Positions 1 through 64,000 of a DNA stretch of 64,000 bases are shown here, piece by piece. The stretch covers positions 592,945 through 656,944 of the forward strand of contig NZ_KB903430.1 in NCBI RefSeq assembly GCF_000379765.1. Reading direction: 5' to 3'. The DNA comes from Flexithrix dorotheae DSM 6795. GTDB lineage: Bacteria; Bacteroidota; Bacteroidia; Cytophagales; Flammeovirgaceae. The number at the start of each line of letters is the position of its first letter. Positions within the stretch are counted from its first letter, which is position 1. A model generated the notes under the pieces. That model searched no databases. It saw nothing but the letters and a program-made list of their open reading frames with translations, and was not told the origin of the DNA. The position numbers were made by a program, and so were the translations under genes.

Positions 1-395
1 TTTTCATCCAAAGATTTTCTCAACTTGTTGATCATACCAGAAAGTGTCTGATTTTTTCCATCACTTTTGGCCAGTTGATCCTCTAATTCTTTTAACCTGC
101 TCTTCGTATTTTCAATATTACTATTGATATTGTTCAGTCGATCAGTATAATCTTCATAAGTGGTACCTAATTCAAGATTGAAATTAAGCACATCCTGAGA
201 CGATTCTATGGAATCAAGCATAATATCGATTTCCCCAAATTGATCGAGCATAGTCGTATTTGCTACATTCGTACTGTCCAGAGCGGCCTGGGCCTTAGCC
301 AATTCAGCTTTCAACCTCTCTTTTTCACCACAGGAATTTAATAAAAACAAAAAAGGTAAAAATGTAAGTATCAGGAATTTAGATTGATTTTTCAT
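1..395 (-). CDS. Coiled-coil lipoprotein, 3' end outside window
   Basis: The gene starts at the ATG at 393-395 and reads leftward without a stop to base 1, so only about 131 N-terminal codons are visible. Residues 1-22 form a lipoprotein signal with the lipobox LLNSC (Cys22), predicting an outer-membrane or periplasmic lipid-anchored protein. The mature part is hydrophilic and rich in Glu, Lys, Leu and Asn with heptad-like spacing (for example RLKELEDQLAKSDGK), consistent with a coiled coil. No catalytic motif is visible. I cannot name the family; it resembles the many coiled-coil lipoproteins of Bacteroidota of unknown function. The gene shares its strand with the aconitase gene but is separated from it by a terminator-like hairpin, so it is probably a separate transcription unit. 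Confidence 0.75.
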   Translation of the reverse strand, partial: MKNQSKFLILTFLPFLFLLNSCGEKERLKAELAKAQAALDSTNVANTTMLDQFGEIDIMLDSIESSQDVLNFNLELGTTYEDYTDRLNNINSNIENTKSRLKELEDQLAKSDGKNQTLSGMINKLRKSLDE

Positions 396-518
396 GGGTT
401 TTATTTTTGATGTTAGAAGTCAGAAATTAAAAATTGGATTTAAAAGTAATGTGCTGCAATTTCTTATTTTTTAAGAACCCTGCAAAAGATTTATGTATTT
501 TTCGAATTACCTGGATAC

Positions 519-557
519 AAAAAAAGGCCGGAAACCTTCCGACCTTTATATTTTTTT
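519..557. terminator. Rho-independent terminator hairpin, aconitase 3' side
   Basis: An imperfect GC-containing hairpin (arms AAAGG..GGAA and TTCC..CCTTT, roughly 523-547) is flanked on the + strand by an A-run on the left and a T-run on the right. It can therefore terminate transcription in either direction. The likely user is the leftward aconitase transcript, whose stop codon is at 574. Confidence 0.65.
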
Positions 558-573
558 GAATCTGATAATTTAA

Positions 574-2841
574 TTATCCTTTATTCTGAAGTTTAATCAA
601 ATTCAATGCAGATCCTGCTTTAAACCACTCAATTTGTTGCGCATTATAAGTATGGTTCAATTTGATGCTATCTTTCGATCCATCCGCATGAACAACCTCT
701 AATGTCAATTGTTTTCCTGGCGCAAACTGATCCAAATCAAGGAAATTGAAGGTATCATCTTCCTGGATTTTATCATAATCAGCTTCATCATCAAAAGTTA
801 AACCCAACATTCCCTGCTTCTTTAGGTTGGTTTCGTGAATTCTGGCAAAAGATTTCACAATTACCGCTCTAACTCCTAAATGCCTTGGTTCCATAGCTGC
901 ATGCTCTCTGGAAGAACCTTCACCGTAGTTATGATCGCCCACAACTATCGTTGGAATACCAGCAGCTTTGTATGCTCTCTGAGTAGCAGGAACTTCACCA
1001 TACTCTCCAGACAATTGGCTTTTAACTTTATTAGTTTCCTGATTATAGGCATTTACAGCACCAATCAGACAGTTATCGGAAATATTATCCAAATGTCCTC
1101 TAAACCTTAACCAAGGACCAGCCATTGAGATATGGTCGGTAGTACATTTTCCATGAGCTTTAATTAATAATTTAGCTCCGGTAATATTTTTACCATCCCA
1201 GGCGGCAAAAGGCTCTAATAACTGAAGTCTTTTTGAATCAGGTTTTACCACTACTTCAATTCCACTTCCATCCTCTGCAGGAGCCTGATAACCAGGATCT
1301 TCTACGTCAAATCCTTTTGGAGGCAATTCCCAACCAGTAGGTGCGTCTAACTTCACTTGTTCTCCCTTATCATTGGTAAGGGTATCAGTCATAGGGTTAA
1401 ATCCTAAATCACCTGCAATAGCCACAGCAGCAACAATTTCCGGAGAGGAAACGAAAGCGTGTGTATTAGGGTTACCATCAGCTCTTTTTGAGAAGTTTCT
1501 GTTAAAAGAGTGGATAATGGTATTTTTCTCCTGCTTTTCAGCACCAGCCCTTGCCCACTGACCAATACATGGTCCACAAGCATTGGTAAATATTTTAGTG
1601 CCTAATTTTTCGAAAGTCTCAATAAAACCATCTCTTTCAATCGTAAATCTCACCTGCTCCGAACCAGGGTTGATGCCAAATTCAGCTTTGGGTACCAAAC
1701 CTTTTTCTACAGCTTGTTTGGCAATAGAAGCAGCTCTGGAAATATCCTCATAAGAAGAGTTAGTACAAGAACCAATTAATCCCCACTCCACTTTTTCTGG
1801 CCAATCGTTAGACTGTGCCTCTTTCCTCATTTCCGAAATAGGGGTAGCTCTATCCGGAGTAAACGGACCGTTCACATGTGGTTCCAGTTCAGAAAGATTA
1901 ATTTCAATTACCTGATCAAAATACTTTTCTGGTTCAGCATAAACTTCAGGGTCACCAGTAAGGTGATCAGCTACCTTATCGGCAAGATCTACAATATCAG
2001 CTCTTCCGGTTGCCTTAAGATATCTTCTCATAGAATCATCATAACCGAAAGTAGAAGTGGTTGCACCAATTTCTGCACCCATATTACAGATAGTACCTTT
2101 ACCAGTACATGACAATGATTCAGCACCTTCTCCAAAATATTCTACAATTGCACCAGTTCCTCCCTTTACGGTAAGAATTCCGGCCACTTTCAAAATCACA
2201 TCTTTTGGAGCAGTCCATCCGCTTAATATACCAGTCAATTTCACCCCGATTAATTTAGGGAATTTTAGTTCCCAGGCCATTCCGGCCATCACGTCTACAG
2301 CATCAGCACCACCTACACCAACAGCTACCATACCTAAACCTCCTGCATTTACAGTGTGAGAGTCGGTACCAATCATCATTCCACCAGGGAAAGCATAATT
2401 TTCCAATACTACCTGGTGAATAATTCCTGCTCCAGGTTTCCAAAATCCAATTCCGTATTTATTGGAAACAGAAGAAAGAAAATTAAAAACTTCGTTATTT
2501 TGATTCAGCGACTCCTGTAAATCTTTACTTGCACCAATTTTAGCCTGGATAAGGTGGTCGGCATGCACAGTTGAGGGCACTGCAGCTTTACTTTTTCCAG
2601 CCTGCATAAATTGTAACAATGCCATTTGGGCGGTGGCATCCTGCATAGCCACTCTGTCGGGGGCAAAATCAACGTAGGACTCTCCACGGCTGAAAGCTTC
2701 AGAAGCATTCCCGTCATACAGGTGAGTATATAATATTTTTTCAGCCAGGGCCATTGGTTTCCCAACAACTTTTCTTGCAGCTGCAATTCTTTCATCCATG
2801 CGGCTATACACCGCCTTAATCATTTCAATATCAAATGCCAT
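574..2841 (-). CDS. acn: Aconitate hydratase (aconitase)
   Basis: 755 aa, the normal length of the mitochondrial-type aconitase found in Bacteroidota. It interconverts citrate and isocitrate in the cytoplasmic TCA cycle. The three [4Fe-4S] cysteines are visible: Cys359 in [10 protein letters not shown] and Cys422/Cys425 in [11 protein letters not shown]. The substrate-binding GTDSHT motif lies near residue 158, and the C-terminal swivel-domain signature [15 protein letters not shown] lies near residue 660. The ATG start gives the expected N-terminus. The gene is monocistronic: a hairpin terminator lies downstream and more than 500 bp of intergenic DNA upstream. A TAGATTTG box 55 bp upstream is a plausible promoter element. 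Nothing about the gene looks damaged. Assignment is secure; only the choice between the mitochondrial-type and AcnA subfamilies rests on general resemblance. Confidence 0.96.
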
Positions 2842-3377
2842 AGTACATTTACGAGATTAAATTGTATTTAATAGTAACCAATCCGTTTTCAGATGCAAAT
2901 CTACAAATTATAAGAAATCTTATTCACCTCTTGTTTTATTTAAAATTTTTAAAAATAGTAAAATCCCAGATTTTAGTAGATAAGTACCCGATTTTTTATT
3001 ATTATTTTTATAAATAAGTTTAGATTATTAATTTTTAAACAAAAAGAAAATACCAAGTTGTTCCAACTCGCTCCACTATAAAAGTAATTGCCCTTTTATT
3101 CCAACTTAAGTGGTTGGACAGAAATAACTACCTTATAGTTGGTCACCTGGAGCAGAGCTCCATTCCGGGAGCTCAACTGATCGATACTAAGATGTAGTTA
3201 CTCTACAATAAAAAAATACCCGAAGTGGGATTCTGGTTCCTAGTTCGATTAAATTTTCACCATGATATTCCTCAGAAAAGGTTCTACAAATGTACGGTTA
3301 ATTATTTGATTTTTCACTTGTCGGTAATTTGGAGAGATTATTTACCTTCGTAAAATCAATTCCAAATTTTCAAAAGA
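2842..3377. other. 536-bp intergenic region, possible structured RNA at 3049-3245
   Basis: No convincing protein gene is present. The outer parts are very AT-rich. The middle (about 3049-3245) is less AT-rich and full of inverted repeats: AGTTG-TTC-CAACT near 3055, TCCAAC..GTTGGA near 3101-3119, a perfect GAGCTCC-attccg-GGAGCTC hairpin near 3156-3175, and GTAG-TTACT-CTAC near 3192. The ends can also pair partly (TCCACT near 3073 with AGTGGG near 3226). This could be a small structured RNA or a decayed repeat cluster. Part of it (the reverse complement of 3063-3077) resembles the loop of the REP-like B element at 15849. The downstream gene has a TACCTTCG sequence at 3343-3350 that could be its -7 box. 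I do not recognise an Rfam family. Confidence 0.3.
2896..2903 (-). promoter_or_regulatory. Candidate -7 box of the aconitase promoter
   Basis: On the minus strand this reads TAGATTTG, an exact match to the Bacteroidota -7 consensus TAnnTTTG, 55 bp upstream of the aconitase ATG. No clear TTTG -33 element is present at the usual distance, so the call rests on the -7 match and position alone. Confidence 0.4.
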
Positions 3378-4115
3378 ATGGCGGATCAAGCTCTTGTAAA
3401 AAAAATTCGGTTTAAAGACGATCAGAAAGCGCTGTTAATGAATGCCCCGGCCAATTTTGCCAACCGGCTTTCTGACCATGAAATAAGCGCTGCTATTCCC
3501 CTCGAAGCAGAAAAATTTGAATTCATTTTGCTGTTTGCTACCAATCAGCAGGAGTTAAATCATTTTGGTCCGCTTTTATTTAATGCCCTGGAGCAGGATG
3601 GTTTACTTTGGGTGGCTTATCCCAAAAAATCTGGCAAAATCACAACTGATCTTACCAGAGATACAGGTTGGGAAATTTTGAAGGATTATGCACTTACTGG
3701 AATAAGTATAATTTCCCTTGATGACACCTGGTCGGCTTTAAGACTGGGAAAAGTGAAAGGAGGTTCTTCAGGCATGCTGGCAGAACTGTATAAAGGTGAG
3801 CATGAGAAATTAAGGACTTTATATGAAAAGGTAGAAGAATTTACGCTGTCCCTTGATAAAAAAATCATCCTAAAACAGCGGAAAAATTATTCTCCTTTTT
3901 ATGCCAAAAGGCAATTTATGGCTATCAAACCAGTAAAAGGAAAACTGGTAATCGGTTTACGCCTGCCTGCTTCTTTTCAATCGGCCTTACCTGCAATTGA
4001 CATTATTCCATTTAAATTGAATGAATCCTTAAATTTCGCTTTGATAATGGAAAAGGAAGAAGAATTTAATGATGCAGTAAAAAATCACATTAAGGCGGCT
4101 TTTGAATTTAAGTAA
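3378..4115 (+). CDS. DUF3052-like and DUF5655-like two-domain protein
   Basis: 245 aa. The first half (about residues 15-125) has the layout of DUF3052 proteins: a strand around EFILLFATNQQEL, then GLLWVAYPKK followed by a Thr-Asp-Leu-Thr segment, then ISLDDTWSALRLGK. The second half (about 140-240) resembles DUF5655, with FTLSLDKKI, a short YSPFYAKRQFMAIKP segment and VIGLRLP. DUF5655-type domains occur in proteins suspected of nucleic-acid binding, but the function is unknown. There is no signal peptide or membrane segment, so it should be cytoplasmic. The gene is alone on its strand; the convergent neighbour ends 10 bp downstream. The ATG is the first in frame and gives a sensible N-terminus. 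The domain names come from motif recall, not a search. Confidence 0.7.
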   Translation: MADQALVKKIRFKDDQKALLMNAPANFANRLSDHEISAAIPLEAEKFEFILLFATNQQELNHFGPLLFNALEQDGLLWVAYPKKSGKITTDLTRDTGWEILKDYALTGISIISLDDTWSALRLGKVKGGSSGMLAELYKGEHEKLRTLYEKVEEFTLSLDKKIILKQRKNYSPFYAKRQFMAIKPVKGKLVIGLRLPASFQSALPAIDIIPFKLNESLNFALIMEKEEEFNDAVKNHIKAAFEFK

Positions 4116-4124
4116 GCAAATAAT

Positions 4125-4529
4125 TTACTTTGTCAACCAATCCCGTGCCTCTTTCTCAGATTCGAAATGCTGGGTCTCCGTTACAATTTTACCCACTTCA
4201 TCAATTGTTTGCACGATGGAAATCCTGGCGAAAAAATCCTTACTGACTATAAAAGCCTGTTTCTGCACATTATTACTGACATAATACGGATAAATTTCTT
4301 CTGCCATCCAGGTTTGGACTAATGGATCTATGGTAAATCCAAGCTCCCTTGAATCAACTAATAATTTTTCCGGTCTAAACTTTTTAATTCCCCCTACCCA
4401 ATGGCTGAGATTTTCCTTAAACTCCATTTCGTTCATTTCCTTGGAGTCCTTAAACCATATGGATTTTAATAAAGATTCCTCTTTGTCAAAAGTGATTTCT
4501 TTATATCGACTTCGATAATATTCCTGCAT
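4125..4529 (-). CDS. SpoIIAA-like (STAS-fold) protein, paralogue 1
   Basis: 134 aa and a close paralogue of the next gene upstream (4588-5013). Both share a W(F)xxSE/K..M segment, a KxLLVDSRE strand, a WMAEE/NIYP motif near the middle, KQAF(I/L)VS, DFFARISI and a C-terminal F-x4-EA-x-x-WL motif. The last motif and the overall strand-helix order match the SpoIIAA-like family (PF11964), small STAS-fold cytoplasmic proteins of unclear role in Bacteroidota. No catalytic residues are evident. The 58-bp gap to the paralogue contains a perfect ATCCCAC-AA-GTGGGAT palindrome that may end the upstream message. The family assignment is an inference from pattern; the duplication is directly visible. Confidence 0.65.
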   Translation of the reverse strand: MQEYYRSRYKEITFDKEESLLKSIWFKDSKEMNEMEFKENLSHWVGGIKKFRPEKLLVDSRELGFTIDPLVQTWMAEEIYPYYVSNNVQKQAFIVSKDFFARISIVQTIDEVGKIVTETQHFESEKEARDWLTK

Positions 4530-4561
4530 ACTTATAAAAATTCATAAAACAGATTCAACAC

Positions 4562-4577
4562 ATCCCACAAGTGGGAT
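4562..4577. repeat. 16-bp perfect palindrome between the two paralogues
   Basis: The sequence ATCCCACAAGTGGGAT has 7-bp arms around AA. It lies between two tandem paralogous genes on the minus strand. It lacks a strong T-run, so it is a weak terminator at best. Similar AAGTGGGA sequences occur at about 3224 and 5040 near neighbouring genes, so it could also be part of a shared regulatory site. Confidence 0.45.
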
Positions 4578-4587
4578 TTCAAATCAA

Positions 4588-5013
4588 CTAAGGATTTGGC
4601 TGATTAACTTCAGCCATAAGCCAATGGAGAGCCTGTTCCTCTAACTCAAAAAATTGAGATTCAGTGGTTATATTTCCTACTTCCTGCACACCCTGCATAA
4701 TAGAGATTCGCGCAAAAAAATCATTGCTCACCAAAAACGCCTGCTTTTTCACTTCATTCTTTGTGTAAAAAGGATAAATATTTTCTGCCATCCAAATTTG
4801 CATTCCGGGTGAAATAGTAAATATAAACTCCCTGGAGTCAACTAATAAACGTTTTGGTAAAAATTGTTTAATTCCATTTGCCCAATACAACAATTCTTTT
4901 TTCAAAAGCTCCTCTGTCATGTTTTCAGATTCGGAAAACCAGGTTGCTCTTAATAATGAATTCTCATCATCAAATTGGATAGAAATATTTGCACTTTTGT
5001 AAAAATTAAACAT
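4588..5013 (-). CDS. SpoIIAA-like (STAS-fold) protein, paralogue 2
   Basis: 141 aa. It aligns over its full length with the protein at 4125-4529: FDDENSLLRATWF against FDKEESLLKSIWF, LLVDSREFIFTI against LLVDSRELGFTI, and both have WMAE.IYP and DFFARISI. This is the more upstream member of the tandem pair, so both may be read from a promoter between 5014 and 5100. The family is most likely SpoIIAA-like, with STAS-type alpha/beta structure, cytoplasmic, with no visible enzyme motif. STAS proteins often act in signalling or as lipid or protein binders, but nothing here identifies a partner. The start ATG at 5011-5013 is supported by alignment with the paralogue. Confidence 0.65.
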   Translation of the reverse strand: MFNFYKSANISIQFDDENSLLRATWFSESENMTEELLKKELLYWANGIKQFLPKRLLVDSREFIFTISPGMQIWMAENIYPFYTKNEVKKQAFLVSNDFFARISIMQGVQEVGNITTESQFFELEEQALHWLMAEVNQPNP

Positions 5014-5061
5014 TACCAGTTGGTATTAAAAAAATCTTAAAAGTGGGAATTTATTGGAGTT

Positions 5062-5102
5062 TTAAGTTAATGAAATAACTTAATTTGGGCTTATCCGAGC
5101 CC
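5062..5102. promoter_or_regulatory. Two adjacent hairpins upstream of the LarA-like gene
   Basis: TTAAGTTA-atgaaa-TAACTTAA (5062-5083) has perfect 8-bp arms and is followed at once by GGGCT-tatccg-AGCCC (5087-5102). They lie in the divergent region between the SpoIIAA-like pair and the LarA-like gene, about 75 bp before the chosen larA start. They could be an operator or a structured leader; no T-run follows. Confidence 0.4.
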
Positions 5103-5177
5103 GGTTGGTACAGGGTGGCTGGCTAAATGTTTTTTTGTAAAATTACAAGAATTTTCAATATATCCTATATTAAAAAG

Positions 5178-6557
5178 ATGGAAAAACGAATAATAGAATA
5201 TGGCAAGTCATTTCTGAAAATAAACCAAAAATTTAATCTGGAAGCAAAGGGTATGAATGTTACTCCTCCTTCTGTTTCAGGGGAGACTACTATTCCCTTT
5301 GCCTTGAAAAACCCTATTGCCTCAGCCTCCCTGGAGGCCATAGCAAAGGGGAAATTAGATCAAAACACAAATGCTAAAGCTGTAATAGTGGTCTCTGACA
5401 ATACCAGACCAGTTCCTTATAGGGGAAAAAATGGTCTGATGTTGCATATCATTAGAGAATTACTGGATGCGGGTTTTACCCAACAACAAATTACTGTAAT
5501 TATTGGAGCGGGTTCTCACAGGAACATGGAACCAGTGGAAACAGAGGAAATGATGGGATTGAAAGAATCAGGATTTGGAAAGGTAAATATTGAAAACCAC
5601 GAATATGACAATGAAAATCACCTGGTAGAATTGGGACATACCCGAACAGGTTCATTAGTGAAGCTCAATAAATTATATATAGAAGCCGATCTGAAAATTG
5701 TTACCGGATTGGTGGAAAGTCATTTTATGGCAGGTGCTTCCGGAGGAAGAAAGGGAATTTGCCCGGGAATTGTGGGAAAAGAAACATTGAAACTATTCCA
5801 CGGACCTAAGTTTTTGAGTTCCTCTCAGGCAGCGGATTTAATCTTGGAAGGAAACCCACTTAATGATGAAGCCCTTGAGGTAGCACAAATGGCCGGTTGT
5901 GATTTCCTGGTCAATGTAACCATTGATGCGGCAAAAAACCTGACCGGGGTTTTTGCCGGAAATCTGCTCAAAGCCCATCAGGAAGCTGTAAAAACCATTA
6001 AAAGTTATGTTACCGTACCTCTGGCAAAAAAATATGACATTGTCTTAATTCCTGCAGGGTTCGTTGGCATCAATCATTATCAGGCTGCAAAAGCCGCAAT
6101 TGAGGCCGCAAGGGCTGTAAAGCAAAATGGGAAAATAATAATTGTGGCAAAAAATACAGACACTGACAAAGTTGGGGGCCCCGGCTACAGAAAAGCACTT
6201 GCTTTGCTCAATCAGCATGGGAAGGACAAATTTATGGAAATGATCAAAGCTCCGGGATGGGAAATGATTCAGGAACAATGGCAGGTTCAAATGTGGTGTA
6301 AAGTTTTTGATGTTATTGGCACTCCTGAGAATCTTATTTATTGCAGCCTGGATATCGCCAAAGAAGAATATAAAAATATTCCCGGAATTGCTGGCTTGGA
6401 TTTTATTGCCAATGAGGAAAATGGGAAAGATGAAATAGAAAAAATGGAACTAATGCTGGAAAAGGCCATGGATTTCGCAATTGAAAATAGTGAAGGAAAC
6501 CCGGAAATTTTATTACTAAAAGATGGCCCTTATGGGGTACCGGAAGTAAAAGAATAA
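5178..6557 (+). CDS. LarA-family nickel-pincer enzyme (lactate racemase-like)
   Basis: 459 aa from the ATG at 5178; an in-frame ATG at 5127 would add a hydrophobic, non-conserved 17-residue leader and is less likely. The family carries the nickel-pincer nucleotide covalently on a lysine. In numbering from 5178, the expected residues are His114 (GAGSHRNM), His182 (VESHFMAG), Lys192 (SGGRKGICPG) and His208 (FHGP), matching the spacing of His108, His174, Lys184 and His200 of Lactobacillus LarA. It probably racemises or epimerises a 2-hydroxyacid, but family members differ in substrate, so lactate is not certain. The cofactor genes larB, larC and larE are not in this window. Paired hairpins precede the gene. 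Cytoplasmic. Confidence 0.85.
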   Translation: MEKRIIEYGKSFLKINQKFNLEAKGMNVTPPSVSGETTIPFALKNPIASASLEAIAKGKLDQNTNAKAVIVVSDNTRPVPYRGKNGLMLHIIRELLDAGFTQQQITVIIGAGSHRNMEPVETEEMMGLKESGFGKVNIENHEYDNENHLVELGHTRTGSLVKLNKLYIEADLKIVTGLVESHFMAGASGGRKGICPGIVGKETLKLFHGPKFLSSSQAADLILEGNPLNDEALEVAQMAGCDFLVNVTIDAAKNLTGVFAGNLLKAHQEAVKTIKSYVTVPLAKKYDIVLIPAGFVGINHYQAAKAAIEAARAVKQNGKIIIVAKNTDTDKVGGPGYRKALALLNQHGKDKFMEMIKAPGWEMIQEQWQVQMWCKVFDVIGTPENLIYCSLDIAKEEYKNIPGIAGLDFIANEENGKDEIEKMELMLEKAMDFAIENSEGNPEILLLKDGPYGVPEVKE

Positions 6558-6586
6558 AATTATTTCAGGGTTGGAGGATAAAATTA

Positions 6587-7063
6587 CTACTGGTAATCCC
6601 GTTCGTTCATTTCAAAAACTTCCTCTATTTCACCAAGCTCAATGCTTTCAATTACATCGAAACGCCTTAATTTGGATAGCACCTCAAAACCTGTTTTTCT
6701 CAATTTCCCGAAACAGGTATGGTTGCCATCCAGGTGTTTCACATTGGCCTGGTCAAGGCAAATAATAAATTGTGAGCCATTGGTATCCCGACCGGAGTTG
6801 GCCATAGAAAGCACGCCTTTGTCATGGAATTGCTTTTTCCCTTTCAACTCACATTTTATAAAATAACCAGGGCCACCCGTACCATCTCCGTTGGGGCAGC
6901 CCGTTTGTATCAGGGTGTCAGGAATATACTGATGGAAAATCAATCCATTGTAAAATTCCTGATTGACTAAATCACAAAAATTTTCTACAGTACCAGGGGC
7001 ATCATTCTCATAAAGTTCAAACTCCATCAGGCCCTTGCTGGTATGAAATCTGGCGACTTTCAA
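6587..7063 (-). CDS. Peptidyl-prolyl cis-trans isomerase, cyclophilin type
   Basis: 158 aa, a single cyclophilin domain without signal peptide, so cytoplasmic. Family motifs are present: VENFCDLV, IQTGCPNGDGTGGPGY, GVLSMANSGRDTNGSQF and LDGNHTCFGK. An oddity is that the catalytic arginine of the FHR motif (Arg55 of human CypA) is Gln45 here (FHQYIPD), and the Trp121 position is His, as in many bacterial forms. The gene has no ATG at a sensible place; it starts with TTG at 7061-7063, which overlaps the TGA stop of the upstream response regulator as TTGA. This implies translational coupling. Activity may be reduced compared with canonical cyclophilins, which is an inference from the missing arginine. 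Confidence 0.88.
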   Translation of the reverse strand: MKVARFHTSKGLMEFELYENDAPGTVENFCDLVNQEFYNGLIFHQYIPDTLIQTGCPNGDGTGGPGYFIKCELKGKKQFHDKGVLSMANSGRDTNGSQFIICLDQANVKHLDGNHTCFGKLRKTGFEVLSKLRRFDVIESIELGEIEEVFEMNERDYQ

Positions 7064-7767
7064 GCTACAATAAACTTAAATCCGATTGCATGAACATTGA
7101 TAATCTGGATGGCCGGGTCATCCTTTAAATACTTTCTCAACCTTGACATAAATACATCCAGACTTCGTCCTTTATAGTAGTCATCATCACCCCAAATCTC
7201 CTGAAGGATATATTCTCTACGGATCAGGTCATTTCTGTGCTTAAACAAGAACCTTAGCAATTCCGCCTCTCTTGTAGTCAGTTTCCTAAAATCATCACCA
7301 AGGTATAATTTCTGATAAGGAAAGTCCAACACGTAATTGCCGATTTGTAATTTCACATTATCATTATCCTCCTCCACTGGAGTTTTGGGCTTACTTTGCT
7401 GCCTCTTAAGAATTACCTCTATTCGAAGCAACAACTCCTCCATATCGAATGGCTTGGTAATGTAATCATCCGCACCAATCTTAAATGCCTTAATTTTGTC
7501 CTTGGTTAGCGTTTTAGAGGTAATGAAAAGAATTGGAACAAACTCATCAATTTTTCTTACTTCCTGGGCTAAGGTAAATCCATCCTTATACGGCATCATC
7601 ACATCAAATATGCAGATGTCGAAATTATAATTGTTAAATGTGGTAAGGCCGGCTTTTCCATTGTCACAATAAATGACATCATACCCACGGATATCAAGAT
7701 ATTTTTTTACCAGTTTGGCAATGATTCTATCATCCTCAACAAGTAGTACTTTAACTTTTTTACTCAT
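7060..7767 (-). CDS. OmpR-family response regulator
   Basis: 235 aa from the ATG at 7765-7767; upstream in-frame codons up to 7836 are AT-rich and not typical of the family. The receiver domain (residues 4-118) has the acidic pocket ED (11-12), phospho-acceptor Asp55 in FDVMMP, Ser84 and Lys105 in the ITKPF loop. The C-terminal winged helix (about 140-235) has LTTREAELLRFL, WGDDDYYKGRSLDVFMSRLRK (split over the recognition helix) and the terminal IINVHAIGFKF. It binds DNA as a two-component regulator, similar in type to RprY of Bacteroides. No kinase gene is adjacent, so it is an orphan here. It is followed by and coupled to the cyclophilin gene. Confidence 0.93.
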   Translation of the reverse strand: MSKKVKVLLVEDDRIIAKLVKKYLDIRGYDVIYCDNGKAGLTTFNNYNFDICIFDVMMPYKDGFTLAQEVRKIDEFVPILFITSKTLTKDKIKAFKIGADDYITKPFDMEELLLRIEVILKRQQSKPKTPVEEDNDNVKLQIGNYVLDFPYQKLYLGDDFRKLTTREAELLRFLFKHRNDLIRREYILQEIWGDDDYYKGRSLDVFMSRLRKYLKDDPAIQIINVHAIGFKFIVA

Positions 7768-8133
7768 CTTAAATAGCTGTATGATTAGATATTTACTTTT
7801 ACTATTTTTATAATGATTCCCATAGTTGGGATTCATATAATTATCTTAACTCACAAATTGCCAATAAATTACAATTTGTTAATAAATACCAAATTGTATT
7901 TTTTTATTAGCTAATTAAAAATTGAGTCTTTCTTATTTACATTTATTAACAAAACATAAACATACACTCATTATTTTAAATAGTAAAATTATTTCAAATA
8001 AAAATCATCCAAATTATATCCTTCTAAAATATGTTGTGGGTTTAAACAGCTCAATCATTTCCAAGTTTCTGAAGAAAATTAATTTAAAATTCCACAAAAT
8101 CCGGATAAATAAAGCTTGAGCAAAAACTGATTG
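7768..8133. other. 366-bp AT-rich divergent intergenic region
   Basis: Promoter region for the leftward response regulator and the rightward metallopeptidase. It is extremely AT-rich with long A and T runs. Oligo repeats of the type CAAATT and AATTTG occur around 7854-7898, but no clear promoter pair or hairpin could be fixed. A TTG-initiated frame at 7922-8119 is considered spurious. Confidence 0.5.
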
Positions 8134-8913
8134 ATGAAGAGGTTATTAAAAATATCACTGACCTACCTGGTTCCTGCTATTTTTATAGCAATATTGATCT
8201 ATGGGCTAAATTTCAATCACCAGATTCGATGCATTTTGGTGGAATATGACCTTTCTTCTCTAAGAAAAGAAACTGATAATTTATATGTTTCTGCTGGAAT
8301 GGATAAAATTGATGCAGCCCTGCTCAAGGAAAATATTGAGGCATCAAGGAAAAGGCTGAGCCATTTCTTTGATACAGTTTATGCCAATCCTGTCTTTTTA
8401 GCTGGAGATTCAGAAAATTTTATGCGGACTTATGGCGCTCAACTTAATAGTCCTGGAATGAATCACATTACCCCAATCGGTTCTTATATTGTTTTAGGTC
8501 CCAAAGGATTGAATAGGGATGTCATTAGTCATGAACTGGTCCATGCAGAACTGGTGTACCGGGTAGGCTGGTGGAACAGGGAAATGGAAATTCCCACCTG
8601 GTTCGATGAAGGTCTGGCCTTAATGCTGGATTACCGCTACAAAGATTCGGATGCTATGTGGAATATTTTAACTAAAAAAGGGGAAGAGGCTCCATCTTTA
8701 AAAGAACTGGAAAAAATGAAGGACTTTATCCGGATTACACAAAAAAGCCCCTACTTGTCTTATGTCACTTCTATGCGGGAAGTTTCCAGATGGTGGAATG
8801 TAGTAGGTTTAAATGGTTTTGCAGAATTTACAGACCGCATAAAAAATGGAGAACATTTTCCGTCTGCCTACAAAGAGACAGAAAATAAGTTCTCCAGAAT
8901 GACTAAAAAATAA
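8134..8913 (+). CDS. Membrane-anchored gluzincin-type zinc metallopeptidase
   Basis: 259 aa. The ATG at 8134 is preferred over the TTG immediately before it. Residues 4-27 form one hydrophobic segment (signal anchor), and the rest should face the periplasm. The zinc site is clear: HELVH in the segment DVISHELVHAEL provides two His ligands and the catalytic Glu, and WFDEGLAL about 25 residues later provides the third ligand Glu, as in gluzincins of the peptidase MA clan. The domain is short, and I do not recognise a named family or substrate. It is convergent with the M56-M23 operon, 14 bp away; no functional link is proven. Confident as a peptidase fold, uncertain in role. Confidence 0.75.
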   Translation: MKRLLKISLTYLVPAIFIAILIYGLNFNHQIRCILVEYDLSSLRKETDNLYVSAGMDKIDAALLKENIEASRKRLSHFFDTVYANPVFLAGDSENFMRTYGAQLNSPGMNHITPIGSYIVLGPKGLNRDVISHELVHAELVYRVGWWNREMEIPTWFDEGLALMLDYRYKDSDAMWNILTKKGEEAPSLKELEKMKDFIRITQKSPYLSYVTSMREVSRWWNVVGLNGFAEFTDRIKNGEHFPSAYKETENKFSRMTKK

Positions 8914-8927
8914 TTTGGGGGCTTCTC

Positions 8928-10343
8928 CTATTCAAACTTCACTCCTTCTCCAAAATAATCGGCCGGGTCTACAGGTTGATCGCCTTTTAGTATTTCATAA
9001 TGCAAATGAGGTGCTGTAGACATTCCCGAAGAACCTACTCTGCCAATTAGGTCGCCTCTTTTCACCTCTTGTCCTTCTTCCACTAAAATCTCATCTAACT
9101 GGGCATATCTGGTAAAATAATTTTCATCGTGAGCCAGTGTTATCAGCTTACCATAGCCACCATTTTTAATTTCAGCTCCCTTCACCTCGCCATCCGCAGT
9201 AGCATAAACCCCAGTTCCGGTGGGGGCCGAAAAATCTACTCCCCGGTGCATTTGTCTTTTCTTATGAATAGGATGGGTACGCATGCCAAATCCTGAAGTC
9301 ATTTTATGCATTTCTTCTCTTTTGAGGGGTAACATATCCGGGATACCCTTGTCCTGCTGAGGCTGGTGAGCCACAGAAAGCATTTCCGGAGCAGGTTGTT
9401 TAACCAATTCATTTTGATTGACATTTTCGTTTTCCTGTTTACAAGAGAAACAAAACATTAGCCCGCCAATAAGGGGCATTACGATCAGGTACTTTAATTT
9501 TTGCATAGTTTGTATTTGATTTTGATTGATTTTCTGTATTCTTCTTTTGATGGGAATATTAGCAAAATGATTAGCAACAGTACTTTTCTGCTGCCTGATC
9601 GCCATTTTTAATACCAGCTGGAAATAATTGGAGATGCCAAATTTCCCGGCAGTTTGTCCATCGGCAATAAACTCATGATTTTGTTCAATAGCCTTCTTAT
9701 AAAGTCCCAGAAGTGGATTGAACCAAAATATCACTTTTAGAACTTCTACCAATAATATATCTAGTGAATGCCATTCCCGAGCATGTACTTCTTCATGGGC
9801 AATTACCTGTGCCTTTTCACTTTCGGTCAATCCTTCAGGATTAAGAAAAATCAACCTGAAAAATGAAAATGCAAAGGGTTTATGATGAATTTCCACCAAA
9901 GAAAAGGATCCATACTTTGTTACTTTTCCATTCAAAGCCATCCTGATAATACTCAAGATATTCCTCTTCAATTGAAAAAAAGCAATGGAGAAACCTGTTA
10001 TATAGATAAGCAGACCTAGCCAATAATATACTCCACTTTCTGAGTTTTCTACATTCCCAAACTCTTCCATAGGCATTCCTTCTTCTATTACCAGCAGTAC
10101 CAGTTGGCTTTCAACATGCTCTACTACTTTTCTGGAATCTGTCATTCCATTTGGTAAAAGATCATTAAATATGTTTGGATCAATTTGAAGTAAAGGAATA
10201 AAAAAGCTTAATCCCAGTGCCAATAGCAGGAAAATTCTATTCCATTGGTACAAACCAACTGATTGTAAAACCCATCGATAGAAAAGGTAAAATACAATTA
10301 GGCAACAAGTGGAAGAAAGTAAGTAAATGATAAGGTTATTCAT
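8928..10343 (-). CDS. BlaR1-type M56 / M23 fusion peptidase, copy 1
   Basis: 471 aa. Topology and domains: membrane segments at about 4-24, 36-53, 106-125 and 284-300. The M56 metalloprotease motif HEEVH (183-187) lies in the large loop between segments 3 and 4, where BlaR1 holds its gluzincin site. A C-terminal M23 (LytM-like) domain occupies about 345-465 with HxxxD (His366, Asp370) and HLH (446-448). In BlaR1 the C-terminus is a beta-lactam sensor; here a peptidoglycan-endopeptidase fold replaces it on the periplasmic side. The second catalytic His of M23 (YxHL) is Gln415 here (YAQL), so this copy may bind rather than cut. Last gene of the BlaI operon, 58 bp after its paralogue. Confidence 0.9.
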   Translation of the reverse strand: MNNLIIYLLSSTCCLIVFYLFYRWVLQSVGLYQWNRIFLLLALGLSFFIPLLQIDPNIFNDLLPNGMTDSRKVVEHVESQLVLLVIEEGMPMEEFGNVENSESGVYYWLGLLIYITGFSIAFFQLKRNILSIIRMALNGKVTKYGSFSLVEIHHKPFAFSFFRLIFLNPEGLTESEKAQVIAHEEVHAREWHSLDILLVEVLKVIFWFNPLLGLYKKAIEQNHEFIADGQTAGKFGISNYFQLVLKMAIRQQKSTVANHFANIPIKRRIQKINQNQIQTMQKLKYLIVMPLIGGLMFCFSCKQENENVNQNELVKQPAPEMLSVAHQPQQDKGIPDMLPLKREEMHKMTSGFGMRTHPIHKKRQMHRGVDFSAPTGTGVYATADGEVKGAEIKNGGYGKLITLAHDENYFTRYAQLDEILVEEGQEVKRGDLIGRVGSSGMSTAPHLHYEILKGDQPVDPADYFGEGVKFE

Positions 10344-10401
10344 GAAAATTAAATCTGGTTGGTTGAATTTCTAAATCTTCTGTAGGCAATAAAGCAATAG
10401 T

Positions 10402-11841
10402 TTAATACTGATTTTCAAGCACTTCCACCTGACTTCCGAAAAAATCTTTTGGGTCTACTTTTTTATCTCCTTTTTTGATTTCGTAATGTAGATGCGGTTT
10501 TACCGACAAGCCAGTGGAGCCAACAGTGCCAATAACATCCCCTTTCTTCACTTCCTGCCCTTCTTCCACTAAAATTTCTGATAAATGAGAATAGAAAGAG
10601 GAAATTTCTTCATCATGCTCCAATTCTATGCTGTTGCCATATCCCTTTTTACTTACCTCTGTTTGAGCAACTTTTCCATTAGCAGTAGCAATTACCGGAG
10701 TTCCTTCAGGAGCGGTAAAATCTACTCCTGTATGCATCCTTTTTACTTTTAGGATAGGGTGAAATCTCATTCCAAAACCTGATCTAACTTTTTTGAACCC
10801 TTCATCACTTAATGGGAAAATATCTGGAATAGCTTTTTTTGGAATATGAGGGGAATCTTCTACTAATACCTCAGGCAATTGTAAAACTGCAATTTCCTTT
10901 TCTTTTGGTTTTAATTCCTGTATTTCTTCTTCACAGGAAAAGCAGGCTAAAAGTCCTCCAATGAGGGGAACTGCAATAAAGTATTTAAATTTTTGCATAG
11001 GTTGAATTGGATTCTGATTAATTTTTTGAATTCTTGTTTTTATGGGAATATTGGCAAAGTGATTCGCCAATACACCTTTTTGCTGCCGGATAGCCATTTT
11101 CAAAACCAGTTTGAAATAATTGGAAACGCCATACTTCTGTGCAGTCTGCTGATCGGCAATATATTCGTGGTTTTGCTCAATAGCTTTTTTATAAAGTCCT
11201 AAAATTGGATTGAACCAAAAAACTACCCTGAGCATTTCTACCAACAAAATATCAAGTGAATGCCATTCCAATACATGTACTTTTTCATGGGCTATTATCT
11301 GAGATTTTTCCTCTTCTTTTAATCCTTCCGGATTCAGGAAAATCATTTTGAAAAAAGAAAAAGCATATGGTTTATGTTTTATTTCTATAAGGTAATAGCT
11401 TCCCTTCCTGGTCACTTTCCCATTTAATGCTATTTTCAATATGCTGAAAATGTTCCTTTTTAAACTGAGAAATGATATTACATAACCAATAAGGTAGACC
11501 GCAAGCCCTATCCAGAAATAATAATAATCTGCGCTTCCTGAACTTTCTGCTACTGGCAAATTTTTAGACGGGGCAGCTTTCTCCCACATCAGATAGACGA
11601 ATTGATTTTCAACTGCCTCAACCATTTCCCCTGACTCCGAAATAGATGCGGAAAAAACTTTGCTAAATGCTGTGGAATCAATTTCCAAAACAGGAATTAA
11701 GAAACTGAGCCCAAGTGCGATCAATAAGAAAAACCTGTTCCACTGGGGTAAACCTGCAGATTGCAAAATCCATCTGTAAAAAAGATAGAATACAATGAGA
11801 CAACACGCTGAGGAAAGGGCGTACAATAAAAAGCCATTCAC
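10402..11841 (-). CDS. BlaR1-type M56 / M23 fusion peptidase, copy 2
   Basis: 479 aa and about half identical to copy 1 along its length. Membrane segments lie at about 4-24, 36-53, 108-127 and 286-301. The M56 motif HEKVH is at 185-189, and the EQNHEYIAD helix follows at 222-230. The M23 domain (about 350-470) is complete: His370, Asp374, His419 in FYSHL, and HLH at 450-452. It should therefore be a competent zinc endopeptidase, either on peptidoglycan or acting as a sensor. It starts with GTG at 11841, supported by alignment with copy 1. It lies 53 bp downstream of the BlaI-type repressor, whose cleavage by the M56 domain is the expected signalling step from the BlaR1 precedent. The signal sensed is unknown. 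Confidence 0.9.
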   Translation of the reverse strand: MNGFLLYALSSACCLIVFYLFYRWILQSAGLPQWNRFFLLIALGLSFLIPVLEIDSTAFSKVFSASISESGEMVEAVENQFVYLMWEKAAPSKNLPVAESSGSADYYYFWIGLAVYLIGYVISFLSLKRNIFSILKIALNGKVTRKGSYYLIEIKHKPYAFSFFKMIFLNPEGLKEEEKSQIIAHEKVHVLEWHSLDILLVEMLRVVFWFNPILGLYKKAIEQNHEYIADQQTAQKYGVSNYFKLVLKMAIRQQKGVLANHFANIPIKTRIQKINQNPIQPMQKFKYFIAVPLIGGLLACFSCEEEIQELKPKEKEIAVLQLPEVLVEDSPHIPKKAIPDIFPLSDEGFKKVRSGFGMRFHPILKVKRMHTGVDFTAPEGTPVIATANGKVAQTEVSKKGYGNSIELEHDEEISSFYSHLSEILVEEGQEVKKGDVIGTVGSTGLSVKPHLHYEIKKGDKKVDPKDFFGSQVEVLENQY

Positions 11842-11894
11842 TGTGAAAAATTTTAAATGGATAAGAAGGGTTTAGGATGTTAAACTAAGTAAGA

Positions 11895-12266
11895 TTATTT
11901 GTCAATCTTCCCAATGATGTCCTTAATTTCCTCAATCTCTTTCTCGCTGAGTTCCTCTTCCTGTACCATAAAAGAAACCAGTTTTTCATACGATCCCTCA
12001 AAATAATTGCTGATCATATTTTTAAAGGTAAATTTTTTATAGGCTGACTTGGAAACTATGGGGAAATACTCATGTGTTTTACCATAAGCTTTATGATCTA
12101 CAAAACCTTTTTTCTCCAAAATCCTCACTACGGAGGAAATAGTATTATAAGGCGGTTTTTCTGGTGCCATCTTAGCAATGACATCTTTCACAAAACCCTT
12201 TTTAAGATCCCAGAGGATTTGCATCACCCGCTCCTCTGTTTTTGTAAGTGCTTCTAATTTTTTCAT
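11895..12266 (-). CDS. BlaI/MecI/CopY-family repressor
   Basis: 123 aa, the normal family length. A winged helix occupies about residues 5-75 with the typical LTKTEERVMQILWDL start and the recognition segment YNTISSVVRILEKKGFVDH. The C-terminal third (85-123) forms the dimer and cleavage region. It is the first gene of an operon with two M56-M23 membrane proteins, the same logic as blaI-blaR1. It probably represses its own operon. Two perfect inverted repeats lie directly upstream, 30 bp apart centre to centre, and are proposed as operators. No beta-lactamase gene is nearby, so the wider regulon is unknown. Confidence 0.93.
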   Translation of the reverse strand: MKKLEALTKTEERVMQILWDLKKGFVKDVIAKMAPEKPPYNTISSVVRILEKKGFVDHKAYGKTHEYFPIVSKSAYKKFTFKNMISNYFEGSYEKLVSFMVQEEELSEKEIEEIKDIIGKIDK

Positions 12267-12279
12267 AAAGCAAACATAT

Positions 12280-12322
12280 AACTTAATTTTAAGTTTTACA
12301 ACTAATTTTTACGTTTTAAAAC
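12280..12322. promoter_or_regulatory. Paired dyads, candidate BlaI-type operators
   Basis: AACTTAA-TT-TTAAGTT (12280-12295) and GTTTTAAAAC (12313-12322) are both perfect palindromes. Their centres are 30 bp apart, close to three helical turns, and 14-56 bp from the BlaI-type start codon. This placement suits cooperative repressor dimers. They differ from the staphylococcal TACA/TGTA operators, so the assignment is inference. Confidence 0.45.
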
Positions 12323-12485
12323 TTTTTGTGCAGTTTTAGAAATTAAAAACTCACTTAAAACACTAATAATCAAACTACTAAAACTAACATTTTTTTTATT
12401 CTGAAAACGCTAAATCCATTAATCCAGAAAAAATATATTTATTAAAATCTTATTTTACCTTTACCATTAAAAATCGACATAACCG

Positions 12486-12980
12486 ATGAAACCAAGAATT
12501 GAAGAAATTACCGCCAAAAAATTGATTGGAATGCGCATAAAGACTTCTTTGGCAGAAAATAAAACTGCCCATCTTTGGCAGAAATTTATGTCAAGGAAGG
12601 ATGAAATTAATAGCCAAAAGAATTCTGGATATTTTTCTGTACAAATATTTCCGGAGGACCTGAGTTTTAAGGATTTCGATGATAAAGTTATTTTTGAAAA
12701 ATGGGCGGCAGTGGAGGTAAAAGATGTGGACAAAATCCCTGAAGATATGGAAACACATACTTTATCCGCAGGGAAATATGCAGTTTTTGTCCATCACGGA
12801 CCAGTAAGTGCTTTTGGGGAAACACTCAATTATATTTTTGGAATTTGGTTACCAAATTCGGATTACTTACTAGACAATAGGGAACATTTTGAAATTATGG
12901 GTGAAAAATATTTCGGTCCAACTCATCCCGATTCTGAGGAAGAAGTCTGGATTCCAATTAAAGACAAGCTCCCTGAATAA
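12486..12980 (+). CDS. GyrI-like / AraC effector-binding domain protein
   Basis: 164 aa, a single GyrI-like domain with no DNA-binding part. Visible features are the opening KPRIEEITAKKLIGMRIKTS strand, a central block KWAAVEV.DVDKIPEDM followed by HTLSAGKYAVFVHHGP (the usual GxYAvf.h.G signature), and the C-terminal EHFEIMGEKYFGP block with E..IWIPI-like ending. Stand-alone members of this fold bind small molecules or act as small hydrolases. Cytoplasmic. A TACCTTTA sequence at 12456-12463 could serve as its -7 element. The gene is not obviously in an operon with the next gene, which is 78 bp downstream. Confidence 0.85.
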   Translation: MKPRIEEITAKKLIGMRIKTSLAENKTAHLWQKFMSRKDEINSQKNSGYFSVQIFPEDLSFKDFDDKVIFEKWAAVEVKDVDKIPEDMETHTLSAGKYAVFVHHGPVSAFGETLNYIFGIWLPNSDYLLDNREHFEIMGEKYFGPTHPDSEEEVWIPIKDKLPE

Positions 12981-13058
12981 ATTTAGCCTATGGATTTACC
13001 TGCCCCAAAAAAATCCGGGATCAGCTCAAAATATTTATAGGCAGGTATTTACCCAATA

Positions 13059-13328
13059 ATGAAAGGAAGGCTTTTGCGTTGGGAAGGCATGAAAGCAAAT
13101 GAATTCGAAGTATTATCAAAGGAAGACAAGGTAAAATTGGTTCAGAAATATGGTGAATTTCTGGAGGAAATACAGCATTATAACCTAAAGATTTTCCTTT
13201 ATCATATCGGGACACTTTTGGTTGAAATTCACTTTAGTCCTCACCTGGAAAAAGTGATTGAGGTGAATTTGGCAAATAATGATCGTTTGCCTGATTTTTC
13301 AAGAGTGGACATTTCAAGCCTGATTTAA
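13059..13328 (+). CDS. Small conserved-looking hypothetical protein
   Basis: 89 aa from the ATG at 13059; an in-frame ATG at 13089 (MKANEFEVLSKEDKV) may be the true start and gives 79 aa. The protein is soluble, with an acidic helix-rich first half (KVKLVQKYGEFLEEI) and a beta-like second half (IFLYHIGTLLVEIHFS). No known motif was recognised. Codon use and composition resemble the neighbours, and the reading frame covers the only sensible gene in the 12981-13340 gap, so it is called as real. Confidence 0.6.
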   Translation: MKGRLLRWEGMKANEFEVLSKEDKVKLVQKYGEFLEEIQHYNLKIFLYHIGTLLVEIHFSPHLEKVIEVNLANNDRLPDFSRVDISSLI

Positions 13329-13340
13329 TAGATCTTCAAT

Positions 13341-13730
13341 TTAGGACTGATAAAGTTCTACTGGCAATTGATCAGGATCAAAAATAAAGGTGAAAGATTT
13401 GCCTGTAACCGCATCTACCCTAATTGGTTCATAGCTAATATTTTTTGCGGCCAGCTGTTCCACACTTTTCTGAATATCATCCACCTCAAAACAAATATGC
13501 CTTAATCCGGCTGCTTCAGGCTGAGTCAATCTTTCCGGAGGATTGGGAAAAGAAAACAATTCAATCACATAATTTCCATTCAGCCCAAGATCAAGTTTGT
13601 AGGAATCCCTTTCTTCCCGATAAACTTCCGAAAGGATTTCCAAACCAAGAATTTCTGTATAAAATGCTTTAGACTTTTGATAGTCGGAAGCAATAATGGC
13701 AATATGATGTACCTTGTTGATTTTTAGCAT
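13341..13730 (-). CDS. VOC-superfamily protein (YaeR/glyoxalase-like)
   Basis: 129 aa from the ATG at 13728-13730; the frame stays open up to a TTG at 13778, but the ATG gives the family's usual N-terminus. Two babbab modules are present. Metal-ligand positions match glyoxalase I-like enzymes: His in NKVHHIAI, Glu in YVIELFSF, His in LRHICFEV and Glu in PVELYQ. The protein resembles E. coli YaeR, whose substrate is unknown. All four ligands are kept, so it is probably metal-binding and active. Cytoplasmic. No operon partner: the next gene on the strand begins 95 bp away. Confidence 0.85.
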   Translation of the reverse strand: MLKINKVHHIAIIASDYQKSKAFYTEILGLEILSEVYREERDSYKLDLGLNGNYVIELFSFPNPPERLTQPEAAGLRHICFEVDDIQKSVEQLAAKNISYEPIRVDAVTGKSFTFIFDPDQLPVELYQS

Positions 13731-13825
13731 TAAGTACCCGTACTTTTTTAATGTGGAGAAATTACATCTCAGTATCAATCAGTTGTGGCAAATTAAATAT
13801 AGGATAGTTATTTCTATCCAACCAC

Positions 13826-14647
13826 TTACAATAAAATAATCATCAATACAAAAACTCTGTAAAGTACCCACGATAAAGATGCAATCCAATGAATTTCTAA
13901 AATTTTCACCCTTCGCATATGCTCTATCAACATGAAGGAAACCACTCCACAGAAATAAGCTAACAATATAATTTGTGGAATTTCAGGGTAAAAACTACCT
14001 GCTAGAATTGCAGGAATTAACAACACAGCTCCGATTAAAGAAACGGTCATCATATTACCCAAATAATGGACAATTCTGTCTTTCTTTAGGAAAAACATCA
14101 ATGCACCTTGCCACAAAATTGGTCCTCCGCAAATCAGTAACTCTCTTCTAAAACTTCCCTGTGAAACCAGGTGAACAAGCAATTGGGCAAAAGCCCCCAC
14201 TATCCAGGAAATGAATAGCCAGACTAAACCAATATAGAGCCATCTGTAAGTCAGACTAAAATCGGGGGTACAGCTATTTGGTTCTTCAAAATGCTTCCCA
14301 GGAGCAATTACTTTTCTATTCAGGGAAATAAATGCATACACTTTGTCTATTCCAAAGCGAAAAATTTTGTTGGCAAAAAGCGACTGGAAAATAGGGAAGC
14401 TATTCCCGATAATTTTGAACAGGCTATCCTTCCCATAAGTCACTTCCTGGGAATCGGTATTAATCAGGGCGATTTCATTGCAAGCCAGATGCATATCTAT
14501 CTGAGGGGGAGGATTTTCCATCAATTTATGATAAGGAATTCTCCCATTTTTATCCAACATTTCAGTTTTGATGAATGCCCCGGTGTACAACTGGCACATA
14601 GGGCATTCTTCATCATAAACAATCACATGGTTTTTGAGCGTATTCAT
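13826..14647 (-). CDS. DCC-family (DUF393) thiol-disulfide protein with membrane domain
   Basis: 273 aa. The N-terminal part (about 8-120) is a thioredoxin-like DUF393/DCC domain with the motif YDEECPMCQLY, giving a CxxC pair at Cys15/Cys18. The C-terminal half has about four hydrophobic segments (roughly 136-160, 170-186, 200-240 and 255-273), so the enzyme domain is tethered to the inner membrane. The DCC family is predicted to do thiol-disulfide exchange; no substrate is known. The gene lies 27 bp downstream of a small membrane-protein gene on the same strand, which suggests a two-gene unit. The fusion of DCC to a membrane domain is seen in other Bacteroidota, from general knowledge. Confidence 0.8.
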   Translation of the reverse strand: MNTLKNHVIVYDEECPMCQLYTGAFIKTEMLDKNGRIPYHKLMENPPPQIDMHLACNEIALINTDSQEVTYGKDSLFKIIGNSFPIFQSLFANKIFRFGIDKVYAFISLNRKVIAPGKHFEEPNSCTPDFSLTYRWLYIGLVWLFISWIVGAFAQLLVHLVSQGSFRRELLICGGPILWQGALMFFLKKDRIVHYLGNMMTVSLIGAVLLIPAILAGSFYPEIPQIILLAYFCGVVSFMLIEHMRRVKILEIHWIASLSWVLYRVFVLMIILL

Positions 14648-14674
14648 TGTTGAAAGGTTCTGGGGTGGTGTAAA

Positions 14675-15025
14675 TCAATTTAACACTGCTTTTTTTCGCA
14701 ATCGGAAAAACACGAAAAGATTGAAGAAATGCATGGCGCCCAGGATTAGAATAATCCCTCCAATTTTCACACTCAGTACTTCAATCACCAGTTGGTAATT
14801 GGATATCACTTCCATGATTTTCAGGGTATAAACTGCATAGCCAATATTGATCAGGTAGAACCCAACCACCAGTAATTTGTTGACACTATCCGCCAAAAGC
14901 TGATTGCCATGGAAAATATCCAGTAGGAAAATTCGACCATTGTTGAAAAGTGTTTTCGCTACCCAAATGGTGAGAGCAATGGTAATGGGTAAATAAAGTC
15001 CGTAAGATAAAATAGTAAAGTTCAT
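14675..15025 (-). CDS. Small three-span membrane protein paired with DCC protein
   Basis: 116 aa. Hydrophobic segments lie at about 5-25, 48-68 and 84-108, with positively charged loops. No enzymatic motif is present. It is the first gene of a pair with the DCC-family protein (27-bp gap), so it may form a membrane partner for it. I do not recognise the family. The upstream region on this strand (15026-15200) is AT-rich, with repeats of TTTTCAA/TTGAAA type, and then the REP-like island begins. Confidence 0.65.
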   Translation of the reverse strand: MNFTILSYGLYLPITIALTIWVAKTLFNNGRIFLLDIFHGNQLLADSVNKLLVVGFYLINIGYAVYTLKIMEVISNYQLVIEVLSVKIGGIILILGAMHFFNLFVFFRLRKKAVLN

Positions 15026-15200
15026 AGTGGTAAGTTTTTGCTTAAATTTTTCAAAACTTTCAATTTTTATTGAAATTTATCTTTAAAAATAAAGTCATCT
15101 TCAAATGGATGACAAATATTGATACGCAACAAAAATACAAAATGTTTTTAAATTTTCAATTATTTTTGAAAGTTTAAAAATAAACAATTTTGAATTTGAA

Positions 15201-15305
15201 GGTTGACAGTTGCAAACTTTAGCCTGCGGCCGAGAAAAAATAATGGTTTAAGTATAAGCGAAGCAACTACTTAAACCTATAAATAAAAGTAAGTTTGTAA
15301 CTTAC
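15201..15305. repeat. REP-like cluster 1 (degenerate A, B, C)
   Basis: Three short palindromes in the order A-B-C. A (15201-15224) has only the right arm AACTTTAGCC intact. B (15245-15277) has arms GGTTTAAGTA and TACTTAAACC around a loop with AAGCGAAGC. C (15289-15305) is GTAAGTTTGTAACTTAC. The cluster ends 14 bp before the start of the membrane-protein gene at 15320. The same order recurs at 15784, 16515/17273 and 22303. Confidence 0.85.
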
Positions 15306-15319
15306 GAAAAAACCAGTAA

Positions 15320-15775
15320 ATGAAAATAAAAGAGAAAGCATTAGAAATAACCCAATTAGAAAATAAGATTATAATCAATGACAGAATGGAGTTTCAATGG
15401 AAAGAAATTCTGATTTTTGCCATTCCCCTACTCGCCATTACCCCATTTTTAACAGGCTTAATCATCAGTTTTGTCATATCTGCCCTTGGAATTTTAGCCT
15501 ATATTCTATTTCGGTTTTCCGCATGGGTATTTTATCAAAGAATTATTATCGACCTGGAACAGACAAAACTCACCGTGGAAAGGAAACTGATAAACAAAGT
15601 CATCTCTAAGAAATTAATCACTAAAAAATACAAATCCGAAAACTTCCACTTCAAAGCCCTTACCCGAAGTGGCATGACGAAATATTTATTTTCCTACAAG
15701 GAATTCAAAAGCTATGATCTTATGATTATCCAAAATGAAGCTGATGTGAAAAAAATTAAAGAGGCTTTAATGTAA
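15320..15775 (+). CDS. Hypothetical membrane protein inside REP-like island
   Basis: 151 aa. One long or two short hydrophobic segments occupy about residues 27-72 (EILIFAIPLLAITPFL and ISFVISALGILAYIL). The C-terminal half is basic and soluble, with beta-like strands (LEQTKLTVERKLINKVI). I do not recognise a family; the shape resembles small PH-like membrane proteins but no motif confirms that. It lies between REP-like clusters 1 and 2: its ATG is 14 bp after palindrome C1 and its TAA is 8 bp before palindrome D1, so its whole transcript would be bracketed by hairpins. Codon use looks native. Confidence 0.65.
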   Translation: MKIKEKALEITQLENKIIINDRMEFQWKEILIFAIPLLAITPFLTGLIISFVISALGILAYILFRFSAWVFYQRIIIDLEQTKLTVERKLINKVISKKLITKKYKSENFHFKALTRSGMTKYLFSYKEFKSYDLMIIQNEADVKKIKEALM

Positions 15776-15783
15776 TGGTTTCT

Positions 15784-15913
15784 GGCAGTTTCAAACTGCC
15801 TTTTATTGTAAGGCTAAAGTTGCAAACTTTAGCCAGAGGGAAAAAACTGGTTTAAGTATAAGCGGAGCGGGCGGCTACTTAAACCTACTAATAAAAGTAA
15901 GTTTGTAACTTAC
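15784..15913. repeat. REP-like cluster 2 (D, A, B, C) 5' of the RAYT gene
   Basis: The only complete cluster. D (15784-15800) is GGCAGTTTCAAACTGCC. A (15812-15834) has arms GGCTAAAGTT and AACTTTAGCC around GCA. B (15849-15885) has arms GGTTTAAGTA and TACTTAAACC with a GC-richer loop containing AAGCGGAGC. C (15897-15913) is identical to C1. A, C and D all share the core AGTT-N3-AACT. The segment 15773-15834 is repeated almost exactly at 16504-16565, so the RAYT gene is flanked by direct repeats of about 62 bp. Confidence 0.9.
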
Positions 15914-15957
15914 GTTCCAGGCATAAAATTTTGACCTAAGAATACAGTTTTCTTAGT

Positions 15958-16506
15958 ATGCCTTCAAAATACATTATAAACAATCCCCAATCGCTCCACT
16001 TCATTACATTTTCTACGGTGCAATGGGTAGATGCTTTATCCAGACCGAGTTATAAAGATATCATTATTGAAAGTCTTCGGTACTGTCAAAAAAATAAGGG
16101 ATTAATGCTTTACGCCTATGTAATCATGAACAATCATGTCCACCTGATTGCTTCCGCAAAGGGAAATTATAACCTTTCAAATATTCTTCGTGATTTAAAG
16201 AAACATACCAGCAAGAAACTATTTGAGGCAATTCAAAATAATATTCAGGAAAGCAGAAAATCATGGATGATGTGGATTTTTAAAAGTGCAGGTAAAGCCA
16301 ACTCAAACAATAAGTATCATCAACTTTGGCAACATGATAACCACCCTATCGAACTTAGTTCTAATCATTTGATACAGCAAAAATTAGATTATATCCATCG
16401 AAATCCGGTAAAGGCAGGAATTGTTTACGAACCCCATCATTATATTTATAGTAGTGCTTTTGATTATGCCGGAGGTACTGGTATTTTGGAAATTGACTTT
16501 CTTTAA
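15958..16506 (+). CDS. REP-associated tyrosine transposase (RAYT, Y1_Tnp)
   Basis: 182 aa. Family marks are the HxH metal motif MNNHVHLI (His60, His62) and the catalytic Tyr145 in QQKLDYIHRNPVKAG, followed by the usual Y/SS ending (YIYSSAFDYAGG). RAYTs are single-copy domesticated relatives of the IS200/IS605 transposases that nick single-stranded REP hairpins and are held to spread REP sequences. The gene is framed by palindromes: cluster 2 ends 45 bp upstream, and D2 begins 8 bp after the stop. All active-site residues are intact, so the protein is probably functional. No terminal-inverted-repeat element of its own is visible. Confidence 0.93.
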   Translation: MPSKYIINNPQSLHFITFSTVQWVDALSRPSYKDIIIESLRYCQKNKGLMLYAYVIMNNHVHLIASAKGNYNLSNILRDLKKHTSKKLFEAIQNNIQESRKSWMMWIFKSAGKANSNNKYHQLWQHDNHPIELSSNHLIQQKLDYIHRNPVKAGIVYEPHHYIYSSAFDYAGGTGILEIDFL

Positions 16507-16514
16507 TGGTTTTC

Positions 16515-16565
16515 GGCAGTTACAAACTGCCTTTTATTATAAGGCTAAAGTTGCAAACTTTAGCC
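16515..16565. repeat. REP-like cluster 3, left part (D, A)
   Basis: D2 (16515-16531) is GGCAGTTACAAACTGCC; it differs from D1 in the central bases only. A3 (16543-16565) is identical to A2. The pair with its flanks (16504-16565) nearly duplicates 15773-15834. The B element expected next is absent; instead a 0.7-kb segment with the gene at 16580-17197 follows. Confidence 0.88.
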
Positions 16566-16579
16566 AATGAGGATGTACT

Positions 16580-17197
16580 TTACTTTTTGCGATCAATTCG
16601 AAGTTTTAATAATTCTAATTCTTTAGATTGTAAATCCACCATCCTTTTTATATGTCGTTCAGCAATTGTAATTTCTGGTATTATATCAAATTTAAAATCC
16701 TCATCTTCTAAACAAAGATAGATTTGTCTGATAATTTCTTTTGCAGTACTCAATACTCTACCAACTTCGTCTAAAGTTAAATTATTTTCAGAAAAAAAAT
16801 CTGAATTAATATTATCTTGATGAGCATAAAGTTTATCTCTTAAGTTTTTTAATGAACTAATCGATCTTGAATTTATAGCATTTAGCATGTTTTTCAATTC
16901 AAGTATTTTCTCTTTTGAAATTTTATTATTTATTTCATTTTTATTATTCTCCAACAAGTTTATCAATTTAAACAAATTATATTTTTGGCTTTGATTATTT
17001 ATAACAAGTTTATTTAACTCAATAACCAGCATATAAAAATAAGAATACTTTGAAAAACGTAGGAAATCAGAATTAAGGATTATTCCGGCATGGTCATCAT
17101 TTTTGGGTTCATGTAAATACCTAGTAATAAAATAAGCTCTATTAGCTATTCCTAAAATTTTTACTATTCCTTTCAGTTTGCTCTTAATTTCATTCAT
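16580..17197 (-). CDS. HEPN-like (AbiU2-type?) hypothetical protein
   Basis: 205 aa, predicted almost entirely alpha-helical and very AT-rich in its DNA. The notable motif is LRDKLYAHQDN: Arg120 and His126 form an R-x5-H pair inside a helix, the arrangement of HEPN-domain RNases. The surrounding order (long helix, linker, NLRDKLYAH, then a further helix with a basic C-terminus) resembles AbiU2-type HEPN proteins linked to phage defence or toxin systems. This is inference from one motif. No antitoxin-like partner is adjacent. The gene sits between palindromes A3 and C3, where element B should be, suggesting insertion into a repeat cluster. It could also be a harmless hypothetical. Confidence 0.6.
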   Translation of the reverse strand: MNEIKSKLKGIVKILGIANRAYFITRYLHEPKNDDHAGIILNSDFLRFSKYSYFYMLVIELNKLVINNQSQKYNLFKLINLLENNKNEINNKISKEKILELKNMLNAINSRSISSLKNLRDKLYAHQDNINSDFFSENNLTLDEVGRVLSTAKEIIRQIYLCLEDEDFKFDIIPEITIAERHIKRMVDLQSKELELLKLRIDRKK

Positions 17198-17238
17198 TTC
17201 TTAAATTTGAAAATTTTTTAGCCATACCTTTTAGCAAA

Positions 17239-17289
17239 AACTTAAGATTTATTATTAATTTTTCCAATAAAAGTAAGTTTGTAACTTAC
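17239..17289. repeat. REP-like cluster 3, right part (B remnant, C) overlapping ltaE stop
   Basis: C3 (17273-17289) is GTAAGTTTGTAACTTAC, identical to C1 and C2. Before it, AACTTAAGATTT (about 17240-17250) resembles the right arm of B4 (ACTTAAGACTTTT). The TAA stop of the threonine aldolase gene (17286-17288) lies inside C3, so the repeat forms the very end of that gene. Confidence 0.75.
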
Positions 17290-18299
17290 GAAATCCCCTT
17301 CAAAATCTGGACAGCCTCCTCCAACATCTCATCTGTAAAATCAAGATGAGTTACGAACCGGACGTGTTGCGGGCCGAATGAAACTGATTTTATGCCTTTT
17401 TGCTGCAGTGTAGCGACCATTGTAGCGGAATTTTCTACTTCAAAAATGACTATGTTCGTTTCCACTGGCAGGACGTCTTTTACAAAAGAGAGCTGTTTTA
17501 AAGTGGCTTCTAGTTCCTTTGCTTTTTGGTGGTCTTCTTTAAGTCTTTCAATGTTATTTTCCAAGGCATATAAACCTGCTGCTGCCAGATAACCGACCTG
17601 CCGCATTCCCCCTCCAAAAACTTTTCTTATTCTTTTGGCTTTTTTCAGGTTTTCATTTTTGGTTAATAGCACCGAACCGATTGGGGCGCCTAACCCCTTG
17701 GAAAGGCAAATGGATATGGAATCGAAATGTTTGCCATAATCAGCCGGACTTTCCCCTGTTTCTACAATGGCATTGAAAAACCTTGCCCCATCCAGATGCA
17801 ATTTCAATTGGTTTTCCTGACAAACCCTGGCGATTTTTTCTATTTCAGAAAGTTCGTAATAGCATCCTCCCCCCTTGTTCATGGTGTTTTCCAAAGCCAC
17901 CAGACTGGTTTGTGGGAAATGCACATCATCCGGATTGATATTTTCTTCTACCATTTTGGCGGTAATCCTTCCCCCGTCGCCATCCAGCAATCTGGTGGAA
18001 ATGAGGGAATTATAAGCAATTCCCCCACCCTCATAATTATAAATATGAGATTTTTTATCACAGATCACCTCATCCTGTGGCTGGGTAAGCATCCGAATGG
18101 CAATCTGATTGGTCATAGTTCCGGAAGGACAGAAAAGTCCGGCCTCCATTCCGAACATTTCTGCCAGATTTTTTTCCAGTTTACGTACCGTAGGATCTTC
18201 CTCAAAAACCTCATCCCCAACTTCAGCCGACATCATAGCCTGAAGCATTTCAGGAGTTGGTTTGGTGAGGGTATCACTCCTCAAATCAATCATAATCAT
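17286..18299 (-). CDS. ltaE: Low-specificity L-threonine aldolase
   Basis: 337 aa, the usual length. It is a PLP enzyme of fold type I that cleaves threonine or allo-threonine to glycine and acetaldehyde. Visible marks: DLRSDTLTKPTPEM at the N-terminus, CPSGTMTNQIA, the HLDGAR motif with Asp170, and Lys201 in CLSKGLGAPIGSVL as the Schiff-base lysine. Two ATGs (18297 and 18291) are possible; both overlap the end of the carboxynorspermidine synthase gene, by 14 or 8 bp, so the two are co-transcribed and probably coupled. The stop codon lies within REP-like palindrome C3, so the last codons were probably set by repeat insertion. Confidence 0.95.
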   Translation of the reverse strand: MIMIDLRSDTLTKPTPEMLQAMMSAEVGDEVFEEDPTVRKLEKNLAEMFGMEAGLFCPSGTMTNQIAIRMLTQPQDEVICDKKSHIYNYEGGGIAYNSLISTRLLDGDGGRITAKMVEENINPDDVHFPQTSLVALENTMNKGGGCYYELSEIEKIARVCQENQLKLHLDGARFFNAIVETGESPADYGKHFDSISICLSKGLGAPIGSVLLTKNENLKKAKRIRKVFGGGMRQVGYLAAAGLYALENNIERLKEDHQKAKELEATLKQLSFVKDVLPVETNIVIFEVENSATMVATLQQKGIKSVSFGPQHVRFVTHLDFTDEMLEEAVQILKGIS

Positions 18300-19497
18300 G
18301 CGGTAATTCCGGATTTATTTCTTCATTCCAGGGCAACCCATGAATATTCAATTGTTCCATAAATGGATCAGGATCAAATTCTTCCACATTGAACACACCT
18401 GGTTTCATCCACTTCCCTGTCAGCATCATCATGGCGCCAATCATGGCTGGAACACCAGTAGTATAGGAAACCGCCTGTCCTTTCACTTCTTTGTAAACCT
18501 CACCATGGTCACAGTTGTTGTACACATAAAAAGTCTTATCCGCTCCATTTTTCACACCTTTTATCTGGCAACCAATGGAGGTTTTACCGGAATAGCCTTC
18601 TCCCAGAGTACCTGGCTCTGGTAAAACTGCTTTCAAAAACTGAAGGGGTACAATTTCTTGTCCTTCGTAAATAATAGGCTCGATACTGGTCATGCCTACA
18701 TTTTGCAATACCCTCAGGTGGGTGATATATTCCTGCCCGAAAGTCATCCAGAATCTTGCTCTTTTTAAGGATGGAAAGTTTTTGGTAAGTGATTCCAATT
18801 CCTCATGGTACAACAAATAAGATTCTTTTGGGCCAATTTCCGGATAACTAATCGGCTTGTGAAATTCTAATGGTTCTGTTTCCACCCATTTTCCATTTTC
18901 CCAATATTTTCCTTTTTGGGTAATTTCTCTGATATTGATTTCCGGGTTGAAGTTGGTTGCAAAGGCTTTTCCATGATCTCCGGCATTACAATCTACAATA
19001 TCCAGGTAATGCATTTCATCGAAATGATGTTTTTGGGCATGGGCAGTAAATACACCTGTAACGCCCGGATCGAAACCACAACCTAAAAGTGCCATCAAAC
19101 CTGCTTCCTTAAATTTATCCTGGTAGGCCCATTGCCAGCTGTATTCAAACTTAGCTTCATCAATGGGTTCGTAATTAGCCGTATCCAGGTAATGTACTCC
19201 GGTTTCCAGACAGGCATCCATAATGGTCAGATCCTGATAAGGCAGAGCCACATTGATCACCATTTTTGGTTTAAAAAAATTGATTAGTGCCACCAGCTCA
19301 GGAACATTATCCGCATCTACCTTGGAAGTTTGTATTTCTACACCATGCATTTCCTTCACAGTTGCGGCAATGGCATCACATTTGGAAACCGTTCTGCTCG
19401 CCAGCATAATATCACTAAAAACATCATTATTCATAGCACATTTATGCGCTACCACACTGCCTACTCCTCCAGCTCCAATTATTAAAACCTTACTCAT
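18286..19497 (-). CDS. Carboxynorspermidine synthase (saccharopine-dehydrogenase family)
   Basis: 403 aa. The N-terminal Rossmann domain has GAGGVGSVVAHKCA (residues 8-21). The middle holds YLDTANYEP and LLGCGFDPGVTGVF, and the C-terminal part contains NCDHGEVY and TTGVPAMIGAMM, typical of carboxynorspermidine dehydrogenase rather than lysine-pathway saccharopine dehydrogenase. It would reductively condense aspartate semialdehyde with a diamine (putrescine or diaminopropane) using NADPH in the alternative spermidine pathway. The decarboxylase partner (nspC type) is not in this window. The gene overlaps the start of the threonine aldolase gene. The subfamily call is from motif pattern, not alignment. 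Confidence 0.9.
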   Translation of the reverse strand: MSKVLIIGAGGVGSVVAHKCAMNNDVFSDIMLASRTVSKCDAIAATVKEMHGVEIQTSKVDADNVPELVALINFFKPKMVINVALPYQDLTIMDACLETGVHYLDTANYEPIDEAKFEYSWQWAYQDKFKEAGLMALLGCGFDPGVTGVFTAHAQKHHFDEMHYLDIVDCNAGDHGKAFATNFNPEINIREITQKGKYWENGKWVETEPLEFHKPISYPEIGPKESYLLYHEELESLTKNFPSLKRARFWMTFGQEYITHLRVLQNVGMTSIEPIIYEGQEIVPLQFLKAVLPEPGTLGEGYSGKTSIGCQIKGVKNGADKTFYVYNNCDHGEVYKEVKGQAVSYTTGVPAMIGAMMMLTGKWMKPGVFNVEEFDPDPFMEQLNIHGLPWNEEINPELPHDYD

Positions 19498-19941
19498 TTA
19501 TCTCGTTTTTTAAATCAGTAGTCTGACCACAATTTTAAGAAACTAAAATACATGCCATAACTACTTGGTTGTAAGTAAAATAATTCTCAATTAAATTAGT
19601 CCAGGGACTTACTTTTAAAAATAAAATCTCCCGAAAAATCCTTTCACTTTTCAGGGGAATACAAAACAATAACTTTTTAAGAAAATAAGAAATAAAACGA
19701 ACAAATCTTCCCCTAAAAATTGGAAGACCATTTTTACCTAAAATTAGTTGAATTAACTATCAGGATTCAGAGAATGTTTGCATTTTACCCAATTGGTCTC
19801 AAAAAACAATACTTAAACAAGCCTTAGCACCGACAATATTTCTTTACAAATTCAAATATTTTTTTTAATTTCATTAAGGGTGGGAAGAGAATATTTTGAC
19901 TACTAAAAAAGACCTCATTTTTACCGAAAACTATTATACCC
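19498..19941. other. 444-bp AT-rich divergent intergenic region
   Basis: Separates the leftward carboxynorspermidine synthase operon from the rightward outer-membrane protein. It is rich in A and T, with a weak long-range inverted repeat (GTAAGT near 19572 and ACTTAC near 19609). A TATTTTG sequence near 19892 might be a -7 element for the rightward gene. No coding sequence was found. Confidence 0.45.
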
Positions 19942-20745
19942 ATGAAAACCCAAAAATTACAATACCATTTTACCCTCCTTCTATTGCTGGCCCTCCCTGC
20001 TTTGGGCGTTTCACAATCCTTCGATAATCCTGATTTTAAAGCATTGGAAGACAACAAATGGCGGGTAAGAGATTTTAATTTTATGTTTGGTGCTGACCTA
20101 GATGTATATGATAAAATGTCCATGGATTATATCAGGGAATATGCCATTACCGACCAGTTTTTTGATATTGATTTAAGCAATGCCTCAGAGGAGGTATATC
20201 AGGAGGTTGTTGGTGGTATGATTAGTTTCAACCTGACCTTTTCCCAACCCTATAAAAACAGAAAAATAGGTCAGGAATTCAGAGTGGGTGTGGACGCCAC
20301 ATTGGGAAGAGAAGCGATGGTAGAATATTACGATAATGAGAAAGAGGATTACCTGAGATATACTTATTGTACCATGCAAAATGTATATTCATTGAGTGCA
20401 TCCTATCAATTTAGGTTCAGTACTTATAATTCAAAATTTAGCTTTTACACCGGAATAGGAGGTAGAATAGGCACTACTTCAAATAGCCAGATTCTTTTAA
20501 TCGCCTCCGAAGGCAATCTTCAATATGCTGCTGGTGATTATTATGCAAAAGCCAGAAATGCACAGTTTTACAAAGCATTTGCCCCACTGGGTTTTGATTT
20601 TGCCCTGTCCAAAAGAATTATGTTCAACACTGAATTTCGATTTGGTGTTGGTTATGAAAAGGTTAATTCCGGGAAAGACTATTTCATCAATGAAAGTTGT
20701 GGTTTTCAGTTCGGGTTGAGGTATAACTTATTCAATTATTATTAA
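19942..20745 (+). CDS. Predicted outer-membrane beta-barrel protein
   Basis: 267 aa with a signal peptide (hydrophobic residues about 9-23, cleavage after GVS or SQS). The mature chain alternates polar and hydrophobic residues in short strands with aromatic girdle patterns (SLSASYQFRFSTY, FSFYTGIGGRIG, MFNTEFRFGVGYEKV) and ends in FQFGLRYNLFNYY, a typical C-terminal barrel strand. The protein is probably an 8- to 12-strand outer-membrane protein of unknown role. No enzymatic motif is visible. It stands alone, with its own upstream region and a 122-bp gap to the methyltransferase. Confidence 0.75.
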   Translation: MKTQKLQYHFTLLLLLALPALGVSQSFDNPDFKALEDNKWRVRDFNFMFGADLDVYDKMSMDYIREYAITDQFFDIDLSNASEEVYQEVVGGMISFNLTFSQPYKNRKIGQEFRVGVDATLGREAMVEYYDNEKEDYLRYTYCTMQNVYSLSASYQFRFSTYNSKFSFYTGIGGRIGTTSNSQILLIASEGNLQYAAGDYYAKARNAQFYKAFAPLGFDFALSKRIMFNTEFRFGVGYEKVNSGKDYFINESCGFQFGLRYNLFNYY

Positions 20746-20867
20746 TCAGATAAAATTAGGACTAAATCTTACGAGAAAGGCTGTTTTTTAATAAATTGGG
20801 AGTGAAAAATAAAGGAATTAAAAATCCGGTTTTTCTCTCCCATTTTTTATTCAATCATACTTCATCA

Positions 20868-21656
20868 ATGAAACGCATTCACCTATTTGAGTTTGAGGAT
20901 TACCCCTGGTTTCCCAATATGCTACGCACTTGTATGACCAGGTATATCATGGCTTTCCACAAATTACTTGGTTCTGCAGAAGAACTTTCTGAACTCATCG
21001 CCCGGGCATTTAAACATACCAAAAGCCATAAAGTAATTGACCTTTGCTCCGGTGCAGGCGGACCCATGTTAGAGGTTATTCAAATACTTAGGAAAAAACA
21101 TGGAATCAACGATTTGCAATTCACTTTCACAGATTTGTACCCTAATTTAAAGGCTGCAAAAAATATTAATGGTAATGGAGACTCGAATGTCACCTACCTC
21201 ACCGAACCGGTAAATGCTTCAGGTTTGGGAAAAGATAACGATGGGGTTCGCACCATGGTTTGCAGCATGCATCATATGAAACCCGACATTGCCCGGAGTA
21301 TTTTAAAGGATGCACAAGAAGCCAGACAACCTATTTGTGTATTCGAAATTAGTGATAACAGCTTCCCCGCCTGGATTTGGTGGATTGCCTTTCCCATTAA
21401 TATCATCACGACTTTGTTATTGACTCCTTTGGTACGGCCAATGACCTGGCAACAACTTGTATTCACCTATATCATCCCAATTCTTCCCATTTGTATTGCC
21501 TGGGATGGGGCTGTTTCCAATGCCAGAACTTATACACTAAAGGATATGGATATTTTGCTGGAGGGATTGGAATCTGAGCATTACCAGTGGGAAAAAGATA
21601 CGATTAAGGGCAAGGCTAAGAAATTGTATTTGCTTGGGCTTCCGATTGGGGCATGA
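20868..21656 (+). CDS. SAM-dependent methyltransferase with membrane segment
   Basis: 262 aa from the ATG at 20868; the open frame upstream begins only with TTG. The Rossmann-like methyltransferase core has motif I KVIDLCSGAGGPMLE (Asp/Gly-rich SAM loop), motif II FTFTDLYPN, and MVCSMHHMKP at the position of motif IV. A long hydrophobic stretch with FPAWIWWIAFPINIITTLLLTPLV and a second near FTYIIPILPICIAW could attach it to the membrane. The substrate is unknown; similar Bacteroidota proteins are annotated only as class I methyltransferases. A hypothetical gene starts 27 bp downstream. Confidence 0.8.
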   Translation: MKRIHLFEFEDYPWFPNMLRTCMTRYIMAFHKLLGSAEELSELIARAFKHTKSHKVIDLCSGAGGPMLEVIQILRKKHGINDLQFTFTDLYPNLKAAKNINGNGDSNVTYLTEPVNASGLGKDNDGVRTMVCSMHHMKPDIARSILKDAQEARQPICVFEISDNSFPAWIWWIAFPINIITTLLLTPLVRPMTWQQLVFTYIIPILPICIAWDGAVSNARTYTLKDMDILLEGLESEHYQWEKDTIKGKAKKLYLLGLPIGA

Positions 21657-21682
21657 ACTGATTGAAATTAGAATTTCAACAT

Positions 21683-22090
21683 ATGGAAACATGTTATCAT
21701 TTTAGTGTTTTGAAAGGTTCTTGGGGAATTTCAATTTCCCTTAAAGCTGAATTTGTCCCTTTTCATTTCTCGAAAAGTGAATCCACTTTTGTAACAAAAA
21801 ATATTCAGGTAATATTCAGTCCAGAAATTAAACTCCTACAGGATGAAATCCAACTTTTAGTAAAAGGTATAAAGGAATATGAAAAACAAATTATAGAAAA
21901 TGTAAGATATAAAGAAATCGGAATTCGAATTAATGAAATCGATTTTGCTGAAACAGACTTTCAATGTGAAGCTTTGTATTTTGCGGTTATTGGCTGGATT
22001 TGCAAAACTTTAAATCTAAATGAACCTGAAATTTCTGTGCTTTTTGATAATCAGAAGAATAAATATTTAATTGAAATGGTAAACAAATAG
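21683..22090 (+). CDS. Hypothetical protein
   Basis: 135 aa from the ATG at 21683; a TTG at 21662 would add seven residues. It has beta-rich segments (CYHFSVLKGSWGISISLKA), a helix with KLLQDEIQLLVKGIKEYEKQI, and a short ending ISVLFDNQKNKYLIEM. There is no signal peptide or membrane segment. I do not recognise a family. The 27-bp spacing to the methyltransferase gene suggests co-transcription. Confidence 0.55.
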   Translation: METCYHFSVLKGSWGISISLKAEFVPFHFSKSESTFVTKNIQVIFSPEIKLLQDEIQLLVKGIKEYEKQIIENVRYKEIGIRINEIDFAETDFQCEALYFAVIGWICKTLNLNEPEISVLFDNQKNKYLIEMVNK

Positions 22091-22302
22091 TAAGCCCAAT
22101 CAATTTCAACAACTTTAATGGCCAAATAAGAAAATTTTCTTTCTGTTTAGCATTTGTCATTTTTCCAATCGATGAAAAATGATGAAAAAAGTCTCTGCCT
22201 TCAAAAAGGTTTTCCACGATATGATTTCCTGGACCTGAATAATTTCCCCACTATGGACTTGAGATATGATCTCGTATCTATTACCTTTTCCCACCTTGGT
22301 TT

Positions 22303-22401
22303 GAAGGCATTTTTTTAATTCAAATAGCCTTCTGACTATGGTTTAAGTATATAGCGAAGCAATTACTTAAGACTTTTCATAAAAGAAAGTTTGTAACTTT
22401 C
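22303..22401. repeat. REP-like cluster 4 (A-like, B, C) 3' of the AAA ATPase gene
   Basis: B4 (22340-22373) has arms GGTTTAAGTA and TACTTAAGAC around a loop with AGCGAAGC. C4 (22385-22401) is GAAAGTTTGTAACTTTC, where both arms differ from C1-C3 in a compensatory way. A hairpin GAAGGC..GCCTTC (22303-22332) takes the place of A. The cluster ends 16 bp from the stop codon of the leftward ATPase gene. Confidence 0.82.
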
Positions 22402-22417
22402 CTGAAGCGTTAAAATT

Positions 22418-23941
22418 TCAAAAATCTTCATCTTCCTCGTCATCTTCAAAATCTGATGGCATGGAAAACATACTGCTGAGCAAATCGGAAAAGTGCATTC
22501 CGTTAGTCAGGATTTTTTTGCTTAGCATGGAATATTCTGCCAACCCATGCAGGGCAAATTCCATTAAAAATACCTGCTCGGATTCATCCATTTTTTTGAA
22601 CTTTTGCTTCACCATTTCCTTCAGTCCTGGCACTTCAAATAATGCATTTTTATATTCCTGATTGCTGGCTTCATTTAAAATATCCAGTGTTTCCCCATCT
22701 CCAAACCAATCTAAAATGCGCTTATAAATATTTTCCTTCTTTTTTTTCTTTTCCTGTTCCGGGTTTGGAAAATAATTCAGAAATTGAGTTCTGAAAGCCT
22801 TACCAATCAGGTTTTGCGCCACAATACCAGCACCTTCCTGCTCACCTTCATATACTAATTCTACTTTTCCGGTAATAGCCGGAATCAATCCCCAAAAATC
22901 AGAAACTCGAATATGTGTTTTTTTATCTCCATTTAACAGCGTTCGCCTTTCTGCTCCGCTAATCAGGTTTTCGTAAGCAGAAATCGTTAACCTTGCCGAA
23001 ACACCGCTTTTCTCATCGATATATTCGCTGTTTCTGGCTTCAAAAGCAATTTGTTCCACCAAATCTTTTGCTATTTCATTGGAATAAACCAGGGATTTTT
23101 GTTCATCTTTAATGTGAGCCTCCTGCTGGGTAATTTTCTTCCCGATTTCCAAAGTTTTCGGATAGTGGGTAATGATCTGACTATCAATCCTGTCTTTTAG
23201 AGGTGTTACAATACTTCCCCTGTTTGTATAATCTTCGGGATTGGCAGTAAACACAAACTGAATATCCAGTGGCAACCTCAGTTTAAATCCCCTGATTTGA
23301 ATGTCTCCCTCCTGTAATATATTGAATAAAGCCACCTGAATTCTGGCCTGCAAATCAGGCAACTCATTAATCACAAACAAACACCGGTTAGAGCGGGGAA
23401 TCAGGCCGTAATGAATTACTCTTTCATCAGAATAAGGCAATTGTAAACTAGCAGCCTTAATAGGATCAACATCACCAATTAAATCCGCAACCGAAACATC
23501 GGGAGTGGCCAGTTTTTCATTATACCTTTCGCTTCTGTGCATCCAGGAAACTGGCGTTTCATCTCCTTTTTCCCCAATTATGTCTCTTCCAAATTTGGAC
23601 AGTGGCCTCATGGGATCATCATTCAGTTCAGCTCCTTCTATAACCGGAATATATTCATCCAGTAAATCAACCATTTGCCTTGCCAATCGGGTTTTTGCCT
23701 GTCCTCTTAATCCAAGTAAATTGATATCGTGCATGGAAAGAATTGCTCTTTCCATATCCGGGATAACGGTTTCTTCATAGCCGTGAATCCCTTTAAAAAC
23801 CTCTTCTTTCTTTCGGAGTTTCTCAATTAAATTTGATCTTAATTCCTGTTTAATTGATTTAGGAGCATATCCGGAAGCTTTTAATTCTCCTAGTGTTTTT
23901 ATTTGTTTGAGTTTACTGTGTGGAATATCCGAGTATTTCAT
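22418..23941 (-). CDS. ChlI/MoxR-like AAA+ ATPase
   Basis: 507 aa. Walker A is GLRGQAKT (77-84) and Walker B is LFVINE (188-193), followed by a helix-2 type insert and the sensor FTANPEDYTNRG with PLKDRID, all typical of the magnesium-chelatase subunit I / MoxR clade. An acidic tail (DFEDDEEDEDF) ends the protein. These ATPases normally work with a von Willebrand factor A domain partner to remodel or insert cofactors; no such partner gene is within this window. It is cytoplasmic. The gene stands alone, with REP-like palindromes just after its stop. Confidence 0.9.
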   Translation of the reverse strand: MKYSDIPHSKLKQIKTLGELKASGYAPKSIKQELRSNLIEKLRKKEEVFKGIHGYEETVIPDMERAILSMHDINLLGLRGQAKTRLARQMVDLLDEYIPVIEGAELNDDPMRPLSKFGRDIIGEKGDETPVSWMHRSERYNEKLATPDVSVADLIGDVDPIKAASLQLPYSDERVIHYGLIPRSNRCLFVINELPDLQARIQVALFNILQEGDIQIRGFKLRLPLDIQFVFTANPEDYTNRGSIVTPLKDRIDSQIITHYPKTLEIGKKITQQEAHIKDEQKSLVYSNEIAKDLVEQIAFEARNSEYIDEKSGVSARLTISAYENLISGAERRTLLNGDKKTHIRVSDFWGLIPAITGKVELVYEGEQEGAGIVAQNLIGKAFRTQFLNYFPNPEQEKKKKKENIYKRILDWFGDGETLDILNEASNQEYKNALFEVPGLKEMVKQKFKKMDESEQVFLMEFALHGLAEYSMLSKKILTNGMHFSDLLSSMFSMPSDFEDDEEDEDF

Positions 23942-24128
23942 GTGAATTAATTGAGTATCAATACTAATTTAAGAGGAGAAACAACATTTCTATATCACTA
24001 ACCACCGCCCTGTCTCCAAATCAATTTCTTTTTTGTATAATTATAAAAATATTTTAGGTAAAACACCCGAATAAAGACAAAAGTTTGAAAAAAACTAAAG
24101 TCCGGAAAAGACAGTAAGATTGTGGTTT

Positions 24129-24455
24129 ATGAATTGGTATAAAATTTTTGAATCGGAAAAAGATGCCAACAGGGAAGTTCCCGAACGAAGCATTATGCGT
24201 TTAAAAATAAAGGGGAAAGCCATTAGTTTTGCCCATACAAAACACGGCTATTTCGCTGTGGATGACGAATGCCCGCACCTTGGGGAATCTTTAAGCAAGG
24301 GCACCGTAAATTACCTCAATGAAATTATTTGTCCCTGGCATAGCCATCGGTTCCATATGCAAAGTGGCACAGAATGTAAAGGCAGGTCTGGAGATTTAAA
24401 AACCTATAAAGTGGAAATTAAGGAAGATGGGGTTTTCATTGGTATGGATGATTGA
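24129..24455 (+). CDS. Rieske [2Fe-2S] protein
   Basis: 108 aa from the ATG at 24129 (a TTG at 24120 is also in frame). It is a single soluble Rieske domain. The two cluster boxes are CPHLG and CPWHSHRF, giving the two Cys and two His ligands. Small stand-alone Rieske proteins usually pass electrons to an oxygenase or act as assimilatory-reductase small subunits, but no partner enzyme is adjacent. The stop codon TGA overlaps the TTG start of the next gene as TTGA, so the Rieske protein and the acetyltransferase are translated from one message. Cytoplasmic. Confidence 0.93.
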   Translation: MNWYKIFESEKDANREVPERSIMRLKIKGKAISFAHTKHGYFAVDDECPHLGESLSKGTVNYLNEIICPWHSHRFHMQSGTECKGRSGDLKTYKVEIKEDGVFIGMDD

Positions 24456-24901
24456 TAAGTTTAAAATTGTGGAAATTGGAGATAAAAATCAGAACAATTG
24501 AAGCGGGCGAAACCTGGCCCTTGAGACAGAAAGTAATGTGGCCCGACCGTGAAATATCTTATGTAAAATTGCCAAATGATGAGCAGGGAATTCACTTTGG
24601 CTTATTCTTAGATACACAACTGACTTCTGTAGTTTCCCTGTTTGTAGATCCTCGGGAGAAAAGTGCACAGTTTAGGAAGTTTGCCACGCTCCATTCATAT
24701 CAGGGCAGAGGACTTGGCTCAAAATTGCTCAAATACATGCTGGATCAGGCGGAAAACATGGGAATTAGTATAATCTGGTGTAATGCCAGAACCAATAAAT
24801 CAGGTTTCTACCAAAAGTTTGGTTTCCAAACTACTCATAAACATTTCGAAAAGGGAGGAATCAGTTACGTAATTATGCAAAAAAAGGTGCCAGTTCGCTG
24901 A
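24452..24901 (+). CDS. GNAT-family N-acetyltransferase
   Basis: 149 aa if read from the TTG at 24452, which overlaps the Rieske stop; other in-frame TTG codons follow at 24467 and 24476, and no ATG is available before the conserved core, so a TTG start is necessary. The acetyl-CoA-binding motif A is FATLHSYQGRGLGSKLLKYM, with the R/Q-x-x-G-x-G/A turn as QGRGLG. The later segment IIWCNARTNKSGFYQKFGF is typical of motif B. Substrate unknown. The last codons lie inside the opposite-strand terminator of the outer-membrane protein gene. Confidence 0.87.
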   Translation: MISLKLWKLEIKIRTIEAGETWPLRQKVMWPDREISYVKLPNDEQGIHFGLFLDTQLTSVVSLFVDPREKSAQFRKFATLHSYQGRGLGSKLLKYMLDQAENMGISIIWCNARTNKSGFYQKFGFQTTHKHFEKGGISYVIMQKKVPVR

Positions 24902-24908
24902 CACCTTT
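24878..24908 (-). terminator. Terminator of the leftward outer-membrane protein gene
   Basis: On the minus strand a strong hairpin (AAAGGTG-T-CAG, loop CGAA, CTG-G-CACCTTT) is followed by seven T. It terminates the gene at 24942-25751, although it lies within the 3' coding end of the rightward acetyltransferase gene. Confidence 0.82.
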
Positions 24909-24941
24909 GAGGATATATTTGGTTATGCTAAGTCTTCAGGT

Positions 24942-25751
24942 TTAATACCTAAACTTATATCTTTTGTTACTTCTTCTTCTTTTAACTTTCACAGGGTTAT
25001 CCATATAAAATCCTTTATTCCAAATAATATATTGAAACTTCACGGTGAACATCCAGTATAAGTCATCTGCATCCGGGTTTCCTCCGGCAATAAATTGAGG
25101 AGATTCAAAATCAGGAGCAATTGGCTTTGATCGGATGGAATTGTGATAGGAAATTGCTTCAGCGCTTAAATCATTCACCGGAATGGATTTTCTGCTTACC
25201 GCATCCAACTGATCAGTATCTGTGATTCTCAACGATCCGTCCAGTACAATGGCTATTTGTGGAGTGGCTAAAAACCTTAGCCCAAAACCAACTGGTAAGA
25301 TAAGTGCATATTCAGGCATGGCCATCGCTTCAGGCTCCATTTTATACAAATTAGTATAGCCATTAGGCGTTTTACCTTCCGGGTCTACCTTAGTGACACC
25401 AAGCCCCACATAGGTAAAAGGCTGAACAGTTTTGGTAGGAACTGTGAAATTTAATCCTGCATAAGCGTCCCACAAGTTGGCTCGAAAATCTCTGTTCCTG
25501 CTCATTACATGATCCTCAGCATATAACTGATATATGCTGGCTCCTGCTTTAATTTGCACCACGTTGTTAAAGTGGTACCAGGTCTCAAAATTCGCAGCCG
25601 GACGAATAGTATTTATACCAGTATTACCCAGATCACCAATATAACCTGATGCCCCCAATCCTCCTGAAATACTCCATTTGGCCTGAGCTGATGCCTGATA
25701 AAATGTAATTGAAAATAAAAAAATGAAAGCAATTAGTAGTTTTTTGTACAT
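24942..25751 (-). CDS. Outer-membrane beta-barrel protein (DUF6089-like)
   Basis: 269 aa. A signal peptide occupies residues 1-22 (cleavage after ASA). The mature chain begins with KWSISGGLGASGYIGDL, the opening strand typical of Bacteroidota barrels of the DUF6089 type. It continues with alternating strands (VQIKAGASIYQLY, YVGLGVTKV, LPVGFGLRFLATPQIAIVLDGSLR) and ends in a basic tail, KVKRRRSNKRYKFRY. Function unknown; relatives include PorG-like proteins of the type IX secretion system, but nothing here proves that role. It is similar in kind to the barrel at 61717-62640. Two hairpins lie upstream and a strong terminator downstream, so it is monocistronic. Confidence 0.78.
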   Translation of the reverse strand: MYKKLLIAFIFLFSITFYQASAQAKWSISGGLGASGYIGDLGNTGINTIRPAANFETWYHFNNVVQIKAGASIYQLYAEDHVMSRNRDFRANLWDAYAGLNFTVPTKTVQPFTYVGLGVTKVDPEGKTPNGYTNLYKMEPEAMAMPEYALILPVGFGLRFLATPQIAIVLDGSLRITDTDQLDAVSRKSIPVNDLSAEAISYHNSIRSKPIAPDFESPQFIAGGNPDADDLYWMFTVKFQYIIWNKGFYMDNPVKVKRRRSNKRYKFRY

Positions 25752-26148
25752 TTTTTTCTCTTTTATAGGTTCAGTTATATTTCTTTATTTACCTGGATAA
25801 TAAAGAATTAGTTAGGAAAATACTTTCTGTGGAAAGTCTTTTCTCATTTCCCAGTATTGTTGGTAGATAGTATTTGTCTGAGACAAATCTTAGTTTAATT
25901 GAAGGATTTGTTCCTTATCTAATAAAGATACAAAATCTTAAAAGTTAGTTGGGGATTTTAGTAAAATGAAATAGTATACTTAAGACTTTTCTAAATGTTG
26001 GGTAAATATAGAGGGATTTGCAATTGAGGTCAAAGAAAATAAAGTTATCAGGTGTTAATAAATTTAAACTCTGGCAATAAATATATGTTTTTTTTAAATT
26101 GCAGTATTATTTTTTTAACCTGGCAATTAATATAACATTAGATTTTAT
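25752..26148. other. 397-bp intergenic region with two hairpins
   Basis: Between two divergent units. GAAAA-t-ACTTTC..GAAAGT-c-TTTTC (25816-25843, loop TGTG) and ATTTGTC-TGA-GACAAAT (25872-25888) lie 64 and 120 bp upstream of the leftward outer-membrane gene and may be in its 5' leader or form operator sites. The rest is AT-rich with no further structure seen. Confidence 0.45.
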
Positions 26149-26313
26149 ATGAAAAAACCAAAAATTAAATCAAACTTACTAGATCATTTGGATTTTCAAA
26201 GTGAGGGAAAAGTGAATAAGGAGGAATCGAATATTAAAGATTATCTTGAGAATGTAAAAGTTTTTAAAGTAAAGAAAAGCCAGGAGGGGAATGACAAAGG
26301 AGAGGAGAAATAG
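26149..26313 (+). CDS. Small 54-aa ORF upstream of propeller sensor kinase
   Basis: An ATG-started frame of 54 codons ending in TAG at 26311. The peptide is highly charged (about half Lys, Glu and Asp), for example NLLDHLDFQSEGKVNKEES, with a KVFKVKKSQEG end and no membrane segment. It lies 26 bp before the start of the giant sensor kinase gene on the same strand, so it could be co-transcribed or act as a leader ORF. I do not recognise it. Its codon pattern looks coding (clean frame in a very AT-rich region), but its reality is unproven. Confidence 0.45.
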   Translation: MKKPKIKSNLLDHLDFQSEGKVNKEESNIKDYLENVKVFKVKKSQEGNDKGEEK

Positions 26314-26339
26314 GCTATAATCCCTTATCTGGAAATTTT

Positions 26340-29300
26340 ATGTTCTCCTCCCATTTATTAGAATTGAACAGGGCTTTAAAAATCTCCAGGTTTTTACTTT
26401 TTGCCGTTTTTTGGATAGCTATCCATTCCAGCTCAAGTGCCCAGATAGCGAGATTTGAACATATCACTACAGAAGCAGGTATTTCTTACAATACTATAAA
26501 TGCTATAGAAAAGGATAATGCCGGTTTTATGTGGTTTGGAACGGATAATGGCTTAAATCGGTACGATGGCTACCAATTTAAAATTTATAATCATAACCCT
26601 TCAGATTCTACCTCCCTTTCTGACAATAGAATCAACGGAATCTTAAAGGATAAAGATGGAGATTTATGGATAGCTACTCTAAATGGGCTCAATCTTTATC
26701 ACAAAAAACACGATCACTTTCAACAATTTTTAAAAACAAAAAATCAGGAAAATTCCTTAATGGAAAACCCCGTTTCCTGTCTTTTTCAGGATAGTAGGGG
26801 AATTATTTATATTGGTAATAACGTAGGGTCAATTCAGACTTACCACAAAAAAACCGGAACATTCCGGGCATTTCCTTTCCCAGATAAAAACCCCGATTTT
26901 AAATTTGGCAGGGCCAACATTGAAGAAATAGTAGAAGATAAAAAAGGAAATTTAATTATCGGTACTTCTCTGGATGGATTGTGGTATTACGACTATAACC
27001 TAAAAAAAATATCACTCTTGCAGGTATTCTTGAGAGATAATGAGGACAACAAAAAGCCTTTAAAAAGGATTAGATCACTTAGGCTTGATGATAACCAAAC
27101 ACTTTGGATTAGTACAATGGTAAATGGAGTAATTACATTTAATCTCCATTCAAAAGAAACCCGGTACTTTACAAAAGAAAACTCAAAATTAAAATCAAAT
27201 TTTATGGTTTGTTCCGAAAAGGCGGGCCATAACATGTGGGTGGGAACAGATGGCGGTGGTTTATATAAATTTAACACCTCTACTTTTGAAGTGGAAGTTT
27301 TTAATTATGATCCGGGAAATCCATATAGCATAAATAACAATGTGGTCAGAACTATCTATGCGGATGAAATCGGAAATATATGGCTGGGCACCTATACGGG
27401 AGGAGTTAATTTACTGAAGAAGTCCTTTAAGGAATTTGGGGCGGTAGATTTAGGTAAATATTCAACAGATGAATTATCCTATCAGTCATGTCTTTCTTTT
27501 TATGAAAGATCGAATGGAAATTTTTGGATAGGAACGGATGGCGGGGGCATTGTAGAAACAAATGATAAATTCCAACCAGTTAAATTTATAAGTAAAAATG
27601 AGGGTTACCCTACCGGAATTTCTCACAACGCAGTCATTACTGTTCATGAGCATGGCCAATTTCTATGGGCAGGGACCTATCTTGGGGGATTAAACAAAAT
27701 TAACCTCACTACCGGGCATACAGAATTATATACCAGAGAAAAGGATCAGAACAGGAAAATTTCACATAATATCATTTGGGATATTAAAACGGATAAAGCA
27801 GGCACCTTATGGGTGGGTACAAATTCCGGTCTTAATCGTTACAATCCCAAAACCCAAAGTTTTAAGGCTTATTACCCCGGATCTTATGAATCCAATTCTG
27901 TAAAGGTAATTTGTCCGGATGCATCCGGGCATTTATGGTTGGGCACACAGAATGGATTATTTTATTACGATTTTAAGGAATTTCAACAATTTGCTCCACC
28001 CACGCTCAAGGATAAGGATTTTAAAATTCGGTCAATCTATCAGGATAAAAATGACATGTTATGGCTGGGGACACACAATATTGGACTTTTCAGGTTTGAC
28101 CCTAAGGAAAAATCTTTTAAAGGGTACTCAACCGAGGATGGTTTGCCCAATAATATAATCGTAGGAATACAAGAAGATGAAAACGGAAATTTATGGATCA
28201 GCACTGGAAATGGATTAAGCCGGTTTAATCCCAAGCACAATACTTTTAAGAATTATTTCATACACGATGGATTACAAAACAATCAATTCAACAATGGAGC
28301 AGATTTAAAAACCGGCTCGGGGAAACTTCTCTTTGGAGGTATAAATGGATTTAACGTTTTTCATCCTGACAGCATTTCCTATAACCCGAATCCACCACCT
28401 GTTTCCATTACCAGTTTTAAAATTTTTAACAAGGAAAAGGAGGATATTGAGCAGCATACGGCTATCTATAATCAAAATATCATTACCGTGGATACCATTA
28501 ATTTGAATTATGATCATTCCGTATTTACCTTTGACTTTGCCGCATTAAATTATTCCAACCCCAATCTCATTTCATACGCCTATAAGCTGGAGGGTTTTGA
28601 TTCCGACTGGCAATATGTGGGCAGTAAAAACTCAGCTACCTATACCAATCTGTCTCCAAAAACCTATATTTTCAGGGTTAAAGCTGCCAATTCTGATGGC
28701 ATTTGGAATGAAAAAGGGAAATCTGTTATTGTGATCGTAAAGCCTCCTTATTGGGCAACTGTTTGGTTCAGGCTGGGACTGGCTACTGTAGTCCTGCTTA
28801 CAATTTTTTGGTTTTATCAGAAGAAATCAAAAGATATCGCCAGAAAACATACTGAACTCGAAAAAAAGGTGGAGGAAAGGACCACAGAGGTTACTGCTCA
28901 AAAGGATGAGATTTCTAAGCAAAATACCATTTTACAGGAGAATAAGGAACAACTCAACCAACAATATCTTGAATTACAAAGCACGCTTGAAAAGCTAAAA
29001 AAAGCACAATCTCAGATTATACAATCGGAAAAGCTGGCTTCTCTAGGGGTACTCACAGCCGGGATTGCCCATGAGATCAATAATCCTGTTAATTATATAA
29101 ATAACGGGATTGTCGGGCTTAAAAAAGTACTGGATAAAATCATAGAGGTTTCAGAGAAATATGATGAAATTAACCAAGAAAATTTCGCAAAACAACTGGA
29201 AGATATTCAACAATTTAAGGAACAAATCCGGTTTTCCTTCATGCTGAAAAAAGCAAAAGAAGTAGCTGATAATATCGCGCTGGGGGGGACAAAAACAGCT

Positions 29301-29795
29301 GAAATTGTACAAAGCCTGAGAACTTTTTCCCGTTCTGAAGCCCCGGATTTCAAATTGGAAAACCTCCATCACAGTATTGATTCAACACTTTTATTGTTGA
29401 ATAATGAGTATAAAAACAGAATTGTGATTCATAAAAAATATGGTAAGATTCCGGAGATAGAATGTAACCTGGGCAGGTTGGGCCAGGTATTTATGAACCT
29501 GATTTCCAATGCCATACATTCCATTGAAAATGAAGGAGAAATCACAATTAGTACTACAGGATACAATGGGTTAGTTGAAATAGGGATAAAAGACAATGGT
29601 TGCGGTATCCCCCAGCATATTAAAGAAAAAATATTTGAACCATTTTTCACTACCAAGGATATTGGGCAGGGAATGGGATTGGGTTTGTCCATCACCTTAA
29701 ATATAATCAAGGAACACCAGGGGGAAATAGATGTGTATTCCAAAGAAAATGAAGGCACTCAATTCCTGATAAAGCTTCCGGTAAAACAGGTTTAA
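26340..29795 (+). CDS. Propeller-type (Reg_prop/Y_Y_Y) sensor histidine kinase
   Basis: 1151 aa. Domains in order: a signal anchor (about 12-36); a long periplasmic region with about a dozen two-component-regulator propeller repeats (units such as GNLWISTGNGLSRFNP and LWVGTNSGLNRYNP) to residue about 700; a Y_Y_Y domain ending near 800; a membrane segment at 807-828; a coiled coil; then a kinase core with phospho-acceptor His911 in [10 protein letters not shown] and an ATPase domain with N, G1 (IKDNGCGIP) and G2 (GMGLGLSI) boxes. Such sensors usually detect extracellular glycans or other polymers. Unlike the Bacteroides hybrid systems there is no receiver or AraC-type DNA-binding domain at the C-terminus, and no regulator gene is adjacent, so the output partner is elsewhere. 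Confidence 0.94.
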   Translation: MFSSHLLELNRALKISRFLLFAVFWIAIHSSSSAQIARFEHITTEAGISYNTINAIEKDNAGFMWFGTDNGLNRYDGYQFKIYNHNPSDSTSLSDNRINGILKDKDGDLWIATLNGLNLYHKKHDHFQQFLKTKNQENSLMENPVSCLFQDSRGIIYIGNNVGSIQTYHKKTGTFRAFPFPDKNPDFKFGRANIEEIVEDKKGNLIIGTSLDGLWYYDYNLKKISLLQVFLRDNEDNKKPLKRIRSLRLDDNQTLWISTMVNGVITFNLHSKETRYFTKENSKLKSNFMVCSEKAGHNMWVGTDGGGLYKFNTSTFEVEVFNYDPGNPYSINNNVVRTIYADEIGNIWLGTYTGGVNLLKKSFKEFGAVDLGKYSTDELSYQSCLSFYERSNGNFWIGTDGGGIVETNDKFQPVKFISKNEGYPTGISHNAVITVHEHGQFLWAGTYLGGLNKINLTTGHTELYTREKDQNRKISHNIIWDIKTDKAGTLWVGTNSGLNRYNPKTQSFKAYYPGSYESNSVKVICPDASGHLWLGTQNGLFYYDFKEFQQFAPPTLKDKDFKIRSIYQDKNDMLWLGTHNIGLFRFDPKEKSFKGYSTEDGLPNNIIVGIQEDENGNLWISTGNGLSRFNPKHNTFKNYFIHDGLQNNQFNNGADLKTGSGKLLFGGINGFNVFHPDSISYNPNPPPVSITSFKIFNKEKEDIEQHTAIYNQNIITVDTINLNYDHSVFTFDFAALNYSNPNLISYAYKLEGFDSDWQYVGSKNSATYTNLSPKTYIFRVKAANSDGIWNEKGKSVIVIVKPPYWATVWFRLGLATVVLLTIFWFYQKKSKDIARKHTELEKKVEERTTEVTAQKDEISKQNTILQENKEQLNQQYLELQSTLEKLKKAQSQIIQSEKLASLGVLTAGIAHEINNPVNYINNGIVGLKKVLDKIIEVSEKYDEINQENFAKQLEDIQQFKEQIRFSFMLKKAKEVADNIALGGTKTAEIVQSLRTFSRSEAPDFKLENLHHSIDSTLLLLNNEYKNRIVIHKKYGKIPEIECNLGRLGQVFMNLISNAIHSIENEGEITISTTGYNGLVEIGIKDNGCGIPQHIKEKIFEPFFTTKDIGQGMGLGLSITLNIIKEHQGEIDVYSKENEGTQFLIKLPVKQV

Positions 29796-30089
29796 TTTCC
29801 AAAATACAGCAATATCAGTATTCCTAAAAAATTCCGGAGGGATATTTTACGCACAAGCAAAAGCTTACCACTTAATGATAAGTCCATTTCGTATTCTTTA
29901 ATCTCGAAAATGGATTAGATTAACCAAATAGTACAAATTATTAGTTTTTTCGTTATTAACCAGTCAAGTATTGAAACCTAAAACTACATTGAATTCAAAA
30001 ATATTTATATACAAAACATTAATTTACAAAATTTCCATACTGTACTTAGGAAAAGTCCTAAAGGCTAATTGAAATAATTAAAAACAACA

Positions 30090-32087
30090 ATGAAAATTTT
30101 TACCAGTGGTGTGCCACTTCCAGCTTTATTAAAGATTAGTTTTACCATATTCATTTTCTTTTTAAACCTCAGGAATTCAATCGCGGATAACGAAATTCCT
30201 GAATTTGGAAAAATCACCAAAGAAGAAATATCAGCAAAATATTATGAGGAAGATAAATCTGCTGAAGCAGTATATTTATATGACATAGGTAATGCCAGAT
30301 TCCTTTACACGGGTGATCAGTTCCAAATTATTTTTGACAGAAGAGTCAGAATCCAAATATTCAAGAAAGAAGGCTTCGAACAAGCTAATATTGAGCTTCC
30401 CTACTATGTGGAAGGCTATAGCTCCAAAGAAGAAATTAAGGATATAGAAGCTTATACCTATAACCTCGAAGAAGATGGGGCTATAAGAAAATATGGCATT
30501 CAGGAAAATGAAATTTACAATGAACAGGCTACTGAAAAATGGCATATCAAAAAATTCACCTTTCCGAATATAAAAGAAGGTTCGATTATAGAATATAAAT
30601 ATTCGGTGATTTCACCCTTTATTTTCAATTTGAACGACTGGCAGTTTCAATACGAAATCCCCGTAAAATGGAGTGAATTTTTTGTAAAACTTCCTCCTTT
30701 TTTCGAATATATGATGACTGCAAAAAATGTAGGAAATTTTCATATTAAAAATCAGGAAGAGGATCGGAAACGAAAAGAATTTAGGGGTTATGAATATAAA
30801 GACATGAATTTCAGGTGGGTAAAAAAGGATGTTCCGGCCTTCAATGATGAAAGTTATATCACTACAAGGAAAGATTACCTGGCCACCATGGAATTTCAGT
30901 TGAGCAGGGTGACTTATCCGGGCCAGGGAACTCATAAATATTTGGAAAGCTGGGATAAAGTGGCTAAAGATTTTTTGCTTCTTACCGATTTTGGGAAAAA
31001 CATGGGTAAGAAAAATTCCAAAAAAACGGTGGAAGAACTTATTAGGGGTTGTAAAACTGAACTGGAAAAGGCCAGGAAAATTTATGATTACGTAAAGGCA
31101 AATTTTAAATGGAATGGAAAAAAAAGAATGATTCCCGAAAATTCTACCAAACATTTCCTTGAAAAAAAAGAAGGAAACAGTGCTGACATCAACCTTGAAC
31201 TACACAATATGTTATCAGTGGCCGGGTTGGAAGTTAAACCGGTGCTTATAAGCACTCGTGATCACGGGCAAATCAACAAAAATTATCCTTTTATAGACCG
31301 GTTTAACTACCCTCTTGTTTATACAAAGGCGGAAGGAAAAGAATATTTACTGGATGGCACCCACAACTTATTACCTTTTGGTATGCTTCCCGATTATTGT
31401 ATGAATGGGCAAGGGCTAATTTTGGATAAAAAACAATTACTTTGGGCAAACCTGGACAGAGGGACAAGTTTTAACACCGGCACTATCGTTTCCATGAGAA
31501 TTGACATGGAAGAGCAAAAAATACTCTCTACTGTCAAAAGAAAGGCATCTGGTTATGCAGCACTCTATGAAAGAGGGTTATTGACCCAGAAATCGCAAAC
31601 TTATAATGAGGAATTAAGTGCACTAATCATGAAAGATTTGGTAGTGAAAGATTTGGAAAACATTGAAGCTCCGCTTATTACCACTTTTAAATTGGAGGAA
31701 GAATTTGACGAAAATCCGGATATGATTTATATCAGTCCTTTTATGCTGGATGTAATTGAGAATAATCCTTTGAAGGCAGAAAAAAGGACTTATCCTATAG
31801 ATTACGGATACAGAAAAAATCAGAAATACCAATTCTCTTTAGCAGTACCAGAAGGTTACGAAATTCTCGAAATCCCCGAAAGAAAGGAATTCACTCTTGA
31901 AGACGGATCAGTTTCTTTTTCCATGGTAAGTCAGAAAGATGATATTTCCGGAGTAGTTCAGTTGATAAGTTTCTTTGTCATAAAACAGCCTTTGGTAGGA
32001 CCCGAACACTATTCAAAACTCAGGGAAATTTATACACAACTTATCAGTTCCCAGAGTTCTCACATTGTATTAAAGAAGAAAAAATAA
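30090..32087 (+). CDS. DUF3857 / transglutaminase-fold protein, probably non-catalytic
   Basis: 665 aa, with an N-terminal signal sequence (about 10-32), so exported. An N-terminal DUF3857 domain (about 75-250) precedes a transglutaminase-like core near 290-460 (KARKIYDYVKANFKWNG, then KKEGNSADINLELHNML) and a DUF3858-like beta domain at the C-terminus. In active members the Cys of GNCAD is catalytic; here it is Ser (GNSAD), and the usual NH(V) histidine is replaced in FNYPLVYTKA, while the LDGTH aspartate remains. It is therefore probably a structural or binding protein. The following gene is a CE4 deacetylase lipoprotein, which suggests, without proving, a role near the cell wall or polysaccharide. 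Confidence 0.85.
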   Translation: MKIFTSGVPLPALLKISFTIFIFFLNLRNSIADNEIPEFGKITKEEISAKYYEEDKSAEAVYLYDIGNARFLYTGDQFQIIFDRRVRIQIFKKEGFEQANIELPYYVEGYSSKEEIKDIEAYTYNLEEDGAIRKYGIQENEIYNEQATEKWHIKKFTFPNIKEGSIIEYKYSVISPFIFNLNDWQFQYEIPVKWSEFFVKLPPFFEYMMTAKNVGNFHIKNQEEDRKRKEFRGYEYKDMNFRWVKKDVPAFNDESYITTRKDYLATMEFQLSRVTYPGQGTHKYLESWDKVAKDFLLLTDFGKNMGKKNSKKTVEELIRGCKTELEKARKIYDYVKANFKWNGKKRMIPENSTKHFLEKKEGNSADINLELHNMLSVAGLEVKPVLISTRDHGQINKNYPFIDRFNYPLVYTKAEGKEYLLDGTHNLLPFGMLPDYCMNGQGLILDKKQLLWANLDRGTSFNTGTIVSMRIDMEEQKILSTVKRKASGYAALYERGLLTQKSQTYNEELSALIMKDLVVKDLENIEAPLITTFKLEEEFDENPDMIYISPFMLDVIENNPLKAEKRTYPIDYGYRKNQKYQFSLAVPEGYEILEIPERKEFTLEDGSVSFSMVSQKDDISGVVQLISFFVIKQPLVGPEHYSKLREIYTQLISSQSSHIVLKKKK

Positions 32088-32112
32088 CCCTTCAAGGTTA
32101 GCTGTTTTTTTG
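32086..32112 (+). terminator. Weak terminator after the DUF3857 gene
   Basis: A short AACC..GGTT hairpin is followed by a run of seven T. The stem is only 4-5 bp, so the call is tentative. Confidence 0.35.
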
Positions 32113-32194
32113 ACCACAAAAATTAATGCTTAAATTAGCTATTCCGGAAGCATCAATTTTTGTGGTTTTATTTTTTTACTTATTAAGAGTACCA

Positions 32195-33025
32195 ATGACA
32201 CCCATCCTTAAGCACCTTCTTTGGACTGTAATATGTGTAAGTCCTTTATTTTTTCTTTCCTGCAATCAAAAAAGAGAAAATCAGCAAACAACAAAAAAAT
32301 TTACCTGGCCCGACAACAAGAAGGCCGCTATTTGCCTCACTTATGATGATGGCATGCAAACACACCTGGATCATGCAATTCCCCAATTGGATTCCTTTAG
32401 CCTTCCAGGAACCTTTTATTTAAATGCTGTTCAGGCCAGAGATATGGTAGTTGGATGGAAAAATGTGGCCACATCGGGCAACCATGAATTAGCTAACCAT
32501 ACACTTTTTCATCCCTGCCCTGCAGATATGGGCTGGAAAAAAGAAGTTGCTACAGATTTTTATACCAAAGAAAAAATCCTGACGGAAATTGCAGGCATGA
32601 ATACCTTGCTGACAGCCATTGAGGGAGTGGATAGGAAAAGAAGTTTCGCTTTTCCCTGCAACAATACAACTGTAGGTGGGGAATCATATCTGGAAGATTT
32701 AGAAAAATCCGGACTGATTTCTTTTGCAAGAGGTGGAGGAGATAATACCAGTATCATCACTAATGTAGCAAACCTGGACCCCTTCCATGTACCTTCATGG
32801 CCTGTTCCTGAAGGAAGCAATGGTGCCACACTAATTACTCATGGAGAAAAAATTCTGGCAAGTGAAGGGTTTGGCATTTATCAGTTTCATGGAATAGGCG
32901 GGCAATGGATTAGCATTTCAGACGCTGCCCATATCAGTTTTCTCACCTGGTTAAAAGCAAATGAAGACCAAATTTGGGTGGGCACCTTTTCAGAAATCAT
33001 GACCTATATCCAGCAATTTAAATAA
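32195..33025 (+). CDS. Polysaccharide deacetylase (CE4/NodB) lipoprotein
   Basis: 276 aa from the ATG at 32195. An in-frame ATG at 32126 would add 23 residues, but the shorter start gives an ideal lipoprotein signal ending in the lipobox FFLSC (Cys23). The NodB metal triad is intact: TYDDG provides the catalytic and metal aspartates, and NHTLFH gives the His-x3-His pair. CE4 enzymes remove N- or O-acetyl groups from chitin, peptidoglycan or other glycans; the exact substrate is open. It is lipid-anchored, probably in the periplasm or outer membrane. An esterase gene starts 72 bp downstream, so the two may be one unit acting on acylated glycans. Confidence 0.88.
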   Translation: MTPILKHLLWTVICVSPLFFLSCNQKRENQQTTKKFTWPDNKKAAICLTYDDGMQTHLDHAIPQLDSFSLPGTFYLNAVQARDMVVGWKNVATSGNHELANHTLFHPCPADMGWKKEVATDFYTKEKILTEIAGMNTLLTAIEGVDRKRSFAFPCNNTTVGGESYLEDLEKSGLISFARGGGDNTSIITNVANLDPFHVPSWPVPEGSNGATLITHGEKILASEGFGIYQFHGIGGQWISISDAAHISFLTWLKANEDQIWVGTFSEIMTYIQQFK

Positions 33026-33097
33026 TCAATATTCTATTTAATTTAAATCATTTCCCTAAATTTAGAGATTTCCTAATTTCACCAAACAAACTTTTTT

Positions 33098-33991
33098 ATG
33101 TTTTCCATAAATAAAACTTTCAGCGCCCTTACTTTTTTTATCCTGTTATCTCCCCTTTTAGTTTTTGCACAAATTCCCAAGGGAAAAGTAATTGAAAAAC
33201 AAAAACATTCCAGCAGCATTTTGGGCTATGATGTAAACTATTCCGTTTACCTCCCGGCAGATTATGATCATTCGGAAAGAAGTTATCCTGTTGTTTATTT
33301 ATTGCATGGCTATACCGACAATGAAACAGCCTGGGTACAATTCGGGGAAGTGGACAGAACAGCTGATCAAGCTATTGCCAGTGGAGAAATTCCACCAATG
33401 ATAATCATTATGCCGGATGGTGGCGTCACATTTTATATTAATGACCACAAAGGAAAAGAAAAATGGGAGGATATGTTTGTGGAAGAGTTTATTCCCAGCA
33501 TTGAAAAGAAATTCAGGATTAGAAGTAAAAAAGAATTCAGGGGAATAGCAGGGCTTTCCATGGGTGGCTACGGTTCGGCTATTATGGCTATGAAACATCC
33601 TGATATGTTTGCCGCAGCGGCTCCTTTTAGTGCCGCCTTCTTCCCAAGTGAAGATTTTGCCAAAATGCCTAAGGAAAATTATGACAGAACCTTTGCCAAA
33701 TTATTTGGTGAAGGTTTAGAAGGAGAAGATAGAATTAATGCGCATTTTAAAGCAAACAGCCCTTTTGAAGTGGCCAAAAATAATACGGAAGCAATTAAAA
33801 AAGTGAAATGGTATATTGACTGTGGAGATGATGATTTTCTTTATAAGGGAAATGATCAAATGCATTCACTATTAAGAGACCTTGAAATTCAACATGAGTA
33901 CAGAGTGAGAGATGGAGCACATACCTGGTCCTATTGGAGAACACATATCATCAAAGGATTAAAATTCATAGGGGAAAGCTTCCATCGATAG
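33098..33991 (+). CDS. Secreted CE1-type esterase
   Basis: 297 aa with a signal peptide (cleavage after VFA, residue about 24). The alpha/beta-hydrolase fold of the putative-esterase (CE1, feruloyl/acetyl-xylan and S-formylglutathione hydrolase) family is seen from YSVYLPADYD, PVVYLLHGY (oxyanion strand), the nucleophile elbow GLSMGGYGS, the Asp strand YIDCGDDDF and the catalytic His in DGAHTWSYW. All three triad residues are present. It probably hydrolyses ester groups on a polysaccharide outside the cytoplasm. Its neighbour CE4 deacetylase supports a deacylation role. A strong terminator follows. Confidence 0.9.
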   Translation: MFSINKTFSALTFFILLSPLLVFAQIPKGKVIEKQKHSSSILGYDVNYSVYLPADYDHSERSYPVVYLLHGYTDNETAWVQFGEVDRTADQAIASGEIPPMIIIMPDGGVTFYINDHKGKEKWEDMFVEEFIPSIEKKFRIRSKKEFRGIAGLSMGGYGSAIMAMKHPDMFAAAAPFSAAFFPSEDFAKMPKENYDRTFAKLFGEGLEGEDRINAHFKANSPFEVAKNNTEAIKKVKWYIDCGDDDFLYKGNDQMHSLLRDLEIQHEYRVRDGAHTWSYWRTHIIKGLKFIGESFHR

Positions 33992-34031
33992 AATAATTCT
34001 AACAAAATTGTGCATTAGTTTGGTTAACTTT

Positions 34032-34087
34032 AAATCAGAATAAGCGTTATTGAATAAAATGCGTTTATTCTGATTTAATTTTTTTAC
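34032..34087 (+). terminator. Strong hairpin terminator after the CE1 esterase gene
   Basis: A 12-bp perfect stem (AAATCAGAATAA at 34032-34043, complement at 34065-34076) is followed by a T-rich run to 34085. It ends the esterase message but lies only 9 bp before the next ATG at 34096. Confidence 0.8.
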
Positions 34088-34095
34088 TTATTAAA

Positions 34096-34554
34096 ATGAT
34101 TTCCCAGCTCAAATCAATTACTACTCTTACATTAGCCTTTTTTTTATTTGCCTTTTTTACCCCTGAAAATGAAGTAAAATGGCTTATGGATTATGATCAG
34201 GCCAGGCTTGAGGCCAAACAAAACGACAAAATCATCTTGTTGTATTTTTCAGGATCTGACTGGTGCAAACCTTGTATCCAATTGAAAAAAGAAGTTTTTG
34301 AAAGTTCAGATTTTAAAGCATTTGCGGAAAATAAGTTCATTCTGGTTCAACTTGATTTCCCCAGACTCAAGAAAAACAGGTTACCTGCTCCACAGGTAAA
34401 GCACAATGAATCGCTGGCCAAAAAATACAATCCCAAGGGAGAATTTCCACTGGTTGTTTTGCTCAATTCTAATGAAGAAATAATAGGCAAAACCAATTAC
34501 AATGGAGCTGGAGCAGACGCCTTTATTTCCACACTAAACGCTTATTTGGAGTAA
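34096..34554 (+). CDS. Thioredoxin-like secreted protein
   Basis: 152 aa. An N-terminal hydrophobic segment (about 6-22) serves as signal or anchor, so the thioredoxin-like domain is periplasmic. The redox motif is WCKPC in LLYFSGSDWCKPCIQL, preceded by the usual strand and followed by EVFESSDFKAFAENKFILVQLDF (split across helix and strand), in the pattern of thioredoxin_7/DUF953-like proteins. The cis-Pro region is EFPLVVLL. It probably keeps protein thiols reduced or acts as a disulfide reductase. Its start codon is just after a terminator hairpin, so a promoter within 34000-34090, such as TAGTTTGG near 34016, may drive it. Confidence 0.87.
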   Translation: MISQLKSITTLTLAFFLFAFFTPENEVKWLMDYDQARLEAKQNDKIILLYFSGSDWCKPCIQLKKEVFESSDFKAFAENKFILVQLDFPRLKKNRLPAPQVKHNESLAKKYNPKGEFPLVVLLNSNEEIIGKTNYNGAGADAFISTLNAYLE

Positions 34555-34663
34555 AATCTCTTCCACTCTTTACTCCTTCCCTTTCACGGATTTTTTGTTT
34601 CAAATCCTGCTTAAAAGCATTTTTTAGCCATATAATAAATGGTTAAACTAAACAAGAGGAGCC

Positions 34664-35038
34664 ATGTTACCAGCAATCATTTTTTTCTCAGGATTTGTAT
34701 TTATCGTCATAGGAATTATTCTATTAAATACACCAGATATTTTCAATAATACAATCAGGTATTTTATTGATAAAAAACTCATGTGGATAGCCACTTTAAG
34801 CAGACTTGGTCTTGGTATGATATTCATGGTTGGTGCATCATACACTCAACTTCCCGGTGCAATTTTCTTCCTGGGTATGTTAATTTTTACAGCAGGACTT
34901 CTCATTCCAATATTTGGTAAAAAAAGAATAAAATCCATAGCCGGCTGGTGGATTGAAAAATCAGGAAAGTTGAAAAGAACAATTGGCTTATTGATGGGAA
35001 TAATCGGAGGAATTATCACCTGGTCCGTTATTTCATAA
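34664..35038 (+). CDS. Small four-span membrane protein
   Basis: 124 aa with hydrophobic segments at about 3-21, 43-60, 64-83 and 104-122, separated by basic loops. It has a rare clear ribosome-binding site (AGAGGAG) 3 bp before the ATG. The sequence resembles the DUF2065-type or related small integral membrane proteins in overall shape, but no defining motif was recognised. No operon partner is present: a strong bidirectional terminator follows. Confidence 0.65.
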   Translation: MLPAIIFFSGFVFIVIGIILLNTPDIFNNTIRYFIDKKLMWIATLSRLGLGMIFMVGASYTQLPGAIFFLGMLIFTAGLLIPIFGKKRIKSIAGWWIEKSGKLKRTIGLLMGIIGGIITWSVIS

Positions 35039-35053
35039 TCCGTATAAAATAGG

Positions 35054-35084
35054 AAAGGATGGAAGCCAAATCTTTCCATCCTTT
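35054..35084. terminator. Bidirectional terminator between convergent genes
   Basis: An 11-bp stem (AAAGGATGGAA at 35054-35064, complement at 35074-35084) is flanked by A-rich and T-rich sequence. It lies between the rightward membrane protein gene and the leftward kinase gene. Confidence 0.82.
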
Positions 35085-35123
35085 TAAGTAATGCTAATCA
35101 ATAAAAGTATCAGGCTTCAAACC

Positions 35124-36767
35124 CTATACCGGTACTTCATTTTGTTTTACAGGAAGCAAAATTTCGAAACAAGCCCCTTTTCCATCCAGATTTTCCACCT
35201 GGATACTCCCTTTTAAATTTTGAATGATCCCTACGGAAATAGATAAACCCAGGCCTGTCCCCTCTCCTACATTTTTAGTGGTAAAAAATGGTTCAAAAAT
35301 CTTATCCTTCACGTCTTGCGGAATACCTTTTCCGGAATCAATTATTTTTATACTGACGTAATCTCCGGGTATCGAGTTATGGAGAAATTGGTGCTCATTT
35401 ACCACCAAACTCCATTTTTCTTTTTCTAAATGTTGGGTAATAATTTCAATTCTACCTTCTCCCTCTATGGCCTGAATAGCATTCATGAGAATATTCATAA
35501 AAACCTGATTAAGTTTTCCGGGAAAACATTCTACCAAAGGCAAATCGCCATAACTCTTCTCAATTTCAATAATATTTTTATATTTATTCTTTAACAAAAG
35601 CAGGGTAGATTCCAAACCCTGATGCAGGTCAGCTTCCTGCAAGGAAAGGCCATCAGTTCTACTAAAATTCCGGAGTTCTTTTACAATTTCCGCTGTTCGG
35701 TCAGCCCCCACAGAAATATCATTAGCCACTTTTAAAATCAAGGGAATCAGTTCTTTAAAGTTCCTGGAGCCTTTTAACCGGATGAGCTTCCTGTATTGTT
35801 CGTCAAAGTTTTCTTTATTTAGTTTATCATATTCTTTTGCCAGAATAAAGAAATGATTTAGTGTTTTCCTTAAACCTACAATTCCAGCACTGATAAAATT
35901 AACCGGGTTATTTATTTCATGGGCTATTCCCGCAGTTAAAAAACCTATGGAAGCCATTTTTTCTGTTTGAACCAACTGGGCCTGAGCCTGTTTTAGTTTT
36001 TCAAAAGCGGTTTTCAGTTCAACATTTTGAGCATTTAATTCATGCTGCTTTTTATTCAATTCATCATTTCTTTGTTGAAGATTAAATCGACTTTGTTGTA
36101 AATCCGCATTCTGATTTTCAATAAGAGACTGTTTTTCTATAATTTCTTTATTTTTTTGCTTCACTTCATTTACCAGTTTCCAGTAACCCACCTCCGATTC
36201 AAAATTGCATTTTTGCATAAAATACAGGCCAGACAGAAAAATGATAAAAGAAATCAGGTAGGCAAAAAATACAATTAAGGGGGTTTTGAAAACCTGTGGA
36301 TCAATATCGGTTTCAAAAAAGTGATTAAACTGGTTTTGAGTACATAACACCAATACACAAAAAGCGGTAGTGCTCAGGAGCAGTCTTTTTTCCCTAATAT
36401 CAGCCAGAAGCCATGGAAATATTAAAATCGCACATTGCCCAATAAAAAAATGTGAATTGAAGGGCTCGCCAGCAGGAACAGTATATCCATGAAAAATGGC
36501 AGACAATAAAATTCCACTGACAATCAGGAAAGTTCGGGAACTTACATGAAAGCCGTAATAATTCAGCAGATACACTAATGATGCAAAAATACAGGCGAGT
36601 ACTGGTAGGAAAATTATTTCAGGAAACCAGATTAAACTATAAAAAGTATAGAATAATCCTATCCCAAACATCACCAGTGTTACCTGATTGGAAATTTTTA
36701 TTTTATCATTAACATACCCACCATTTTCTTTTTTCAAGCCAATGCTGAAAAGATCGGTGAATGACAT
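35124..36767 (-). CDS. Membrane sensor histidine kinase
   Basis: 547 aa. Five or six membrane segments (about 30-185) form the sensor part, followed by a coiled coil (190-270) and a kinase core with phospho-acceptor His283 in [10 protein letters not shown]. The ATPase domain has the N box ([13 protein letters not shown]), G1 (IIDSGKGIP), F (FEPFFTTKN) and G2 (GTGLGLSI). The kinase core is strongly similar to that of the propeller kinase at 26340 (both have [13 protein letters not shown] and FEPFFTTK), so the two probably share a common ancestor. No response-regulator gene is adjacent. The signal is unknown. Confidence 0.93.
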
Positions 36768-37017
36768 AAATTGTTAGTTGCAAACAAGCAGATGCCCTAT
36801 TTTTATTGTAATGATTTGGATATTTACCGAAAAACGTTCTTTTTGGAATTCAAAAATCCCTCGCAAACCGATAAACTTAACAATATCACGGTTTTAAATT
36901 ATAGATTCTACCTGTCCTGGTTATAAATAGTGTGAACATTATCAGCGGCAAAACTGATGGTTTAAGTTTGTTATTAGCAGTTTTTGGATAGCAGTAGAAC
37001 ATAAGAGAAAGGAGTTT

Positions 37018-39522
37018 TTAAACTGTTTTTATCCCCTTTAGTTCGTTAATCTTGGCTAACAACAAAGGTATAAAAATTTTTGACTCTACCATTAGTTTAT
37101 CAAAAAGCCTTTCTAACTCCTGACTCGATTCAGTATTTTTTACTTGTTCCAGTTTTCTCAATACCTCACTACTCTCTTTGATTTCCAGGCTCATGTAAGC
37201 ATTGAGCATTTTATGGGCAATAGCCGAAACCTCTTCAGTATCTTTTGCTTTTATAGCCTTTTCAAGTGTTTCCAGGTTTAATTGTGTATTCTGGATAAAT
37301 GAAGAAAGGATTTCAATAAGTGCCTCGGGATCGTTCTGGGTAAATCCTAAAAAGTTATGAAGGGAGAAAACAGGGGCTTCCTCCTTAGGCTTCACCTCCA
37401 ATTCAGGAGTTTTATTTGCGGCATCTATCCCCAAAATCTGGATAAACTTATTAAACATTTCCTGCTCTTTTATAGGCTTCAGCAGATAATCCGTCACTCC
37501 TGCCATTTTGTATTGATCCAAATCATCTTTCATAACGTTTGCTGTAAACGCAATTACCGGAGTATTGGCTTTGTTAGTATCCGTTTGTTCCCTTAAAAAT
37601 TTGGTGATTTCCAATCCACTAATTTCGGGCATTTGAATATCGGTGAGTATTAAATCAAATTCATTTTCCCGGATTACATCAAGGGCAGTTGAGCTTCCCA
37701 ATAAAAAAGTCGCATCCATCTCCCATTTATTGAGCAGGGTTTTGGAAAGCATGATATTGAAATTGTCATCATCAATCACCAAAATTTTCGTCCCTTTCAA
37801 TAGTCCGGAATCTGCTTCTACCTGTCCTTCGTTCGGTTGAAAAATAGGTTTATTGGAAATTTGATAAGGAATCTCAACTATAAACGAAGTTCCTTTATTC
37901 AATTCGCTTTCCACGGAAATTTTTCCTTTTTGCAATGAAACCAGTTTCTGGCAAATGGAAAGCCCCAGACCTGTACCACCATATTTTCTGGTGGTACTGG
38001 TATCTGCCTGATTAAATTTATCGAAAATAGTGTTCAATTTTTCTTTCGAAATTCCAATTCCGGTATCATTTACCCTCAACACCACCCTGATTTTTGAGTT
38101 ATGAATAGGAATAGCCTCTCCTTCTATTTCCACAAAACCCTCAGAAGTAAATTTCAGGGCATTATTCACCAGGTTAATCAGGATTTGTTTAAGTCGGAAT
38201 GGGTCACCCTTCAGGGGCTGTTTTAAGGATTCATCCAGGGAAACATCCAGTTGTATTCCTTTTTGGCCAGCCTTAATTTTTAAAGTATGGCGCACCTCTT
38301 CCACTACATCATACACACTGAATGGAATTTTTTCGATATTCAGTTTACCCGCCTCAATTTTAGAAAAATCAAGAATATCATTTACAGTGTGTAGCAGGTG
38401 ATCTGATGAGGCACTCACCGCTTTCAGGTATTCTCTTTGCTCATCCTGTAACGATGTTTGTTTTAACTGTTCGGAAAATCCAATAATAGAATTGAGCGGT
38501 GTCCTGATTTCATGGCTCATATTTGCCAGAAACTCTTCTTTGGCCTGAGATAACTTTTCGGCTCTTTGTTTTTCAGCCAATAATTGCGACCGGTAAAATG
38601 CGCTTTTTGAGATATCACTTATCACAAGTAAGATGAAAATAATACTAATAAGCAAAGCGACAAAAGCCACCATAGCCAGTTTAAAATAAGATTCCTCAAC
38701 CACATTTTTTGCTTCTTCTTTTTCATCTTCCGCAAGCTGAATTTCCTCTTCTTCCAGCTCTCCCAAAATTCCCCTGATCTGTTCGGTAATTTCAGAATTT
38801 TGCCTTAACAAATCCAACTCTTTAGTGGTGAGATCAGCTATATCCCTGCTTTCTTTTACCCGTACATTTTCCAGAATGGTTTTGAGGTTATCCATTTCCA
38901 AAACCTCCTGTGGTGAGACCTTTAGCCGCATGTATTCCTTGTAATAAGACAGCATCTGTCCTTTATATTTTCTATAAATTTTGGGTACAGAAATACTTCC
39001 CTCACCACGCGCACTTTCTGCACTATCAATTTTTACTCTTTTTATCGGCTGGATTCCCTTATCCTGGATGGCTTCATCCATTACTTCTTCCAGCGCATCG
39101 TATTTTTCTACTTTTTTCCGGATGGCAATAAAAGCTTTAAATGCTTTTTCCTTATCCCGAAGGAGGGTTTTCATTTTCCCAATTCTCTCCAGTTGCTTTG
39201 GATTATCCGTTGAAAAACCTTTAAGAGAATCCAGTTTATAGTCAATTTCTTCTACTATTTCCTGAAAAGCGGGAAGTGGGTTATTATTTTTAGACAAGGC
39301 AAGTCGCCTGATCTTATTCTCCGACTCATGAATTTCTACAATAATTCTGCTCAGCAGACGCACCTTATTTTTCGGTTTGGTTAAATCTTCTACTGAACCT
39401 CTCAAAGTATTGAAACTCTGGAAGGTTAAGAACACGCCAAGCCCAAAAACAATAATGACAAGGGCAAACCCAAAAAAAACTTTTTTCTTGGCTAAAGAAA
39501 CATTTGGTGCTGGTTGCGCCAT
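37018..39522 (-). CDS. Hybrid sensor kinase with receiver and Hpt domains
   Basis: 834 aa. Two membrane segments (about 12-33 and 283-302) enclose a helical periplasmic sensor region. The cytoplasmic part has HisKA (His337 in SHEIRTPLNSIIGFS), an ATPase domain with GTGLGLSI, a receiver with Asp628 in ILTDIQMPEISG, and a C-terminal histidine phosphotransfer domain with His770 in AIAHKMLNAY. The order His-Asp-His allows an internal phosphorelay to an unknown final regulator. It is the second gene in line with the kinase at 35124 (same strand, 250-bp gap), but the two appear separate units. Full length, no damage. Confidence 0.95.
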   Translation of the reverse strand: MAQPAPNVSLAKKKVFFGFALVIIVFGLGVFLTFQSFNTLRGSVEDLTKPKNKVRLLSRIIVEIHESENKIRRLALSKNNNPLPAFQEIVEEIDYKLDSLKGFSTDNPKQLERIGKMKTLLRDKEKAFKAFIAIRKKVEKYDALEEVMDEAIQDKGIQPIKRVKIDSAESARGEGSISVPKIYRKYKGQMLSYYKEYMRLKVSPQEVLEMDNLKTILENVRVKESRDIADLTTKELDLLRQNSEITEQIRGILGELEEEEIQLAEDEKEEAKNVVEESYFKLAMVAFVALLISIIFILLVISDISKSAFYRSQLLAEKQRAEKLSQAKEEFLANMSHEIRTPLNSIIGFSEQLKQTSLQDEQREYLKAVSASSDHLLHTVNDILDFSKIEAGKLNIEKIPFSVYDVVEEVRHTLKIKAGQKGIQLDVSLDESLKQPLKGDPFRLKQILINLVNNALKFTSEGFVEIEGEAIPIHNSKIRVVLRVNDTGIGISKEKLNTIFDKFNQADTSTTRKYGGTGLGLSICQKLVSLQKGKISVESELNKGTSFIVEIPYQISNKPIFQPNEGQVEADSGLLKGTKILVIDDDNFNIMLSKTLLNKWEMDATFLLGSSTALDVIRENEFDLILTDIQMPEISGLEITKFLREQTDTNKANTPVIAFTANVMKDDLDQYKMAGVTDYLLKPIKEQEMFNKFIQILGIDAANKTPELEVKPKEEAPVFSLHNFLGFTQNDPEALIEILSSFIQNTQLNLETLEKAIKAKDTEEVSAIAHKMLNAYMSLEIKESSEVLRKLEQVKNTESSQELERLFDKLMVESKIFIPLLLAKINELKGIKTV

Positions 39523-39715
39523 CCTTTTAAAAATTGAGAAATACGCTAAAAAATTCCAAAAATAAAGATACGTAAATTTTTTTTATGAATATTTACTGAG
39601 CACAACCAGGGTGAAAATAGAAAGAAAATCCTTCAGCCATTTATCAGGATAATTCCCCCTTTATATCTTTAATTCCATCCATAGCTCCAAAATCCCGTTA
39701 ATTTTCATTTTCAGC

Positions 39716-39742
39716 TGTAACAACCTGAGAGGTTAGTCGTCT
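39716..39742 (+). promoter_or_regulatory. Candidate autoregulatory ECF promoter
   Basis: TGTAAC (39716-39721) and CGTC (39738-39741) are 16 bp apart, matching the AAC / CGTC pattern and spacing typical of ECF sigma promoters, and lie 24 bp before the ECF sigma gene. This suggests autoregulation. The identity of the recognising sigma factor is inference. Confidence 0.6.
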
Positions 39743-39765
39743 TGCCTGTGAAAATGACTTAGAAA

Positions 39766-40275
39766 ATGTTCTTAGAGGATTTTAAAAATAGAGTACTTCC
39801 TACCAAAAACAAACTTTACCGGTTTGCCTTCCGCATTGTGGGCGACACCGATGAAGCTGAGGATATTGTGCAGGAAGTCTTCTTGAAAGTGTGGAATAAT
39901 CGAAGTGAAATGCATCTGTATAGAAATATGGAAGCCTGGTGTATGCGATTAACCAAAAATTTATCCCTGGATAAAGTAAAATCGAAATCCTTTAAAACAA
40001 GCAGGGAAAAACAGGAAGTAGATCTTCCGCTGAACGGCTATTCTCCCCATCAGCAAACAGAATGGAATGATGTGTTACAAAAAATTGATGTTTTCATCAA
40101 TGAATTGCCTGAAAAACAAAAACACATTATTCAACTGAGAGATGTGGAAGGCTACTCCTACAAAGAAATTGCTGATATTTTGGAGTTGGACCTCAATCAA
40201 ATAAAAGTCAATTTATTCAGAGCAAGGAAAACAATTAAAGATAAACTACAAAAAACAGAATCTTATGGACTTTAA
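39766..40275 (+). CDS. ECF-type RNA polymerase sigma factor
   Basis: 169 aa, sigma-70 family group 4 (ECF). Region 2 occupies about 15-80 with FRIVGDTDEAEDIVQEVFLKVW; region 4 occupies about 115-165 with ELPEKQKHIIQLRDVEGYS (two parts) and YKEIADILELDLNQIKVNLFRARK. No region 3 or extra domain. Its 3' end overlaps the anti-sigma-like gene by 11 bp, and two DUF4252 genes follow, so all four form one operon. The candidate ECF promoter at 39716 implies self-activation. The regulon is unknown. Confidence 0.95.
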   Translation: MFLEDFKNRVLPTKNKLYRFAFRIVGDTDEAEDIVQEVFLKVWNNRSEMHLYRNMEAWCMRLTKNLSLDKVKSKSFKTSREKQEVDLPLNGYSPHQQTEWNDVLQKIDVFINELPEKQKHIIQLRDVEGYSYKEIADILELDLNQIKVNLFRARKTIKDKLQKTESYGL

Positions 40276-40786
40276 AAGGATAAGATATTTGCTTGAAAAA
40301 TTTTGGGAAGGAGAAACTTCTCTTGCTGAAGAGAAAGAGCTCAAGCGTTTTTTCAACAGGAAATATGTACCGGAGGAATTCCGGGAATACCAAGCCTATT
40401 TCATTTTTCTGAACGAAAGTAAAAAAATCACGCTAAGTAATGAAGAAAAACTAGAAACGAAAATTGAAGGAATTACGGATGTATCGAAAAAGCTGAAGGT
40501 TTACAGGAGAAAACGAACCATCTTCAATTACACAAAAGTAGCAGCCACCTTCTTAATCCTGCTGGTAGCTACAATAATCTATCAGACTGAAATAAAAGTA
40601 AAAAAAACTCCTCAGGTTGTCAGGGAAGACACTTATAAGGATCCGGAAGTCGCCCTGGCGGAGGCAAAAAAAGCCTTATTACTGGTTTCTGCTCAACTGA
40701 ATTCAGGTTCGAAATATGTGGTGGAAATATCTCATCTCAGTGCAGCAGACAAATATTTCAAAAACACTAAACAAGAGAAAAAATGA
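40265..40786 (+). CDS. Probable anti-sigma factor (single-span)
   Basis: 173 aa. The N-terminal cytoplasmic part (1-85) begins with RIRYLLEKFWEGETSLAEEKELKRFF, the helical opening common to Bacteroidota anti-sigma proteins that sit behind ECF genes. One membrane segment lies at about 93-110 (VAATFLILLVATIIY), followed by a short periplasmic tail. There is no FecR domain and no zinc HxxxCxxC motif. Function is assigned from position (overlapping the ECF gene by 11 bp) and topology. The stop overlaps the next start as ATGA (40783-40786). Confidence 0.75.
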   Translation: MDFKRIRYLLEKFWEGETSLAEEKELKRFFNRKYVPEEFREYQAYFIFLNESKKITLSNEEKLETKIEGITDVSKKLKVYRRKRTIFNYTKVAATFLILLVATIIYQTEIKVKKTPQVVREDTYKDPEVALAEAKKALLLVSAQLNSGSKYVVEISHLSAADKYFKNTKQEKK

Positions 40787-41295
40787 AAAAGATAATCATG
40801 GGAATTATACTTTCCCTTATGACAAATCTGGCCATGGCCCAGGATGATGCCATCAGTAGGTTTTTCGAAAAATACACTGAAAATGAAGAATTCACACAAG
40901 TGTACATCACCAAAAAAATGTTCTCCCTTATTGCTGGGCTTACCGATAGCGAAGAAGACAAAGAGCTAAAAGATGCCCTGAATAAACTGGAAGGAATCAG
41001 CATACTGGCCTCTGACTCTACCGATGGGATAAAACTTTATCAGGAGGCAATTGCCACTATTCCTATCAAAGAATATGAAGAACTGATGATTGTGAAGAAG
41101 GGAAAAGGGGGGGTAAAGTTTCTGATTAAAGAGGAGGGAAAAACCATAAAAGAATTACTCATGCTGGTGGGTGGAGATGATGAATTTGTGATCATGAGTT
41201 TTGTGGGTGAAATAGACCTGAACCAGATTGCCAAAATTTCCAAGAAAATGGATGTAGATGGTATGCAGCACCTGGAAAACCTGGATAAGGAGTAA
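40783..41295 (+). CDS. DUF4252 exported protein, copy 1
   Basis: 170 aa with a signal peptide (cleavage after AMA, residue about 19). The DUF4252 pattern is visible: an N-terminal ISRFFEKYTENEEFTQVYI segment, then LEGISILASDS, YEELMIVKKGKGGVKFLIKE, and the strand motif DDEFVIMSFVGEIDLNQI ending in a short helix. These small proteins often accompany ECF sigma / anti-sigma pairs in Bacteroidota and may be periplasmic sensors or stress products; the biochemical role is unknown. The start overlaps the anti-sigma stop (ATGA), showing coupling. Confidence 0.88.
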   Translation: MKKIIMGIILSLMTNLAMAQDDAISRFFEKYTENEEFTQVYITKKMFSLIAGLTDSEEDKELKDALNKLEGISILASDSTDGIKLYQEAIATIPIKEYEELMIVKKGKGGVKFLIKEEGKTIKELLMLVGGDDEFVIMSFVGEIDLNQIAKISKKMDVDGMQHLENLDKE

Positions 41296-41352
41296 TCAAT
41301 AAAAGATCAATCATTTTAATAAAACAACACCACTTTAAATCAATATATAATT

Positions 41353-41868
41353 ATGAAAAAGTCATTTTTAATCGCCATTTTTTTCATTTTTTCAGGATTT
41401 TTTTGTTTTGGACAAAGTAAAAGCATTAGTCAATTTTTCGATAACCATCAGGGAGATGACAACCTTTTCACCATGAGTTTCAGTGGCAACTTTCTTCAGT
41501 CCATGTTTGAAAATGAGAGCGGTGAAGATGAGGTAGAACAGGCGATTAAGGGAATTACCGATTTCAGGATTATTTCCGCTAAAAAAGAACTTAATAGCAT
41601 TTCCAGCCTGGAAAAGGACAATTTGAGAAAGGGCCTGCAAAAAGAAAGGTTTGAAGAACTGATTAAAATAAGAAATGGAAAATCCAGAATTGATTTTATG
41701 ATTTTGGAAAAAAATGGCATAGTCACCGATTTTATGATGCTGGTGGATGATGATGACGAATTTGTAGTACTTTCATTTCAGGGAGAAATAGATTTGGACC
41801 ATTTGGGCGAAATTACCAAAAATATGGAAATTGATGGAATGGAGCATTTGCAAGAATTGAAGAAATAA
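41353..41868 (+). CDS. DUF4252 exported protein, copy 2
   Basis: 171 aa, a tandem paralogue of the gene at 40783 (57-bp gap). It has a signal peptide (cleavage after CFG, residue about 21) and the same block order: SISQFFDNHQGDDNLFTMSF, ITDFRIISAKKE, FEELIKIRNGKSRIDFMI and DDEFVVLSFQGEIDLDHL. Both copies keep the last motif nearly unchanged, suggesting it is functionally central. It is the last gene of the ECF operon. The precise role is unknown. Confidence 0.88.
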   Translation: MKKSFLIAIFFIFSGFFCFGQSKSISQFFDNHQGDDNLFTMSFSGNFLQSMFENESGEDEVEQAIKGITDFRIISAKKELNSISSLEKDNLRKGLQKERFEELIKIRNGKSRIDFMILEKNGIVTDFMMLVDDDDEFVVLSFQGEIDLDHLGEITKNMEIDGMEHLQELKK

Positions 41869-41933
41869 AAACAAATTCCAATTAATTAATTTTCAATTAC
41901 ATACCCAAAAATTTGGAAAGGTTAATTAAATTC

Positions 41934-41966
41934 ATCCTTAGGACCTATTACCAATAAACTAAGGAT
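41934..41966 (+). promoter_or_regulatory. Inverted repeat covering the lipid-kinase start codon
   Basis: ATCCTTAG (41934-41941) and CTAAGGAT (41959-41966) form perfect 8-bp arms 17 bp apart. The right arm includes the first two bases of the ATG at 41965, so folding would hide the start region; alternatively the site is an operator. Confidence 0.4.
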
Positions 41967-42912
41967 GAAAACCTTTCAAAAATTACTTTTTATTATCAAT
42001 CCCATTTCAGGAGGCTGGTCAAAAACAGCCTTTATTGATTCCCTTGAAGCCTACTCCAAAAAGTACAATTTCCTTTATGAGATTTACCTTACCACAGGGA
42101 ATAAAGACAAGCAAACCCTTCAGCAAATCATTTCTTTAAATCCCCCGGAAATTCTGGTTGCCGTAGGAGGAGATGGGACCTTAATCCTTGCGGCTGGTTT
42201 GATCCTACACACGAATATAAAATTGGGTATTATTCCATTTGGGTCGGCAAATGGAATGGCTGCAGAGCTCAATATCCCTACCAACAAGGAGGAAGCCTTC
42301 AGGGTATTATTTCATGGAAAAAACATCAAGATTGATGTCATCAAAATTGATAACAAATACAATTGTGTGCATATAGGAGATATCGGATTCAATGCCAAAA
42401 TGGTCAAGGCTTTTGAAAAGGAAAAGAAAAGAGGAAGATTGAGCTATGCCCGGCAATTTTTAAGGGAATTTAAATTTTCCCAAACGGTAAAATTTAAAAT
42501 TGTTTCTGAAAATGGCTCCTATGAATCTTCAGCGCATATGATTGCTTTTGCAAATGCCAGAAAATATGGAACGAAAGCCGTAATTAACCCAATTGGCAAA
42601 TTAGATGATGGCTATTTCGAGCTATGCATCATCAAGAGAATTTCCTTTAAAGTTTTTCTACTTATTTTACTGGCCACAATCACAGGTTCGCTTTATAAAT
42701 CCAAATTTGTGAAAATTATAAGATGTAAAAAAGCGAAAATAGTCCTGAAGAAATCCAAAAAAATGACGCTCCAGGCAGATGGGGAAATTTTAGGAGAAAG
42801 AAATAAAATTCAACTGGAACTAAAACCAGTTTGCTTAAATATCATGGTTCCTGAAAGGGGAGAAAGGTCCAGTTTGAGTACTCTGGTTTCCAATGTCACC
42901 ACAAAGCTCTAA
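41965..42912 (+). CDS. Diacylglycerol kinase-family lipid kinase (YegS/DgkB-like)
   Basis: 315 aa. The catalytic domain begins with LLFIINPISGG and has the nucleotide motif AVGGDGTLILAA, then IIPFGSANGMAAELNI. The C-terminal beta domain has VHIGDIGFNAKMVKAF and ends with MTLQADGEILGERNKIQLELKP (in two parts). The family phosphorylates diacylglycerol, sphingoid bases or other lipids with ATP. Cytoplasmic and membrane-associated. The exact lipid cannot be told. It stands alone, 96 bp after the ECF operon, with an inverted repeat over its start. Confidence 0.92.
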   Translation: MKTFQKLLFIINPISGGWSKTAFIDSLEAYSKKYNFLYEIYLTTGNKDKQTLQQIISLNPPEILVAVGGDGTLILAAGLILHTNIKLGIIPFGSANGMAAELNIPTNKEEAFRVLFHGKNIKIDVIKIDNKYNCVHIGDIGFNAKMVKAFEKEKKRGRLSYARQFLREFKFSQTVKFKIVSENGSYESSAHMIAFANARKYGTKAVINPIGKLDDGYFELCIIKRISFKVFLLILLATITGSLYKSKFVKIIRCKKAKIVLKKSKKMTLQADGEILGERNKIQLELKPVCLNIMVPERGERSSLSTLVSNVTTKL

Positions 42913-42918
42913 TATCAA

Positions 42919-43503
42919 TTAATAATCAAAATATTTTCTGTCAAACACTTCTTTGGCAATAAAAGCATTTCTTATTCCCTCAGGATCTTGCAGCATTTCC
43001 ACAATCTTGGCTCTTTTCCTTTTTCTTATTTTAAACTTATCGAACCTGTGCTTGGGTGGGGAAGTTAAAATATTGGTATGTTCATCATCATCTTCGAGCC
43101 GGAATCCCTGTCCGTATTTTTTTATACTTTGCCTTGCCAGTTCTTCTTTTTCCTTAAACTCCCTTTGTTTCCTTTTAATTTCTTCCATCTCATTCCTGAA
43201 ATCTTTAGGTTCCTCTACGGGTTCAGGAGTGGGGATTCTTTTTCTTCTGGGCTGGGTAAACTCTTGAAGAATTTCTTCAAAACTGGAATATGGTTCGGGT
43301 TCTGGTTCTCTTTGTTCCTCTTCATAATCAATTTCGGGAAATTCTTCCTCCATGGGTTCAAATTCTCTTTCCCTCCTCCTTTCCGGAGCATTTACCTCTT
43401 CTGGTTTTCTTTTTACCTTTTTCTGTTTGTTTTTTCTGGTGGTAAGCAGCCAGTAGATAATGAGGCCTGCCATAGAGGCTAAAATCTCAAAAATTTGTTC
43501 CAT
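42919..43503 (-). CDS. Single-span, disordered hypothetical protein
   Basis: 194 aa. One membrane segment (about 4-21, IFEILASMAGLIIYWLL) is followed by a long charged, probably disordered region (about 25-150, many Glu, Arg and Pro, such as EREFEPMEEEFPEIDYEEEQ) and an ordered-looking C-terminus, MLQDPEGIRNAFIAKEVFDR. The last block looks conserved among related bacteria from general memory, but its function is unknown. It is divergent from smc; a TAGATTTG box lies 27 bp upstream. Confidence 0.7.
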   Translation of the reverse strand: MEQIFEILASMAGLIIYWLLTTRKNKQKKVKRKPEEVNAPERRREREFEPMEEEFPEIDYEEEQREPEPEPYSSFEEILQEFTQPRRKRIPTPEPVEEPKDFRNEMEEIKRKQREFKEKEELARQSIKKYGQGFRLEDDDEHTNILTSPPKHRFDKFKIRKRKRAKIVEMLQDPEGIRNAFIAKEVFDRKYFDY

Positions 43504-43529
43504 AGAATCAGAATTAAAAAATCAGTAAA

Positions 43530-43537
43530 CAAATCTA
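43530..43537 (-). promoter_or_regulatory. Candidate -7 box for the 42919 gene
   Basis: On the minus strand this reads TAGATTTG, an exact TAnnTTTG match and identical to the proposed aconitase -7 box. It lies 27 bp before the ATG. No TTTG -33 element is visible. Confidence 0.4.
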
Positions 43538-43548
43538 ATAAATAATTT

Positions 43549-43556
43549 TATTTTTG
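43549..43556 (+). promoter_or_regulatory. Candidate -7 box for smc
   Basis: TATTTTTG matches TAnnTTTG exactly, 140 bp upstream of the smc ATG. If used, the smc leader would be about 135 nt long and would contain the REP-like hairpins at 43610-43650. The -33 element is not clear. Confidence 0.4.
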
Positions 43557-43609
43557 CGGGTCTGTCCTTAGTGCTTGTTTATATTTTAGCCATGAAATAC
43601 TCTTCTGGC

Positions 43610-43650
43610 TTAAGTTCCAAACTTAAACTAGTGGAGTGGATAAGTTTAAG
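43610..43650. repeat. Diverged REP-like hairpins in the smc leader
   Basis: TTAAGTTCCAAACTTAA (43610-43626) has the same AGTT-N3-AACT core as the A, C and D palindromes. It overlaps CTTAAACT..AGTTTAAG (43622-43629 and 43643-43650), whose loop AGTGGAGTGG resembles the B loop (AAGCGGAGC). The match is partial, so this may be a decayed relative or an unrelated regulatory hairpin. Confidence 0.45.
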
Positions 43651-43696
43651 GGTCACGAGGGTTTCAACCACTCTTTAAAAAAGTATCATTTTCAAC

Positions 43697-46600
43697 ATGT
43701 TACTACAGAAATTAGAAATAAAAGGATTTAAAAGTTTTGGCGATAAAGTTGTTTTCAACTTCGATGAGGGAATTACAGCAGTAGTTGGCCCCAACGGAAG
43801 TGGTAAATCCAATGTAGTGGACGCAATCCGATGGGTATTGGGCGAGCAAAGTACCAAAGCACTAAGATCGGAGAAGATGGAAAATGTGATTTTTAATGGT
43901 ACCAAAAATCGCAGGGCCCAACAGATGGCTGAAGTGACACTCACTTTTAAAAATACTAAAAACCTGCTTCCTACCGAATATTCGGAAGTTATGATTTCCC
44001 GGAGGTATTACCGATCGGGCGATAGCGAATATTTGCTGAATGGTGTAGTCTGCAGGCTTAAAGATATACAAACACTTTTCTTGGACACTGGAATTGGGTC
44101 CGACAGCTATGCCATTATTGAGTTGAAAATGGTGGATGAAATTCTGAATGACACGAACCAGTCGAGGAGAAATTTGTTTGAAGAAGCTGCCGGGATTTCC
44201 AAATTCAAAAAAAGGAAAAAGGAAACTTTTAAAAAACTGGAAGAGACTTCAGCCGATTTAGAGCGGGTGGAAGACCTGCTTTTTGAGATTGAAAAAAATA
44301 TGAGAAGTCTGGAACGACAAGCCAGGCAAGCCACTCAGTATCTCAAAATCAAAGAAGAGTATCGCAGATTAAGTATAGAACTCGCCCGAAAATCGGTAAG
44401 TACCCAGGTAACGGATTTAAAAAATCTTGAAAAAAGGATAGAGGCAGAAAACGATAAAAAAATATCGCTTCAGAAACAGGTGGCTGAATTCGATGCCAAA
44501 CTTGAAAAGGAAAAAGCTGATCTGGTAAAAAAGGAACAATTATTAACTACCAGGCAAAAAACTTTGAATACTCATGTGCATGGTATCCGGCAATTTGAAA
44601 GCGATAAAAAAATAAAAAATGAACGGCTGAAATTCCTGAGTCAGCGGGCTACTACTTTGCAAGAGCAACTTACAGAAGATACCAAAAGTAGCGAAAGGGC
44701 AAAATTCAGTCTGGAAAGCCTGGAAAAAGAGCAACAGCAACTGGATAAAATGCTGCGGGAAACCGAATTTGTGCTGGAGAATCTGAAAAAGGAATATGAA
44801 ACACAAAAAGTAAGTACGGAAGGATTAAAGCAGGAATCTCAGGAAATTAATATCCAAATTAAAGCCCGTCAAAATACGCTTTATCAACTTAAAAAAACTT
44901 TGGAAATCAGCCTGGTACAACAGGCTACGCTAAGGCAGGAACTGGAACGAGAAAGTTATGATTCTTCGGAGAAAACAGCCAACCTGGAAGAGTTTGATAA
45001 AAAGATCGTTGAACTCGAATCCGAACTCAAGGAAAAGACAGAAAAACTTTCTGCCATGAAAGCCAAGCAGGAAGAATTGGAAAGGAAAATAAAATCCTCC
45101 GAAGCTTCTCTGCAGTCCCTGAAAGAGGAATTTGCCAAGTCTTCCCGTCAACTGGATGCCCGGCAAAATGAGTTCAACCTTACCAAATCCATGGTGGACA
45201 ACCTGGAGGGTTATCCTCAGGCCATTAAGTTTTTGAAAAAAGGCACTTCCTGGGGAAAAGATGCACCACTTCTTTCCGATATTATTACCTGTGATGAAAA
45301 ATACAGGGTTTCTGTGGAAAATTACCTGGAGCCTTACCTCAATTATTATATTCTGGATAATGAAGGTCATGCCATGGAGGCCGTCAATCTTTTGAGTGAT
45401 TCTGCAAAGGGGAAGGGGAATTTCCTGCTTTTGGATAAATTCAAAGATTACCACACCAAACCACAAAAGCAATTTGAGGATGCGATTCCAGCCATTGAAA
45501 TTGTGGAATATGACGAGAAATACCGCTCCCTGGTCAATTATATTCTGGAAAATGTATATATCGTCACTAAAAATCAGGACGATCCACCAAAAGATGACGA
45601 GCTGATTTTCATTACGCAGAATGGGAAAACCATCAAAAGAAAGTATAGTATTTCCGGTGGGTCAGTAGGACTATTTGAAGGGAAGAAAATTGGTAGGGCT
45701 AAAAACCTGGATAAACTTGCTGTGGAAATCAAACAGCTTCAGGTTAAAAATAAGGAACTGGAAAAGGTAATTGAGCAACACCAGGAAGATATTGCCAGCC
45801 TGAAGGAAGAATTGGCTGGTGAGGAAATTCAGGACTTACAAAAAGAAATCAACCTGATTAACCAGGAGTATGTAACCATAAAAACCAAAAAGGAACAATT
45901 TGTTGACCTGCTCCAGGACAAGGAAAATAAAAAAGAAACTATCCTGGAAAAAATCGCCCAGCTTTCTGAAACCATTGAAGAAAATACACCTAAAGTAGCG
46001 GAGGAAGAAGAGGTTTTAAAAACAATAGAGGAAAGGCAGGAAATCATTAATGAAGATTTAGAAGAGCAAAATGAATTGCTGGCCAATAAATCGGCTGCTT
46101 TTAATCAACAAAACATTCTTTTCCACCAGCAATCCAATAAACTGGATAGCATAGAAAAGGAAATTGGCTATAAGCAAACTTCTTTTGAAAGAGGAAAAGC
46201 CAGGATTGAAAATAATCAGGAAGAACTCAAGCATACCGAAAAGGAAATTTTACAGGTGCAGGAATCCTCCGGGCAGCATGAGCAACAGCTTATTGAGCTT
46301 TACGAAGAAAAGGAAAGTATAGAAGCAGGTGTAAATGAAGCAGAAAAAGATTATTACAATGCCAGAGGAATTATTTCCGAAGTAGAAAAAGAAATAAGGG
46401 AGGTGCAACGGAGCCGGGAAACCTCCGATACACTGCTGATGGAAATGAAAGAAAAAGTCAATAACATCAGAATGGGTATTTCTTCAGTAAAGGAGAGGAT
46501 GTCTATTGAGTTTGAGGTAGACATTGAACAATTGCTTCGGGAAAGTAATGATGTGATCGAACTTTCGGAAGAACATTTAAGACAGGAGGTTGAGCGCATT

Positions 46601-47233
46601 AAAACCAAAATGGAAAAAATGGGTGCGATCAACCATATGGCGATTGATGCATTCAATGAAATAAAAGAAAGGCATGTTTTCATAGTAGAACAAAAAAAGG
46701 ATTTGCTGGAAGCCATTGAATCTCTGAAAACAACTATTGAAGAGATTGATACAGTCGCTAAAGAAAACTTTATGAATGCCTTTACCCAAATCAGGGAGAA
46801 TTTCATTGAGGTATTCCGGTCTTTATTCACGGCTGAAGACAATTGTGATCTAATTCTTGTGGATCAGGATGATCCTTTAAATTCCAAAATAGAGATAATC
46901 GCAAGGCCGAAGGGGAAAAAACCTTTAACAATCAACCAGCTTTCTGGTGGGGAAAAAACACTTACGGCAACGGCATTGCTTTTTTCCATTTACCTGTTGA
47001 AACCAGCTCCTTTTTGTATTTTCGATGAAGTAGATGCACCACTTGATGATGCCAATATTGACAAGTTCAATAATATCATTAAGAAATTCTCAACGAATTC
47101 ACAGTTCATTGTAGTTACGCATAATAAGCGAACTATGGCCAGTACTGACGTAATTTACGGGGTAACAATGGTGGAACAGGGAGTTTCTACAGTAGTTCCT
47201 GTGGATTTAAGAACAATTGAAGAAGAAAATTAA
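43697..47233 (+). CDS. smc: Chromosome segregation protein SMC
   Basis: 1178 aa, a standard length. Head N-terminal: Walker A GPNGSGKSN (31-39). Two long coiled-coil arms flank a hinge at about 500-660 (SWGKDAPLLSDIITCDEKY, ENYLEPYLNYYIL). Head C-terminal: ABC signature LSGGEKTLTATALLFSIYL starting at residue 1082, Walker B FCIFDEVDAPLDDANID and the D-loop. It forms a dimer that, with ScpA and ScpB (not in this window), organises and segregates the chromosome. The gene is monocistronic, with a clear terminator right after. Assignment is secure. Confidence 0.97.
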   Translation: MLLQKLEIKGFKSFGDKVVFNFDEGITAVVGPNGSGKSNVVDAIRWVLGEQSTKALRSEKMENVIFNGTKNRRAQQMAEVTLTFKNTKNLLPTEYSEVMISRRYYRSGDSEYLLNGVVCRLKDIQTLFLDTGIGSDSYAIIELKMVDEILNDTNQSRRNLFEEAAGISKFKKRKKETFKKLEETSADLERVEDLLFEIEKNMRSLERQARQATQYLKIKEEYRRLSIELARKSVSTQVTDLKNLEKRIEAENDKKISLQKQVAEFDAKLEKEKADLVKKEQLLTTRQKTLNTHVHGIRQFESDKKIKNERLKFLSQRATTLQEQLTEDTKSSERAKFSLESLEKEQQQLDKMLRETEFVLENLKKEYETQKVSTEGLKQESQEINIQIKARQNTLYQLKKTLEISLVQQATLRQELERESYDSSEKTANLEEFDKKIVELESELKEKTEKLSAMKAKQEELERKIKSSEASLQSLKEEFAKSSRQLDARQNEFNLTKSMVDNLEGYPQAIKFLKKGTSWGKDAPLLSDIITCDEKYRVSVENYLEPYLNYYILDNEGHAMEAVNLLSDSAKGKGNFLLLDKFKDYHTKPQKQFEDAIPAIEIVEYDEKYRSLVNYILENVYIVTKNQDDPPKDDELIFITQNGKTIKRKYSISGGSVGLFEGKKIGRAKNLDKLAVEIKQLQVKNKELEKVIEQHQEDIASLKEELAGEEIQDLQKEINLINQEYVTIKTKKEQFVDLLQDKENKKETILEKIAQLSETIEENTPKVAEEEEVLKTIEERQEIINEDLEEQNELLANKSAAFNQQNILFHQQSNKLDSIEKEIGYKQTSFERGKARIENNQEELKHTEKEILQVQESSGQHEQQLIELYEEKESIEAGVNEAEKDYYNARGIISEVEKEIREVQRSRETSDTLLMEMKEKVNNIRMGISSVKERMSIEFEVDIEQLLRESNDVIELSEEHLRQEVERIKTKMEKMGAINHMAIDAFNEIKERHVFIVEQKKDLLEAIESLKTTIEEIDTVAKENFMNAFTQIRENFIEVFRSLFTAEDNCDLILVDQDDPLNSKIEIIARPKGKKPLTINQLSGGEKTLTATALLFSIYLLKPAPFCIFDEVDAPLDDANIDKFNNIIKKFSTNSQFIVVTHNKRTMASTDVIYGVTMVEQGVSTVVPVDLRTIEEEN

Positions 47234-47240
47234 TATTTTT

Positions 47241-47259
47241 AAAGCCAAAAGGCTTTTTT
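47241..47259 (+). terminator. Terminator of smc
   Basis: AAAGCC-AAAA-GGCTTT is followed by TTT, 8 bp after the smc stop codon: a classic Rho-independent terminator. Confidence 0.88.
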
Positions 47260-47353
47260 ATAAAGAAATCAATTTTACCAGCAGGAGATTGAAATCCTTT
47301 TCTGGTAGAAATTTACCTAAAGCAATTATACTATTTACTTATACTGATTAACT

Positions 47354-48085
47354 TTGAGCAACCAGGTCGTAATTATCCCTACTTACAATGAAATTGAGAA
47401 TATAGAAGCCATTATCCTCAGGATTCTGGATCTTTCTATCCATCCCCATATTCTTATTGTTGATGATGGTTCGCCTGATGGCACCGCAGATAAGGTAAAG
47501 GAATTGCAAAACAAACACACAGGTAAAATTCACCTAATTGAAAGAAAGGGAAAACTTGGTCTGGGCACGGCCTATATCCGTGGCTTTAAATACGCGTTGG
47601 AGTTGGGTTATAATTACATCTTTGAGATGGATGCCGATTTTTCCCACAATCCAAATGACCTCATACCATTGTTTGAAGCTTGTTCAAAAGAAGGTTATGA
47701 TCTTGCCATAGGCTCCAGATATGTTACCGGGGTAAATGTAGTGAACTGGCCAATGGGCAGGGTAATTATGTCTTATTTTGCCAGTAAGTACGTGAAATTC
47801 ATCACCGGAATGCCGATTTCCGATGCTACCGCGGGTTTTAAATGCTATAAAAAAGAAGTGCTCCAAACCATTGATCTGGATAAAATCAGGTTTGTAGGCT
47901 ATGCCTTCCAGATTGAAATGAAATTTAAAATCTGGAAATATAAGTTCAAAATAAAGGAGGTGCCTATCATCTTTACTGATAGAACCAAGGGACAGTCGAA
48001 AATGTCGAATAAAATTTTTACGGAAGCCTTTTTTGGTGTAATTCATCTGAAAATCAACAGCCTTTTCAGAACTTTTCAGCGATGA
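47354..48085 (+). CDS. Family 2 glycosyltransferase (dolichyl-phosphate mannose synthase-like)
   Basis: 243 aa, starting with TTG at 47354; no ATG is available before the conserved VVIIPTYNEIENIEAI block, so TTG is needed. The GT-A marks are IVDDGSPDGTADKV and EMDADFSHNP (DxD-type), then ATAGFKCYKKEVL, as in polyprenol-phosphate mannose or glucose synthases. It lacks the C-terminal membrane segments of some relatives. It probably transfers a sugar from a nucleotide donor to undecaprenyl phosphate, at the cytoplasmic face. The last bases overlap the next gene (ATGA), so it is coupled to the CPBP-like membrane protein. Confidence 0.9.
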   Translation: MSNQVVIIPTYNEIENIEAIILRILDLSIHPHILIVDDGSPDGTADKVKELQNKHTGKIHLIERKGKLGLGTAYIRGFKYALELGYNYIFEMDADFSHNPNDLIPLFEACSKEGYDLAIGSRYVTGVNVVNWPMGRVIMSYFASKYVKFITGMPISDATAGFKCYKKEVLQTIDLDKIRFVGYAFQIEMKFKIWKYKFKIKEVPIIFTDRTKGQSKMSNKIFTEAFFGVIHLKINSLFRTFQR

Positions 48086-49011
48086 TCACCATTTTTGATT
48101 ACCTTAAAAAACATATACAGGCATCTTTCAATTGGAAGTTTTTTTCCATCTGGGCCATTTTTATGGCGACCCTTATTTTTATTAAATATTGCTATGGTAT
48201 AAAAATCACTTTTCCCGGGGAAAACTTCCGGCTGCTTTGGGGAATGCTGTTTTATTCTATCCCTTTTATTTTCACTATTTTTCTGGTAAAGCAGTTTTTC
48301 AAACCCCATTTTTCCTGGAAATCCCCTGGTTTTTATATACTCTCTTTCCTGATTATTCTTGGACTTTTTTTCAATCAATATACTTTTTTTTATAAAGAAT
48401 TCCTTTTGCTTTTACCCACAGAAATTCATCATTTCTTCAATAGAATAGGCTACAATTTGCATGTATCATTTTTTTATTTGGCCATTCCTGCTTTGTATTG
48501 GTTTATTAGGGGAAAGTCAGAAAATACCAGTTTTTATGGCTTAACATTTAAAGGGTTTAAAGCTCGTCCATATTTGATAATGCTGTTAATTATGGTTCCT
48601 ATTTTATTTTGGGCATCATTTCAGCCCGCATTCATCAAAACTTACCCACTTTATAAAATGGGTATGGCTGAAGCCTATTTAAACATTTCCCCTATCCTTA
48701 CAGTCGGAGTTTTCGAATTCACCTACATTTTGCAATTCATCGCATTGGAAATTTTTTACAGAGGATTTATTATCTACAGCCTTTCTCCTTACTTAAAGGA
48801 AAATTCGGTTTGGGTAATGGTAACCGTTTACGGCCTTTTACATTTTACCAAACCCCTACCCGAGTGTATTGGTTCTATGTTTGGCGGCTATGTATTAGGC
48901 GTTATTTCCTACTATTCCCGGAGTGTTTTTGGAGGAATAATAGTCCATGTAGGTTTGGCATTGATGATGGATTTATTGGCTTTCTGGCAGCTTTTTTCTT
49001 TAAATTTGTAA
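48082..49011 (+). CDS. CPBP/CAAX-protease-family membrane protein with altered motifs
   Basis: 309 aa with about eight membrane segments. The C-terminal third carries the CPBP/Abi pattern: ALEIFYRGF (usual EExxxR), YGLLHF (usual FxxxH) and VHVGLALMMD (usual HxxxN). The first Glu of the first motif is Leu and the Asn of the third motif is Ala, so protease activity may be lost; the two His and one Glu remain. Family members include Rce1-like prenyl proteases and bacteriocin-immunity proteins. The gene overlaps the upstream glycosyltransferase by 4 bp, implying they act together, possibly in envelope glycosylation. Function uncertain. Confidence 0.78.
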   Translation: MITIFDYLKKHIQASFNWKFFSIWAIFMATLIFIKYCYGIKITFPGENFRLLWGMLFYSIPFIFTIFLVKQFFKPHFSWKSPGFYILSFLIILGLFFNQYTFFYKEFLLLLPTEIHHFFNRIGYNLHVSFFYLAIPALYWFIRGKSENTSFYGLTFKGFKARPYLIMLLIMVPILFWASFQPAFIKTYPLYKMGMAEAYLNISPILTVGVFEFTYILQFIALEIFYRGFIIYSLSPYLKENSVWVMVTVYGLLHFTKPLPECIGSMFGGYVLGVISYYSRSVFGGIIVHVGLALMMDLLAFWQLFSLNL

Positions 49012-49091
49012 TTCTGTAATGAAGTTTGTTTATTCCAGATTCATCAAAAACTAAATAATCGACAACCCTACTAAAAAAGGCAATTATTGCA

Positions 49092-49745
49092 ATGGACCAA
49101 ATCCGAATTGGAAAATGCGTTTATATCCTTAAAACTACCAAGAAACTATACAAAATTGGGAAGACTAAAAACCTTATTGAAAGAATTGCCGCCTACAAAA
49201 CCCATATGCCTTCCGATTTTAAGGTTATTCGTCAGTATCATGCTGAAAACATGGATGAATTGGAACAAAACCTCCATGTGGTTTTTCAGCACAAAAGAAT
49301 AAAAGGAGAATGGTTTCAACTCACCAAAGATGATCTTGAAATTTGCGATAATATTTTCCGGAATTTTGCACTGGAAAAAACCAGGAAAGGAAAGCCTTAC
49401 CCACAAATCAGGTTTATTAATAATCCACAATTACAGGTAATGGAAGCCAATGAAAAATACCTGAGGGATTATTCCAGAATTGTGGAAGAAATAAAACTGG
49501 GTCTTAGTACCAATGAAATTTTTGAATCCATGAATGGGGAAATCAGCAAAACCACTATTCAGACCGTTCGGAAAATTTTGCAATACAAAACTCCTAATTC
49601 AGACTTTCTAATCAAGTGGGCATTTGTGGTAGAAGACCTGGAAGCCGGGCTAACCATTGACCAGGTGAGGAAAAAGTATAATGGAAAAATTACTAAAGCT
49701 ACCATTCAGACCATCAGAAGGATTTTGAGAAATCAGCTCTATTAG
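49092..49745 (+). CDS. GIY-YIG (T5orf172/MUG113-type) protein with duplicated HTH-like module
   Basis: 217 aa. The N-terminal domain (8-90) matches the T5orf172/MUG113 branch of GIY-YIG nucleases: CVYILKT (10-15), YKIGKTKNLIERI with Arg31, HAENMDELEQNLHVVF and GEWFQL (72-77), the usual catalytic-Glu region. The C-terminal half contains two similar units, about 127-164 and 177-214: each has a helix EIKLGLST/DLEAGLTI, then NGEISKTTIQTVRKIL or NGKITKATIQTIRRIL. These look like duplicated helix-turn-helix DNA-binding modules. The protein could be a sequence-specific nuclease or a regulator. It stands alone: 80 bp after the CPBP gene and convergent with the next gene. Confidence 0.75.
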   Translation: MDQIRIGKCVYILKTTKKLYKIGKTKNLIERIAAYKTHMPSDFKVIRQYHAENMDELEQNLHVVFQHKRIKGEWFQLTKDDLEICDNIFRNFALEKTRKGKPYPQIRFINNPQLQVMEANEKYLRDYSRIVEEIKLGLSTNEIFESMNGEISKTTIQTVRKILQYKTPNSDFLIKWAFVVEDLEAGLTIDQVRKKYNGKITKATIQTIRRILRNQLY

Positions 49746-49751
49746 AAGCGA

Positions 49752-50894
49752 TCAGGAAGTTTTTGCTGCAATTACAGACAAATAATACTCATAAACTTGT
49801 TTGCTGTAATCTTCTATGGTAAACCTGGACAATGCAGATTTCTGACCATTTTCGCCCATTGAAGTAATCAGACCAGGATTGTTCATAAACTTTTTCATCA
49901 TGGCATAAAGTTCTGTTTCAGATTCAAATAAAAAGCCATTGATCCCATCTTCAATTAACTCCGGAGTGGCCCCTCCCCTAAATCCAATCACCGGCTTGCC
50001 ATAACTCATGGCTTCTACCGTCACCCTGCCCATGCCTTCATTTTTTGAGCACATCAACACTATATCTACTTCATCATAAATCGCACTTGGTTTAGGTACA
50101 TACCCTTTAAATTCCACGCTATTTTCAATATGGAGTTCTTCTACCAAATCTTTTAAATAAACATCATAACCAACGGCACTATCCCCAAAAATTTTCAATT
50201 TGGAAAATGGAAATTCTTTCTGAATTTTCTGAAAAGCAAGAATGGCTGTTTCCTGCCCTTTTTCTGGTTGTAGGGAACCAATTATTCCAAAATTGGTACC
50301 GTCTCTTTCTGTTTTATTATCCCTCTTAATTGGAGGAATTTTCGATTTAAATACCGTTCCATTATAAATTACTTCAACCCTATGATTTACATCGGCAAGT
50401 GCTACATTTTTAATGGCTTCCGAAATGGCAATAATGCCATCAGACCGGTTTATCCATTTCAAATAATTTTTTCTTCCCAGATTAAATTTTTGCCTGTAAT
50501 CCAACTCCCCAAATTCCCGAATATGCCAGATATGAGGAATACTTAATTCATAGGCAATATGACAACCTATATGCAGCCCGGAAGTATTGGTATGTATAAT
50601 ATTGGGATTTATTTCCTTAATAATCTGCTTAATTTTCGGATATGCCAGTTTATTTAGAATGTGCCTTTGAAATCCCTTGAGCCGGGAAAATCCACGCATA
50701 TAATACAATTCTGTATGAAATGAGGCTATTTTAAATGGAATCTGCTTTTCCTTTAATTCTTCAGTTAAATCGCCTTTTCCGGGGCTTAGAACTATCCCTT
50801 CTACATCAAATGCTCTCAGTCCTTCAATCAGATTGATTAAAGAGCGGTTTGCTCCATATAGTTTTGTATAATGGGTAAGAAATAAGACTTTCAT
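49752..50894 (-). CDS. GT4-family glycosyltransferase
   Basis: 380 aa. It has two Rossmann-like halves of the GT-B fold: the N-terminal LFLTHYTKLYGANRSLINLI and the C-terminal nucleotide-sugar site with FGIIGSLQPEKGQE, VEFKGYVP and the E-x7-E segment in SKNEGMGRVTVEAMSYGKPV. It is a retaining GT4 enzyme, probably adding a sugar to a polysaccharide or glycoconjugate; the donor cannot be predicted. Cytoplasmic or peripheral. It is 47 bp downstream of the radical SAM protein gene on the same strand, so the two are probably one unit. Confidence 0.9.
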   Translation of the reverse strand: MKVLFLTHYTKLYGANRSLINLIEGLRAFDVEGIVLSPGKGDLTEELKEKQIPFKIASFHTELYYMRGFSRLKGFQRHILNKLAYPKIKQIIKEINPNIIHTNTSGLHIGCHIAYELSIPHIWHIREFGELDYRQKFNLGRKNYLKWINRSDGIIAISEAIKNVALADVNHRVEVIYNGTVFKSKIPPIKRDNKTERDGTNFGIIGSLQPEKGQETAILAFQKIQKEFPFSKLKIFGDSAVGYDVYLKDLVEELHIENSVEFKGYVPKPSAIYDEVDIVLMCSKNEGMGRVTVEAMSYGKPVIGFRGGATPELIEDGINGFLFESETELYAMMKKFMNNPGLITSMGENGQKSALSRFTIEDYSKQVYEYYLSVIAAKTS

Positions 50895-50941
50895 TGCTGT
50901 TGATAATATTGGTTTAATTAAAGTTGAAAAAGACCCTTTAA

Positions 50942-51964
50942 TTATGCCCAGACTTTAGTGCCTTCTGAGCAATTTTTACACATTTCGATTTCTTTTCGGG
51001 ACTTTAACAAGGTACTGCGAAATTGGTTATATTTTTTACTTCGCCAAAGCTGGTGGAAAGAACTTTTTTGCATATCTCCTAATTTAAACTCGGCATCCTT
51101 GTCAAAACAACACGGCACTACTTTCCCATCCCAGGTAATCACACAAGAATGCCACATTTTCCAGCATCCTGAGATGAGTTTATTTTTTATTTTAAAAGTT
51201 CCATCTTTCAGCTTTTTATAGCGGGAGTATTTTTCGATTGAAGGAATAAGAGGAGAACCATTTTCATAATCGTAGATTTGAGCAGTTTTCAATCCTACTT
51301 CATCTACTTCAAGCTCTTTGGCTAATTTATAAACCTCATCAATTTGGTGTTCATTAGGTTTTACCACCAAAAACTGGAAAACCACATGGGGAGTCCTGGA
51401 CTTTAACTTTTTCTTCCATTTTACAATGTTTTTTGTTCCTTCAATTACCTTTTCCAAATTCCCCCCAACTCTATAGGATTCATAGGTTTCCTGAGTTGTC
51501 CCATCAATGGAAATGATTAATCTGTCCAGACCTGATTCCACTGTTTTTCTGGCCATTTCATCTCTTAGATAATGTGCATTGGTAGAGGTAGCAGTATAGA
51601 TTTTACGTTTCGCAGCATATTTTACCAAATCCAAAAACTTTGGATGCAAATATGGTTCTCCCTGAAAATAAAAAATGAGGTACAGCAAAGAGGAAGATAA
51701 TTCATCAATTGTTTTTTTGAATAACTCATCCTGAAGCATGCCTGTTGGTCGGGTAAATGCCCGCAAACCACTGGGACACTCAGGACATCTCAGATTACAG
51801 GAGGTAGTTGGTTCAAAGGAAATACTCATGGGATTACCCCTATGCAAGTTTTTTCCAGTCCACTGAGATAAGTAAAAACTGGAAAGAATTTTAAAGGCAT
51901 TGATACTTCTTTTAAAAGTGATTTTAGATAAAAAATTCAGGCCATCAGCCAGGTTTTGGTTCAT
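50942..51964 (-). CDS. Radical SAM/SPASM-domain protein
   Basis: 340 aa. The radical SAM [4Fe-4S] motif is CNLRCPEC (CxxxCxxC) in SFEPTTSCNLRCPECPS, followed by the TIM-barrel motifs YFQGEPYLH (GGE-like) and STNAHYL. The C-terminal SPASM region holds further cysteines: CWKMWHSC, VPCCFD and CKNCSEG, for auxiliary clusters. Such enzymes modify peptides, proteins or sugars through a deoxyadenosyl radical. Next to a GT4 enzyme, it may modify a glycan or lipid intermediate, but the substrate is open. It is the upstream member of the pair. Confidence 0.9.
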   Translation of the reverse strand: MNQNLADGLNFLSKITFKRSINAFKILSSFYLSQWTGKNLHRGNPMSISFEPTTSCNLRCPECPSGLRAFTRPTGMLQDELFKKTIDELSSSLLYLIFYFQGEPYLHPKFLDLVKYAAKRKIYTATSTNAHYLRDEMARKTVESGLDRLIISIDGTTQETYESYRVGGNLEKVIEGTKNIVKWKKKLKSRTPHVVFQFLVVKPNEHQIDEVYKLAKELEVDEVGLKTAQIYDYENGSPLIPSIEKYSRYKKLKDGTFKIKNKLISGCWKMWHSCVITWDGKVVPCCFDKDAEFKLGDMQKSSFHQLWRSKKYNQFRSTLLKSRKEIEMCKNCSEGTKVWA

Positions 51965-52413
51965 AATTGAAATTAAATAATTTCTTATTCACCAAAGTAA
52001 ACCAATCCTGGTATTTAAATGCAAGGATTGATACAATTGTTTTAAATTGGCAGGTAGTTAAATAAACCTCAGCCTTGGTAAATTCAACTAAAATATTTTA
52101 GACTCTAGCATTATTAATTTTCTTACCTGGCGAATAACACATGAAGATCAGATTTGGAAGGTTCTTTTCAGAAATTAATGACTCAAATCCAGCTTAACCT
52201 TTTCTGGAAATTGAAATAAAACAGCAAACGGTTTAAGCATTTCGCCCTTTTTCCGGTTTGAATTAGGGAAGCAAACAACCTGTATAATTCCATTTCATTT
52301 TCTCCTGCCTTCTTGCTCTTCCAATAAATCTTTCCTTATATTTAAAGATCAATTTCCCTAAAAAAATAGTTAAGCCTTTTTGCTTGGAAACTTAGGGCAA
52401 AAAATACTTTTAC
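51965..52413. other. 449-bp intergenic region without clear features
   Basis: AT-rich sequence between the leftward radical SAM unit and the rightward DinB-like gene, holding the promoters of both. An 18-codon frame at 52141 and a TTTG..TACTTTTA pair near 52379-52412 were considered but not supported. No hairpin of note. Confidence 0.5.
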
Positions 52414-52932
52414 ATGCGTCTCTTTCTGATATTTATATTTTTTATAGCTTCCCAATTAGCTTATGGCCAGCGAGATGATTATTTCTCCAGGCAGTATGTA
52501 CCTATGTGGCAAAGGGCTATGGAATACACACTGGAAGTGGCAGAAGCTATGCCTGAAGAATATTACAATTATCGACCAAAACCAGAAATGCTCTCATTTA
52601 GCCAGCAAATGACTCATTTGGTAAAAAATCTTTACTGGTTAAATTCCACCTATGTAAAAGGAGAGGTAAACCCCTTGAAGGACGATGATTTGGAGGGGAA
52701 AACAAAAGAGGAAATTGAAAAACTACTGGAGGATGCCTTCGATTATGTGCTGCAAACAGCCATGGCAATACAGGATAAAGAATCGAGGGCTCCAGTAAAA
52801 TTTGCCGGGGAAATTATGAATAAAGAAAGGATATTTTACCTTATGCGGGACCATATGAGCCATCACAGGGGACAATGTATTATTTATTTAAGGATGAATA
52901 ATATCCGCCCCCCGCTATATCGGGGCTGGTAA
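52414..52932 (+). CDS. Exported DinB-like protein
   Basis: 172 aa with a signal peptide (cleavage after AYG, residue about 18). The mature part has the four-helix DinB/DUF664 pattern: MWQRAMEYTLEVAEAMPEEY (split over helix 1), YRPKPEMLSFSQQMTHLVK and the C-terminal MRDHMSHHRGQCIIYLRMN. The metal-ligand His residues (in MTHLVK and DHMSHHRGQ) are kept, so it probably binds a divalent metal. Most DinB proteins are cytoplasmic thiol-handling enzymes; an exported form is less usual, though known in Bacteroidota. Substrate unknown. Convergent with the tetR gene, 1 bp apart. Confidence 0.85.
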   Translation: MRLFLIFIFFIASQLAYGQRDDYFSRQYVPMWQRAMEYTLEVAEAMPEEYYNYRPKPEMLSFSQQMTHLVKNLYWLNSTYVKGEVNPLKDDDLEGKTKEEIEKLLEDAFDYVLQTAMAIQDKESRAPVKFAGEIMNKERIFYLMRDHMSHHRGQCIIYLRMNNIRPPLYRGW

Positions 52933-52933
52933 T

Positions 52934-53530
52934 CTATTTTACCAAACCAAAAAACTTCAATTGCAGATATTGCTCGAAGGCTTCCTGAAGGGAAAGACCT
53001 GAAGTTTCCAAAAACGCTGGATCGGTTAGTGTTCTAAAAAACATTTTATCACTCATTACCAAAATGTAGGGATTGATATTTTTAAATTCCCCCTCCTGAA
53101 TTCCCTCTTTATAAAACCTTTCTAAAATTAAAGTTGATTCATCTAAAAAATCTTCCACATTTTGCCATAAGGTGGGATGTAATTCTTTTAGCTCAGATAA
53201 AAATAAATTGCTAATTCCTGAAATACTTTTGGCGAGATGTTCCAAACAAAGATGATAGCGCTCGAGGAAGGAGAATTGGCGGTTTTCCAAAATTCCTTCA
53301 AACTTTCTGATCTCTGTTAAACGTTCAGAAATGATAAAATCCAATAATTCTTCTTTGGTTTTGAAATAAGCATAAACGGTAGCTTTGCTTTTGTTGAGCA
53401 CTTCTGCCAGTTTATCCATGGTTATCCCTTTCAGGCCATGCTCCTGGAAATAGGGAAAAAGTATTTCCCTCCAATCCTGAATTTTCTCTCTGTTTTTTTT
53501 CCTTTTTCTATCAATTGCTTTTCTTCCCAT
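52934..53530 (-). CDS. TetR/AcrR-family regulator
   Basis: 198 aa. The N-terminal helix-turn-helix lies at about 20-65, with GITMDKLAEVLNKSKATVY and AYFKTKEELLDFII, the classic TetR pattern. The C-terminal ligand domain is all-helical and not informative. The gene is transcribed away from the alkane-hydroxylase-like gene, and the intergenic region holds a 24-bp dyad (53537-53560) only 7 bp from its ATG. It therefore most likely represses itself and perhaps the hydroxylase, released by a lipid or alkane-type ligand; this is inference from the arrangement. Confidence 0.92.
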   Translation of the reverse strand: MGRKAIDRKRKKNREKIQDWREILFPYFQEHGLKGITMDKLAEVLNKSKATVYAYFKTKEELLDFIISERLTEIRKFEGILENRQFSFLERYHLCLEHLAKSISGISNLFLSELKELHPTLWQNVEDFLDESTLILERFYKEGIQEGEFKNINPYILVMSDKMFFRTLTDPAFLETSGLSLQEAFEQYLQLKFFGLVK

Positions 53531-53536
53531 AAAACT

Positions 53537-53560
53537 AAACTATTACAAATAAAATAGTTT
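53537..53560. promoter_or_regulatory. 24-bp dyad, candidate TetR operator
   Basis: AAACTATT-8 bp-AATAGTTT has perfect 8-bp arms and lies 7 bp before the tetR-type start codon. Length and symmetry suit a TetR dimer site. Confidence 0.55.
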
Positions 53561-53597
53561 GATTTTAACAAACACATTTTTTAAATTGTACTGTTAT

Positions 53598-53655
53598 CGG
53601 CTTACAAGCCGCAAATATAAAGAAGAAAAATTAGCTGCCTTAAAAGCTAATTTTT
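53598..53655. promoter_or_regulatory. Two further inverted repeats before the AlkB-like gene
   Basis: CGGCTT-AC-AAGCCG (53598-53611) and an 11-bp stem AAAAATTAGCT..AGCTAATTTTT (53626-53636 and 53645-53655). The second is followed by AT-rich sequence and could act as an attenuator 28 bp before the hydroxylase ATG; the first could be a second operator. Confidence 0.45.
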
Positions 53656-53682
53656 ATCCATTTTTATTAAATATGAAAATTA

Positions 53683-54732
53683 ATGAAATCCAAAATTAGT
53701 GCGTTAAAATACCTGTCCATTCTCACTGTTCCCTTAACGGTTTTTATCTCTTTCACTTCCCGTGGATGGCTTACATTTATTCCATTCCTTTATATTTTCG
53801 CCTTAATTCCATTAATAGAATTATTATTCAAACCAGTTGCAAAAAACCTAGAAAAGGCGGAAGAAGCAATTTTAAAAGAAGATCCGGTTTATGACTGGAT
53901 GCTATACATCATAGTTCCGATTCAATACCTGTTTTTAATATTTTTTCTTTTCCAAATAAGTGAACCAGGATTGAAACGGTGGGAAATGGTTGGGAGAATT
54001 ACTGCAATGGGATTCCTATGTGGGAATTTTGGAATAAATGTAGCCCATGAACTTGGACACAGGAAATCAAAATTTGAACAATTTTTGGCAAAAGCGTTAT
54101 TGTTAACGTCTCTTTATATGCAGTTTTTTATTGAACACAACCGGGGGCATCATAAAAAAGTATCTACACCCGAAGACCCTGCCTCTGCACAATACGGACA
54201 GACCCTTTACCAATTTTGGTTTTCTTCAGCCATATTCGGTTATCTTTCTGCCTGGAAACTGGAAAATGAACGATTAACAAGAAAAGGATTAAAAGCATAT
54301 AGTCTGGGTAATGAAATGTTGCAATATCACCTTATTAAAATAACTTTTCTGGTAATTATTTATTTGATTTTTGGGCTTACTCCCCTACTGGCGTTCGTTG
54401 GAGCTGCGTTTATGGGAGGTTTTTTACTGGAAACAATTAATTATATTGAACATTACGGACTTACCAGAAATAAGATAAATGAGGACCATTATGAACGGGT
54501 TTTGCCAATTCATTCCTGGAATTCCAATCATATTATTGGAAGGTTACTGTTATTCGAATTATCCAGACATTCTGATCATCATTTTAACGCCAGTAGAAAA
54601 TATCAGATTTTGAGACATCATGTAAAAAGCCCACAGATGCCTACGGGTTATCCGGGCATGATGCTGCTTTCCACCATTCCCCCTATTTGGTTTTTTGTGA
54701 TGCACAAAAAGCTAAAGCAATTAAAAGCCTAA
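53683..54732 (+). CDS. Alkane 1-monooxygenase-like (AlkB) membrane di-iron enzyme
   Basis: 349 aa with about six membrane segments. All four AlkB histidine/marker motifs are present: HELGH (122-126), EHNRGHH (151-157), NYIEHYGL (253-260) and SRHSDHH (294-300). This pattern separates AlkB-type hydroxylases from ordinary fatty-acid desaturases. It would hydroxylate the end carbon of alkanes or alkyl chains with electrons from rubredoxin (no rubredoxin gene nearby). It is divergent from a TetR-type regulator gene, with three dyads between them, so regulation by an alkyl ligand is plausible. Full length and apparently intact. Confidence 0.92.
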   Translation: MKSKISALKYLSILTVPLTVFISFTSRGWLTFIPFLYIFALIPLIELLFKPVAKNLEKAEEAILKEDPVYDWMLYIIVPIQYLFLIFFLFQISEPGLKRWEMVGRITAMGFLCGNFGINVAHELGHRKSKFEQFLAKALLLTSLYMQFFIEHNRGHHKKVSTPEDPASAQYGQTLYQFWFSSAIFGYLSAWKLENERLTRKGLKAYSLGNEMLQYHLIKITFLVIIYLIFGLTPLLAFVGAAFMGGFLLETINYIEHYGLTRNKINEDHYERVLPIHSWNSNHIIGRLLLFELSRHSDHHFNASRKYQILRHHVKSPQMPTGYPGMMLLSTIPPIWFFVMHKKLKQLKA

Positions 54733-54943
54733 TTTTGTTAAACTTGAATTGAAAAAGCTATCTGTTAATTGGATTTATCAATCGCCCAATTATCCCAACA
54801 ACTCTATTTCAAATAACTATTAACCAAATTTTTCTTTAAAAAAAGGATAATTTAATGTATCATTAAAGACCGTTTAAATTTATGCTGATGTTGAAGAAAA
54901 ATATTGCGCACTACCAACTACCATCACCAAAACCAATAAAACT

Positions 54944-56890
54944 ATGGGTAGCAAAGGGGTTAGAATTGCCAAAACTCAGGAAGAGTTAAACTCTTTTACC
55001 AAAAATCTTTTGTCGGATGTAAAAGCATTGGAACAAATGCTGGAGGAGGATTGGTTTGAAGTGGACGAAATGAAAATTGGTGCAGAACAGGAAATTTGCC
55101 TGGTAGATGATAATTTCAAGCCAGCTCCCATGGCAATGGAAATTCTCAAAAAGCTTAATCATAAAAACTTTACAACTGAACTTGCCAGATTTAATATTGA
55201 AGCTAACCTAAGTCCAGTTCCTTTAAAAGGATCCTGTTTTTCCGCTCTCCATGCCGAAACCCAGTTATTGATTGATCTCCTTGCCAAGACTACCCAGGAA
55301 TTTGACATCACACCGGTATTAACCGGCATTTTACCCACCATCAGAAAGTTTGATTTAGAAATTGAAAACCTTACTCCTATTGATCGGTATTATGCATTAA
55401 TAGAGGCTATCGAATCTCTTCGGGGAATATACGAATTGAAAATTGAGGGAATCGATGAATTAAATATCAAGCATAAATCAGCACTTTTAGAAGCTTGCAA
55501 TACCAGCTTTCAGGTACACCTTCAGGTAAGGCCTGATGAATTTGTAAACAAATATAACATAGCACAGGTAATTGCTGCACCTGTACTCGCCATTAGTTCA
55601 AATTCACCTATTTTATTTGGAAAAAGACTATGGAACGAAACAAGAATTGCGCTTTTCCAGCAATCAGTGGATACAAGAGTAACCGGAGAACATTTAAGGT
55701 ACACAAGCCCCAGGGTGACTTTTGGAAATTCCTGGCTTAAGAACTCCATCCTGGATCTGTACAAGGAAGATATTGTAAGATTTAAAATTCTCCTGATGAC
55801 AGATGTAAATGAAGATGTATTTGAATGTCTTGCACAGAAAAAAACGCCTAAATTAACCGCTCTGAATATACATAATTCAACTGTATACAGATGGAACAGG
55901 CCCTGTTATGGGATTAGTGCGAATGGGAAACCACACTTGAGAATAGAAAACCGAATACTTCCTGCAGGACCTTCAGTAGTAGATGAAATAGCAAATTCTG
56001 CCTTCTGGATTGGCCTGATGACAGGATTTGAAGACATCTACAAAAATATTACCCAAAGGATGGATTTTGATGAAGCCAAATCCAATTTCCTAAAGGCTGC
56101 CAGATCCGGGCTTGGTTCTAAGTTTTATTGGGTTGATCAAAAAATCATTACAGACACTGAATTAATTGAAAAAGAGCTACTTCCAATTGCAAGAGAAGGT
56201 TTAAAGAAAAATAATGTAGACAAAACCGACATAGATAAATACCTGGATATTATTCAGGAAAGGAATGAAAAAAGCAGGACTGGAGCCAGATGGACTTTAG
56301 AATCTTACGCCAAACTGATTAAAACCAATTCTCGTGAGGAGGTCACTACAGCACTTGTGGCAGCAATGGTTAAAAATCAAAAAAAAACCAATCCAATTCA
56401 TGAATTAGGGCTAGCTAATATCGAAGACATTATAGAATGGGCTCCAAGTCATTTTTTGGTAGAAGAGTTTATGACTACAGACCTTTTTACTGTGAATAAA
56501 GATGACATTCCGGAACTTAGTGCCGATATGATGGACTGGCAACAATTGAGGTATCTGCCCATAGAAAATGACAAGGGTGAATTAATTGGTCTGGTGACCC
56601 ATAGAGAGTTATTGCGATATTTCTCTAATAACAATCAAAGTAAAACAAATAAAACTGTAAAAAGACTAGGGGAAATAATGCTAAAAAACCCCATCACAAT
56701 CCGGCCAGAGCAAACAATTGTTGAAGCCATGGACATTATGATGGAGCATAAAATAGGTTGCTTACCTGTGATTAATAATGGGAAACTGGTAGGCTTAATC
56801 ACAGAAACTAATTTTTTAAATATTACAGCAAGTCTTCTGAAAAGATTCAGGAAAGGGAAACTGCATAAAATGGATAGCAGTAACCCATAA
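54944..56890 (+). CDS. GCS2-family carboxylate-amine ligase fused to CBS pair
   Basis: 648 aa. The N-terminal part (about 30-420) has the GCS2 glutamate-cysteine-ligase-like pattern: EVDEMKIGAEQEICLVDD, ARFNIEANLSPVPLKG, SFQVHLQV and HLRIENRILPAGPSVVDE. The C-terminal part (about 505-630) holds two CBS domains: EEFMTTDLFTVNKDD.. to LIGLVTHRELLRYF, and MLKNPITIRPEQTIVEAMDI to LVGLITETNFLNI. It probably joins an amino acid to an amine or cysteine with ATP, with adenine-nucleotide control by the CBS pair. It is convergent with a glutathione peroxidase gene, which fits thiol metabolism, but the product (gamma-glutamylcysteine or other) is unproven. Confidence 0.85.
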   Translation: MGSKGVRIAKTQEELNSFTKNLLSDVKALEQMLEEDWFEVDEMKIGAEQEICLVDDNFKPAPMAMEILKKLNHKNFTTELARFNIEANLSPVPLKGSCFSALHAETQLLIDLLAKTTQEFDITPVLTGILPTIRKFDLEIENLTPIDRYYALIEAIESLRGIYELKIEGIDELNIKHKSALLEACNTSFQVHLQVRPDEFVNKYNIAQVIAAPVLAISSNSPILFGKRLWNETRIALFQQSVDTRVTGEHLRYTSPRVTFGNSWLKNSILDLYKEDIVRFKILLMTDVNEDVFECLAQKKTPKLTALNIHNSTVYRWNRPCYGISANGKPHLRIENRILPAGPSVVDEIANSAFWIGLMTGFEDIYKNITQRMDFDEAKSNFLKAARSGLGSKFYWVDQKIITDTELIEKELLPIAREGLKKNNVDKTDIDKYLDIIQERNEKSRTGARWTLESYAKLIKTNSREEVTTALVAAMVKNQKKTNPIHELGLANIEDIIEWAPSHFLVEEFMTTDLFTVNKDDIPELSADMMDWQQLRYLPIENDKGELIGLVTHRELLRYFSNNNQSKTNKTVKRLGEIMLKNPITIRPEQTIVEAMDIMMEHKIGCLPVINNGKLVGLITETNFLNITASLLKRFRKGKLHKMDSSNP

Positions 56891-56907
56891 CAACCATCCT
56901 TTTGATT

Positions 56908-57429
56908 TTATTGAATTAAAGCAGTAAGCTCCGGATCATCAGGTTTGGTTTTACTTCTAAAACGAGCAACTAACTTTCCTTCATCATCAAAAAGGAATTT
57001 TTCAAAGTTCCAGTTAATATCTCCGGTAAAGCTGGGATTTTCCTGTGCAATCAGCCACTCAAACAGCGGCTCAATATCATCCCCTTTGACAGAAACTTTT
57101 TCAGACATTAAAAAAGAAACTCCATAATTTTTCTTACAAAAAGATTTAATTTCTGAATTACTCCCTGGTTCCTGCCCCCCAAAATTATTCGCGGGAAAGC
57201 CAATAATTACTAATTTAGAATTATAGGTCTTATACAGATTTTGGAGGTTTTCATATTGTTTTGTATAGCCACATTTGCTTGCCGTATTCACAATCAAAAT
57301 GTGTTTGCCTTTAAATTCTGCAAAAGATTTTTTTTCACCATCTATTGTGGTGAACTCAAAGTCATAAATAGATTTGTCCATGGAAGTTATGAATGGGAAA
57401 ATAAGAAAGAAAAAAATGGCTGTTTTCAT
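56908..57429 (-). CDS. Glutathione peroxidase-family thiol peroxidase (exported)
   Basis: 173 aa with a hydrophobic N-terminus (1-16), so exported or membrane-anchored. The catalytic tetrad is complete: Cys53 in NTASKCGYT, Gln86 in GGQEPGS, Trp140 and Asn141 in INWNFEKF. A possible resolving cysteine is Cys98 (KSFCKKNYG), so it may be a thioredoxin-type rather than glutathione-using enzyme. It reduces hydrogen or lipid peroxides. Convergent with the GCS2-CBS gene 17 bp away and divergent from the DUF4266 lipoprotein gene. The cysteine (not selenocysteine) form is usual in bacteria. Confidence 0.93.
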   Translation of the reverse strand: MKTAIFFFLIFPFITSMDKSIYDFEFTTIDGEKKSFAEFKGKHILIVNTASKCGYTKQYENLQNLYKTYNSKLVIIGFPANNFGGQEPGSNSEIKSFCKKNYGVSFLMSEKVSVKGDDIEPLFEWLIAQENPSFTGDINWNFEKFLFDDEGKLVARFRSKTKPDDPELTALIQ

Positions 57430-57511
57430 AAGATTATATAGTCTATCAGGTTAATTTAAAAAGCGAAACAGAAAAATTAATAAAATGTTTATGACCCTAA
57501 TATTCATTTTT

Positions 57512-57541
57512 TTTGAATTTACCAAAATAATCCTACATTGC
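57512..57541 (+). promoter_or_regulatory. Candidate promoter of the DUF4266 gene
   Basis: TTTG (57512-57515) and TACATTGC (57534-57541) are 18 bp apart, close to the TTTG-N19-TAnnTTTG arrangement of Bacteroidota housekeeping promoters, and 22 bp before the ATG. Confidence 0.45.
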
Positions 57542-57563
57542 ACCAAAAATTACAAACCGATTC

Positions 57564-57809
57564 ATGGATAAATCCTTTTTCATCTTCCAAAAATCATTTT
57601 TTTTAAATATTTTAATATTTATTTTTTTTATTTCCTGGAATTTTAGTTGCGTTTCTGTGGCATCCTACCAAAAAATGTATTTGAATGACGAGGATATGGA
57701 ACTAAAAACTAGAGGGGTTGAAAATTACGAATTAAGCTTTGAGAGCTACAGAGAAGGGGCTTCAGGAGCAAATGGAGGTAAATCAGGTGGGGGTTGTGGT
57801 TGTAACTAA
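57564..57809 (+). CDS. DUF4266 small lipoprotein
   Basis: 81 aa. A long signal region ends in the lipobox NFSC (Cys29). The mature part has the family features: KMYLNDEDMELKTR, RGVENYELSFESYREGASG and a Gly/Cys-rich end GGGCGCN. DUF4266 lipoproteins usually occur beside a DUF3570 outer-membrane protein, an ApbE flavin transferase and a thioredoxin-like protein, which suggests a role in extracytoplasmic electron transfer or flavin or metal handling. None of these partners lies in this window; only a divergent glutathione peroxidase gene is near. The role of the C-terminal cysteines is unknown. Confidence 0.85.
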   Translation: MDKSFFIFQKSFFLNILIFIFFISWNFSCVSVASYQKMYLNDEDMELKTRGVENYELSFESYREGASGANGGKSGGGCGCN

Positions 57810-58030
57810 ACCAAAAATGATGAAAAATCACTTTTAAATTACATTATAACAAGTTCACCTAGGATATTGTATTATTTTTATATTACTTTGCGAATATTAA
57901 TTCTATTCGCTATAATTAAGGTATTAAACGACTAACTAACATTTTTTCGATCAAACTCAAAATTTTTTTTGGAATTACTTGCCTAATTGTTTCTGATTCA
58001 GCGTTTAAGTCGTCTTTGAATTTTACCTAA

Positions 58031-59926
58031 ATGAACCTTAACAGATATTTTTCCTCTGCCTACACAACAAGGATTTTAATTTTAACTTTTGATGTATTAT
58101 TTGCCTGCTTTTCCTATGCATTGGCTATTTCATTAAGAATTAATTTTAAATTTGAAATGGTGGAAACCTCCTTACTTCCCCAAACTTTAATGGTAATCGC
58201 AATTACCCGATTGATATCCTTCAAGGTTTTCAAAACTTATTCCGGTATCATCCGGTTTACTGGGGAGCAGGATGCTATGCGCGTTTTTATGGCTGTTTCT
58301 GCTAGTTCTGCTTTTCTCTTTATCCTAACTTTTGACTTTGAAACATTTGGGAATTATTTCTTTTTCCGAAAATCAATTCTAGTCATTGATTATCTCCTTT
58401 GCCTTTTTATTTTAATTTCCTATCGATTTTTCATGCGCATTGTTTACAGGCATATCAGGAAAGAAAGAGATGTGAAATTAACTGAAAATATTGTGATCAT
58501 TGGCGCAGGGCAAGGCGGTCATCTTACTAAAAGAGCTCTCGATTCAGATTCAAATACAAAAATGAACGTAGTAGCTTTTTTTGACGATAATCCAGGTTTG
58601 GAAAGGCAATTACTAGAAGGTATTCCAATATTTAATATTGAAAATAGTTTCAAAGATGTTGTTCAAAAGCGGAAAATTAGCAAGGCAATTATCGCTATTC
58701 AGAAAATTTCCCAACTTAGGAAGCAGGAAATCGTGGATTTATGTCTAAGCTTAGATATTATGCCAATGATCGTCCCTCCTGTTGAAAAATGGCTACATAA
58801 TAACCTGAACACAAATGCAATCCGAAAAATTAATATTGAAGATTTATTACATAGAGATCCCATTAAACTCGACTTTTCTAAAATCTCCTCCGAATTAAAT
58901 AATAAAGTCGTTTTAATTACAGGTGCTGCCGGATCTATAGGTAGTGAAATAGTGAGGCAGGTCCTTCAATTTCATCCCCAAAAACTATTAATGCTTGATC
59001 AGGCTGAATCTCCTCTTGTGGATTTACATTTGGAAATTCAGGAATTAGAAACATCTGAAACAAGTATTCCTCTTATATCAGATGTGAGGGATTTAAAGAA
59101 ACTTACTCATATATTCGAGCTGTATAAACCCGATTATGTTTTCCATGCAGCCGCTTATAAGCATGTTCCAATGATGGAATATCATCCACAGGAGGCCATT
59201 AAAACTAATGTAGTCGGTGTAAAAAATATGGCTAATCTTGCGGTAAAATATGGGGTAAAGAAGTTTGTGATGATTTCAACTGATAAGGCTGTGAACCCGA
59301 CTAATGTGATGGGTGCCAGTAAGAGAATAGCAGAACTTTACTGTCAATCATTAAATTTCTTTGAAAAAAATCCTCAAACCAAATTTATTACAACAAGATT
59401 TGGGAACGTGTTGGGATCAAATGGATCTGTTGTACCAAGATTTAAAAAACAAATTGAAGCGGGAGGTCCTATCACTATTACTCATCCAGATATTACCCGA
59501 TATTTCATGACAATTCCAGAGGCATGCCAACTAGTTCTAGAAGCTGGAGCAATGGGATCTGGAGGAGAAATTTATCTTTTTGATATGGGTCAGCCAATTA
59601 AAATAGTTGACCTTGCCAAAAAGATGGTGAAACTCTATGGTTTAGAAGTTGGAAAAAATATTCATATTAGTTTTACCGGCCTAAGAGCAGGGGAAAAACT
59701 TTATGAGGAATTGTTGAATAATTCGGAAAATACTATTAAAACCAATAATCCTAAAATTATGGTTGGGGTAGTTCAGGAAACTGTTTTTGAAAAAGTTTAT
59801 GAAGAAATTAATCTTTTAATAAAATCTTTGGAGTCAGGTAATGATTTAAAAATAGTTGAAAATATGAAGATGATGGTTCCTGAATACATTAGCAATGCTT
59901 CAAAATACGAAGTTTTAGATAAATGA
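58031..59926 (+). CDS. Membrane UDP-sugar 4,6-dehydratase (WbpM/PglF/CapD type)
   Basis: 631 aa. Four membrane segments occupy about 15-125, followed by a CoA-binding-like domain (about 140-275) and the extended SDR domain with GAAGSIGSE (298-306) and the catalytic segment STDKAVNPTNVMGASKR from residue 416. In this segment Met replaces the usual SDR Tyr, as in WbpM-type enzymes. It converts UDP-GlcNAc to the 4-keto-6-deoxy sugar for capsule, LPS or glycoprotein sugars. It lies alone, with about 140 bp of possible leader (TACTTTGC near 57884), and converges on the Wzi/RemB-like gene. Nothing is damaged. Confidence 0.94.
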   Translation: MNLNRYFSSAYTTRILILTFDVLFACFSYALAISLRINFKFEMVETSLLPQTLMVIAITRLISFKVFKTYSGIIRFTGEQDAMRVFMAVSASSAFLFILTFDFETFGNYFFFRKSILVIDYLLCLFILISYRFFMRIVYRHIRKERDVKLTENIVIIGAGQGGHLTKRALDSDSNTKMNVVAFFDDNPGLERQLLEGIPIFNIENSFKDVVQKRKISKAIIAIQKISQLRKQEIVDLCLSLDIMPMIVPPVEKWLHNNLNTNAIRKINIEDLLHRDPIKLDFSKISSELNNKVVLITGAAGSIGSEIVRQVLQFHPQKLLMLDQAESPLVDLHLEIQELETSETSIPLISDVRDLKKLTHIFELYKPDYVFHAAAYKHVPMMEYHPQEAIKTNVVGVKNMANLAVKYGVKKFVMISTDKAVNPTNVMGASKRIAELYCQSLNFFEKNPQTKFITTRFGNVLGSNGSVVPRFKKQIEAGGPITITHPDITRYFMTIPEACQLVLEAGAMGSGGEIYLFDMGQPIKIVDLAKKMVKLYGLEVGKNIHISFTGLRAGEKLYEELLNNSENTIKTNNPKIMVGVVQETVFEKVYEEINLLIKSLESGNDLKIVENMKMMVPEYISNASKYEVLDK

Positions 59927-59938
59927 TATAAACTTTTA

Positions 59939-61633
59939 CTAAAACTCATTCAGTCTTTGAGCAATGTTCCACCTTAAAGACATATTAATAAAATTTGTAT
60001 TAGTATTTAAACCTGGCTCTTCATTTATGGTTTCTTTTCTTATTACGTTTTTCAAATCAATAAAGAAATTGTGTTTGAATTGATAAGAAAGGGTAAAATC
60101 AACAAATAGTATTCTGGTATCTAGACCCTGTCCAATCTTATTATTATATTCTTGCATTCTTGTATCGTAGTTAAGGAAAATGTTATGGCCCCAATTTTCA
60201 CCTTGCCTATCTTTTCCAATCTTTACATAAATCCCTTTAGCCGTAAGGCTTAGTTTGGGAAAAGGTTGATACCTTATTATTCCAATTAATTCATAAAAAT
60301 TTGCTCCAAGGGGATGTGCCAGAGCCTGGTCATAATGCTGGTAATTGGAATATTTTTCATCACCATAATGAGTAAACGTGTATGGTCTTACCAGATTAAG
60401 TTCAGCCTGCAAGTCCAGGTTTTTAATTTTGGCAACATCGATATATTTTATTCCAGTTTGAACTCCAAACTTATTTCCCCACCATCCACTATTTGAAAAT
60501 AATTCACTTACAATTAATTCATCCAATACAAATTGCCCATACCATTGTATGGAGTGCCATAAATTCCACTTATAGTCTAATCCAACAAAGGCATTTCCAT
60601 AATCGCCTGTATCATGTTCCACAGCTCTGTAAAAAATTATTGGATTGAGGTAATTTACATCAAATTGATTTCCCAGGGAATCCTGGACCCCAAAAGTTAC
60701 ATTTTCGAAAAGTCCAATATTAAAGTTATCGGTAATATTTATTCCAAGCCGGTGAAAAGCATTATATTTTTTGGGAAATGGCTGCTGTGGACCATTATCA
60801 GCTCTTTGGCCTGCCGCCATCATACTTGAAAAGATATTCGTGTAATTAATCTTCCAAATTCTAGTATTAAGCTTCAGGAATAAGTAATTATTGGAATAGT
60901 CCGACAATACCAAAGACCTATAGCCATTCCCAATAAAATTTTTATCATGACCAAATTGGATACCGATAATATCCTTAATTGCACTAAATTGAATATAACC
61001 CCGAGCAGTAAAAAAATCCGTTTCATTTTCCCCAAAAGGTTTCCAAAAACCTTCACCAGGAATAGCCCCTCTTTTACTAATTTCATTATTGACATAACTT
61101 GGAAATCTAATCTGATTATCCGCCAAAAAAGTATAGAACCCAAGCTTCTTACCAATACTTCCTCTTATGTCCACTCCTCTTGTATTAGTATAGGTTAATT
61201 TATCTAAATCCTTGTCGGAACCCATTGATACATAGATAACTGGGTTCACATGAAGATTAAAATCTTTTTCATCGACTGCATAAAAGTCTGATTTTTTTTT
61301 GTATAAAGCTTTTAAGAATCGCTTTTTACTCTCATTATTCTCATTTGTGGTCCAATCCCAATTATCATTTAATAGGTATTCTAGGTTGAATTTATCTGAA
61401 GAACTTCCATTATTAAAAACTTCAACTGGTAAAGAATCTAAAAATACGGCTACTCCTTTCCTATTGAAAGGTTTAATTGCAGTTTCAAAAGATTTGGAAA
61501 ATCTTTTTTGCTTAATCTCATACCGGTCAATTAAATGATAATAATCCTGGTTTAGGGGAATATTGGCACTTTGGGAATAACAAAGAATTGAAAGTGAAGG
61601 CAAGACAATGAAAAGGAGTAAAAACTTTTTCAT
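59939..61633 (-). CDS. Wzi/RemB-like outer-membrane beta-barrel protein
   Basis: 564 aa from the ATG at 61631-61633 (a TTG precedes it). A signal peptide occupies residues 1-21. The mature protein opens with the motif NQDYYHLIDRYEIK typical of capsule-assembly Wzi / gliding RemB-type proteins in Bacteroidota, and continues with many alternating strands (FYTFLADNQIRFP, FGHDKNFIGNGYRSL, DFTLSYQFKHNFFID) to a final barrel strand. It probably anchors or exports surface polysaccharide, or helps gliding. It converges on the UDP-sugar dehydratase gene (12-bp gap), in keeping with surface-polysaccharide work. The family call is from motif memory. Confidence 0.8.
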   Translation of the reverse strand: MKKFLLLFIVLPSLSILCYSQSANIPLNQDYYHLIDRYEIKQKRFSKSFETAIKPFNRKGVAVFLDSLPVEVFNNGSSSDKFNLEYLLNDNWDWTTNENNESKKRFLKALYKKKSDFYAVDEKDFNLHVNPVIYVSMGSDKDLDKLTYTNTRGVDIRGSIGKKLGFYTFLADNQIRFPSYVNNEISKRGAIPGEGFWKPFGENETDFFTARGYIQFSAIKDIIGIQFGHDKNFIGNGYRSLVLSDYSNNYLFLKLNTRIWKINYTNIFSSMMAAGQRADNGPQQPFPKKYNAFHRLGINITDNFNIGLFENVTFGVQDSLGNQFDVNYLNPIIFYRAVEHDTGDYGNAFVGLDYKWNLWHSIQWYGQFVLDELIVSELFSNSGWWGNKFGVQTGIKYIDVAKIKNLDLQAELNLVRPYTFTHYGDEKYSNYQHYDQALAHPLGANFYELIGIIRYQPFPKLSLTAKGIYVKIGKDRQGENWGHNIFLNYDTRMQEYNNKIGQGLDTRILFVDFTLSYQFKHNFFIDLKNVIRKETINEEPGLNTNTNFINMSLRWNIAQRLNEF

Positions 61634-61651
61634 CAAAAATTGAAATAAGAT

Positions 61652-61691
61652 TAAAAAATTTTACCCAGCTCAAATAAATCGAACTGGGTAA
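61652..61691 (-). terminator. Terminator of the DUF6089-like barrel gene
   Basis: On the minus strand TTACCCAG..CTGGGTAA (61684-61691 and 61661-61668) is followed by a T-rich run (61652-61660). It lies 25 bp after the stop of the gene at 61717. Confidence 0.8.
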
Positions 61692-61716
61692 TTAATAACA
61701 AATGTAAAAACTTTTA

Positions 61717-62640
61717 TTATCTTCTTCTATACTTGGAAGCATATCTGCTTGACCCAATGATATAATTCACACTGAAACTTGTTACCAGATACATATCATT
61801 AGCTGAACCACCTCTACCCTTACCAGCTTTTGATTCTATAGGAGCCGTAGAAACAGCACCAGTATCTCTAATTCCCCCAGTCATCATGGCTTTTGTTTCA
61901 GTACTTCTATTTGACATTGCTTTTGCCAAATCACTCATATCTGACATATTAGTAGGATAAGAATCACTAACATCGTCCAAATAATCTGTTAAAGCATATC
62001 TTAAACCAACCTCTACAGCAATATCGATATTAGAACTAGCCTTAAATTTCACTCCTCCTCCAAATGGAATAGCTAAGGCCATTTTTGAATACGCTTTACC
62101 TTCAGTCTGTAATGGTTGAAGATTCACCCAGGTACCTCCAAAACTCTCTGGTGTCACAGCTTGAGGATTGCTATATAAAGCAGATAACCCTAAAGTAACA
62201 TATGGTGTAGGAATACTAGTCCTTTTATAGTAATAGCTATTATTCTTAAAAAAGTCTATTACAATTCCTCCATTTAACTCAATTAGCCTATTTCTAAAGT
62301 GTAAATTCCTTTTATATCTTCCATATCCACCATTTTGAGTATCAGAAAAATCACTTGCAAAATCATCACCTTTAATTGCCCCATAGGACAATCCGAATCT
62401 GGCCGAAACCATCGAATTTAATTTCCTGTTAGCTACTATACCAAGTCCTAACCCTGATTTACTAAAGTCAGTACTCATCATACCAGTCTGAGGTACTAAA
62501 TCACCAAAATAATTCAGAAGATTAAGTGATGCTCCTACGCTCCAATATTGCTTACTAGAACCATATCTTTGTGCAAAAGTCTCTTGACCCGTAAAAAAAA
62601 CCACGGCAAAAAATACCAGAAAAATTTTAATACTTTTCAT
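61717..62640 (-). CDS. Outer-membrane beta-barrel protein (DUF6089/PorG-like)
   Basis: 307 aa from the ATG at 62638-62640; an upstream in-frame extension to 62739 would place 33 charged residues before the signal peptide and is unlikely. The signal peptide ends near ETFAQ (residue about 20). The mature start, YWSVGASLNLLNYFGDL, and later strands (LGIVANRKLNSMVSARFGLSYG, PFGGGVKFKASSNIDIAVEVGLRY) match DUF6089-type barrels. It resembles the 24942 protein in plan. A Gly/Ser-rich, basic tail (IGSSRYASKYRRR) ends it. Members include the type IX secretion protein PorG, but the role here is not proven. Confidence 0.8.
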   Translation of the reverse strand: MKSIKIFLVFFAVVFFTGQETFAQRYGSSKQYWSVGASLNLLNYFGDLVPQTGMMSTDFSKSGLGLGIVANRKLNSMVSARFGLSYGAIKGDDFASDFSDTQNGGYGRYKRNLHFRNRLIELNGGIVIDFFKNNSYYYKRTSIPTPYVTLGLSALYSNPQAVTPESFGGTWVNLQPLQTEGKAYSKMALAIPFGGGVKFKASSNIDIAVEVGLRYALTDYLDDVSDSYPTNMSDMSDLAKAMSNRSTETKAMMTGGIRDTGAVSTAPIESKAGKGRGGSANDMYLVTSFSVNYIIGSSRYASKYRRR

Positions 62641-63131
62641 TCTAAAAATAAATTTTGTTACAAATACAGTAAATTTTTTATCATATTCCTGAATGTTAGT
62701 TATCATATCCTCTTTTTTTGAATAGTTCCAACAGTTCAAAAAATTTCACCCACCCTTTTGGTCTGGCTTTACTAACTAACTGGAATTGTTAACATTTATT
62801 GAATGAAAAATTGTAGACGCAATTTTTTTTGAGTAATTAAAACTTTTTGAAGGGATAATCATTCACCATCATTTGGGAAATTGATCATTCAAAGGTGGTA
62901 AGATCAACAAAACTCGATCAGTTTATGCTTAAATTATAATATTTCGCCTAAAAAATTATATTATACTAAGATTAGCATCTATTACACACCAGGAAGGAAA
63001 GGCCATATAGAGGGTTTGTACTTAGAAGTATTTAAATGTAGGTTTTTTATTTGAATAGATAAGCTGAGTATTTAATGTTTGATTCCAGCTAAAATAATTT
63101 TTAACCAATTTCAAGATTAGAAAAGAATTGT
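62641..63131. other. 491-bp AT-rich intergenic region
   Basis: Between the barrel gene and the ABC ATPase gene, both leftward. It holds the barrel gene's promoter region. Short inverted segments (CATTCA/TGAATG types around 62795 and 62860) are present, but no strong hairpin, coding frame or repeat shared with the rest of the window was found. Confidence 0.45.
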
Positions 63132-63845
63132 TTACACTGGTCTAATTTCCCTTACATTTTCATTTATCTTATCCGTTTCGATGAGACCATCACGCAACCT
63201 CACAATTCGGTGAGCATACTCTGCAATATCGTCCTCATGAGTTACCATAATAATAGTGTTCCCTTTACTATAGAGCTCCTCAAACAAATCCATAATTTCG
63301 TAAGATGTTTTTGAATCAAGGTTTCCTGTTGGCTCATCGGCTAATATAATACTAGGATTATTCACAAGAGCCCTTGCAATAGCAACCCTTTGCCTCTGCC
63401 CTCCTGAAAGTTCATTTGGTTTATGTCCAGCCCTTTCCCCTAACCCTACATTTACCAAAGCCTGCATAGCCTTCTCTTCTCTTTCTGATTTTTTAAACCC
63501 TGCATATACTAAAGGTAGTGCCACATTTTCCAATGAAGTTGATCTCGGTAACAAATTAAATGTTTGAAATACAAATCCTATTTCTTTATTCCTAATTTCA
63601 GCCAATTCATTTTCAGTCATATTACTCACATCCTTTCCTGCAAGATGATAACTTCCGCCTGTAGGAGTATCCAAGCAACCTACAATATTCATTAATGTAG
63701 ATTTTCCCGAACCTGATGGGCCCATAAAGGCGACATACTCCCCTTGATTTATTGTTATGGATATAGATTTCAAGGCATGAATAGTTTCACTTCCCATTCT
63801 ATACACCTTTGATATTTCCTTTGTTCTTATTACTTCCTGGCTCAT
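63132..63845 (-). CDS. LolD/MacB-type ABC transporter ATP-binding protein
   Basis: 237 aa. Walker [10 protein letters not shown] (42-50), Q-loop Gln94 in [10 protein letters not shown], signature LSGGQRQR (146-153), Walker [15 protein letters not shown] (165-178) and the H-loop in MVTHEDD. The [18 protein letters not shown] segment and GNLDS pattern place it in the LolD/MacB (FtsE-like) group, which drives lipoprotein release or efflux across the envelope with an FtsX-type permease. No permease gene lies in the window, so the partner must be elsewhere. The ATG at 63843-63845 fits the family. Confidence 0.93.
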
Positions 63846-64000
63846 TCAGATTTTTATTATTGATTTATGCAAGATAGCTTAAAAAAGCTAATCCTAAAAT
63901 TTAAAACTCACCTATATTTTACACCAAAATATAATCTTTTTTTCATTTTAAATTTCAATTAAAAATGAAATCGGAAAATTTATATTTAGGGAAGGATAAT

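Follow-up and report, generated by a model that had tools for sequence, protein, structure and literature searches.

A BlaI-type repressor with two tandem M56–M23 fusion proteins in Flexithrix dorotheae: a candidate BlaR1-like signalling unit with a peptidoglycan-peptidase fold as its outer domain

Results

The window, that is, the whole stretch of DNA that we analysed, comprises 64,000 nucleotides from Flexithrix dorotheae DSM 6795. Between positions 8928 and 12266 its minus strand carries, in this order, a gene for a BlaI/MecI-type repressor and two genes for M56–M23 fusion proteins, referred to here as copy 1 and copy 2 (Table 1). The Pfam matches for M56 (5.6e-13 and 1.2e-11 for the two copies), M23 (6.6e-33 and 2.3e-33) and Penicillinase_R all exceed the curated cut-offs. 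Gaps of 53 bp between BlaI and copy 1 and of 58 bp between the copies make a blaI–copy 1–copy 2 operon plausible, and a convergent gene (8131–8913) is the downstream neighbour of copy 2. A sequence-only reading of this DNA had described a BlaI gene with two tandem, full-length M56–M23 fusions, and the open reading frames, the Pfam matches and an identity of 61% between the copies over their full length confirm that description.

Table 1. Features of the putative operon, its upstream region and the distant genes that carry the same array
Feature	Position	Strand	Basis
BlaI/MecI-type repressor, 123 aa	11895..12266	minus	Pfam Penicillinase_R 8.5e-30; MecI 4.7e-16 (PDB search)
Copy 1, M56–M23 fusion, 479 aa, GTG start	10402..11841	minus	ORF and Pfam
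Copy 2, M56–M23 fusion, 471 aa, ATG start	8928..10343	minus	ORF and Pfam
Copy 1 M56 (BlaR1-type) region, HExxH...E	11023..11805	minus	Pfam, residues 13–273
Copy 2 M56 region, HExxH...E	9531..10310	minus	Pfam, residues 12–271
Copy 1 M23 domain	10450..10740	minus	Pfam, residues 368–464
Copy 2 M23 domain	8964..9254	minus	Pfam, residues 364–460
Copy 1 catalytic His419 codon (CAT)	10585..10587	minus	Alignment and sequence
Copy 2 Gln415 codon (CAG), at the catalytic His place	9099..9101	minus	Alignment and sequence
Promoter-like elements, Bacteroidota type: TATGTTTG (12271–12278), TTG (12299–12301)	12271..12301	minus	Sequence
Operator-like array, three 16-bp dyads AACN10GTT, exact 20-bp period	12280–12295, 12300–12315, 12320–12335		Sequence
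Orphan M56 genes	L053 G000:C80:136096-137814; L054 G000:C14:392204-394129		Array upstream

Identity between the copies is 52% in the first three membrane helices, 76% in the M56 protease, 25% in the linker after the last helix and 58% in the M23 domain. The overall dN/dS is 0.09, a rough value as dS is near saturation, and the ratio is higher in the M23 part (0.16) than in the M56 part (0.08), again with synonymous sites near saturation. On the fusion tree copy 1 and copy 2 are sister genes, and the only other tandem pair, at locus L048, likewise forms its own sister group. The M23 domain of copy 1 keeps all five zinc and catalytic residues (H370, D374, H419, H450 and H452), whose roles we presume from those in LytM. 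Copy 2 keeps the three zinc ligands, with one catalytic histidine replaced by Gln415. The label of peptidoglycan endopeptidase that both domains had been given thus holds for copy 1, with its intact site, but is doubtful for copy 2, whose M23 domain, judged by these residues, may not be an enzyme.

Hydropathy analysis places membrane helices near residues 3–26, 37–55, 105–127 and 283–303, with an extra stretch at residues 194–216 inside the protease part. This is the BlaR1 plan, by which the M23 domain is predicted to lie in the periplasm. The HExxH...E motif is intact in both copies and in all 28 fusions examined. A profile built from 15 M56 parts (A5) matched Staphylococcus aureus BlaR1 (PDB ID: 8exp) at 7e-14 across residues 1–324, with the HExxH...E motifs coinciding. 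BlaR1 Phe284, the P1' residue of BlaR1 autocleavage (PMC9834060), aligns with Phe262 of copy 1, a position at least 90% conserved among the 15 M56 parts. The NCBI blaR1_generic model scored 27 bits for copy 2 and 16 bits for copy 1 against a cut-off of 400, as expected because the receptor differs: the C-terminus of both copies is an M23 domain by Pfam, and neither has the class-D-lactamase-like penicillin-binding receptor. On sequence grounds the sensors are therefore BlaR1-like in their membrane and protease parts but without the defining receptor feature of BlaR1, and the earlier proposal of a swapped receptor, M23 in place of a beta-lactam-binding domain, stands.

In both copies the fourth membrane helix ends in FSC followed by charged residues, a lipoprotein-signal-like arrangement (9441–9449 and 10933–10941), and a similar cysteine occurs in seven of the ten M56 proteins of the same genome. 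BlaR1 has a reported signal-peptidase site after its last helix (PMC9834060). We did not retain a lipidated receptor as an interpretation, as the FSC cysteine was confined to the window pair among 16 aligned fusions. A full-length copy 2 model, for which copy 1 was the sole partner sequence, was unusable (pLDDT 34.3).

The window case is not unique. We examined 28 M56–M23 fusions in 26 loci of 25 genomes. Profile searches gave matches across both domains in at least 14 of 390 genomes of the order, at least 12 of 395 genomes of the class (two of them already found and one, G666, partial) and at least 4 of 395 genomes of the phylum sample (one new); these samples overlap, and the counts are lower bounds, since scoring covered just the top few candidates of each genome. 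A BlaI gene lies directly upstream on the same strand in 26 of 26 fusion loci, mostly overlapping or a few bases away; at L154 it is 330 bp away, as the M56 frame begins late there. Tandem fusions occur at two of the 26 loci (the window and L048) and are thus rare. At L048 the M23 sites are intact in both copies, and a third M56 gene with another C-terminus follows, so that one BlaI heads three sensors. The division of labour suggested earlier for the tandem copies therefore fits the window, with one intact and one Gln-containing active site, but is not general. No neighbouring gene common to the fusion loci, as a possible target, was seen among the loci with full lists of open reading frames; for L144–L154 the comparison covered tagged frames alone. 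Judged from coordinates only, M56 genes that lack M23 seem to form rows of two or three as well (G094 C54, G246 C14 and G021 C1).

All five M23 residues are kept in 19 of the 28 fusions, so a pseudoenzyme is not the rule. Position 419 (copy 1 numbering) is Gln in seven fusions and Ser in one, while L052 has lost two positions other than 419. Among 71 stand-alone M23 domains, 65 keep all five residues, and the six that differ all do so at position 452, the last His of HLH. Loss of His419 thus separates the fusions (8/28) from the stand-alone domains (0/71; Fisher 1.8e-5), and loss at any of the five positions does so less sharply (9/28 against 6/71; p 0.0097), both tests treating relatives as independent, with near-identical relatives such as L117 and L118 counted separately, and using a non-random control of mostly MepM-like proteins picked by similarity. 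This control replaced a smaller initial one, in which 1 of 50 stand-alone domains had lost a residue. At least five changes at position 419 are needed on the fusion tree, in which several deep branches are weak, and the His-to-Gln change is also found in single-fusion operons of other genomes.

A model of the copy 2 M23 domain, made from 24 sequences, had a pLDDT of 80.6. Its closest Foldseek match was ShyA, with Csd1 and Csd2 as well as other M23 structures among the best matches. Taken together, the fold and the state of the active sites suggest a sensing role for the M23 part, with wall material as its target, and a binding-only role for copy 2. Among the fold matches are PDB entries titled as His-to-Ala mutants of a single such peptidase, one of them pentapeptide-bound.

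In some fusions an Amidase_3 domain follows M23, by Pfam in L119 (7.7e-32) and L122 (5.5e-34), with which L121 aligns, and by sequence in L151, L153 and L154, which belong to another family. The last glutamate of this domain, which we take to be catalytic, is Asn or Ser in L119, L121 and L122 and Glu in L151, L153 and L154. At least two lineages thus gained a second wall-hydrolase fold, which did not stay intact in every case.

The BlaI of S. aureus is cut at the Asn101–Phe102 bond (PMC9834060). The window repressor has the Penicillinase_R domain of the BlaI/MecI family, and the P1' place is F, M, I or L in all 26 BlaI proteins (18, 5, 2 and 1, respectively, counted by hand from the alignment), the window BlaI having Met. 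At P1, where S. aureus has Asn, these proteins have F, H or Y instead.

Upstream of the window BlaI lies the operator-like array, whose first two dyads overlap the promoter-like elements; for the latter, TATGTTTG and TTG, we assume the Bacteroidota promoter consensus. Dyads of the ACTN8AGT type are common to the upstream regions of BlaI genes. ACTAN6TAGT occurs in 19 of 32 such regions (the 26 fusion loci and six other BlaI genes of the same genome), and across 30 shuffles of the regions no four-base-arm dyad exceeded 8. In the 9.5-Mb genome the single-dyad pattern with at most one mismatch gave eight matches, all at three places. With two mismatches it gave 13 further matches, five at the same three places and eight scattered, and the reversed control pattern gave 14 in all. 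We rejected the eight scattered dyads as targets, as they lie in or near other open reading frames, form no array and do not outnumber the control. The paired-dyad pattern without mismatch occurs at six places (each read on both strands), all in three promoters, against one forward and one reverse match for the reversed pattern.

These three promoters belong to the window BlaI and to two M56 genes that have neither a BlaI nor a sister sensor beside them. The latter lie on other contigs, with the array 72 and 78 bp upstream of the gene (L054 4705–6630 and L053 4097–5815), and encode a long C-terminal part with no Pfam match over the cut-off. By eye, this C-terminus resembles that of the third L048 gene. 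The same genome has ten M56 and seven BlaI genes, and its other BlaI promoters are without the AACN10GTT double array. Given the array at three places, BlaI and four M56 sensors likely form one regulon; two of these sensors are M23-tipped and two have another, unnamed outer domain. If BlaI binds the arrays, as we infer from the sequence, one repressor probably serves all four sensor proteases; the putative network is wider than the operon, which the sequence-only reading had missed. We found no effector gene with the array in the 9.5-Mb genome, only sensors and BlaI; targets with weaker sites may have escaped detection, or the outer domains of the sensors may themselves be the output.

In a genome of the same genus (G001), the array likewise precedes an orthologous orphan M56 gene, which has the same neighbouring gene, but a search of this draft, 84% complete, turned up no BlaI with a similar operator. 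Across 15 related genomes, the pattern with at most one mismatch lies at five places at BlaI or M56 promoters (the assignment at G008 C302 involving a BlaI-like start cut by the contig end) and at six elsewhere or unassigned. Nine distinct triple arrays were found in 1.37 Mb of DNA, each preceding a BlaI or M56 gene, in a set that includes overlapping loci, consists largely of M56 and BlaI loci and is thus not a fair sample. At L043 no BlaI was detected between the triple array and the M56 gene.

Discussion

The window operon shares with BlaI–BlaR1 and MecI–MecR1 of Staphylococcus (PMC9834060, PMC7593790) a repressor, an M56 membrane protease and a receptor place after the last helix, as well as the HExxH...E motif, the Phe at the autocleavage place and dyads over the promoter of the repressor itself. 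With a BlaI gene upstream of every fusion locus examined, the alignment to BlaR1 and the operator-like array, the blaI–blaR1 logic proposed earlier is supported. The window differs from BlaR1 and MecR1 in its receptor, an M23 fold in place of a penicillin-binding or class-D lactamase domain; in having two sensors within the operon plus a further two elsewhere with the same array; and in that no lactamase or PBP target was seen for the operon.

The same pair of domains is recorded for database M23 proteins (PMC9662197), in which M23 together with another catalytic domain, M56 included, makes up less than 1% of hits; according to this review, a role of M56 in wall cleavage is not shown to date. 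Its lines on M56–M23 proteins describe neither an operon nor the state of the active site, and mention no operator or regulon. Our literature search on M56–M23 sensors with BlaI returned nothing beyond these lines in the extracts obtained, and PMC12578637 was set aside as a match by word only. The Csd1–Csd2 pair of Helicobacter (PMC9662197; PDB IDs: 5j1l and 5j1m) resembles the window pair in uniting one intact and one degenerate M23 domain. Csd1 and Csd2 act as a heterodimer; they are cell-shape proteins, with no protease or repressor mentioned in the review. The L048 pair is not of the intact/degenerate kind. In Bacillus licheniformis a peptidoglycan dipeptide is reported to be a coactivator of BlaI/MecI and links BlaI release to wall turnover (PMC3305447). 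Unlike what we propose for the window, that system has BlaR as its receptor, and its dipeptide targets the repressor within the cytoplasm.

We think it fairly probable that the locus encodes a BlaI–BlaR1-type signalling unit with an M23 peptidoglycan-peptidase fold, partly a pseudoenzyme, as its outer receptor. At rest, neighbouring BlaI dimers would occupy the three dyads at their 20-bp spacing, blocking both the promoter of blaI and the two sensors and those of the two distant M56 genes. The ligand of the periplasmic M23 domain would most likely be peptidoglycan, nascent or damaged, or peptides derived from it. On its binding, a signal would cross the membrane part and free the cytoplasmic M56 zinc protease to cut BlaI, and the sensor genes would be turned up. 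Copy 1 can probably bind wall peptides as well as cut them. Copy 2, in which the zinc site is kept but a catalytic His has given way to Gln, probably binds such peptides and leaves them uncut; the receptor of BlaR1, a lactamase fold that turns over slowly, offers a parallel (PMC7593790).

A different account would make the M23 domain the effector: a wall hydrolase anchored in the membrane, with BlaI setting its amount and M56 reporting something else, such as the membrane state or its own processing. As far as found, the operator controls the sensors alone, so they may be the output, and the intact M23 site of copy 1 and of most fusions suits a hydrolase. The catalytic His has been lost repeatedly among fusions, yet in none of the stand-alone relatives compared, and M23 stands where BlaR1 has its receptor. 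Both points speak against the effector account, which we regard as unlikely. Direct sensing of beta-lactams by a true resistance regulator would explain why the BlaI and M56 families are present, yet with M23 where the class-D-lactamase-like receptor should be, blaR1_generic scores far below the cut-off and no lactamase among the neighbouring genes scanned, we consider it highly improbable.

It is also rather improbable, in our judgement, that the pair reflects plain tandem duplication, with copy 2 redundant and its M23 site decaying. The sister relationship of the copies, the Gln in copy 2 and the higher dN/dS in M23 than in M56 would follow from such decay; against it, both genes are full length with a low overall dN/dS (rough, given the near-saturated dS), the zinc ligands of copy 2 are kept, and the same His-to-Gln change recurs where there is a single fusion.

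The receptor reading can be extended, more tentatively and as a possibility short of probable, to a closed many-sensor switch. One BlaI and four membrane proteases would be joined through three triple-dyad promoters into a regulon of repressor and sensors, in which the outer domains are also the output, and crippled hydrolases trap wall peptides while an intact copy alongside produces or trims these peptides. The common triple-dyad array predicts cross-talk among the four sensors. To our knowledge, it is largely open how Bacteroidota monitor the condition of their wall, and the receptor reading, if true, would provide a small, one-step wall sensor. The BlaR1 membrane protease would then be a general chassis carrying different receptors, and the loss of one catalytic residue would have turned a hydrolase into a receptor, in parallel to the path from lactamase to receptor in BlaR1.

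Some minor observations concern the surroundings of the array and other loci. A divergent GyrI-like gene at 12486 shares its intergenic region with the array. Elsewhere in the window, the open reading frame at 15958–16506 has, by eye, the look of an IS200/REP-type transposase. In another genome, an AACTAA-type double dyad (L224 2792–2849; G002:C1:296291) lies upstream of a gene (2849–4210) that is neither M56 nor BlaI and is a possible outside target of another BlaI.

Follow-up and report, generated by a model that had tools for sequence, protein, structure and literature searches.

The window analysed here, the whole 64-kb stretch of DNA under study (C1:592945-656944), comes from the Flexithrix dorotheae genome (9.54 Mb, 101 contigs), which belongs to the same family as Flammeovirga. 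It contains a gene for a REP-associated tyrosine transposase (RAYT) set among short palindromes of four types, A to D, with the features distributed as follows.

15201–15224, no strand assigned: degenerate D/A hybrid palindrome (D left arm, A right arm), from the sequence and a weak D-A profile match (C1:608139-608168)
15243–15305, + strand: B-C half 1, with an ATGG foot, bulged outer hairpin B, AATAAAA linker and inner hairpin C (model R1, 85.7 bits; DNA fold z −4.4)
15320–15775, + strand: 151-aa ORF between halves 1 and 2, with a predicted membrane-type N-terminus
15783–15836, + strand: D-A half 1, with inner hairpin D, TTTTATT, outer palindrome A and a CCAG end (model R2, 78.8 bits; fold z −5.7)
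15847–15913, + strand: B-C half 2, with a CTGG foot, left end of the RAYT element (model R1, 77.1 bits; fold z −3.5)
15958–16506, + strand: RAYT / TnpA-REP gene, HUH-Y1 nuclease (NHVH, WQ, Tyr145), 182 aa, ORF intact (NF047646, 100.5 bits; PF01797)
16514–16567, + strand: D-A half 2, which closes the RAYT element on the right (model R2, 78.4 bits; fold z −6.9)
16580–17197, − strand: HEPN AbiU2-like gene, 205 aa, with D-A half 2 on one side and the worn B-C on the other (PF18734, E 3.1e-12)
17244–17289, + strand: worn B-C, with C intact and B mostly gone, overlapping the ltaE stop codon (R1, 30 bits; R2, 35 bits)
22338–22401, + strand: B-C half standing alone, 16 nt from the stop codon of the ATPase gene (R1, 74.7 bits)
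43607–43633, no strand assigned: lone A-type palindrome with a CTGG foot, the tenth AGTT-N3-AACT occurrence

The preliminary description of this DNA had proposed a full RAYT gene from an HxH motif and a tyrosine, and the intact ORF at 15958–16506 bears this out: its 182-aa product carries the motifs NHVH, WQ and YIHRNP, and Tyr145 and both histidines of the first motif are the same in all aligned sequences. The protein scored 100.5 bits against the NCBIfam REP-associated tyrosine transposase model (cut-off 80) and 37.2 bits against PF01797 (cut-off 23), and among PDB structures it best matches 4er8, the TnpA-REP of E. coli (E 2.7e-8). The RAYT model has five matches in the genome, three of them above the cut-off. 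The two other strong RAYTs have their own, different palindromes, likewise with a CTGG foot. A second RAYT of the genome (L063; C1:126076-126906) is flanked not by inverted repeats but by ~145-nt direct repeats, 96% alike, that contain several palindromes.

These data bear on the reading that the locus is a normal insertion sequence of the IS200/IS605 kind, accompanied by deletion derivatives of itself (MITEs), and not a domesticated RAYT system. An HUH-Y1 transposase between subterminal hairpins, gene-less minimal copies and tandem elements are all features that the locus shares with such insertion sequences. However, the protein passes the RAYT model and stays below the IS200 cut-off (33.1 bits against 55), and its tyrosine motif, YIHRNP, is of the RAYT type and not the class 1 Y...Q. 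The gene is present in one copy alongside many gene-less repeats, not as a multi-copy transposase, and its ends are inverted repeats, whereas IS200/IS605 ends differ from inverted repeats. We therefore consider this reading very improbable.

Architecture of the palindrome elements

The AGTT-N3-AACT palindromes are real, with chance excluded by their counts: ten occur in the 64-kb window against 1.3 expected, and none of 100 shuffles reached ten. Nine of them fall at the sites that had been named preliminarily, and the tenth, at 43613, belongs to the lone A-type palindrome at 43607–43633 (CTGGCTTAAGTTCCAAACTTAAACTAG), both ends of which carry a foot. Palindrome B is of the same series as the others, with outer arms that match those of A and a longer, bulged top. 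When folded as single-stranded DNA, the element copies beat their shuffles (z −2.5 to −6.9); comparison of the region with known RNA families gave sub-threshold matches only.

The palindromes had been described as recurring in the order D-A-B-C at 15.2, 15.8, 16.5/17.3 and 22.3 kb. They do recur at these places, but the full order occurs once only (15784–15913): at 15.2 kb a single hybrid palindrome, with a D left arm and an A right arm, precedes B-C, while the 16.5-kb site has D-A alone, the 17.3-kb site has just C with a worn B, and the 22.3-kb site has B-C alone. Covariance models were built separately for B-C (R1) and D-A (R2). The B-C model matches D-A halves and the D-A model matches B-C halves, in each case on the opposite strand and over the full length, which indicates that B-C and D-A are inverted homologous halves and therefore that the element is B-C...D-A. 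Two such elements adjoin in the window, one enclosing the 151-aa ORF (B-C, ORF, D-A; 15243–15836) and the other the RAYT gene (B-C, RAYT, D-A; 15847–16567), and they are 11 nt apart. Given the inverted-half models and the 11-nt seam, the proposed four-part unit D-A-B-C was rejected as a real element; it is the junction of two abutting ones. The D/A hybrid at 15.2 kb is the remnant end of an older element.

In each half, an AATAAAA linker joins an inner hairpin (C or D) to an outer one (B or A), which stands on a CTGG foot. With the CTGG end first, the sequence of B-C is CTGG/ATGG-[TTTAAGTATAAGCGaAGCGACTACTTAAA]-CC-n-AATAAAA-[GTAAGTTTGTAACTTAC], and the reverse complement of D-A is CTGG-[CTAAAGTTTGCAACTTTAG]-CC-n-AATAAAA-[GGCAGTTTGTAACTGCC]. 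The foot is CTGG, ATGG, TTGG or CTAG in nearly all copies read, and the right-hand outer hairpin A is without the bulge kept by B. Compensatory changes support both the B-C and the D-A hairpins. Stem covariation is 0.145 for B-C and 0.249 for D-A, the latter with seven pairs changed on both sides, as opposed to 0.075 for shuffled counterparts in either case, and no shuffle was as high; these counts lean towards structure because the seeds were picked by similarity to the window. Slide controls for covariation drop sharply despite the window-similar seeds. The B-C...D-A element takes several forms, with the RAYT gene inside, with the 151-aa ORF inside, minimal with about 10–20 nt inside, or worn to one half.

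Distribution in the genome and among relatives

The repeats are found throughout the genome, between genes and close to gene 3′ ends, and, as the preliminary description had anticipated, are not confined to the window. Both models together gave at least 69 placements in the 9.5-Mb genome, or at least 66 half-sites once three overlapping opposite-strand duplicates had been removed, a lower bound that comes from the best 150 candidates scored per model search. Inverted pairs number at least eight with 7–22 nt between the halves and at least two with 86–92 nt; among the matches listed, two pairs enclose a gene, both of them within this window. By ORF calling, 46 of the 47 half-sites with flanks are intergenic, and none of the 25 scorable B loci lies between divergent genes, an arrangement that accounts for 28% of spacers (P 2.7e-4) and 40% of spacer length (P 2.7e-6); these placement figures are approximate because every ORF of 100 aa or more was taken as a gene. 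At the locus itself, the distances to stop codons had been given correctly: D starts 8 nt past the stops of both the 151-aa ORF and the RAYT gene, one C copy overlaps the stop codon of ltaE, and another comes to an end 16 nt from that of the ATPase gene.

A second type of element, a mosaic, consists of B-C with GGCGATACAATCGCC and usually CATCCTCGTTnnAAACGAGGATG. The palindrome GGCGATACAATCGCC follows 11 of 29 B-C halves at a constant distance, which is 9 nt for ten of them and 15 nt for one, and nine of these 11 also carry CATCCTCGTTnnAAACGAGGATG. Both are absent from the whole of contig C1, its B-C sites included. The GGCGATACAATCGCC/CATCCTCGTTnnAAACGAGGATG sequences lie just inside the B-C half at L107, L112, L116, L120, L123, L126, L127 and L130–L133.

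A RAYT homologue is present in 14 of 18 genomes of the family. The nearest RAYT (L208, 62% identity) has nearly the same ends, CTGGTTTAAGTTTG...AATAAAA. Flammeovirga RAYTs are arranged in the same way, as outer hairpin, inner hairpin, gene, inner hairpin and outer hairpin, with other sequences and a bulged outer hairpin containing TAAGC...GCG; the B-C model scores in Flammeovirga genomes too (1–8 matches each). More broadly, flanking inverted repeats exceed shuffles at 61 of 79 testable Bacteroidota RAYT loci, which suggests that inverted-repeat flanks are the ordinary anatomy of the subclass to which we assign this RAYT below. At least two separate stem-loops were found by automatic folding in 50 of 120 RAYT flanks, a figure that is too low, since long inverted repeats pair with one another as well. 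Automatic foot calling at 60 Bacteroidota loci was too noisy for a consensus. The MAG record PBYL01000164.1 (L218 / L039; G001), titled Thalassovita sp., falls in this Bacteroidota family and has a related RAYT, and its name looks wrong.

The preliminary description had proposed to test whether related genomes have matching RAYT and repeat types. The B-C model had zero matches in three genomes without a related RAYT (G014, G015 and G016), and a fourth (G003) gave one weak match at a contig edge. In G001, G002 and G013, a related RAYT is present and the B-C model is without a match. The genus-mate G012 is an exception: it has many copies (20 B-C and 18 D-A model matches, which overlap, as the models cross-match), and no RAYT between B-C and D-A is present in its assembly, which is 84% complete. 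The one strong RAYT there (53% identical) lies between other hairpins, again a pair with CTGG feet. Because the assembly is incomplete, the cognate RAYT may lie in its missing part, or it may have been lost while the repeats persisted. Repeats equally common in the absence of a related RAYT were thus not found outright, and G012 comes near to that situation.

Several half-sites occupy the same places in both species and are ~90% alike within a scrambled spacer. These shared-position half-sites look older than any recent transposition, and some half-sites may be under selection or homogenised. A degenerate counterpart of the worn B-C stands at the ltaE 3′ end in G012, where the available sequence ends 254 nt past ltaE. 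At some other places the repeat is present in one species only; the solitary B-C near the ATPase stop (22.3 kb), for example, is absent from the orthologous place in G012, which has a different hairpin there. Since shared and one-species sites coexist, the repeats appear to be both old and still changing in presence. Four places inspected in G012 gave no clean empty site: B-C presence differs at some of them, and the spacers have diverged too far for a junction to be placed.

Terminator-like hairpins and the 151-aa ORF

One alternative is that the hairpins are mainly transcription terminators, or mRNA 3′-end structures under selection, with their closeness to a RAYT secondary; the inner hairpin with TTTTATT would then end transcripts leaving the element. 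Hairpin D matches the terminator pattern in both D-A halves (15784–15800 and 16515–16531), and four matches to the pattern occur in the region against 1.1 expected. The avoidance of divergent spacers, the likeness of orthologous halves amid scrambled spacer and the replacement of B-C by another hairpin at the ATPase 3′ end in G012 all fit this alternative as well. Yet it does not account for two halves that mirror each other, for the feet of CTGG, for a bulge in the outer hairpin or for the phylum-wide RAYT layout, and the inner side of solitary B halves faces a gene 3′ end in fewer than half of cases. As the main account of the hairpins it is quite unlikely, and terminator function can hold as a secondary role. 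An inner hairpin facing a gene end was also considered as a general rule for B halves and was rejected on the same count.

The 151-aa ORF suggests another possibility, that B-C...D-A units carry passengers, with this ORF, and perhaps the AbiU2-like gene, captured between halves and moved by the RAYT in trans. The ORF is placed between B-C and D-A exactly as the RAYT gene is, 8 nt from D, in a unit that abuts the RAYT unit at 11 nt. It has no homologue in G012 and matches no Pfam family; homologues 32–33% identical occur in 2 of 295 genomes of the class, and weak similarities were found in two genomes of the family (E about 0.004). Neither this ORF nor the AbiU2-like gene matched a defence family in PADLOC. 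The capture of passengers is nevertheless unlikely: it has one clear case among the at least 66 half-sites listed, the two distant homologues are without such hairpins on inspection, and a resident gene with a separate insertion on each side would give the same picture. With a single case, two independent insertions explain the 151-aa ORF equally well. The broader proposal that REP-ended units are cassettes, by which the RAYT moves unrelated genes (the 151-aa membrane-type ORF and possibly the AbiU2-like HEPN gene) and builds tandem gene islands at gene 3′ ends, would follow the same lines and has little probability in our judgement.

Class assignment, proposed mechanism and significance

Quentin et al. 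(2018; PMC6006769) describe a Bacteroidetes subclass of TnpA-REP proteins, 2.6, with the motifs NH[LIV]H, WQ and YIH[QN]NP and a median length of 179 aa. According to that account, the genes have atypical flanking structures that lack GT[AG]G, were identified by inspecting the sequences by hand and have copies elsewhere in the genome, and the subclass corresponds to Bertels RAYT group 5. The RAYT described here is likewise from the Bacteroidota, has 182 aa, the motifs NHVH, WQ and YIH.NP, non-GT[AG]G flanks and copies of these elsewhere in the genome, and shares the conserved serines of the C-terminal extension (YSSA in this RAYT); its third motif, YIHRNP, is one residue off YIH[QN]NP. Because motifs, length and atypical flanks match, we assign it to subclass 2.6, and the finding would thus be a member of a recorded subclass (PMC6006769). 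The halves of two hairpins, the CTGG-type foot and the B-C...D-A unit do not appear to be spelled out in the main text of that paper, where the structures are termed "atypical".

The elements also resemble the canonical REPINs and BIMEs of E. coli, Pseudomonas and Stenotrophomonas, in which a RAYT lies between inverted imperfect palindromes, inverted doublets are the minimal elements, mosaics occur and the sites are intergenic. The REPIN basic unit of two inverted repeats is found here in at least eight tight pairs and in the RAYT and 151-aa ORF units, and the bulged TAAGCG-N-AGCG top of B resembles enterobacterial REPs such as GGGTAAGCGgAGCGCACCC (PMC2817692, Table 1). In contrast to canonical GT[AG]G REPs, these repeats have a CTGG foot, two hairpins per repeat and AT-rich stems. 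Canonical REPs are intergenic and usually exceed 100 copies; the half-sites here are intergenic and number in the tens and not the hundreds (at least 66).

Taken as a whole, the evidence makes it very probable that the locus is a REPtron, a subclass 2.6 TnpA-REP (RAYT) gene bracketed by its cognate repeats, with inverted halves forming B-C...D-A. The preliminary REP/RAYT reading is upheld in this respect by the RAYT model score (100.5 bits, cut-off 80), the inverted palindrome flanks and the intergenic recurrence near gene 3′ ends. Counting against the REPtron reading are G012, which has the repeats and a RAYT in other hairpins, the absence of a bulge from A, a copy number that is low for REPs, the old shared half-sites and the lack of a clean empty-site junction.

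E. coli TnpA-REP binds single-stranded REP DNA, for which both the foot GTAG and the bulge in the stem are needed, and its cleavage falls at a CT close to the hairpin (PMC8266576). The bulge of B is comparable to that of the E. coli REP, and the foot here is CT followed by GG. By analogy with E. coli and other TnpA-REPs, the HUH-Y1 nuclease would bind the folded outer hairpin in single-stranded DNA and would nick at or near the foot via Tyr145, after which the element could be copied or joined elsewhere in trans. Most of the surviving copies would be intergenic and close to gene 3′ ends, where transcription could be ended by the inner hairpin and the TTTTATT that follows it. That combination resembles a terminator, so that an insertion close to the 3′ end of a gene would do no harm or be of use.

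Among REP-linked transposases, the subclass 2.6 RAYTs are poorly described because searching for GT[AG]G misses their repeats. A clear anatomy for the subclass emerges from this locus and its relatives, in which each half has two hairpins and a CTGG-type foot and the gene lies between halves in inverted orientation; this opens the way to automatic searches across the Bacteroidota and to a direct biochemical test. Furthermore, the halves that both species retain at the same gene 3′ ends, and that are more alike than their flanks, offer a handle on whether immobile REPs are kept as terminators.
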